Source: Spirogloea muscicola (taxonomy: Eukaryota; Streptophyta; Zygnematophyceae; Spirogloeales; Spirogloeaceae). Taken from it: DNA of 40,917 bases. Within the stretch, counting starts at the first letter, position 1, and the number at the start of each line of letters is the position of its first letter. A program made the position numbers and the translations under genes. The notes beneath the pieces were generated by a model. It worked only from the letters and a program-made list of their open reading frames with translations. It was not told where the DNA came from and searched no databases. Location: the NCBI GenBank assembly GCA_009602725.1, contig WELB01000047.1, forward strand, positions 759,746 to 800,662, given 5' to 3'. Positions 1 through 40,917 of the stretch are shown here, in pieces.

Positions 1-70
1 GAGAGGGGAGAAGGAGGGAGGGAGGGAGGGAGGGAGGGAGGAGGGAGGGGGGAGGGAAGGGGGGAGAGGC
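1..70. repeat. GGGA/GGA simple repeat
   Basis: A purine-only stretch made of GGGA and GGA units opens the window. It has several runs of three or more G and could form a G-quadruplex. It may be where assembly broke, since it sits at the window edge. Confidence 0.9.
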
Positions 71-2050
71 AGTGTTAGTGTCTCTAGAGGGTGCCATCTA
101 GCCGCTCGTGCACATGCTAGCAGCCATCAGATACGACAGCAAAGCTCTTGGGCTCTACTGTCTTGCAGAATCCAAGATTTTGGCAGTTGAGCCGGTGTAA
201 TGGTGCTGCTGTGTGCTCTTAGGGCCACGAAGGCCTAGTGTCATTGCCTTATGCCCAGTTGCAAGTCGCTCTTGACCTTGCAGGCAAATCATCCATCAAT
301 GGTGCCAAAATGTGAGTCAGCGCATGACAAGCCCGCTCCGCTGAAGCACTTGCACCTAGTAAAGTCAAAAGTGTGAGTACAAGGTTGCATAGGAGTTCCT
401 ATGCACTCCTTGCTCCAGTGCAACAAATCTTGGCCTCCTTGTACTTTCACCCTGAAGTTTTCTACCTGGACCTTGGGCTCCTTGGTGTGCTGATCTTGAG
501 CGCCAGTCTATGCAGCCTACAACCTTGACTACCATCATCGGCAAGTGCACTGGTACTGGTACATCATCATGTCCTATCCTTCATATCGACCTCACACTGT
601 GATGTTGATTAGCTAGCAACTTGCTGCCCTCATGCCACTGAGCACTACACTTCTGATTGCTCCTGTCAAACTTACGCTATTTGCCTGATCGAGTAGTCTT
701 GGCAACGATGCCTACAGGTTGCTCAGCGTGGCCACGGCTCATCTGAAAAGCTGCGGTGTTGTGGCAATCTGCAGCCTGTGACGATCTCGAGATCCTGTGA
801 GGTGGTCTTCGGTGTGGAAGCTTCGATAGCACTTGGAACAAGTTCCTGAGGTTCTGTAGTCGCAGTCAAAGTAGACTGCAAGAGCATGTTACAGTTGGCC
901 ATTGTCTCGGTGTCTTGTAAGTACACAAAGCCTTTCAATCTGTGTTGTAGTCAATGGCAAGATGAAACCCTTAACACAAAATTCCCTGTCCATGAACCAG
1001 GCGAGGAGCATTTGGCTTTGCTGATGCCACCACATGCTGTCAGGCTCCTACGATTTGGGCAACCCTCTCGCTTGCACAGTACGAGTCCAAGCCAGGTGTC
1101 TTCTTGTCAGGTTCATCGGATTGACCAGATTTCCGTGAGTGGAACGTTGCTTCACGCTCAGGCGTGACTTGACCTTCATTATCTTGGCATATAGATTCAC
1201 ACTTCTTTGCTGTGTATGTGGCCAGCTGCACAAGCGACAAGCTGTAAAACCGTTGAAACCCGTCTACATGACTTTCCGTCCTGCCTCTCCAGGGACAAGG
1301 CAGCCATACCAAAAAGGAGACTCAGCCTCAAAAGCACATACAAGCTCATAGGTACATTGCACTGGTGTCCACTAAATGCAGAAGGTTGAGCGAGCCAGGA
1401 ACCAAGCATCCTCCCTGTCATGGAGGAGCTCTTCCAGAAGAAGGGGAGCGTAGAACCTGGGATGTGAATACCACTGCAAGTTTGCCTTGAAAGTAGCCGT
1501 ACATTGCTGCAGGCGACAGGCAGTGGGGTTCAGCTCTTTGTCCTGCCACTTGAGTGTCGGCAAAGTAGACCAGCGGTAGAAGGTATCCAGGGCGACAAGG
1601 CATCCGAAAAGGCGAGCATGCTGGCACATAAGCTGGCCTCTTGGCCATGCGCCGGCATGTCTACTCTTGTCAAGATTGTCCTGGTCAGGTTGCTATCTCA
1701 GGAATCGGCTCAAGAAGTGAGTCATGAACGAGCACATTCTGCGAGCACATCCTCTAACTGTTGCCGCCTGTCATGGTCCTTGAGAGCTTCTCCGGCTGCC
1801 AGTCTGCCCTTTATAAGAATCATTTGAAATCATGTGGGCTCGTATCTCACAACGGCTGCTTCAATGCAGAGCTTTCTCTCACGAGCGACAAAAAGGCAAG
1901 TCTGCCATCAAAGCAGCGGAGATTGTGCCTGCGAGGGGCTGATACATGTGCAACGAACAATCGACTCGAGGATGGGGGGAAAGGATTGGTGTAGGATGTA
2001 GGGTAACTCGTTGGAGTATTCCGAGCCATCGAAGGGGGCGACAGCTCCAG
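71..2050. other. No recognised gene; weak minus-strand exon candidates
   Basis: I recognise no protein family here. Three minus-strand open stretches, at about 365-550, 723-938 and 1040-1312, have hydrophilic composition that would suit exons of an unknown gene. I could not join them with convincing splice sites and no conserved motif is visible. The stretch lacks the hairpin repeats common elsewhere, so it may be unique sequence. Treat as unannotated. Confidence 0.3.
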
Positions 2051-2460
2051 AGGGGGCCAGCCCACAGAAGGATGACAAGGAAAGGTTGACCGTGAGAGAA
2101 GAGAGGAAAGAAGGCCAGCCAGCCAGCCTGTGAAGCTTGTCCGTTCCTTCTGGGCTGGCTTTTCACTGATTCTGACTTGCGGCTGCTTATCAGGGGTTAC
2201 AGAGAATTTCGTAGCTGCTTAGTTTCTCTCTGCTTGTCTTTCTTAGTGCTTCCTCTGGCCCCTCCTCGCACTTTGTTCATTCCTTTGCGGGCTGGCCTTT
2301 TCCAGCCGCTATCCTCTATGGGCGAGCCCTTCTTCTTTTCACAGCCCTCGCCCCCTTCGCCAGCATTCTGGTCTTTGGAAGAACTTCCTTCTTGCCCAAA
2401 AGGGAAGGAGAGAAGGCGAAGAGTGCGGCTGCTTATATCTAAAGAGCGGCAGTAAAGCCA
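2051..2460 (+). mobile_element. Cluster of LINE 3'-end fragments
   Basis: The hairpin module of the window-wide repeat appears here at 2051-2080 (minus), 2137-2166 (plus) and 2272-2340 (plus). Between them, at 2172-2200, is the coding-end signature that translates to DLRLLIRGY. Each piece is truncated and no long open frame survives. The mixture of orientations indicates several independent insertions. Confidence 0.6.
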
Positions 2461-2574
2461 GCCAGGTGCATGCAGAGGGTGTTCATGACGATATCAGTGG
2501 AGTCACAGGCTGGGCAGACGGGGCGCTCTTAGTGCCCGTGTGTCAGCAACAGGTAGTCAGACGAGGAGGAGCTC

Positions 2575-3020
2575 TTCCAGAGGGAAGGAGTGTGTATGAA
2601 GGGGTGGATGGCCTGTGTGGCCAAGTGCAGCGGCAAGCACATTGACAAATGTACGTCCAGAGGAGGGCGAGGGCTGTTGCATGCCAGCCCGAGGAAAGAC
2701 TGACAAGGTCCGAAGGGTCGAAGACCGTTGAAACACATGATTGTAGGTAACATATAGGATAATCACATTGTCCCCCCCCCCACCCCCCCACTGGAGAGCC
2801 GCTTGTCAGAGACTAGGCGCCGGAAAGGAAGTGCTTCGTCCATAGAGAAGAGGGGCTGGCAAAGCCAGTCCGCAAAGAATGGACAATGTCCAAAGCCAAA
2901 GAAAAGAGGTGCCGAAAAAGAGGGACTAGACCCCAAAACACTACAGAACGCAAGACGATGCAAAGGGAAGAAGAAGGCGCGGCCAGATTGACTGGTGGCT
3001 GTGAGAGGCCAAGCAGTCGG
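2575..3020 (-). mobile_element. LINE 3'-end fragments, minus orientation
   Basis: Hairpin modules at 2661-2720 and 2831-2900 read on the minus strand, and a further partial copy lies at 2975-3020. The 2580-2660 stretch carries the alternative tail (GGCC hairpin plus a TACACAC-type end) also found at 11390-11480, 17510-17600 and 30005-30075. A C-rich run at 2770-2789 separates two copies. No intact reading frame is present. Confidence 0.6.
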
Positions 3021-3229
3021 AAAGCAGTCCCCGAATGATGAGCTGAGGGGAGGAAAATCAGCCCACAGACTGACAGGAAACACAGAGAAGAAAGATGGGA
3101 AGAACACGGACATTCCAATAGAGGGAAAAGAAGGTGCACTTCCAATGGGGGCAAGGGAAGGGAAGGGAAAGCTCAGTACCCGCGAGTGAGTAACGAGAAG
3201 GGCGAGAAGGGCATTCTGTCGTCACGGAC

Positions 3230-3560
3230 ATCCTGCGAAGGGAGGGTGGGGCGCTTCGCCTCCCCGCCCGCGCAGCCCGCGCCCCCAACCGCCGCGCTGC
3301 CGGGCCACGTGGCGTCGCGGCGGGGCCCACACGGTCAATGCAGGCCGAGCGGGTCCCGCTCCTACTCGAGGCCGTCTCGGGCCGCCACGTCGCGCAGGCG
3401 CGCACAGGGATGGGCGGCAGCCGCGGGTGTGCGCCACGTGGCGGCATGGTCGAGCCGGCGGGCGGGGGCGAGCGCTGACCAAGCGCGACCCCGGGGCTAC
3501 CCCCTCCCATGGGAGAGTTGCCAATCGTGGCTATTCACGGCGGGGGGGATGTGCTTCCGG
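3230..3560. promoter_or_regulatory. GC island with two perfect G-box palindromes
   Basis: A GC-rich island contains the ten-base palindrome GCCACGTGGC twice, at 3304-3313 and 3433-3442, exactly 129 bases apart. This is the perfect form of the plant G-box bound by bZIP and bHLH factors. No gene start directly downstream is convincing; a repeat end follows at about 3655. The island could be a promoter, a retroelement 5' region, or both. Confidence 0.4.
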
Positions 3561-3654
3561 CCGCGATTGCCTTTACAAGCTGCATGTTGCCGCTTCCTGT
3601 CCATGCCTTCCTTGCGCCGCTTTGTGTCGGCCTGGTTTGCCAGCGTGCTCATTG

Positions 3655-3905
3655 CGTGATATTGGCCATTCTTTCCTGGGCTGGTTTTGCTAGCCCCTCT
3701 TTTCCTCTTTTCTATGGGCGAGCAATTTCTCCGCTCAGGCTCATGCTTTGTACCCGAAATGAGTGTGAATCAAGAGATGGAGGGCTTGTGTGGGCGAGCC
3801 CTTTCCCTTATGTGGCCACGTATAAGTAGAAAGTGCTCGCGCATACAGAAGAGAGGCTGGCAAAGCCAGCCCGAAAATAAGGACAATGTCCAAAGCCAAA
3901 AAACA
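3655..3905. mobile_element. Two oppositely oriented LINE 3' ends
   Basis: A plus-oriented hairpin module at 3655-3725 is followed by a minus-oriented one at 3830-3905. The stem here has the form GGCTGGC ... GCTAGCC or its variants, pairing over about seven bases with one G-T wobble. The head-to-head arrangement points to two separate insertions. Confidence 0.6.
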
Positions 3906-3917
3906 AAGAGGTGCCAT

Positions 3918-4071
3918 CAGCCCATAAAGGTCGCTTAACTGATGCCCGAATACCGGACGGCAATCGACAAGCTCTTGAGCTACCAGCTAAGGCTCGACCA
4001 GCTTTCTGATGCGACGCATGAGCCTGAGCTCGCTGCCGACAAGCTGACACTCGACTTCGCAAGAATGACAA
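3918..4071 (-). mobile_element. LINE C-terminal coding fragment
   Basis: Read on the minus strand this encodes a peptide containing RSRVSACRQRAQAH and HQKAGRALAGSSRA. It matches the better copy at 29830-29980 (RRRVSACLQRAQAN, HQKAGRALVGSRRA). About 130 bases of it recur almost unchanged at 11524-11652. It is a truncated piece of a reverse-transcriptase-type open reading frame, not a gene. Confidence 0.65.
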
Positions 4072-4318
4072 GTAGCTGGGCGAGATCTGGTTGGTGGCAG
4101 AAGGGCTTGAGGTCTGCTTTCAGGCATCGATCGGCGACCCCCGTGTGCTGACCCTCGGTCGTCGAGCGGGCAAATTCAGCACTGCCTCGTGTTTGCAGCG
4201 AGCGAGTGGTGTATCTCATCCGAGGTGCTCGCTCCTTGTCCTTGGCCACTCCGGCCTCCCATCACTTCCGGAGTACTGGCACACGCTCCCCCCGGCACCA
4301 GGCCGGCGCGGCGCCTGG

Positions 4319-7300
4319 ATGGGCGCCCTCGCCCGCGCCCTGCGCCGACTCGCCGCGCCCGCGCGCTGCTGCGCCACCCNCTCTGCGCCGCCGGCGCCGC
4401 CTGCCGCGAGCTGCGCGCCGCCGCCGCCAGCGACGACGCCTGGGAGCCGCGCTGCGCCGCCTGGGCGGGCCGCCTAAACGTCGCCGCCTGGCGCCCCGGC
4501 GTCGCCTCCTACAAGGCGCTCTTCCGCTTCCTCCTCGCCGCGGGGCGCCTCGTCGACGCCTGGTCGCTCTCCCGCGCCCGCACGCGCGTCCGCCGGGGAG
4601 CTGACATCGTCTACATCACCTGGGTGAGTGACCCTCTTCGTCAACCCCCCCCTTTCTGACTGTCCTGTAAGCCCGGAGCTAAGACTCGCCTTGCAGGTCT
4701 GAGCCCACGTTCACTTCAGCACGACTGGCAGCACACTGACCCGCCTCTGCCTGCATTGCCTCCACAGGGCTATGTCTCGGTCGTGGCCTGCCTCATCGGG
4801 CAAATCACCGGATATGGTAAGCTCCCAGAGGTCCAGTTGCTTCTGACCCCCCCGGTCGTCGGAGGACTCGCCACCTTATCGAGACCGGTGGTCAGCTGGC
4901 CAGGGCGAGTGCTGCATGTGGGTGGTGCTGGGAGCCCCCTCTTGTCGTGCCTAGATACCAGTGAGCAGCTCTGCCACAGGTTGACGCGTCAGGATGTAGG
5001 CACAACCCCACCCTCTGCCCCTTTCCTCCCCACGCCTCCAATCCCCTTCTCTCTCCATCCATCTCTGTCTCACTCTTGACCTCTCCCTCCCTCCCTCTCC
5101 TCACTTTCCTCCTCCCATTTCCCGCCCACTACTCTCATCCCTCCCCATAGCTCGCTCTCTCCTCTCCACCCTTACGTGTGGAGCATCTTGACTGATACTC
5201 TGACAGTGGTAGTGTGGTAGTTACCTGGTTCACGTTATTTCATTCTCATGTTCATGACCCTCGCATACCTCGACTCACACATTTTCGATCTGGATACAAT
5301 TAATCCACCTGCTCCCTCGGCTGGGAAGGCTTGGTCTTGCTTCTCACCTGCTCATCTATATCTGGTCTACTTCTCTACAAGCTAACAATGCGGCCATTGG
5401 AATTTACACCACTATTCCACCCATCTTCATCCACCTATCTTGCGTAATAAAAGGGGTCCATTACGCGTCTGGCATCCAAGTACTCAGCCAACCCTGTCCT
5501 CCACCACCACGCCCATGCCAACACTTGCCCCACTCTTCCTGGCGTGCAGCCTTCACCCAAGCACTCCTTACACGTTTGTCCACCGCCCTGCCCTCAGGCC
5601 ATAACGTGGCGTGCAAGTGGACGCCACTGTTCGAGGTTGTGGGTGGCGCTGATGGCTCCCAGCACGTCGTGTTCTACGGCCGCCAGAACAGCACCAATGT
5701 GGTGCTGCCAGGCCACCTGCACTTCACCCCCTGTAGAGCACCCAATCAGGTGCAGGACTCGGGACCTCCGGCTCCCCCTGGTCTGCTGGAAGCGCCTTGA
5801 GCCCCACCATGATTCCTGCTGTCGCCTGAGTCGGACCTGGCCCGATGGGGCCAATGACCGTTGTGCAGTTCTGGTTAAAGGCGATCAGGGAAGGAGGGGA
5901 GGATGCGTGGCCCCCCGAGATCATCCAGGAGCCGGGGCCAGCCTTGGACGTATCAACCACGTCTACACTGCGGACTCCTGGCAGGACACCTGCTAGCCTC
6001 CCTGGCGAGCAGCCGCAGCCAGAGGTGGACGAAGACACTGGCAGAGCGAACGCCTCCAGTGTCCAAGCGGCGGTGCTGCATGGTGGGCGGAGTCACTCGG
6101 TGGTGGGCCAACTGTCAATGCGGGGCAGTGGAGGCCGGCGTGCTGACAGGGGGCCAGTCCAGGACCCTGTTGAGCTGGACCTGCAGCGGCTCACAGCTGC
6201 GGCGAGCTGTGTTAGCCACAACCCTGCTGCAAGGCCCACCATCCCGATGGCTCCGCTTTTGCCGATGGTTAGCACTGCACGCCCCCTCACCACCTTTGCC
6301 TCTTCCCACTCTCTGCCATGCTCGCCATTGGCTCCTCCTCTGGAAACCCGGCCCCGACTACCTGTGAGGCTTTTCAGGCGTCCAAGGCAATGGTCAAGAC
6401 TGTTGAACAGAAGGAGCACTGTCGAGTGGTGATTGCCCCTGCAATCAGTAGCCCCCCCTCCCATCCACCCCCGCTCCGTTGCCGTGACTGCAGGGCAAGA
6501 AGCGGAGCAACGCCAATGGCCAGATTGAGCCCAAAGCCAAGGAGGCTCAGCTCCGGGCTTGCCACTTGGACTTTGTGCGGCAGCTCCTCGACGCATGTAG
6601 GCTCTCGGGCGAGGCAACGCCGCCGGCGTCGTCCCTTCGCCTGCTCCTGCTCACCAGCCTCAGCAGCCAGCCGTTTGATCCTCTCACTGCGCTCTTCCCG
6701 GAAGTGTAAGATTCTTTGCCTGCTTGTTTTCGTGCAATGTGGCAACCTGTTCAAATCGCAAGCGAAATCAAGTTGACAGCAGGACGTGCTTCGCTTGGCG
6801 ACAGCAATGATTGCAAACTCCACAGCTGTCAGACCAATCCAGATCAGTTGGCCCTCGCCGTTGTTCATCTGCTGTTGGTTACACCAAGAACACTTCCTGA
6901 GTTGAGATACAAGCAACTGGCTAATGAAAGACTACCCTTGACAAATTTCTGGCGAGCTGTGCTCTGCTGCAGTCATGCTAGGAACGACTCCAAGTCCTTC
7001 CGGCGGCTCCTCGGCCCGACCCTCTGCCGAGGCCTGGCCCAGAGGTCGACCAGCCCAGAGAGGAACCTCAGGGCGGCAGAAGCCAGTCAAGGAGGCGGGA
7101 GCTGGTGGACGGACAACGCTGTACACCGCGAGAACAGCCTCTGGGTGGGCTACTACGGAATGCCGCAGGCACCACGGTATGGCCCGGCTTGGGACGGAGG
7201 GGATCTGTGCGACGGGCCCCACGGCCGCGTCAGCTCCGTGCAGCCGCAGCTTCTGCTGCTCCACTTTGCAGGGTCACTGTCAGATAGTGCCGTCGTTGCA

Positions 7301-8225
7301 CGGCACCTCAGAGGTAGGTCACATCCCTGCTACTCCCAACCTTTTCCCGCAAGTTACATATCATAATTGCTGTAAGCAAGTGGCATCTGCATCTTTACTA
7401 CAATGAGGTCCGTGTACGCGCTTCCTGTACGTGAACTTCGGACGAAGCATGCATTGAAGAAAATCGTACGGCACTACATTGTCCTGTATCAAGTATATGC
7501 GGAGCTGCAATTTGTCATGCAGGCGACCACAGTATTGAGTATGGCAACATAGTTTTCGAGGCCAGGCTAGCCACCAAGGTGTCGGACCCCATCCCGCCCG
7601 CTTCCATCCGGATGCTAGGACGGGATGGTCTCCCCCCTGACCTTGTTGCAAGGTAGGAGACTCCATCATGCCTCGTGCTTATGACGTGCTGTACTATCCT
7701 TTAGCGCATGCCAAGAAGATATAAGTGGTGGTATGCACGTTCAAGCAACCACTGCATGCACCTATACATGCCACTGCTACCTTTCACAGTGCTGCACAGT
7801 TAGTCAGATTGCTGCAGCGCACAAGATAATGGGTGGTCCCAGCTAGAATTGGAGTCCCCAGAGCAGGTTGTGCTGGATGACTTGTAAAGATCAGCTAGCA
7901 CATCGTGGAATTGGCTTGGCACCGTGCTGCTGTGAGCACGGCAATGACACCCTTCTCAGACTTACAGAATTATCGGTCAATGCTTCACAGTTACTCTGGG
8001 GAGGGGACGACACCTGGATATGGGCCGCAGTACCCCCGGTACATAGCAGGGTCCTTGTTGCAGGAGCGGGGCGGGACGATGGTTTTCCTATGGCACGGCA
8101 CGGACATTGTGCTGCGCTTGTGCCGCTTGGACTTCCACCGTGCGCTCGCGCATGGGAAGCCAACACCAAAGAACTGCGCCATCAAGAGTCTCTTTGTCTC
8201 CCACTCCAATTCTTCCAACTCATAA
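4319..8225 (+). CDS. F-box protein, FBXO31 / At5g39450-like
   Basis: Likely substrate-recognition subunit of an SCF ubiquitin ligase. Exons I can phase: about 4319-4623, 4768-4816, 5598-5749, 6494-6705, 6973-7313, 7523-7652 and 7960-8225, with GT-AG junctions. The first exon holds the F-box, with its second half ending in CRELRAAAASDDAWEPRC. Exon 2 gives GYVSVVACLIG, exon 3 gives WTPLFEVVGGADG, exon 5 gives LWVGYYG, and the last exon gives SYSGEGTTPGYGPQYP and MVFLWHG. This order matches plant At5g39450 and the C-terminal half of FBXO31. Two problems remain. The F-box halves lie in different frames around the ambiguous base at 4380. The 7652 donor and 7960 acceptor do not agree in phase, so a tiny exon may be missing. 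The start at 4319 is the first methionine in frame with the N-terminal F-box half. Family assignment is firm; substrates are unknown. Confidence 0.8.
4624..6493 (+). other. Introns 1-3 of the F-box gene
   Basis: Three introns occupy most of this span: 4624-4767, 4817-5597 and 5750-6493. The second carries a long pyrimidine-rich tract around 5020-5170. The third is GC-rich and open in several frames, but joining exon 3 directly to exon 4 keeps phase 0 and gives a continuous protein. I therefore see no need for an exon inside it. Confidence 0.6.
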
Positions 8226-8940
8226 GTGCCTCACATAGGAGGTACTTCTGTGCACCTGCCTGACAGAGAGCATGTTATCGAAGTTACAAGTTAGAGGACA
8301 TTTGTAGTGATCGTCCACGGGTGTTCGTTGCCAAGGTGCAAAGAGACGTTCGCCCTCCCCCTCATACAGCCACTTTCCATAACTGGCTGTTTTATGAACA
8401 TGTTGCCCATCTTCAATACCTGCTTCGATCAAGCAGGATTTTGCGTGGCACCCCTCTCTCAACTGGTTTACCCAGACACCGTGCATCGGACGACACCATG
8501 CATCACGCATGGCGAAGGCTGGACCAATACTTTGACTGCTGCCTTAAGTATCTCAGGTGAAAGGCTGGTAGCACAAGCGGCAGCAAGGCAAGGACCAGAA
8601 GGTTCCTCGATATCTGTCATGAAATATCCCGTCGAAGGCTTATTCATGTCGATCTGATGACAAGGCATGTGAGGTGGCACCACACGCGGACAACTGAGGC
8701 ACGTCACCTATCTATCACTGTAAACCAGAGCTCGCAAACACAGCACCTCCAGCTCAACCCCGGTCGAGTAAGTGCGGATTTGCCTTTGAAACCGTCGATT
8801 GCACATCACCAGGCCAACCCCATCCTGCCATCCCAACCACTCAGCCACCGTGCGTATCTGCCGCTGGGCCGCAGGTTTGGCATCCGAGAGGCAGCCCCAT
8901 CCTACCTCCCGAAACGGTTCAACAAGCCCGAAGAGAAGCC
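8226..8940. other. No recognised feature
   Basis: This follows the F-box stop codon and presumably includes its 3' untranslated region. I see no conserved coding motif, RNA gene or repeat module in it. Confidence 0.4.
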
Positions 8941-8944
8941 GAAA

Positions 8945-9470
8945 ACCCCTTAGACGGAAGGGCCTCGCCCATGGAGGATAGGGGCTGCAAAAGCCAGCCC
9001 ATAAAAGAATGAACAAAGTACGAGAAGGGGGCCAGGAAAAGCGCTAGGAAAAAGAAGCACAACAAGAAACAAAGCAGCTACGTATTACTCAGTAATCTCT
9101 GCTAAGCAGCCACAGGTCAGAGAAGCTAGGCTCCTGGAAGTGGGTCCCTGGCCAGAGCCAGAGACAGCAGCGAGGGCTCAACCGGCACGCAGGTGCAGCG
9201 TGCGGGCCATTGACCTCTGCAGCGAGACGGCCAAGCGCATCCGGTACACCCGCGCTAGCGACCCGGCTGCATGAAAGTCCACTGATTCCCCATGGAAGCG
9301 GCGGACCATGGCATGGCGGGCGAGCTGGTTGAGCAGCTCGAGCGCCCAACGCCCCATGCATGTCGATAGCCAGCGGGAAGAACTCGTCTTGAAGGGAAGG
9401 GCTCGCCCGTAGAAAAAGAGGGGCTAGCAAAGCCAGCCCAGAAAAGAATGGACATTGTCCGCAGCCGATG
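8945..9470 (-). mobile_element. LINE fragment, minus strand, frameshifted
   Basis: On the minus strand the fragment reads LAIDMHGALG, then, after frame changes, a segment resembling GSLARVYRMRLAVSLQRS and LHLRAG. This is the same C-terminal domain seen at 34560-34990 and 28350-28700. Hairpin modules flank it at 8951-9020 and 9391-9460. Frameshifts show it is dead. Confidence 0.65.
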
Positions 9471-9662
9471 GGGATGACCCAACTTCACGAGCGAAGGCGG
9501 GTACCGGCCAGGCTAGCGGCGGGTAAAGATGCGGGAATAGCGGTCTCAGGCTACACTGGCCTTGGGATCGAGGGTGGAGTGGGAGCCAAATGCGCCAAAG
9601 AGCCTGCTCCAAAAAACACAGAACCATTCTTTCCGACTGAAGATAAGCGAGCGGAGGGCTGA

Positions 9663-9880
9663 AAAATCCCAATGGGGGCAAGGGCTGTGAGAAGCCAGCC
9701 CGTAAAGACTTGACAAGGTTCGAAGGGGCCAAACTACGAGCTAAGCAGCAACTACGGGGCCTGAAGAAGAAGTGGCTCTCCCAATGGGGGCAAGGGCTGT
9801 GAGAAGCCAGCCCGAAAAGAATTGACAAGGTTCGAAGGGGCCAAACTACGAGCTAAGCAGCGACTGCGGGGCCTGAAGAG
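9663..9880 (-). repeat. 112-bp direct tandem repeat of the hairpin module
   Basis: Two almost identical copies lie head to tail, starting at equivalent positions 9671 and 9783 (period 112). Each contains the GGGCTGTGAGAAGCCAGCCC hairpin and the GACAAGGTTCGAAGGGGCC segment. Few substitutions separate them, so the duplication looks recent. Confidence 0.85.
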
Positions 9881-9990
9881 GCTATGGCAGAATGGGGGAG
9901 GATGGACCACTTAGTAGTTACGAGTGAAGAGGCTATGGCAAAGTGCTGGGACCGAGGAGTTCGACTCGGTCCAGTTTCTTCCTTTGAGCC

Positions 9991-10095
9991 AACTTGCCGC
10001 CGCCGCCGCCGCCGCCGTCGCTGCTGTTGTCGCCGCTGCCATTGCCGCTGCCGTCGTCGCCGCTGCTGTCGTCGTAGCTGTCTTCGCTGCCGCCA
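9991..10095. repeat. GCC/GCT trinucleotide repeat
   Basis: A run of GCC units grades into GCT, GTC and ATT variants. All three frames on both strands stay open through it, which makes artificial reading frames of 60-90 residues. I see no sign that it is coded. Confidence 0.85.
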
Positions 10096-10290
10096 CTGAA
10101 CGACCAGCGGACATCGAGTGAGCGTCCCGTACGTGCCAGGAAGGCTCGGGCTGGCGCGTTAGGTCGTCTACTTGAGGAGCCTTCTACCGGCAAACTGCGT
10201 CAACTGGTACGTAAACGGGTTTGGCTAGACATACGTGATCTAGCTTTATCCCCATCCATTGTATTGACTGCATCTTCGTGAGCATTCTGT

Positions 10291-10390
10291 ACTGGTTCTG
10301 AGACCCTTCATTGGGCGTGAAACTGGTTCTGTCCGAAGTCCCTTAATCGGGCGTGAAACTGGTTCTGTCCGAAGTCCCTTCATTGGGGCT
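10291..10390. repeat. Short tandem repeat, about 36-bp unit
   Basis: The unit begins ACTGGTTCTG and ends GGGCGTGAA. It starts at 10291, 10322 and 10358; the first copy is shortened to 31 bases. Nothing around it shows a gene. Confidence 0.8.
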
Positions 10391-10399
10391 ATCAAATAT

Positions 10400-11130
10400 A
10401 TCATTACTGTTCCAAAAATCGATGCTGTCACTGATACTGTTACTGTGACGATTACTGGACATCAGTTTCGGACCTAGTCCTCGCATCACTATTGTTTGCT
10501 TGGTGTTTCCACTGCCTCTTTACTGGTATTGGGTACACTGGAGATCATCCATCACAAGCTCCAGTTACCTTTTGATTCCAATGCTAAACTATCCATTTCA
10601 TTTCAAACCCAGCAATGTGCAAATTTCTCATTTTCTATCTCCTTTCACAATATTTGGCGTTCAGTCACGTGGACTCAACCTTGTCACCTGCGTTTCACAC
10701 ACATCTGTCCTATTGACGGTAAGTAGCAACCGACACCATGTGGCACGACATATCCGACAGCAGTAGACTTGCTGCTAAAGACCAATCGATGCTGCTGGGA
10801 CAATCAATATACACAACCTTTGGCTTGGCATGTCTCTGTGTCGAGAAAGTCTGGCTCTGTGGTATCAAGCATAGCAACTGCCTTTGGCCACTGTGCTCAA
10901 CCAGACAATGTACAGCAAGTTCCGTCCATCATAACACGGCCGTGCCCTTCTGGAAGAGCTGTCTCTTTCCTTCCCGAGACTGTGTGGCCCTGAGATGCGC
11001 GTTGCTTGCAGATTGCAAGCTCGGTGTCTCATGTGCACAAAGTTTGGATTCTGCCTTTTTCTTGCACCGCCGGCCTCCTCAGCTGGCGCCGTCATGTGCA
11101 ATTGGGGAGAAAGCAAGACACAGCGACTCC
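10400..11130. other. No recognised gene
   Basis: Lower-GC sequence with short open stretches in several frames. A stretch from about 10496 ends at a donor-like GGTAAGT near 10720, but the translation shows no motif I know and no partner exon is evident. Confidence 0.3.
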
Positions 11131-11134
11131 CAGC

Positions 11135-11810
11135 CAGACTCCTGGAAAGAAGGGAGCTCTTCCAGAAGGGGGCGGGGGCTGTGAATGGCCAGCCCAAAAA
11201 GACTGAACAAGGGTCAAATGGCCAAAAGGCGGCAATACTACACAGCTATGCAAGAGACTACAGCGATTGGAGCTCAGTAAGCCCGAGTCACCAGCCACAA
11301 GTGGGAGTGACTTGCAAGTCGGAGTGAGTTGCAACTTGCACTCCTGGAAGAGTCTACCTTTCCTCAATGTAGAAAGTGGCTCTCCCAGAGGATGAAGTGT
11401 GTATTAAGGAAATGGAGTGTGTATTGAGAGATGGAGGGCCTGTGTGGCCAAGTACAAAGGCAAGCACATTGACAAATGTACGTCACCTGCTGCTCAGCTG
11501 ACCCGCTCAGTAACCACGAGTCAGCACATAGAGGTCGCTAATTGATGCCTGAATACCGGACGGCAATCGACAAGCTCTTGAGCTACCAGCTAAGGCTCGA
11601 CCAGCTTTCTGATGCAACGCATGAGCCTGAGCTCGCTGCAGACAAGCTGACACACGACGTTGCAATCAAGAAAAATTGAGGGAGGGAGGGCCGGTGTGGC
11701 CAAGTGTACGAAGGCAAGCGTATTGGCAGATAGAGGGGGCAAGGGCTGTGAACAGGCAGCCCGAAAAGCATTGACAAGGTCCGACGGGGCCAGAAATTGC
11801 TCTGAGACGA
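11135..11810 (-). mobile_element. LINE 3'-end cluster with both tail types
   Basis: Hairpin modules on the minus strand lie at 11150-11225 and 11735-11805. Between them are the alternative GGCC-hairpin tail (11390-11480) and a coding fragment (11524-11652) nearly identical to 3918-4048. The arrangement suggests nested insertion of related elements. Confidence 0.65.
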
Positions 11811-11888
11811 TGTAAATGAGGCAACGTAAGGAGAAAGAGGAGGCAACAAGGTGGCCGCAGACGGCAGTGGCGCAGGCGCGGGCGCCCG

Positions 11889-11896
11889 TGACGTCA
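11889..11896. promoter_or_regulatory. TGACGTCA palindrome upstream of the Kir gene
   Basis: A perfect cAMP-response-element type palindrome, a known bZIP target, lies in the GC-rich region upstream of the Kir channel exons. Position and context make it a reasonable promoter element, but a single eight-base match could be chance. Confidence 0.3.
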
Positions 11897-11999
11897 ACCG
11901 CCGGCTCACCCTCCCGGACGCCCGCTGACTGACGCCGCCTGACGCCGGGCCGCTGACGCCCCTTTCCCCCGCGCCACCTCTGCTTCCGTCACACGCCCC

Positions 12000-12115
12000 C
12001 CTCTCGACCTCCAGTGCCGCCACCGCTGCGGCCGCCGCCGCCACCGCCTCCGGCGCCGCCGGCGCCGCCGCCGCCGCTTTTGGCGCCGCCGCCGCCGCCG
12101 CCGCCGCCGCAGACC
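12000..12115. repeat. GCC trinucleotide repeat
   Basis: Imperfect GCC tract inside the GC island before the Kir gene. It produces alanine, arginine and proline runs in every frame and explains a long minus-strand open frame across 11583-12800, which I regard as spurious. Confidence 0.8.
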
Positions 12116-12351
12116 TGCCTGGCTGCCGCGCCTGGCTGAGCCTGCAGAAGCGCGGGCTCCTGTGGGATCTGCCACCTGCTGCCGCCTGGGAGGGCCTGGC
12201 ACGCAGGCTTGCCTGCCGGCAGCGGCATCGCGGTCCCTGCGGCGGCGGCAGCGACGGAGGCGCAGGCTGCTGCAGCTGCGAGGCGGGCAGCGTGCATGGG
12301 GGCTGAGGCGAGCAGGCATGGCGCCGCAGCACGACACTGGCACCAGGGCCG

Positions 12352-15300
12352 GTGCTGAGCGCGAGGCGGAGCTGCCCCCCGACGCCGTCAGCAAGTCCGT
12401 CGCCCGCCCATCCCACCGCTTCTGCCGTGCCATGCCTGAGTCGGTCTGTAGCCTCGAGCTGTTCTTGGCAGCAGCCGGGGGTGAGACCCCATCTCCGGCG
12501 GCCGCGCAATGGGCGCCTCCATCCCCTCGGGGCTGACTCTGCCGGGTGCGGGCCTGGCCGCGGCAGCAGGTCGAGCTCCTTCTCCTGGTCCAAGGAGCTG
12601 GCCGAGACGCAGTACGAGCGGCTCTCCCGCGACCCTTCCCGGCGCGGAGTGAGTGCCACGACAAACCCCTTCCTCATGAGCGTCAGCCCCTCAGCCCACG
12701 GTGCTTCTCGAAGACATAGACAAGCCTGCCACGTCTCTGACAGACCGGCTTGATCTAGGTGCAACCCGTTTGCATGTTGTCCCGTACTTAGGCACTGCAC
12801 TACTTTGACCTGTCACTAGAAACATCCGAGGTGCTTCAGATGGCATGTGGGCCGGCTGAGGCGGCAATGTAGGTGACAGGTGTGCTACGCCGCCTTCTTC
12901 TTGCCTCTGACAGGGGGACGGTGAGCACAGCGAGGACCAAAGCAGACGAAGCGACCCGACACAAGCGAGGAAGCAGATGGAGACGACGGGCAGCGACTTC
13001 GGTTATGACGCGGAGGAGGTGTCGTTTCCCCTCCAGGGCTTTGGAGCTCGAGTGCAGCCAGTGACAAGCCCCCGAGGGCCAACGCCCACTCCTGGTGGCC
13101 TTCTTGACGGCAGCCCACATGACGCAGCCCGGCAGACTGAGCAGGACAGGGCTGTGGCTGGTAATGCGAGCGCGTCCGGTCACGCCTCGCCCTTGCCACA
13201 AGGCCCGAGATCGCGCACCGCAAAGGAGCGCTGGAAGAGGCTGAGGCATACCGTCACTTTTGCCAACCAGGTCAGTGTGCCTGGTGTTGTTAGCAATGCG
13301 GGAAATTCACTTAGCCCGTGATATTGTATAGTCACACCTGCTGAAGAGCGCAGCCTCAGGATGGCTTGAGTATTGTCAAAATTCTTTGTCGCTCCTCTTT
13401 GCAGATGGGGGCAACGCTGAAGGCTGGCAATGATATACTGATGGACGAGAGCGTGGCGACCGCGATCCACGCTTCAGAAAGTAATCAGACCAAGAAGGAT
13501 GCCAATAACGCGAAGCCCGGGCCTGTCTTTAGGAAGATGGGCCGGAGTGCAATGGATGGCCTAAAAGTCAAGCACGACAAGGCCATGGTCTGCTTCTTGG
13601 CAGACTTCTACGTTGGTTGCCTCAAGGTGCTCGCAAGTCAGCGTGCTCTTCTGCCAACACCAACGCCAAGTTGTAGCCCGGCTAACCAAGTCGATTCCGT
13701 TATGTGGTGTCTGGTGACATCATTGTGCATGCGCTTCACCAATCCTTGCCTCATCAGATGCATCCTGCTACCCTCTATGACATACCACATAGAGGCGCAT
13801 GAGGAGTTTATCAAATGTGATCACATTTTCCCAACGAGTTCCTTCAGAGCCAACCTGTGGACTTGTGTATGACCTACTCAAGGTAGTGATTCTGACCATG
13901 TCCAAGAGGAGCCTCTCATTGTACTTCCCTTGTGTTTCCTGTCCAGACTCCTCCACACATATTTCTACTCGGGGTCTTGGTGGCACCAGTCCTACTTGGA
14001 TTTCTCTTCACACCAGCATTTCTGTTGGGGTTGGACGGCCTCAGCTTCGAGGATGGCATCATTGCCAATTCAGGAGACTGCACAGCAATGACATTCAGTC
14101 AAAGCTGCATGTGGGCTGCCAAGAGGAACTTCTCCATTGTTCTCAACGTCTTCCTCTATGCGTAAGATCCTGCTCTCCAGACCACAGACATCGCATCAAG
14201 CAGTGTTGCGAGATCAGTATTCAGTGTCGACTACGCAAATGCTGAGCTGAATCCAAACATAAGGAACGTGTACTGTGAGATGCAGCTACTTTGTGACTGA
14301 GTCGAAGCAAAGCAACAGTCGCATTGTTGACCTTCAAATTCCAATTTTGTAAGCATTAGCCAGTGGCCGAGGCCAATGTTCAAAGCCGACCAGCTGAGGA
14401 GTAGTTACCTGCCTTCGCACAGTTGTCTTTGGCATCATGGCTTAGGACATTGCGTGTAGGCAATTAGTGACTATGTGAGTCTTCTCCTTAAGATCACTGT
14501 CCTGTGCAGGCTATCCTTGTCCACCACCTTCGGAGGGTCCCCAGTTTCAGCAAGATCGCCATACTGCCTCCTCGTGGCAAATTGCAATACCCTCATGGCC
14601 CAGTTCCTATTTGTCTTCCTCTCGGGTGCTGTGTTCGCGCGGATGTCTCAGCCATCCCAGCCTGTCAGATGCTCCAGGAAGGCCATCATCAAGGAGGACG
14701 ATTATGTCAACACCATTGCAAATGCAGGGAAGCCCAAAGGGACGCACAAGTACGTGCTTATACGCAGCACTGCCTCAGGATTAGTCCCGATTCCCTCGCA
14801 GCTGTTCTCATCCTTGTGAAGATATGACTGGTTTGACCTGTGGATGTACTGACTTGCCTTCATCAGAAGCCTTGTGGCACATGTCTTAGCATGACATCCT
14901 TGGTGTCCTCTGCAGGGTGTTTGTGATGCGCTTGGTTCTTGTGGGACCCCATCCTTGCGAGCTGGTGGATGTAAAAATTACTGTCACTTTCAGGATCTTC
15001 ATCAAGCTGCCTAGCGGATCCTTCTTCTGTAGCACGCACAATCTTGACTTGGTCAGGTCTGAGGTAAGAGCCGCAATCTGCAGCCTCGCCTGCCCCTGGA
15101 AGATTGATTTGTGTAGCCTGTTAGTCGCGTGAATTATTATTCTAGACCTGCGTATGTCACGCAGCACTTCCTCACTGTCATGCTCAAACATTTGTGTATG
15201 TCTGGCAGAACTCACTTCATTAACTCCTGGTCACTTGTCCAGGTTGCTCACCTTCGATATGGATTCCTTGTACGACACGTGATAGCACCAGAGTCCCCGC

Positions 15301-16176
15301 TCTTTGGACATACACGTGAGACTATGGCTGATAGCGACGCATCCTTCTCCGTGTCGATTGTGGGCATGGAGCGGACGTCCATGACGTCCATTTTCCACAT
15401 GCAGGTCCGCCACTGGGCTCACTGCTTACGAGGTGTTGATGCACTCTGATTCCGTGGAACCGTAGTGATGTAGCTCGACTTTGCAGATCTGAACAAAGCA
15501 TGCGCGTTTGAGACAGTGAAGTTCCATGCTTGTACAGGAGTACTTCGTTCATGACAATGACGTCATCTGGGATGGCGACTTTGTGGACTTCGTGAGCCTT
15601 GATGAACACGGGCACAAGGTCATGGACCATGCCAAGATCGATCAGATCAGGACCTTCAAGGTGTGTTAAAGCTGCTGACTGACTGGTTTGGATGCTTCTG
15701 TCCTCGAAATTTGGCGCAGAGTATGAATTTGACGACCACGCTTTGCACGTCATATCTGCATGGCAGCCTGCAGTGTGCAGATATTTATATGAGCTAAGCA
15801 GTGAGCCTGCAACTCAATCTCCTCTTCGATCTCTCAATTGGACTGTTGTATACAGAGTGTGGGCGTAGCGAGCCAGGCCATCAGCAGGATGCACGCAGAC
15901 GTTGAGAAGCGGAAGCAGCTGTGGAAGCTTGGGGGGTCCTTCGGGGACAACAGCGATGATGACAACGGCGACTCTGCCCTCAATAGTGAAACGGCTGCAA
16001 CACAGGAGGATGGCAAAAGTGGCAGCAGCTTGCAAGCCTGGGTAGGCGCTACTCTGGAAGGCAAATCCATGTCATGGGCCAGAAAGCAGTGGGCCATGCG
16101 ATCGCTCTCCTTCAAGTGGAGCTGCTACAGTCAAGAGCCTGACGTCCTGCCTATGGAGGAAAAAAAGTCCGAGTAG
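12352..16176 (+). CDS. Inward-rectifier (Kir) type potassium channel
   Basis: Membrane ion channel subunit. Exons: an uncertain first exon ending at 12648, then 12914-13270, 13405-13626, 13947-14161, 14510-14749, 14916-15063, 15243-15404, 15538-15660 and 15856-16176; all later junctions agree in phase. From 12914 the protein has 595 residues. A polar N-terminus leads to a slide helix (LADFYVGCLK), TM1 (FLLGVLVAPVLLGFLF, about 198-222), a pore loop, and TM2 ending in FLSGAVFARMSQPSQ, which matches the Kir GAVMAKMAKP segment. The cytoplasmic immunoglobulin-like Kir domain follows, with LRYGFLVRHVI, PESPLFG, SMTSIFHMQEYF, VIWDGDFVDFVSL and KIDQIRTF. The filter reads TTFGGS where TTIGYG or TTIGFG is expected. 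The true start is unresolved: the GC-rich first exon is open in more than one frame. Family assignment is strong; ion selectivity is unknown. Confidence 0.85.
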
Positions 16177-17290
16177 CAACTATGTCGCTTTTCTCCTGTC
16201 GCACTTGGCAGAGGATGATCTTGTTCGGAGCGTCCAGTAGCTGTTGGGTTTTCATTAGCTATGGAAGTATGGAGTCACACCGACATGTCTTCTCTCTCCA
16301 GACCTGAACCTTGTTTGTCAGATAGCACGCAAGCAAGTCAAGACTCTGTTGTCTGTTGGCAGGGTTAGTGTACTTTCAGCCACCTACTTGTTATTAAGGG
16401 CTCTTGCCTCCATCCTCGACCCAGGCTTAAGTCAGTCGGCTTCTGTTGCGACTGGGCATGCCAAGTAGGGGGCTCCCTGATTGTTGACCACTGTGAGCAC
16501 CAGGCACCTTCAAGGGGGTTGCCTATTAATCCCTTCTCATGCACAGCATGGTCGTCCTGACTGACTGTAGATCGAGCTCTATGGTCTGCTGACATAGTTC
16601 TGCCGTCAGGAATCTGGTCAGCTTTACATTTTCGGCATTCCCCACAAGTGATGACAAGGGTGGACAAATCCGGAACAATTGGTACTCCCCTTGTCCTATG
16701 TCTCTGCAGCATGAGGCAGACATTTACCAGTGGTGCAGTAGTCAATCATGCACTAATTTGTAAAACCGGCACAGTTAGGATCTATCTAGAAGCTCAAGTT
16801 GCTCAAAGTGATGAGCAGGCCAAGCAAAGGAAGACCTCAACTATATCAGACAAAGCAAGCTTGTTTGAGGTGGGTTTCAGCCAAGGAGTGCTCCCAGTTC
16901 ACCCGCAAAAATCGTGTAGCAATCAAAGAGAGGCCCACAGCGGGAGGGCTAGCCGTGCTGCTGGTTAGCCCCTGCGCGGCGAGCTCGCAAGAAGTCCATG
17001 GCGTGAACTCGAATTGTCGGGGATAAGGGTTAGATTAATCACGGCCAGGGCTTGGGTCCAGAGTCTCTGGAATGAAGCAACCGGCAAGTGCGCAGAGAAA
17101 GTGCTCTTCCACCTTCCATAGTCAACAACTGCTGACTATGCTGAGATGCCCACCGCAGAACAGTAGACGAGCGCGTTGGGCGAGCACCCGACCAGCACCC
17201 GCGCCTCACCGGAGGTCGTCACTAAGAGAAACTGGGCTCGCACGAGGCCTATGGTTTACATTTTAGGACTAAGATTTTACTTCAGTCCCC
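16177..17290. other. Intergenic; possible Ty3/gypsy integrase remnant on minus strand
   Basis: On the minus strand, 16745-16365 encodes a peptide with LVITCGECRKCKADQIPDG. The spacing C-x2-C followed by KAD resembles the second half of the integrase zinc-binding motif of Ty3/gypsy elements. No histidine pair, catalytic core or long terminal repeat is visible, so this is at most a remnant. The rest of the span shows nothing recognisable. Confidence 0.25.
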
Positions 17291-17499
17291 AAAGGCAGCC
17301 ATAGAAGAATGGCACGAGGTGTGAGGCAGCCACACGCGCTTTTGAGGAGTCTAGCTGCTGGCAGGGGCACGTGGGGGCCCACAGAAACAAGGGGCGATGT
17401 TTGCGAGGGGCCAGTCAAAGAAAGAGATTTGACGAGACCGGAGCTTGATGAAGTGGCTACTACGAGTGGGTGCCCAGTGACCCTTACTCTCCTTCAGTC

Positions 17500-17610
17500 A
17501 GCAGCAGGTGATGTACATCTGTCAATGTGCTTGCCGCTGTACTTGGCCACTCAGGCCCTCCATAGCTCAATACACACTAGATTGATTGTCATACACAGCC
17601 AAAGCCTTCC
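17500..17610 (+). mobile_element. Alternative-tail LINE 3' end
   Basis: Contains the TACTTGGCCACTCAGGCC hairpin tail and a CAATACACAC end, in plus orientation. It matches the reverse complement of 11390-11480 and the tail following the coding copy at 29830-29982. Confidence 0.55.
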
Positions 17611-17699
17611 CTTGTACACCAGTAGAGAACGCTACTAGTCACATCATGCAGCTAGAGGTCTAACTAGAGGTAACAGAGCGTTGAGCCATACAGCAGCAA

Positions 17700-17930
17700 G
17701 ACGGGGAGGTGGGAGTGGGAGTGTGGGTGGAGCTTGGCGCTGACGCTCCACGACACCGGCGGCGGCAGGCTCGCGGGAGGCGGTGTGGCGGCGGCGCTGG
17801 GGCCCGGAAAAGGGCGGGACTTTGGGCGCCCCGCTGCGCGCCCCGTGGCGGGCCCGTTGACCCTCCACCGAACTTCAAGCTGCCCATTCCCAGCGGGCAC
17901 CCTTCCGAAAAGGTAGAGGATCGAGGCCCC
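17700..17930. other. GC island
   Basis: A short GC-rich island with open frames on both strands. No conserved protein motif is visible and a LINE fragment follows directly. It may be a remnant of a promoter or retroelement 5' region. Confidence 0.3.
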
Positions 17931-17999
17931 CTAACGATGCGACAGAAATGTGTGACAGTAGCAGCTCTTGCAGAGGCCTTACTTCATGGGAGCGATTTC

Positions 18000-18600
18000 T
18001 TTCAAAGGAGGGCGAGGGGCTGTGATCAGTCAGCCCACAGAAGATCAACAGCTCTACATGAGAAGCCAGCCCGAAATGAATTGACAAGGTTCGAAAACCC
18101 TAAAGCCTTTTCGATATTCTTCTTTTCGATAGCGTTACGATCATACCAGGGCCACTCCACCGGATCCCATCAGAACTCCGCATTTAGGTTCCCTTGGGCG
18201 AGAATAGTGCTGGGAAGGGTGACCTCCCGGGAAGTCCTCGTGTCGTATCCCGATCAGCGGTCCATGGCCCACGCCTTGCATCTGCGTGCTGCCGTGCGCT
18301 CTCGCTTGCTTCTCGCTGCGGCCTCCGGCTTTCGTCAGGGAAGCAAGCGCGGCCAGGGGAATTGTTTTCCGGCAGCTAGTCTGTCGGATCTGAGGCTCCT
18401 CACTCGTAAATACCGAGTGGTCCATCCTCCCCACTTCGGACATAGCATCTCCAGGCCTCTTCGTAGCTGCTTAGCGCTTTTTAGGCCCCTCCATCATTTG
18501 GCCCCTTCGAACCTTTGTCAATTCTTTTTCGGGCTGGCTTTTCACAGCCCTTGCCCCCATTGGGAGTGCCACTTCTCTATGCTATCGCTACTCATACATA
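18000..18600 (+). mobile_element. LINE C-terminal fragment with 3' tail
   Basis: Two minus-oriented hairpin modules (18000-18100) precede a plus-oriented coding remnant. That remnant includes HALHLRA, LLLAAASGFRQGS and SLSDLRLLTRKY, ending near 18420. Then comes the full 3' tail with its hairpin and CCCATTGGGAG end (18500-18575). This is the standard order: coding end, tail, hairpin. Confidence 0.7.
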
Positions 18601-18809
18601 CCAGAAGACAAGAAAGCTCAATGACACTAAGAATGCCTGCTTGGGGTCTGAATTGGTTCCTTAATCTCCTGCGTGGTACCTGCTTTCCGGAGCTGTGAGT
18701 GAGCTGAGAGAGCGCTCTCCGGCCCTCAGAGGTCACTTTCCGTCCATCCGCAGAAAGCACAGAGCGTTGTCTCGATTTTGCAGATTCCGCCCTAGTCTCA
18801 GACCCTACT

Positions 18810-19350
18810 ACCTTCACATTCCTTTTGGGCTGGCCTCCCACAGCCATTACCTTACATTTGAAGAGCTGTGACTGCAGTGGAGCCTGTCCACTCTTGGCCG
18901 GCCTTTCACAGCCATTGCCTCCTTCGGAAGCGCTTACATTCTGTCAATCTCTTATGGGCTGCCTTAGCGACCATCCTTGGTGTACAGCTGTATGATTCAT
19001 CGCTGGTCGGCCCCTTCGACCTTGTTTATTCTTATTGGGCTGGCCTTCCACAGCCCTCGCACCCCTTCGGAAGAGCTTATTTGTTTTTTAACGTGCTGGG
19101 CGCGCACCAAGCCAGCGACTCGCTCGTGGAATGGTGCTCCGGCGCCCCTGATAAGAATTGGCAGATATGCATATGCTCATCCGTGGGTGCTGAAGTCACC
19201 CTTCAGTTGCGTTGCTCGTTCTGTTACCGTAGCCCATGTTAGATTTTCTTCGTTTTTCTTGCGCACAGCGTACTGACTTGCTTTGGCCTCCCTTTCAGCT
19301 CATGCGCACTGCGCGCCTTATCTTCACAGCCCTCGCCCCCCCTTGAAGAG
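18810..19350 (+). mobile_element. Run of plus-oriented LINE 3' tails
   Basis: Hairpin tails recur at about 18815-18865, 18890-18930, 19010-19080 and 19315-19350, all in plus orientation. A coding-end remnant (ADMHMLIRG) lies at about 19155-19190. The series looks like repeated 5'-truncated insertion into or next to earlier copies. Confidence 0.6.
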
Positions 19351-19499
19351 CTTACTTCTGTGCAGGCCTCGCCCTTTGTGACAAGAACCATCAGCCATCG
19401 CCCCCTGATGGGAGTTATTGGTCCTTACTTCCTCTTCAGCCATTGCTTTACATACGGCACGGCGAGCAGGCTGACTTCAACGCCGCTGGCTCGCTAGCA

Positions 19500-19935
19500 C
19501 AGTGTCGCGCCTTTCCCATCCCTCCAGCGTTTCTTGGCCCACGCCTTGCATCTGCGAGCTGGCCGTGCGATAGCTGCCACCTATGACAATCGTCAAGGGG
19601 ACTTCTGTCAAGGGCTGCTTCTTATGTCTCTCTAGTCGTTCTGACTTGCGGCTGCTCACTAGGGGGCAGGCCAATCTCAACGAGGCAGGCTCTGTCGACC
19701 AGCTGTTTCGTATGCGCCTGTCAGTATCGCGCCAAAAGGTGAATGGCACACCCGCTTCACCTGAGTGCTGGTGGCGCTTTGGGTGCAGCCTCTGGTTATA
19801 GACAGAGGTAAGAGTGTAGAAGCAAGCGCGGCCAGATTGACTGGTGGCTGGGAGAGAGAGAGAGAAAGAAGTGGCTCTCCCAATGGGGACAAGGGCTGGG
19901 AGAGGCCAGCCCAAAGGAATGGACAAGGTCTGAAG
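19500..19935 (+). mobile_element. LINE coding-end remnants
   Basis: Plus-strand remnants read FLAHALHLRAGRAIAA and, after an in-frame stop and a frame change, LRLLTR (19527-19665). A second copy reading HLSAGGALGAASGYRQ lies at 19760-19810. A minus-oriented hairpin module follows at 19835-19935. All are broken. Confidence 0.6.
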
Positions 19936-20403
19936 AGTGTACATCGAGTGATGGAGAGCTTGAGTGACCAAGTACAAAAGCCCTACGCTTGCGTCGTCCG
20001 TGGCCCGGGAGGGTGGGCCACTCCGCCCCCGGCGGGCCTGACCGGCGTGGACGGGCAGGCTTACCAGCCTCCGCGTGGGAGGAGGAGAGAGGGCCCGGAC
20101 CTTCCTGGAAGAGCGGGGCACTCCGGTGACCTGGAGGCTGCTGGGGGCAAGCGCGGCCAGATTGAATCGGTGGCCAGCCCACCGGAATGGGCTGCTCAGG
20201 GGCTAACTGAGTAACACGCTGCTGCTCTGCCTCCTGCTGTGCTGCTGCTTCTTGGCACTCCCCGGTCCCCCGCTCGGCCTTGCCTCCGCGACGGCGGCGG
20301 CGACGGCGGCCATGGCCGCGGAGCGCGCGTCACCGCCCGCCGGCTTGCCGTCTCCGCGGTCGCCGCCGCGCCCGCGGCGCCGCGTCAGGCGCGGGGGAGC
20401 TCC
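19936..20403. other. Upstream region of the NRG2-like gene
   Basis: Holds a partial minus-oriented repeat end (20145-20195) and then a GC-rich stretch running into the start codon at 20404. The last 160 bases are open in several frames. I see no TATA box; the GC-rich leader is similar to those of the other genes here. Confidence 0.4.
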
Positions 20404-23400
20404 ATGGGGCAGCGCGTGAGCCTGGGAGCAGGGCCGGCCGTCGCCGAGGCCAAGGCCCGCAAGCACGCCGTCAAGAAGCTCATCGCTGCGCGGCGGGTGC
20501 GGCCGCCCCCTCACGACGTCCCTCCTCCCTCTCCTCCCGCCTCCTTCTCTACCGCTCCTCCTTGTCGCGCTCCTGATCACAATAGCACGCTGCTTGCTGC
20601 AACGAATGCTGCCACTAAGCATGGCCGGTGGCAGCCAAGCTGCCGAGCTGCACTGCTTGCAAGAGGCACTCGTCGCTCACTGCGCGGAGGCTGCGACGTG
20701 CTCTGGCAACGGCGGCAGGCCTTTGCGGACGCGCAGGCGGCGTACATGGAGTCGCTGCGCCTCGTGGCCGCCAATCTCTGGTGCGCTCTCCCACCTGCCG
20801 CTGCAGCCGCGCTCCCCACGATGCAGCGCCCCACGATACAGCCCACGGCCGGTACCCTCACCCTGTTGTCGCGAGCAGGAGGTTCTCGGAGGGCGAGCAG
20901 CCGGCCGTCCCCAGCCTGCCATCGGCACAAGCAGGCCATGCCAGCGCCCCGCCCTTGCCCCCCGGCAGCGCTGCCCGGCTGGGCAGCTTCCGTCCACCCC
21001 ACTGGAGGAGCTCCGAGGATTCGGAGCCATCGACAGAGGAGCTGCCGTCGGAGTTCCACCCTCCCCCACCGCCGCCGCCTCCCTTTGGCCCAAGGAGCGA
21101 CGCCGGTAGTGAGCACCAGGGCAGTCGTAGAGGGCCAGGGCCCGACAGCTGGCAAGCGGAGGAGTGGGAGGTGGTGGCGGCAGCGGGCAGTTGCAATGTG
21201 TCGCCGCCGGCCACGCTGCAGCAGGCTGTGGCGAGCCTCGACGGGCTCTTCATTGCTGCCGCCGACAGCGGGCGGTCGTTTGTGCACCTCGTGCAGTCCC
21301 CGGTGGGCAAGGTGTGAAATTGCAATCAGCCAATTTGTCACTGTGTCTGGCACCGATCGATTTGGCAGTTTCGGACTGCACGCATTTGTTCCGCAGAGAT
21401 GTCGGGAAGCAAACACCGGTGCCTGGACTTTGACACAGCGACGCCTGTGTCATGTTCACGCCGCAGCTCGTCGTTAGGATGCTGTACAGACCTGAAGGAG
21501 CCTGTTGGCAACCTTCTGTGCAGGGGGCCGCCGCCCACAGGGACATGAAGCCCAAATTGGAGCAGGAAGTTGACTCGCCGGAGGCCAGAGTGAGGCGGGA
21601 CAGGGTGGGCGTGCCGCCAGCAAGGAGGCCGTCGCCAGCGACCGTGGCGAGCGACGACGGCGAAGGCGGTAGCCCCGCGCCGAGTCGGAGCAGCAGCCAT
21701 GCGGAAACGCTGCGCTACCTGATGGAGTGGGAGCGGCAGCTCTGCGCTGAGGTCGAGGTGAGTGCTGCCAAGGCATCCTCCCCAGGTCCACTTCAGAGCT
21801 GATGGGGATGGGCGCATTGATACAGGGGATCACATTTTCCAGTCAGTTGTAGTTATTCTCGGGTCACCATTGCTAATGGACTGGCATACTCGCCTTGCCT
21901 CTTTATGAGCGTGGTTTTGCTTGTGACCCATGTTACTGATCTCGTTCTGCTGCTCACTTTCCTCCTTTCTCCTCTTCTGCCCAGTAAATGCTCAAGTCAC
22001 TGGTGTCTTGCCTTTGTTTGCACACATGCAAGAGCCGGTGCCCAGCTTTGCTGGGTGCTTTGAAGAGGACCCAGCAACGTTCCACCACACTTACAATATC
22101 TGACAATCGCACCTGGCGCACCCTGCTTTCTGTTGAGGCTCCTCTGCCAGTTGGCGGAGGCCCGCCAAGCACGGCTGGCAAAGCAGCGCAAGTTGCTGGA
22201 GCGCAAGGTGCAGCACAACGTCGACCCCTCCAAGCTCACAGCCCTCAGGTACTGCGACCTTCCTCAGGGAACCCTGCTGACAGCACAGTCTACGTCATTG
22301 TCCAGCATAGCTCCAGCATATGCAAGTAGGTAGCTTGACCCTGTACCCAATGATTTGCTCAATGTACTAAGCATGGACGCAATCCAAGGAGTAACGCATT
22401 GTGCATGGGCCACCCCTCCACAGCGATAATGTGGACAATCTGGAGGTGAAGCTTCAAGTTGCGAGGCACGCTGAGGAGGCCACCATGCTCGCCATTGGCG
22501 AGCTCACTGCGCGGAGCCTTGGCCCGCAGCTGCTCCACCTCCTGGATAGGCATGTATACATTTCCCACGCACTAGCGGAGTATCCACAACATGACCGAGT
22601 TGTCAAACGATTTGTAACAGGTGACACGAGTATGTTAAGCAGGGGAGCATTGTCTGGGCACCATCACATCACCTCTTATTTGTCATTTGCCAGTCACCTG
22701 GCAAATGCTTCAGATGCTGTGCTCACCTGTCCTGCTGACTACCTGCCTGAGCTATTGACGCTGAGACTCCTCTTTCCGGCTGGCTACAGCCTGCGGCGCA
22801 TGTGGGACAGCATGGCAGATGCACATGGTGCGCAGCTTTGCGTGATCAAGCGGGGGTCTGACGCTGGGGCGTTTCACGGCTGGGAGGGGGCCCACCTTAC
22901 CTCGCGGATGCACCTTGAGGCCACTATGCAGCTCGCGCAGGCCTGCCTGAGGTGGAAGGGCGCCCTGCAGTGAGTACACTCGCTGAGGCACATACATGGC
23001 CGCAGTTGATGCTGTCAGTCATGCTGCCGTGTGCGAGTGATTGTGAACTTGTACGACTGCAGAGCCTCTGAGTGCAGGTGTGGCTGAGGTATCCATGCTC
23101 AGGGTGTGCAACTCCCATTTGGTTGACATTTTGTTGAATGTCAGTGCCTTGGTGGGGATGGAAGAGGCGCTAACAAAGTCACTTTTGGCCTGTTTTATTT
23201 AGTTTGAGATTCACTGATCAGCTGAGGCTGTCTGTCGTGGCTTGCTTGTTGTCAGGGCTGTGATGAGCCAAGAGAGGATGTACATTGAGGGGATGCTAGT
23301 CTGGCTATCGCTAAGCAAGCAGAAGCCGTTGCCTGCCGCCTCCGATGCTGACACGCCACCAGTACGGGTACGCCAGTCGTTGGGGGGTTCGCGCATTGCC

Positions 23401-23925
23401 GCACCTGCACCACCAGCAGCAGGCTTGGCGGCATCTCAGAGCTGCGCCAGCCCGACTGCGGAGCTCGTGGACCTGTGCATGGCCTGGCTGGCCGCACTGA
23501 AGAAACTTCCGCTCAAGGCTGCCGAGGAAGCACTTGGCGCTCTGGAGCGGAAGGTGCAGGTACTCGCACAGTGCCAGGGCGAGGAGCAAAAGCAGGCGGC
23601 GAGGGTGGAGGATGCGGCGGCGCGCCTCGCTCGCATGGAAGCAGTGCTGCAGCAGGTTGAAGTGGCGTATGAGGCCGCACAGCGCCAGAGTGCGGACCTT
23701 GCACCATCAGCATCAGTGAAGGCCGTCAAGCAGCTCATGAAGCGCCAGCGAAAGCTCAAACTGGATGTAGACTGGAACCGCACGGTGCTGCACGAGCAGA
23801 CCGAGAAGCTCTCCAGAATGGCTGCAGCCTCGCGCGAGGCCGGCCGCGCCCTTGTGCATACGCAGCTACCACACGCGCTGTTTGCAGTGACAGACTTTGC
23901 CAGGCGGCATGCTAGCCTTCAGTAG
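20404..23925 (+). CDS. DUF630/DUF632 protein, NRG2-like
   Basis: Plant-type protein family that includes Arabidopsis NRG2, linked to nitrate signalling. Exons: 20404-20496, 20719-20780, 20879-21311, 21467-21757, one starting near 22138 and ending 22248, 22424-22549, 22790-22969 and 23256-23925. The N-terminus has the DUF630 pattern: KHAVKKLIAARR joined to AFADAQAAYMESLRLVA and then RFSEGE. A proline run follows, then EEWEVV. The DUF632 region has LRYLMEWERQLCAEVE, then LAEARQARLAKQRKLLER, DNVDNLEVKLQVA, LDSLRRMWDSMADAHGAQ and a long C-terminal coiled coil (about 23520-23850). The start gives MGQRVS, a fair N-myristoylation signal, but lacks the cysteine at position 3 that I recall in plant relatives. 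The junction between 21757 and 22138 does not phase, so a small exon is probably missed. The intron at 22550-22789 is GC-AG. Function here is inferred only from the family. Confidence 0.85.
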
Positions 23926-24790
23926 GACCCTGGAGGCCCTACTGAAATAGGGCCTTCTCTGGCACATTATTGACACCGCCCTCAACAGAAGAGCACCTTG
24001 CTGAATCGACAGGTCGCACTAATGTCCAGTCGACCTGCTCGGGCCATCCGCACCCTTGGCAGATAGCAGCGCAGAAGAAGCCCAGAAGCTTCGCCGATAC
24101 GCATTGTTGATATTGACAAGCTGGGCATCCCAGTGGAGGTCAGGAAGGTCGCATGCAAGCTTTGAAAGCATTGTGGCTTTTGGAAGGCTATCTGGGTTGG
24201 TTTGCATGGTCCTAAGGCTGCGATGCGCACTAGCCCTATGACATTTAGGACGAGCAAGATGACAAAAATTGCTGGGCATTGACAATTCACGACAGCAGGC
24301 ACATTTGAGCAAGAGATCTGTGCTGGCAAGACTTGCCTCTACTAGAAAACATCTGCCAAACATAGTGACTCAAGCTATATCTGTTTGCAAAAGTGGCTCA
24401 TGTGCAAAGAAAGAGCAATACGACAGACATGATGCTATATACTATACATATCTCATTGCTACCTTGCTTTAATTGCAGCAAAATGGTCTGTGCTACATAC
24501 AGAGGGACTCATTGGAGGCATATTCGTCAGGAATTTTACGGACAGATCTCCAAGTCTATAGCATGTGTACATTTGGGCAGCCTCTTGACCAGAGTGACAG
24601 AGGGCCGGCTGTGAATGTTACAATAGTACAATGGGCCTCGCAAGGATCACATGGATCCAACCTCCACATAGGGCTTGCAGTCGCCACGTGTGACAGTCGT
24701 GCCCAGTATCAAATGATGGCACTTGCTGTACGCTGATTACCAGGCATGCACATTGCCAACGTGGTAATATGGGGGGCGCCCAAGGGGGAG
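23926..24790. other. Intergenic region between convergent genes
   Basis: The NRG2-like gene (+) and the AUF-like gene (-) run towards each other across this stretch. It presumably contains both 3' untranslated regions. I see no hairpin repeat, RNA gene or open frame of note. Confidence 0.4.
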
Positions 24791-26808
24791 TCAGAATGAG
24801 TTCATCTCCAAGAAGTGTGTCCTGCGCTTGGCCAAAAGGTGCGCGGCCTCTTTCAGTGGCTCCTCAAGCTTGCTACTCGTCCAGTGATTGCCCTCCACTG
24901 GATAGTGCCTAAACTTTTCAGCCGTTTCCGTTTCAAAGTCAACCTTCTGCTTGATGTCTATGAGTGTGGCACCTCGCAGAACACCTCCATTTACTGTAAG
25001 CTCACTAGCATACCGCAGGCTCATCTTGAGATCCGGCAGCTGCGTCCGGGAGCCGCTGGAGGAGGGCTCCTGTGTCCTGCTGCCAAAGGCCTCCAGCTGC
25101 ACAGCAAAGGTACAATTTTACTTCAGGCCCCCTAAATAGTTCCTGAATATCTGCCCCTAGAACCCTGCAATGGACATAGATATTCCTGACTAGTGACATC
25201 CAGTCACCAACCCATGTACCAAGGCCTGCTATTGTGATGGTCTATTGGAATGTGACATGCTTAAGTGGACCGTGTCAGAGACTAACAGCTTTCTTATACA
25301 GTAACGCATCATGCAATTCTCAACAAGATATAGCTCAAGTAGTACTTCGAAGAGGAAGGAAGAATATAAGAGCACCTGCATCCAATCACCTGCTGAGCTG
25401 CAAGCTATTGCATGCAACTCAAGCGAAGCGTTGGAATACTATCATACCTGCGTCCTGTTCATCACAAGAGTACCCTGCCCTTCAGCGTCCGCGAGCACCA
25501 GGCTCTGAAGAGTGGGGTGCTCTGTAATGATCTGCTGAAGCAGGTAATGCCTAGCTGCTGCAGCAATCAAGGAGCTGATTGTCCAGATGATGCGGACTTT
25601 GAGGTCTGTACAGGTGAAAGTATCGGAGTGGTCTGCGTCATAGGAAGTCAACTCCAGACTGTTTGTGCCTGTGGGCTCACACCCCACCTGCTTGTCAATG
25701 TCAATCGCCTCAGCAAACTGCTGCAGAGGAGAACTGCTGGCTCCTTCCCATTCTTCGCTTGTGCAAGGAGTGCCCTCATGCTTGTCACTACCACTGTGGG
25801 GACTCTCTTGTGCAGCTTTGCTCGAAAGTGCATGCCTCTCAAAGGCCGTGGCCCCAAGAATAACGCACGACTCCAACGTGGTCCCAAATCGGGCATGCCA
25901 TCGCAGCAGAGCCCCTTCGTTCACCCCAAGCTCAGCCCCAGGAAGCTCAATCCTCAATGTCTGAACCTCTGTGAAATTTCTGAGTACTTCACACGGTGAA
26001 TGGTGAGCAATGTCGAGAGGACTTGCTCTAGCCATACTCTCTGAACGTGTGAGCAGCTGCATTGCACCCTGAGCATTTCATGTAAAGAGAAACACCAGTG
26101 TCAGGCAGTGAACAACGATGATGCTTACACATCCTGCAAACGCTACCTTTCTCCGATTTCTAAGCACAGACTTCTAAGCAAAGCACCCTTCTCAGGCCAT
26201 CCACTTCCCGGATGTCATAGCCGCGGCTGTGTTGCTAGTGACTTAAGCAGGAGCCAGAAAGGCTGCTGGCGGAAAGGAACCAAAACTGCCTGCCATTAGC
26301 ACCAACCTGCAAAGTTCGGCCCAAGCTGCTCATGAAACGCATTACGCGGCTGATAAGGCTTGTTGAGGTCTCCTCCAGAATGTTGTATAAAGGCTCATCT
26401 TCGTCAAGAATGCAGTCCACTCGAATGAAAATGTCGTCCACAAGTGGCACTAAGTGCTGGAAGCGTTTTGAGACCGCAGCGCAAGAACCGAGCGCTGCAA
26501 CAGACGCATGACAGTAAGAAAGTCGAATATAGATACCTCCCCCCTGAGTGAATCTGCTTCTGAGGCAGTCACCTCTTTGCAGCAGGCTGCAGAAAGGGCA
26601 AAGCCTAGAGCAGCAGGACCGCTCAGCTACCACACATGTTCGACTCCAACCACAGAAATCCCTTGTGGTGACCTTCAGGTAGTCACATGGAGACTTGATA
26701 GAAAGTACAAGACCAGACGAGCCTTTTACCTTTTACATCGCGGATACTGCTGAGAATGAGGAGAATGACAGCGTCTGGTAGCCGGTCAAAGTGGTCACTT
26801 GAGGCCAT
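24791..26808 (-). CDS. F-box protein, AUF1/AUF2-like
   Basis: Likely SCF ubiquitin-ligase adaptor related to the Arabidopsis auxin up-regulated F-box proteins. Four exons on the minus strand, all in phase: 26808-26730, 26494-26307, 26068-25448 and 25096-24791, giving 397 residues. The F-box spans exons 1 and 2: FDRLPDAVILLILSSIRDVK, then ALGSCAAVSKRFQHL. Exon 3 carries the plant landmarks LRNFTEVQTLRIELPG, LRWHARFGTTLESCVILG, VRIIWTISSLIAAAARHYL and LQSLVLADAEGQGTLVM. Exon 4 gives KMSLRYA and ends in RRTHFLEMNSF, nearly the same as the plant C-terminus. The start was chosen because MASSDHF directly precedes the F-box. Auxin control cannot be read from this sequence. Confidence 0.88.
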
Positions 26809-27440
26809 GGTTCTGGACATGATGCGTCTCGCAGGAATTCTGACCACGACAGCAAGTGCACGGTGAGACGCACGGTCTGCGTCTCCCTTGCTTGAACAAG
26901 CAAGACAGGGCTGTGTCCGTAAGGGCGTCATGCAGTAGTATCCACAGCTGATGGTCTGTGGACAATCACCTGACGAGATGAGGAGCTGCTAGTTTATCTC
27001 AGCAATCCTCGGAGACGGCGCCATATGCTGTCAAGCTTGCAGTGAAGAATACTCCATCTCCTCCTCACGGTAAGGCACAGCTCTAGAGAAACGTGGACAT
27101 GCCGCGTGTGACCGCGAGAGCAGAATGTGCGCCGAAAGCGCAGCCTTCGAGCAGTGCGGAGCTCGCCGTTCGCAGCGACCAAGGGTCTCCCGACTGGAAG
27201 CCCGCTGAAGCGGCCTCGCAGCAGGGGGCGTCGCCGGTTGCGGCCGCGGCGGAGTCTGCGGCGGCGGCGGTGGCGGCCACTCGGATGGCGAATGACACGG
27301 AGAGTCTCACCGTCCAGAAGCGGCGCCGCGGGGGAGACGGGCAGGCGGCGGGAAATATTGGCAGAAGAAGCGCGACCGAGGGGGCGCGAAGTCGGCCCAG
27401 ACGAGGAGAGGGCGCGGGGTGTGTATGGGCTGAAAACGGG
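26809..27440. promoter_or_regulatory. Upstream region of the AUF-like gene with GC island
   Basis: This lies 5' of the minus-strand AUF-like gene. Its outer half (27110-27420) is GC-rich with GCG runs around 27240 and is open on both strands. No motif in those frames is recognisable. It is plausibly promoter and leader sequence. Confidence 0.35.
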
Positions 27441-28330
27441 GAGAAGGGCTCGCCCATTGAGGATCGGGGATGGGAAAAGCCAGCCAAAAGCAGAAGGGAA
27501 CAAAGTACTGAGGAGGAGGCCGGGTTTAGCAGCACGGAGAGTCCAGAAAGAGCAAGCGCGGCCAGATTAACTGGTGGCTGGGAGAGGCCAGCCCAAAAGA
27601 ATGGACAAGGTCTGAAGGAGTCGGAGTGCCAGAGGAAGGCCAGTGCGACGACTGGGGCTCCGAGAACAATGCACACGTTGGCAGGCGGGGGCGGCCCTCT
27701 GGCGGCGACCGGCCACGCGGGGTGCTCCCGTCCCCGCCTGCAGGGGAGGCGCCACCGTCTTGCCGCCCTGCTGGATGAGCAGGCGGCCCGCCAGCACCGC
27801 CCGGTGGAGCCGATCGGACGGCACCTGGAGCGGGCGACTGGCCGGTTCCGCCGTCGGCCGCCTGACCCTGTGGGCCGCCCTGACCTGCCGCCACATTCAG
27901 CGCCAGCCGGCACTCCAGCCGTGCCGGTCTAGCGGCACGGTCGAGTTGACGTTGACTCCTCCTGGCTCCTCAAGACCTCACTCCCTTTCCCTCCCCCCCT
28001 CGCCCCCCTTTGGCAGAGCCACTTTCTCTTTGATGCTAATGGCTTCCGTGGTGGTGGTCTGGCTCCTCCTCAACTTAGCTTGTCAGATATGTATGTGCTC
28101 ACTCGCGGATATTAGTGTCCCCCTTAACCAGCTCATTAACCCCGTTACCAGAACATTTGTGAGGCTAGAATTGGCCTCCCTTTCAATTTCATGTGCACCG
28201 CACGCCTTCTCTCTTTGATCGAGCGCCCACGCGCAGTAAGTCAGAGAGTAAGTTGTGGATTGCGCCTTCCGGCACTTTCGGGCCTGTGAAAGGCCAGCCC
28301 AAAAAGAATGAGCAAGGTCTAGATGGCCGA
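27440..28330. mobile_element. LINE fragments in both orientations
   Basis: Minus-oriented hairpin modules lie at 27440-27510, 27555-27625 and 28265-28325. A plus-oriented GC-rich remnant (27640-28130) ends with a coding-end signature reading SDMYVLTRGY in modified form near 28083-28115. The 27555-27617 module is close to the copy embedded in the telomere-like array at 40827. Open frames crossing these junctions are chimeric. Confidence 0.6.
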
Positions 28331-28339
28331 GAAGGCGCC

Positions 28340-29030
28340 AGAACCATTCAGCTATGCAAGAGACAACAGCAAATTGGAGCTATAACCCCGAGACAGCAGC
28401 CGCAAGTCGGAGTAAGTTGCAGCTGGAAAAGAGGCACCCCAGCGATACCCAGAAGCAGCAGCCATGGCACGGCCTGCCCGCAAGTGCACTGCGTGAGCCT
28501 GGGACCGTTGGAAGGATATGGATAGCTGCACTCTGAACTCCTGGGCAAGCGACCCGGCGACAATGAAGCCAGGGCAGCTCACCTTGCTGTCCCTGCTGAT
28601 ATTCGATGGCCGCTGTGCAAGCCGCTGCAGAAGGTCCAGCCATCGACTGCCAAACGCCCCGCGCACGTCTATCGCCAGCGCCACAGTCATCGCCAGCTGG
28701 GTGATCAACACATTTCTGCTTCTTGCCGCTGGCCACCTTGCTCGCTGCGTGCCCTTTTTCTGGAACATATTCTGGCATCTCACACCCATCGTCTTTCTAA
28801 AGAAGCAGCTCCTTCTGTGAAAGAAGCAGCTCTTCCTATGAAAGTGCCGTACCTGACCGCCAATGGTGGCGATGGCTGTGAAAGAAAGAGATGATGACTC
28901 TTCCAGTAGAGGGTTATTGCTGAGATCGGCCAGCCCTGAGAAAGAAGAGAAGACTAGTTTCCAAGTTGCGATCTCCCTGTCTATAGCCAGAAGCTGCAGC
29001 CACAGCGCGACCAGCACTCAGATGCAGCGC
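28340..29030 (-). mobile_element. LINE C-terminal coding fragment, minus strand
   Basis: The minus strand reads VALAIDVRGAFGSRWLDLL, LAQEFRVQLSISFQRSQA, HLRAGRAMAAASGY and DLRLLSRGY. This is one of the most complete copies of the C-terminal domain. A second, shorter tail copy (HLSAGRAVAAASGYRQG after frame adjustment) lies at 28970-29030, so two insertions are nested. Confidence 0.7.
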
Positions 29031-29194
29031 ATTGACCGCTGCCATATTTTTGTTTTTGGACACGGTCCTGGGGCTCATAGGCTAGAGCTTATGTACATTG
29101 AGGCGATGGCAGTGATAGTCCAGCCCATAGGGTTGAAAAATATCGACAGGGCCGAAAACCGCCGGGTCCGAAAAGCGCTGAAAAGTGATGCAAG

Positions 29195-29500
29195 GCGAAG
29201 GCAGTGAACAGCCAGCCCGAAGAGATTTGACGAGGTCCGAGGATGAGGAGTACGGAAGAGCGTGAAAGAGCCACTAGTCGTGCTTTCGGCCGCGTCGCAG
29301 AGCCGGCCCGCGGCGCCGCCGCCAAATTTGGGCCAGGGCGGGCGGTGGCGCAGACGCCCCAGCCGCGACCGTGTCGGCGGCTTGAGCGCGTCGCTTGCTC
29401 CCTCCCGCCGTCACGTGACTTCGCCTCCCCCTTAGCCATTGTCAATGCTTTTCTGGGCTGGCTTTGCTAGCCCCTCTTTTTCTATGGGCGAGCCTTCTCT
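29195..29500. mobile_element. Hairpin modules flanking a GC island
   Basis: A minus-oriented module (29195-29245) and a plus-oriented one (29440-29500) enclose a GC-rich island. The island contains the palindrome TCACGTGA at 29411-29418. The order island, then GGCTGGCTTTGCTAGCC hairpin repeats what is seen at 3230-3725. Confidence 0.5.
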
Positions 29501-29559
29501 TTAGACTGCCATTTGTCTGGCTAGCCTGTGGCTCCGTCATGAACCTGTATGCATCTGGC

Positions 29560-30080
29560 AGGATTTTACACCCGGTGCATTGCCCAGCGTCCGCACTGCT
29601 TTGCCCGCCTCCTCCGTCCCTCCCCGGCGGTGAACAAAGAAAGTTGCAGCACTACTCCGATAACCCCCGATGTGATCAGCTCTTGCCAGCAGCAATCGAC
29701 ATCTTTGGCTGCTTAGGTCCTCGTTTCCTTACTCTCCTTCAAAACATAGCCAATCTAGGCTACACACGACATGCAGATGTGTTCCCGGCTGAGATGGGCT
29801 TGCCAGCTGCTTATCTGTCGTTGTTGCGACGACGAGTTTCGGCCTGTTTGCAGCGTGCTCAGGCTAATGCTTTGCACCAGAAAGCTGGGCGAGCTCTAGT
29901 TGGTAGCAGAAGGGCTTCGTATCTGCCATCTAGTATCCAGGCATCGGTTAGCGACCTTTATGTTTTGACCCGTGGTTTCTGAGCGGGTCAATCTACTGTA
30001 GGTTATGTAGGTCTTACGATGTGCGTGCCTTTGTACTTGGCCATTTGGCCTTCGTTTGTTTCAAATACACGAAATCATTT
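29560..30080 (+). mobile_element. LINE C-terminal domain with alternative 3' tail
   Basis: An open frame to 29982 contains CDQLLPAAIDIFGCLGP, LSLLRRRVSACLQRAQAN, HQKAGRALVGSRRAS and ends SDLYVLTRGF. After the stop, GACCCG and CGGGTC can pair, and the tail TACTTGGCCATTTGGCC follows to a TACACGA end near 30072. This shows how the second tail type connects to the coding end. Confidence 0.75.
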
Positions 30081-30084
30081 ACCC

Positions 30085-30860
30085 GGCGGTGAAGGTGGCG
30101 TATGCGGAAGTCGACACCGGCATTCGGGCGAGCGCGGCCAGCCTCCTCCATCACCCCGGTTTCCTCACCACGCCAGCCGCGCTGCTCCAGGCTAGCCTGC
30201 CTGTTAGCCGCGGGCGGCTTGGGCTGCCGCCCAGTTGCCCAATTCTATGCGGGCAGAGTGTTGGATAGGTACAAGGCTTTAGTCGGGATCTACGGGCGTT
30301 TACCACTAAGCTAGGAGCGTCCACACGGCTGCGCGATGCCAAATCCTTCGGCTTAACTAGCTAGACTTTGTACAGATACACCTGCTTCTGCGGCAAAGCG
30401 CTGCGCCTGTGAGGCCGCCTACCTGGGCAGCCGGGCTCAGGTCGCCGCCCCCATTTGCCAGCGTTTCCAAGTTCACGCAACCGTGCCCTGTAGCGGGTGG
30501 TATTTGATGTGGAGACTTGGCCAGCTGCCTTTCCAGGCTGCCCTCCGCGCTCTGCCCGCGACGGGCTCTGACGGTCCACCCCAACATGACGGAGCAGGCC
30601 GTCCCTTTCCTCCACCTCGCCCACACTTCTGACCTGCGTGCCCAGGCACGCTACACAGCGTGGGTGGAGAAAGCGGCTTTGACCAGGCGGTGGAGCTTCT
30701 CCCTCCGCTTGACCTCCGAGGGCGCGCCCGGCTGCTCTCAGCCTCCTCCCCTGGAGCAGCGACGTAATCTCCGTGGCGCGGTCTCCATGGCAGCGCTCCG
30801 GCTCCTCAGACATTAGCCTGTCAGACTCGTCCGTGCTCACCCGTGGGTACTAACGTCACA
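30085..30860 (+). mobile_element. LINE reverse-transcriptase C-terminal fragment
   Basis: The plus strand reads LLHHPGFLTTPAALLQASLP followed by VSRGRLGLP, a pattern typical of the region after the reverse transcriptase domain of non-LTR elements. Later, in another frame, AYLGSRAQVAAPICQRFQV appears near 30415. The fragment ends with an SD-SVLTRGY type signature near 30822-30852. Several stops and frame changes show decay. It is the best evidence that the whole repeat family is LINE-derived. Confidence 0.65.
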
Positions 30861-31166
30861 CTGTTACCTTAGCCACCTTAGCATAGGGCTTCGAATTACG
30901 TAGCCCCACTCTTTGCGCTGGTCTTTGCCCGAGCAATGTATTGGCTTGAAATCGGCCACCCTCTTGTTTCATTCCCTCAACCCCGTCCCACGGCCTAGTC
31001 AGCGCTGGGGCTCCTCCCCCCGCTGTAGAGTCATTGCCAGGCGTTGGATCGTGTGCACTGATACCACGCAGAAGCTCGACTGGGAGGCGAGATATATCTC
31101 GCCAAATACCTCGCCAGATCCTCCAGATCAAGAGGGATCAATCTTGGATGCATACCCTCTGTGCAG
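30861..31166. other. No recognised feature
   Basis: Lies between LINE debris and the 3' end of UBLCP1, whose 3' untranslated region it probably includes. No motif, RNA gene or hairpin module is visible. Confidence 0.4.
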
Positions 31167-33503
31167 CTAGCGGTCACCTAGATGGTGTTCCCATCGCGTG
31201 TGGTCTAGCTCGCTCAGATCCTCGAGGGGTGCGATGGCTAAGAGATAATGCGTCAAATGAACCAGCTCATTGTCAGTGTGCCGATGCAAATGAGCCTTCC
31301 GAAAAGGCCGGATGACGAGCCCGTTCTTGGGGTTCATCACAAAATTCCTCCGGAGATCGTCGAACATGATCGTATTCTGGGCGTTGTAATGCTGCACATA
31401 GATAGAGGTGGAGATCACTTGTGACGTGCGCTTTCTGTGATCAAAGCGGCTGGCCCCTAGAGTTGCTTACGACTGCTTTGCATCAGCAAGACATGGTAAT
31501 GTCAGAGCTGATAAAGACCAGCCAGAGGGGCACATCCAGAATATATTCCAGAGAGCTGCAAAGTAGAGTGTGATCGAGCTGACTTTGGCAACCTTCTTGA
31601 GCAGAACAAACAGATTGAGAAAAGTTGCAACTGCACCTCTGGGAACTGGCCCCAGATGACACCAAGTGGCTTGCAATCGAAGACTCCATGTGAACCCGAA
31701 TGAACAGTGATCATAGCTAGGTGGTCCATCAGCGCAGTGATCTTGTAGCTGGGATTTGACAGAACTCCCAGCTCTGTCATCTTCACCTGCACCCACTTCA
31801 TGCTGCCCAAAGCATGACAACCTCCAGGCAAGTTCAGGCTCAGGCTTAGGCAAGCGTGCTATGTCTTTCTTTCAATGCAATAGGCAGCCAGAGCACGAAA
31901 GGCATCGGAAACAAGCATGGCAGCGATGGTGGCTCACAAGTCAACACCTCATCAGCAGACAGGCAGCTGACTCTAGCCGCAAAGAGCCTGTGAGATGCTA
32001 GACGGAGCGAGGTCAAGACCTGGTGGCTGACCAGATAATGATGTCGTACTCGGCGTAGCTAGCTGCCAAGAATTCGTGCAAGTCTGTGGCAGAGAGAGAA
32101 TATATCCCCTTGGTCTCCTTTATCTCTCAGATGCTAACAGTAGTGCTTACTACAGCTCAAGTTTTCAGCCAGAATTACACCACATCATCCGTGATACGAC
32201 TGGTATGCACCATGCCCAACGACATAGTAAGACCCTTAGCTGTCATGTAGATGTAAGTAAAGTGAGCAACAAAGTCCAAAACTCAAGATCAGCTCACAAG
32301 GGAGTAACTGCTTGACAAACGACTGGAGCGATCCGGAGCAAGCACAGTGGCAGGGGAGTCTGCAATTAGTAGGCAAAGGGCCATTCAGTCTGAGACGGCA
32401 GCTCACGGGGTCGCATGAGCTCCAGTGAGCTCTCGGCGATGGAGCGATGATCGAAGAGCGTGTAGTCAATGTCCAGTACCAGCAGCTTTTTGCCCTCTCG
32501 CGGCGGATTGATTGTCTTGATCTGCGGCCACAATGCAAGCTCGAGCTGGCCTCGACAATGCCACATGTGTATGGTCGAAATTCTAGATTTAGAGCTAAAT
32601 TTTGCCATATACCAACTCATCTGACGTACCATTGACTTGCCACCTGCCAGATGGTCTGGTACTGGCAAGCTGGGAGACTGATGATCTATTGAAGCCCATA
32701 GGCTCCACTGGCAGGAAGACCGGTGGCCGGGTCTGGGATGACTCAGGGGTTGTAAGTGCCCATACATGCGAGTCAATGAAGCAAGTCTCAACAGGCGGCA
32801 AAGACAGGCCAGGAGAGGCCCTGCCCGTGCCCGGCAAGGAGGAGCAGGGTTTAGACCTCAGGCAAGCGAGTACCTGATACTGAGCAATACGGCGGCGCAG
32901 CTTGGCCTGGTTCTCCTCTTGGTGGCAGATAGCCAGTGCAGCCTCCTCGCCCAGTGCCAGGTCGTCCAGTACCTCAGGTGTGTCGATGGCATCAACCAGG
33001 ATTTCGTCCTCCACGGTTCTGCGCCCGGGCGGAGGGGGGAAAGGGGAGGGGGTGGGGGGGTCAGAGGGGGAGAGGGCAGTGTCGCGCTTGGCTCCGACGC
33101 ACCTTGTTCGACTAACAACAAAAGAGGATCGAGGACTTGGATGCCCGGCAAGGAGGATTCTGCTTTCAAGGCTCAGAGTGTCGGACGCTTTGGGGTGCGA
33201 CTAGGTCGGGTGCTTATGTGTTGCAGGGCCGATGGCGGACCCCATCATCATGATCTTGAGGGCGGGCTTGACGCCAAGCGAAGCGAGGAGCGCGGTGTCT
33301 GAGGCGGGCCGCCCGCCAGCCTTGAGGTTGAGGAGCTTCTGCCGCTTGGGTAGCACTGCTGTGGCCTCGCAGATGCGACGCTTGAGCTCTCCCACGGTGT
33401 CGTCGCCCGCTGCGCACACCGCAAAGCTGCGCCCCGCCCACTGCACGCTCAACGTCATCTCCTCTGCCGGGCCAGCGGCGGCAGACTCCTCCTGGTCGCC
33501 CAT
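31167..33503 (-). CDS. UBLCP1: Ubiquitin-like domain CTD phosphatase UBLCP1
   Basis: Nuclear phosphatase that, in animals, docks on the proteasome Rpn1 subunit and dephosphorylates it. Six minus-strand exons, all in phase: 33503-33241, 33018-32874, 32521-32407, 32083-32020, 31802-31637 and 31391-31167, giving 325 residues against 318 in human as I recall. The N-terminal ubiquitin-like domain includes [24 protein letters not shown] and [10 protein letters not shown]. The phosphatase has [20 protein letters not shown] with the catalytic DxDxT at residues 153-157. It continues with [53 protein letters not shown] (262-263) and [12 protein letters not shown]. All catalytic landmarks are present, so the enzyme should be active. 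A second methionine at residue 16 is an alternative start. Confidence 0.93.
33019..33080. other. G-rich tract in UBLCP1 intron 1
   Basis: The plus strand carries several runs of four to seven G immediately upstream, in transcript sense, of the exon 2 acceptor. In the transcript this is the polypyrimidine tract of the 3' splice site. The G-rich strand could form a G-quadruplex. Confidence 0.6.
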
Positions 33504-33839
33504 CGCGGCCGCTCTTCGAGTGTGCTCTCGCCCTCTTCTCGCGCCACTCTCAGTCGCCAGTGCCTCTCATGCTCCTCTCCAGCTCCTCCCCCACCTTGTC
33601 GCTCCCGCGCCGCTTTCCCCGGGGGCTGGCCGACCTCGACAACTATCGCTGTGCTGAGAGCAGAGCCTAGCTTGTCGCTGCTTCTCCCGCGCGCTTCATC
33701 CGTTCTCTCCGGTTCTGCACTCTTTCCGCACCCGTTGCTTCTAGTGAACTGGCGGGCAGGCCGCGCCTTGGCAGCTGCCTTCCGGTTCCAACATGGCAAC
33801 GCTTTTCTGCCTCTTTGGATTTTCCCATCTACTCGTGCT

Positions 33840-34520
33840 GACTAGAGGTCCGGCCCCTCCAGACCTTGTCCATTCTTCTGGGCTGGCCTCTCTCACAGCC
33901 ACCTGTCAAATTGGAAGCGCTGTTCTCCTCTATTGATGATCTATTGATCATCCTCCCCCGTTCTGCCATGGCCTCTTCAGGCCCCTTAGTAGCTGCTTAG
34001 CTCGTAATTTGGCCCCTTCGAACCTTGTCGATTCTTTTCGGGCTGGCTTCTCACAGCCCTTGCCCCCATTGGGAGAGCCACTTCTTTCTTCTATTGAGCG
34101 TCCTTTCACAGAAGTCACCAAGAGTAGTTTCGTGTTTTCTGAGCCTTCCGGCCCTCTTCTTTCTTCTCGATCTTTCGTAGCGTGGCCCCTTCGACACTTG
34201 TCGATCCATTTCGGGCTGGCTTATCACAGCCATCGCCCTCAAGGGCGACGTCTTTCCGCCTGCTAGCTATTCAGACTTGCATCCACTGACTAGAGGTTAC
34301 TGAGAGTCCGCTTGCTGCCGTCTCAGTCCTTAGCACTCCGGCTCCTTCAGACCTTGTCCACTCCTTTGGGCTGGCCTCTCCCAGCCACCAGTTAATCTGG
34401 CCGCGCTTGCTGCTAAGAAGTGGCTCTCCCAATGGAGGAAAGGGCTGTGAGAAGTCAGCCCGAAACGAATTGACAAGGTTCGAAGGGCCGAACTACGAAG
34501 GGGCCAGAGGCGCTAGGCGC
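33840..34520. mobile_element. Array of hairpin 3' tails between UBLCP1 and METTL3
   Basis: Plus-oriented modules lie at 33860-33930, 34005-34085, 34185-34250 and 34340-34415, followed by a minus-oriented one at 34420-34510. Coding-end remnants (DLLVLTRG near 33825, DLHPLTRGY near 34273) precede some tails. The last two modules form an inverted pair that could fold back on itself. Confidence 0.7.
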
Positions 34521-34559
34521 TATAGCTGTGAACTAGGGAAGGATGAATCACTCAATGAC

Positions 34560-34990
34560 AACGAGTGAGGAGCCTCAAATCCGTAAGACTAGCTGGCGGA
34601 AAACAACCCCCCTGACGAAAGCCAGAGGCAGCAGCGAGAGCACGGCCAGCACGCAGGTGCAAAGCGTGGCTCATGGACCGCCGGAGGAATACGGCTAGCC
34701 GCATGCGATAGACTTGGGCTAACGAGCCAGCGGCGATGAAACCTCGCCTGCGGGACACAGCGCGTCGCGCAAGCCTGGCCAGCAGGTCGAGCCACTGGGA
34801 CCCGAGAGCCCCGTGCACTTCCACGGCCAGGGGTAAACGAAAGCGCGGCCAGATTGACCGGTGGCTGTGAGAGGCCAGCCCAAAGGAATGGACAAGGTCT
34901 GAAGGAGCCGGAGTGCCAAGTGCTAAGACAGCAGCCATGGGACTCCCAGCAACCTCTAGTAAGTAGATGCAAGTCGGAACAGCTAGCAGG
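34560..34990 (-). mobile_element. LINE C-terminal coding fragment, minus strand
   Basis: The minus strand stays open through PLAVEVHGALGSQWLDLL, AGSLAQVYRMRLAVFLRRS, SHALHLRAGRALAAASGF and SLTDLRLLTR. It is the best-preserved copy of this domain in the window. A hairpin module of the same orientation overlaps its 5' side (34845-34925), so an older tail was interrupted or captured. Confidence 0.75.
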
Positions 34991-35094
34991 CGGATAGACG
35001 TCGGCACTGACGGGAGCCGGAGGCCGCAGCCAAAGCGCCCCCCTCACCCTCTCATTGCCGAAACAGCTCTGCCATGTTGAATCTGGAGGAGCAG

Positions 35095-35150
35095 TTCCAC
35101 TTGGGCTGGCCCTCACAGCCACTGCCTGACATTGGAAGAGCTGTCGGTCT
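35095..35150 (+). mobile_element. LINE hairpin tail upstream of METTL3
   Basis: The TTGGGCTGGCCCTCACAGCC hairpin and the GGAAGAGCTGT end of the tail lie 222-277 bases before the METTL3 start codon. It therefore falls in the promoter or 5' leader. Confidence 0.6.
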
Positions 35151-35371
35151 GCCCAAGCCCGGCCGCGCGCCTCCTCCTCACTTCCAACGCCGGCGGTGGC
35201 AGCAGAGGGCGGCGCCGCCGCCCGCGGCGCCGCCCGCGGCAGAGCTGCGGCGCGCTCCTGAAGAGGCGGGACGGTCAGATCCGCTCCCGTTGCCAGAGAA
35301 GACACGTGCAGTGATGCGCGGCAGCAGCGGCAGCTGAGTGGCAGAGGGCTGGGCGCCGGCCCGGCGGCAGC

Positions 35372-38300
35372 ATGGAGGAGCTGGAGCTGCTGCGCGCGCA
35401 GCGCAGCCGCATGAAGGAGCGCCTGGCCTTCCGCAAGTCCTGGCTGGAGTCGTCGACTGCGGATGCCGCGCCTGTGAGCAGCGATGGTGGCCCCCAGCGC
35501 AAGCGGGACAGAGGCAACCACCCCAGCGGCAGCTGGAGTTGGAGTGGAGCACCCGACGGGGGCCCTCAGAGGCCGCCGCATGCTCTGGGTGCCACTGAGG
35601 GGCTGGAACAGGCAATTGCCGTGCTCCTGCAATCGCCAGGTCCAAGCGCCGCCGTCTGTCGCCCTGCCTTGAGGACTGCTTGAGGAGCACGTGCCCCACT
35701 TGTGCAGGATTCAGCCTCGACTGATTCTTAAGCCCTTGATTACAAGCTGGCGGAGGTTGAGAGCTGTTGCTCAAGTCGCAACTAGCTGCGCCTGAATTGG
35801 TGACCGTGCGCCACTGCGCACTTCATGGATGAGATGATGGTGAAGTCAGTGGGGTGAAGTTAAGCCTCTTACGTGCCTGTGCAGGCTTGAGCGGGCCCAT
35901 GGACTCGACAGGGATCTACCGCAGGCTGGCGCGGGATAGCAGCCACGTGCTCGTGGATTTTGGTGGTGACGAAGTTGCTGCGATAGCGGCCGTTGAGAAG
36001 GCACTCAGGTTAGGGCCTCTTGATCTTCTGCCAAAGCGTCCGAGTGCAGAGCTGCTAAATCTGCACCCACGTGTGCGGACGAGTCTGAGGCCTTTGGCAC
36101 AGAGAGGTGTTCATGAGTTGATCATGATTAGGACAAGGAAGAGTTTCAGAGCAATTTAATTGATTCTTAGGCCCAGTTATATGTGCACGACATATGATGT
36201 GTGCAGGTCAGGTCAGGTGCTCACATTTCAGAGCAAATTCTCCACTGTACCTATCTGTTTCAGAGTCAGTGAAGTGGTAGGTGATTGATGCAGCTGACCC
36301 AAGCTTGGTGGTATCTCTAAGAGGCGCTCGAAGACCACTTTCTTGCACCCACCTTATCTAAGCTCATGGGCATCGTCGATTAGTCCTCGTCGCACTTGTA
36401 TCAGCATTCCGTGCACCCTGGTTACAGGTCGCTGGCAGGAGGAGCACAGCCTTGCCTGGAGTTGGAGGAGTTTGTCGTGGGAGGAAAGCCACGGCTTATG
36501 GTCTTAGGCAAGCTTCAGCTTCTCTGTTGGTCGTGTATGGCTTCACTCAGTGCTATCAGGATTGAAGTATGGCAGGACTTGACTGATTTCTATGCCTCAG
36601 TAATAGCATCAGAGGTCAGTAATGCCAGAAGACATATGCCAACCTTAATTGCTTACAACAACCAGACCTGTTGTGTCTTGCAGAACGTGATCACAGCCGT
36701 CTCAGTCAGCGCTTACAGATTCTGCATCATGGTGAGCCATGCCATGGGTAGGGGGCTTGCATTGACAGAGCCCAGCATCAGAAGCACTTGATGCCTCTGT
36801 CTAGAGGCCAGGACTTCAACCTAATACCAGGGATTCTCCAGGTGATGCAAGGACAAGCCCGAGCACACATGGAATACTGCATAGGAGCCTTCTCGGTGGA
36901 AGGCCTGAAGAGTCAATGTGGGCAGTGGAGGACAGCTTCAGAAATAAGGTGCAGGGAGCTGCTGGCAAGTGGGGACTGGAGGAGCTGCTGTCCAAGAAGT
37001 CGTACAAGGAAGAGCAGAAGACTAAGACGGGCACGGACCTTTTGGAGCTTCTGCAAAAGCCCACAGCTAAAGAGAGCGCTGTGGCTGCTAAGGTGCACCA
37101 CTGACGATCAATGTGCCTACCTATACTGTGTCGCCATTGCGCTTGAAGACTTGGTTTGGTCTGTGTTCCCTGCGGCAGCTGCGGAGAATTAATAGGTCAT
37201 TGTCAAGCTGAGCGGGCAAGAGATTAGACTCCTGTGCTCTCTTTAGCTTGTACATGGTCGCAGCAGGTGGGTTAAGCCCTGCTCATCCACTCTCTTCGCG
37301 GCGCTGCTCATGACATGCGCCTGTGCATATCCGTTGCAGTTCAAAAGTAAAGGAGGCTCTATAGTGAAAGAGTATTGCCCGTACCTCACTAAGGAAGACT
37401 GTGTACGGCACCTAGGGCAATATGCCCACTGCAGAAAGGTGTCTGCCGCCTCAAGCTGCTGTATGAGCTAGCAGTGCAACCGTTGAGAGATAGCTCTTTG
37501 TTGACATATCCTTGTGGAAGACTGGGAATGTCGTGAAAGTAGCCCACTTGTTCCAAGATCGTAAGCATTAGATGACAAGTAGTGACCTTTGATGTGCAAG
37601 GTGCATTTCCGACGGATAATAGCGCCCCACACAGACGCCAACCTTGGGGACTGCTCATTTCTTGATACTTGCCGCCACATGAAGGTTGTCAGCATGTCCA
37701 CTTCAAGCCAGCAACATGCAGATGTGTGGACGAGGACAACGAGCATAGTTACTAGTGGGGCATTCCCCCGCATTATTAAAACAATGTGTACCACATTGTT
37801 CTCTATCTGTCATTGTTGTTGAGTAGCGTGCATGATTGTTGCTCTTTCATTGGCCGCCAAAGAAACGCGTGGAGACAAGTCACTCTAGAGGTAGGACACC
37901 AACCTTAACCCAAGCCTATAACCTGCACTAGGTACTGAGCTACTTATATCGTGCCTGCAGACTTGTAAGTATGTCCATTATGAGTTGGACAATCAGGCAG
38001 GGAGGGATGCATTGCACGAGGCTATACTGGGCCACTACCAAAGAGCTCAATACTGCTCTGAAGTCGAATTGGGAGAACCACAGTGGATCAACTGTGACAT
38101 TCGGACATTCAAGGTGGAAGTTCTCGGGCAGTTTGGGGTCATCATGGCGGACCCACCCTGGGACATACATATGGAGCTGCCCTATGGCACCATGACAGAT
38201 GACGAGATGAGGAACATGCCCATACCCGTGAGTACATCCGTGTTGCCTGTCGTATCAATTGTCTGCCCATTGAGCAAGACGTGCTTGTGGACTGATATGA

Positions 38301-40236
38301 ACCTTCGACTCTGGGGCTCCACAGTCTGACAAGTACTGACTTGTAAGGACGATAATTTTAAATCACAGTGCAGGGCAGTTTGAAATTAGTACTTCTAGAA
38401 CATCCACTGAGAGAACGTCCTCACTTGAATCACCAGGTGCTTCAAACAGATGGACTTATCTTTCTGTGGGTCACGGGGAGGGCAATGGAACTCGGTCGCG
38501 AATGGTAAGAGTTGGTCAAAATCTAAGCCTGGATCTAGGTGTTCAATGCGCCAAGTGTTTGAATGCACTTGCATTGCGCTACCTCACCTGTCAATAGCAC
38601 CCACAAGTATCTCAACTCGAAGTGAACCACTATGCTTCTGCCACGCCGGCAAGATATGATGGATGATGCTGTTGACTCTTGCTTGGGGGTAGGACAAACA
38701 TTGCCTGCCTATATCTTTCGTTCAGATACTACATCCATTTTCCAAGCCCGTAAGCTGCACAATTTCCAGGTTGTTAGCTTCTATTAGGGCAGTACCAAAA
38801 GTACCATCCAAGGTGAACGGTTTGTATTGGTCTTGAAGAGGCTCTTACGTGTATGTGACTTCTTCACTTCGTGCAACACAGTCTTGAGCTCTGGGGCTAT
38901 CACCGCGTGGAGGAACTCATCTGGGTCAAGACCAACCAGCTCCAGAGGATCATCAGAACAGGAAGGACTGGTCATTGGCTGAACCATTCGAAGGAGCACT
39001 GTCTGGTCGGAATGAAAGGTGACCCAGTGGTCAACCGCAACATTGACACTGATGTGCTTGTGGCGGAGGTCAGGGAGACCAGCCGGAAGCCAGATGAGGT
39101 ATGTAACACTCAAGCTCCCACCACTTTCTTCATAATTAAGGACACACTATATAGATCACAAGGGGTGGCGCTACTGGTATAGTTGGCAAATTACCGTAGT
39201 CTAAGTCTCAGCTGGTGCAGGCTCCGTATGTGAAGCAGAGGGGTGGCCATGTGTCTCTTGCACGGCTAGGTGTTCAGGGTTGCATCTGTGAAGTGTCAAG
39301 ACAATGGACAAGCTCACAGCCAAGACGTGAAAGCCTCATGAGCTCTTGTGCTCTGCTTAAGCACACATTTCAAAGCAGCAAGCTTCATTCACTTGACTGG
39401 AAGGAGCTGTGTCTGTCTACTGTAGTACTAAATTGTCATCTGCAGACCCTGTTGTCTCACTTACATAGATTCTCCAACTTTTGAGCAGATGTACTCCATG
39501 CTAGAGAGGATAAGCCCAAGAACAAGGAAGCTTGAGATATTTGCCAGGCCTCACAACACCCATGCTGGGTGTGTTGACAGGCTCCTTCTCCAGGCTTTCC
39601 ACTCTCTAGTTAGCATCGAGATTCTCTATTTGGAATGTTCCACCACACAGCAGATAGAATTGTTCTCAAGTATGGGCTTGCCAAATTGGCCACATGATGA
39701 TGTCTTCATGGTTGTCACTGTTGCTCTTAGACCCTTCTTGGCTGCTGGTTCAGGATGCTTACAGCGTCCTGAGTGCATCCTCTCTCTGAATATTTTGCAC
39801 GGTAACTACCGCTTAGAGATCCAATCTGATATTCTTGTCTTGGCCGAGTGACAGATGGATTTCTCTTGGTAATCAGCTGGATGGAGTGAGGCTTGTTGAC
39901 AAGGGGATGAGGGACCGATTCAAGGCGGTCTACCCCGAAGTCTCTGTGAAGCCGCTTGAGGACATCACGTTGGAGGAGACTCAAGCTCAAGCTTCCAGTG
40001 ATCAACTGAGAGAGGCTCTTCCCTATCTTAATCACGATGAAAGCTTGAGTCCAAGCACTAGCACATATTCGCATGTTAGCCGCAATACTGGTGGTGCCAG
40101 CAGTAAATTTTCAGTTGGCGATGAGCAAGACACAGTTACAGGCTCACAGTTTAGTTCCAACTTTGGGTTGGCTGCGGACAACGATGTCCACAAACAAATA
40201 CTTCTATCCAATTCTCATATTACTGAATATACTTAA
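35372..40236 (+). CDS. METTL3: METTL3, mRNA N6-adenosine methyltransferase catalytic subunit
   Basis: Catalytic subunit of the nuclear m6A writer, normally paired with METTL14. Firm exons: 35372-35639, 35885-36008, one ending 37092, 37340-37438, 37601-37684, 37961-38227, 38437-38504, 38882-39098, 39489-39568 and 39855-40236; all phase together. Likely extra exons are 36428-36614 and 36684-36731; the span from 36732 to about 36925 is unresolved. The N-terminus is [32 protein letters not shown] and [11 protein letters not shown] precede two CCCH-type zinc fingers ([10 protein letters not shown]...HC..VH, then DCSFLDTC...TCKYVH). The MT-A70 domain has the catalytic DPPW at 38150-38161, [44 protein letters not shown] and [10 protein letters not shown] tail of about 90 polar residues follows, longer than I expect for the family. 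All catalytic landmarks are intact. Confidence 0.95.
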
Positions 40237-40610
40237 TTCTTTCTTAATTCTTGCTGTGGTTGATGCGCTAGTTGCCCATCACAAAGAGCTCCCTTAGCAG
40301 CACAAGCTGTTTGCTTCATGAAGTATAAACGAGCTAACTAGTAAGTCTTCTGTGACATTTTGTTTCGCAAAATCCAGGCTGCATCAGTGACCTAGCACTC
40401 CCTTAACTTTCACCTTCTTCAGTAAATCTTTTCCAAATTGCAAAAAGCACTTCAGCAAGCAATTCTCAAATATACAAGCACAATATTCCACATAATGAGT
40501 TTAGGCAAGACACACACGGGTCACATAATAGGAAGGAGGGCTCCGAAGGCCTTACATTTGGCAATTGATAAAGGACCACATTGAGACAACCTTCACTCAC
40601 TGGTTTGGAA
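40237..40610. other. 3' flank of METTL3
   Basis: AT-richer sequence between the METTL3 stop and the telomere-like array. No hairpin module, gene or RNA is visible. Confidence 0.5.
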
Positions 40611-40612
40611 TT

Positions 40613-40917
40613 AGTTAGGGTTTAGGGCTTGGGTTTTAGGGTTGAGGGTTGAGGGTTGAGAGTTCAGGGTTCAGGGTTTACGGTTCAGGGCTCAGGGTTC
40701 GGGGCTCAGGGTTCCGGGCTCGGGGCTCAGGGTTCAGGGTTCGGGGTTGAGGGTTGAGGGTTGAGGGTTCGGGGTTGAGGGTTCGGTTTTCAGGGTTCCG
40801 GGTTGAGGGTTCGGGGTTGGGGGTTGTCCATTCTTTTGGGCTGGCCTCTCCCAGCCACCAGTTAATCTGGCCGTGCTTGCTCGTTCAGGGTTCGGGGTTG
40901 AGGGTTGGGGGTTGAGG
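40613..40917 (+). repeat. Degenerate telomere-like array
   Basis: Starts with TTAGGGTTTAGGG-type units and continues as TTGAGGG, TTCAGGG and TTCGGGG variants. The G-rich strand runs 5' to 3' towards the right edge, the correct orientation for a right-hand chromosome end. The units are degenerate, so this is subtelomeric or interstitial rather than freshly made telomere. A retroelement tail interrupts it at 40827-40882. Confidence 0.85.
40827..40882 (+). mobile_element. LINE hairpin tail inside the telomere-like array
   Basis: Begins TGTCCATTCTTTTGGGCTGG, contains the GGCTGGCCTCTCCCAGCC hairpin and continues through CCACCAGTTAATCTGGCCG. It is nearly identical to 34355-34412 and to the reverse complement of 27555-27617. 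Telomere-like units lie on both sides. Confidence 0.8.

Follow-up and report, generated by a model that had tools for sequence, protein, structure and literature searches.

The window, a stretch of 40,917 nucleotides from the zygnematophycean alga Spirogloea muscicola, contains a phase-clean gene of eight exons on the forward strand (12977-16176, stop codon TAG), which encodes a Kir-type protein of 574 amino acids (Table 1). All seven introns are GT/AG and the frame is open throughout the 574 codons; the start codon is a choice, as the open frame reaches upstream to 12911. A sequence-only reading of this DNA had described phase-perfect splicing between 14161 and 14510 and a selectivity filter devoid of its aromatic residue, and the gene model agrees on both counts. 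The junction is in phase (GC/G, encoding Ala244), the spliced product reads YALSLSTTFGGSPVSARSPY, the pore sequence across the junction in the spliced frame is FLYALSLSTTFGGSPVSARSPYCLLVANCNTLMAQFLFVFLSGAVFARMSQP, and TTFGGSP occupies the filter. The same exon structure and filter recur in two near copies elsewhere in the genome (C66 and C46), which excludes a local sequencing error. In all three copies the filter codons GGA GGG TCC are identical, while flanking codons differ synonymously.

Table 1 Coordinates of the Kir-type gene in the window and of the canonical Kir loci in the same genome
Feature	Position	Strand	Content	Basis
Exon 1	12977..13270	+	aa 1-98, cytoplasmic N-terminus	
Exon 2	13405..13626	+	aa 99-172, Kir N-terminal/slide-helix part (GRSAMDGLKVKHDKAMVCFLADFYVGCLK)	
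Exon 3	13947..14161	+	aa 173-244, TM1, turret, start of pore helix	hydropathy
Exon 4	14510..14749	+	aa 244-323, end of pore helix, filter, TM2, linker	KirBac alignment
Selectivity filter TTFGGSP (Thr249-Pro255)	14523..14543	+	replaces T(T)xGYGx	
TM2 (about aa 261-289)	14559..14645	+	includes Phe286	hydropathy, alignment
Exon 5	14916..15063	+	aa 324-373, cytoplasmic Kir domain	
Exon 6	15243..15404	+	aa 374-427, cytoplasmic Kir domain; IRK_C match begins at aa 380	
Exon 7	15538..15660	+	aa 428-468, end of cytoplasmic Kir domain	
Exon 8	15856..16176	+	C-terminal tail, TAG stop	
Canonical TIGYG Kir, three copies	C5:886480, C41:77991, C54:484445	-		

No canonical filter could be recovered by splicing intron 3 differently. 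Among pairs of GT donors (14100-14399) and AG acceptors (14200-14559) at least 40 bases apart, none gives an open-frame [TS]xG[YFLWH]G, so the alternative acceptor that the earlier reading had entertained was not encountered among the pairs tried. Between 12900 and 16250, the three forward frames together contain six G[aromatic/L/H]G-like matches, none of them in frame at the pore: an in-frame GFG at 13037 belongs to the N-terminus, an out-of-frame TRGLG at 13964 lies in the TM1 exon, and the remaining four are likewise out of place.

Elsewhere in the window we observed dispersed repeats of about 165-430 bases (2171-2335, 8964-9390, 11406-11572 and 28035-28213); their counterparts, at 82-89% identity, lie close to the paralogues of C288, C42 and C8 and also on C36. 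A match on C36 (E 0.17) was discarded as a chance match within such a repeat. The motif GGGGCTGTGA...CAGCCC recurs around 11175 and 18015. At 37922-38326 on the forward strand, an open frame with DPPW weakly resembles MT-A70 methyltransferases (PF05063, 14.4 bits, cut-off 23.9); one other copy of this exon was found, on C267.

The Kir homology proposed from the letters alone holds up in database searches. With the window protein as the only query, phmmer placed KirBac1.1 and KirBac3.1 at the top of the PDB matches (best E 4e-11) and matched animal Kir2.2 weakly (E 0.002), and a profile built from seven relatives reached E about 2e-16 for KirBac and 2e-9 for animal Kir. Hydropathy in 19-residue windows delimits hydrophobic segments at aa 166-207 and 261-291 and a shorter one (233-254) at the pore helix; together with the KirBac/Kir alignment, this gives two transmembrane helices flanking a re-entrant pore helix. 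Colinearity with KirBac1.1 and KirBac3.1 (1p7b, 2x6b; phmmer E about 5e-11) covers the pore helix, the filter, TM2 and the cytoplasmic domain; TFGGS takes the place of TVGYG/TIGYG, and the cytoplasmic domain of the window protein carries an insertion. Recognition of the immunoglobulin-like cytoplasmic domain is narrow: IRK_C (PF17655), the sole Pfam match at E<=10, lies barely above its cut-off (23.2 vs 22.5 bits), and the transmembrane model IRK (PF01007) had no match at that threshold. IRK_C exceeded its cut-off in four of the five non-canonical proteins scanned (the window protein, C117 at 31.9 bits, C42 at 26.1 and C8 at 24.9, with C288 falling below at 20.8), whereas IRK matched none of these five; C46 and C66 were left out of the scans.

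Two features of TM2 bear on gating. The phenylalanine of AVF[AQ]R (Phe286 of the window protein) is kept in all seven members of the clade described below, and we take it to be the gate phenylalanine at the bundle crossing, at the position of KirBac1.1 F146. The basic RP(K/R) motif that follows TM2 is replaced by SQPS or SQPA in every member, so that the end of TM2 reads ARMSQPSQP in the window protein and ARFARPRAK in KirBac. Animal Kir channels use this basic motif for PIP2; it corresponds to ARPKKR in Kir2.2 and to SRPTRRA in the canonical Kir of the alga. Since a PIP2-type motif is absent from all seven proteins, gating must differ from that of animal Kir. The description of the remaining channel as well kept is thus too strong, given the stretch after TM2 and the missing IRK match. 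The window protein and its two near copies also contain turret cysteines (Cys217 and Cys226, window 14079-14108) and Cys263 in SPYC (14565-14567). The cysteine after the filter is limited to this trio, being absent from C117, C42, C8 and C288. These positions presumably fall near the disulfide sites of eukaryotic Kir, and a similar disulfide is possible, though the case is weak.

Between the pore helix and the conserved proline that follows TM2, the alignment of KirBac1.1 (1p7b) with the window protein is ungapped and sets TVGYGD opposite TFGGSP; a MAFFT alignment of 17 sequences agrees. The change from GYG to GGS is hence a substitution, of tyrosine by glycine and of the second glycine by serine. 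Of the two routes that the earlier reading had offered, a rebuilt filter and a deleted aromatic residue, the former is correct and the latter is ruled out by the ungapped alignment, from which it follows that nothing was deleted in this filter. A deletion of one residue does occur at the filter of C42, C8 and C288, which are sister lineages.

Protein homology searches with window-type queries, in which loci were not picked by their filters, identified seven loci of this type in the 153 Mb genome: C47 (the window), C46, C66, C117, C42, C8 and C288. This census is a lower bound, as first searches missed the canonical Kir loci; further weak matches (C256, C266, C97 and C181) lie at E 0.1 to 4. 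The K+ signature TxGYG/GFG is absent from all seven loci, each of which lacks the aromatic residue as well as the second glycine. In the spliced models two filter classes replace it: [TM][FY]GGSP, as TTFGGSP in the window, C46 and C66 and TMYGGSP in C117, and T[GS]LQ[PT][ED], as TGLQPE in C42 and C8 and TSLQTD in C288. S-L-x-T at the end of the pore helix and many TM2 residues are invariant across the seven. The pore exons are certain in all models; uncertainty attaches to small upstream exons of C117 (17 and 19 bases), to a 12-base exon of C288, and to the turret of C42 and C8, where the exon end was placed differently in two alignments. In a tree of 17 rows (16 different), a branch with 100/100 support sets the seven members apart from all other rows, and C117 joins the window trio with support 95/95, indicating that the GG filter class follows descent. 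Its long branches carry the program's warning of possibly false joins, KirBac does not come out as a single group, and the midpoint root serves drawing only. The tree and its alignment include four of 80 KirBac loci retained from 398; these 80 come from Burkholderia and its relatives and were retrieved in part with a GYG-containing pattern, which makes them an unfair baseline for the filter. Three scans of viral contigs based on short peptide patterns found no relatives, and none of the 51 stretches matched by the pattern in prokaryote genomes was confirmed as one.

Copies within the clade are under strong constraint. Core dN/dS among the window copy, C46 and C66 is 0.098, 0.075 and 0.066, in keeping with the earlier view that the gene has not decayed, and that of C42/C8 is 0.068; the N-terminus and C-terminal tail exceed the core in copy pairs. 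Over the 60 codons of the pore (aa 241-300), none of the three pairs of window-type copies shows a nonsynonymous change, against 7, 7 and 4 synonymous ones. At greater distance, the 52-residue pore block of the window protein and C117 is at synonymous saturation (pS 0.758), and GGSPV and much of TM2 are kept; for C42 and C288 (pS 0.741), LQ and the acidic residue are kept. As judged from these comparisons, both filter classes persist despite saturated synonymous sites. The seven loci represent four independent lineages, not seven. Sets of two or three copies (C46/C47/C66, C5/C41/C54 and C42/C8) share a dS of about 0.10-0.16, a range that points to homeologous chromosomes, to a hybrid or to haplotypes left uncollapsed in the assembly. 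Because the canonical Kir is also present in three copies (dS 0.10-0.15), the window trio may likewise be homeologues or haplotypes.

The same genome contains ordinary K+ channels. A Kir2.2 query found three canonical loci, C5, C41 and C54 (E 3e-6 to 5e-6), which encode SVQTSMTIGYGGELTPDPHCP with the filter SMTIGYGGE, overturning a provisional view that the genome has no canonical Kir. These loci group with animal Kir2.2 (98/98), and their pairs differ by 0, 1 and 1 nonsynonymous changes per 263 codons, a strong constraint. The canonical proteins share the overall Kir plan with the window clade, which is also strongly constrained, yet of the canonical filter, the IRK and IRK_C matches (seen with the C54-type protein) and the basic SRPTRRA, the window clade has only IRK_C, in four of the five proteins scanned. 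Other searches of the genome missed these loci: PF01007 gave no match at E<=0.001 and PF17655 none at E<=1, the controls of the latter being silent too, and a KirBac1.1 query retrieved only fragments of C47, C46 and C66 together with a two-pore K+ channel on C82 (E 0.015-0.125). Among six other ion-channel loci (PF07885), a simple motif scan found TVGYGD in three (L020, L023 and L024). The organism thus makes ordinary K+ filters, the altered clade stands beside them, and, given the coexisting TIGYG Kir, it is a separate lineage and not a decayed sole copy. An animal-like, well-kept Kir sits here in a genome whose photosynthetic nature shows in 68 exon-level matches to PF00504, the light-harvesting family.

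The window gene is therefore a member of a clade of Kir homologues that lacks the K+ signature and bears two conserved alternatives in its place. What such a pore would conduct can be approached from known channels. According to passages of PMC8689586, sites S1-S4 of K+ channels are formed by the backbone carbonyls of TVGYG and the threonine hydroxyl; NaK, with TVGDG, retains two sites equivalent to S3/S4 and is non-selective, and becomes K+-selective with TVGYGD. Weaver GIRK2 (mouse/human Kir3.2), described in part of PMC9001731, loses K+ selectivity within a Kir through a single change of the first filter glycine to serine; weaver is a disease allele affecting one residue, whereas the window filter is fixed, conserved and natural. 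The cyclic nucleotide-gated (CNG) channels are non-selective and carry TIGE in A subunits and TIGG in B subunits, as outlined in sections of PMC10761061, and simulations reported in part of PMC12375067 have Na+/K+ passing the CNGA1 filter in a partly hydrated state. The filter of CNG beta chains in the PDB is TIGGLP in each of five alignments; TFGG and TIGG agree in three of four residues, with phenylalanine for isoleucine, and the filters of CNGB1 and CNGB3 share T-[IF]-G-G-x-P with the window protein. CNG channels have six transmembrane segments, a C-linker and a cyclic-nucleotide-binding domain (PMC10761061, in the sections cited), unlike the two-TM Kir plan of the window protein; the likeness, drawn from a motif of four to six residues, is convergence and not kinship.

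On the precedents of CNG, NaK and weaver, we favour a Kir-gated cation pore that no longer selects for K+ as the likeliest mechanism, although we hold the chance that it is correct to be about even. In this mechanism the K+ signature would have been lost once in the clade, and four subunits would assemble a Kir-type pore. Deprived of the Tyr-Gly carbonyls, this pore could not build the outer K+ sites (S1-S2), and the remaining Thr-Phe-Gly-Gly filter, of the CNG beta type, would be short and wider. Partly hydrated monovalent cations, perhaps with Ca2+, would then permeate without K+ selectivity, and opening would be controlled by the Kir cytoplasmic domain and the TM2 bundle gate. A homotetramer of TFGG subunits might conduct poorly, as it would have no acidic ring: in the account of PMC10761061, the CNG beta TIGG subunit adjoins alpha subunits that draw in cations through a glutamate, and inward current falls markedly once this residue is neutralised. 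The missing acidic residue could come from the LQ[PT][ED] sisters. Co-assembly of neutral TFGG subunits (window, C46, C66 and C117) with acidic LQ[PT][E/D] subunits (C42, C8 and C288) into a Ca2+-permeable or Na+/K+ channel is an improbable extension; if true, it would mirror CNG beta (TIGG) plus alpha (TIGE), and CNG-like permeation would have been invented again on a Kir scaffold.

The main rival to a non-selective pore is a protein that does not conduct at all and is retained for regulation or sensing, as a subunit acting through its conserved cytoplasmic domain. Loss of the signature would be tolerable if conduction were unneeded, and the one clade does contain two unlike replacements, one of them a residue shorter. 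A dead pore would however be expected to drift, and here the pore is the best-kept part of the protein, free of amino-acid change in all three copy pairs, with GGSPV and much of TM2 retained at synonymous saturation and S-L-x-T and many TM2 residues invariant throughout the clade; we consider this explanation unlikely, at perhaps half the weight of the preferred one. Less probable again is a modifier subunit that enters heterotetramers with the canonical TIGYG Kir, lowering its selectivity or silencing it. A three-copy partner is at hand and Kir channels do form heterotetramers, as stated in part of PMC9001731, but the two lines are widely separated in the tree by a long branch, and at E below 0.1 a C42 query and a canonical-Kir query each find their own line alone.

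That the pore is still K+-selective, whether by an unusual arrangement of the filter or by another constriction, is very doubtful. The Kir fold would suit this reading, as would the threonine and first glycine that the filter of the window protein keeps; the aromatic residue and second glycine are nevertheless gone from every locus of the clade, and both NaK (PMC8689586, in part), whose selectivity follows the presence of TVGYGD, and the weaver substitution (PMC9001731, in part) speak against it. Hardly any weight is left for an assembly or splicing artefact concealing a true GYG. The gene model does come from genomic sequence, but the three copies agree in their filter codons amid synonymous changes, none of the splice pairs tried yields a canonical filter, and the paralogue C117 reads MYGGSP inside a single exon.

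Among the papers listed in searches of openly available literature for algal or non-GYG Kir, no title or opening part of an abstract describes an algal Kir without GYG; the clade may occur widely in other eukaryotes and may even be annotated there. A K+ channel survey of Chlorella variabilis and Ectocarpus, as described in part of PMC3369850, screened for GYG, GFG and GLG alongside BLAST, and such a screen would pass over genes of this kind unless the BLAST step caught them. GYG is the customary hallmark of K+ channels; motif screens would miss the clade, as Pfam IRK does (none of five), although IRK_C flags four of five. A naturally selected Kir clade without GYG allows one to test which ions pass a Kir scaffold whose signature was lost through evolution and not through mutagenesis, and the clade may provide algae with a route of entry for Na+ or Ca2+.
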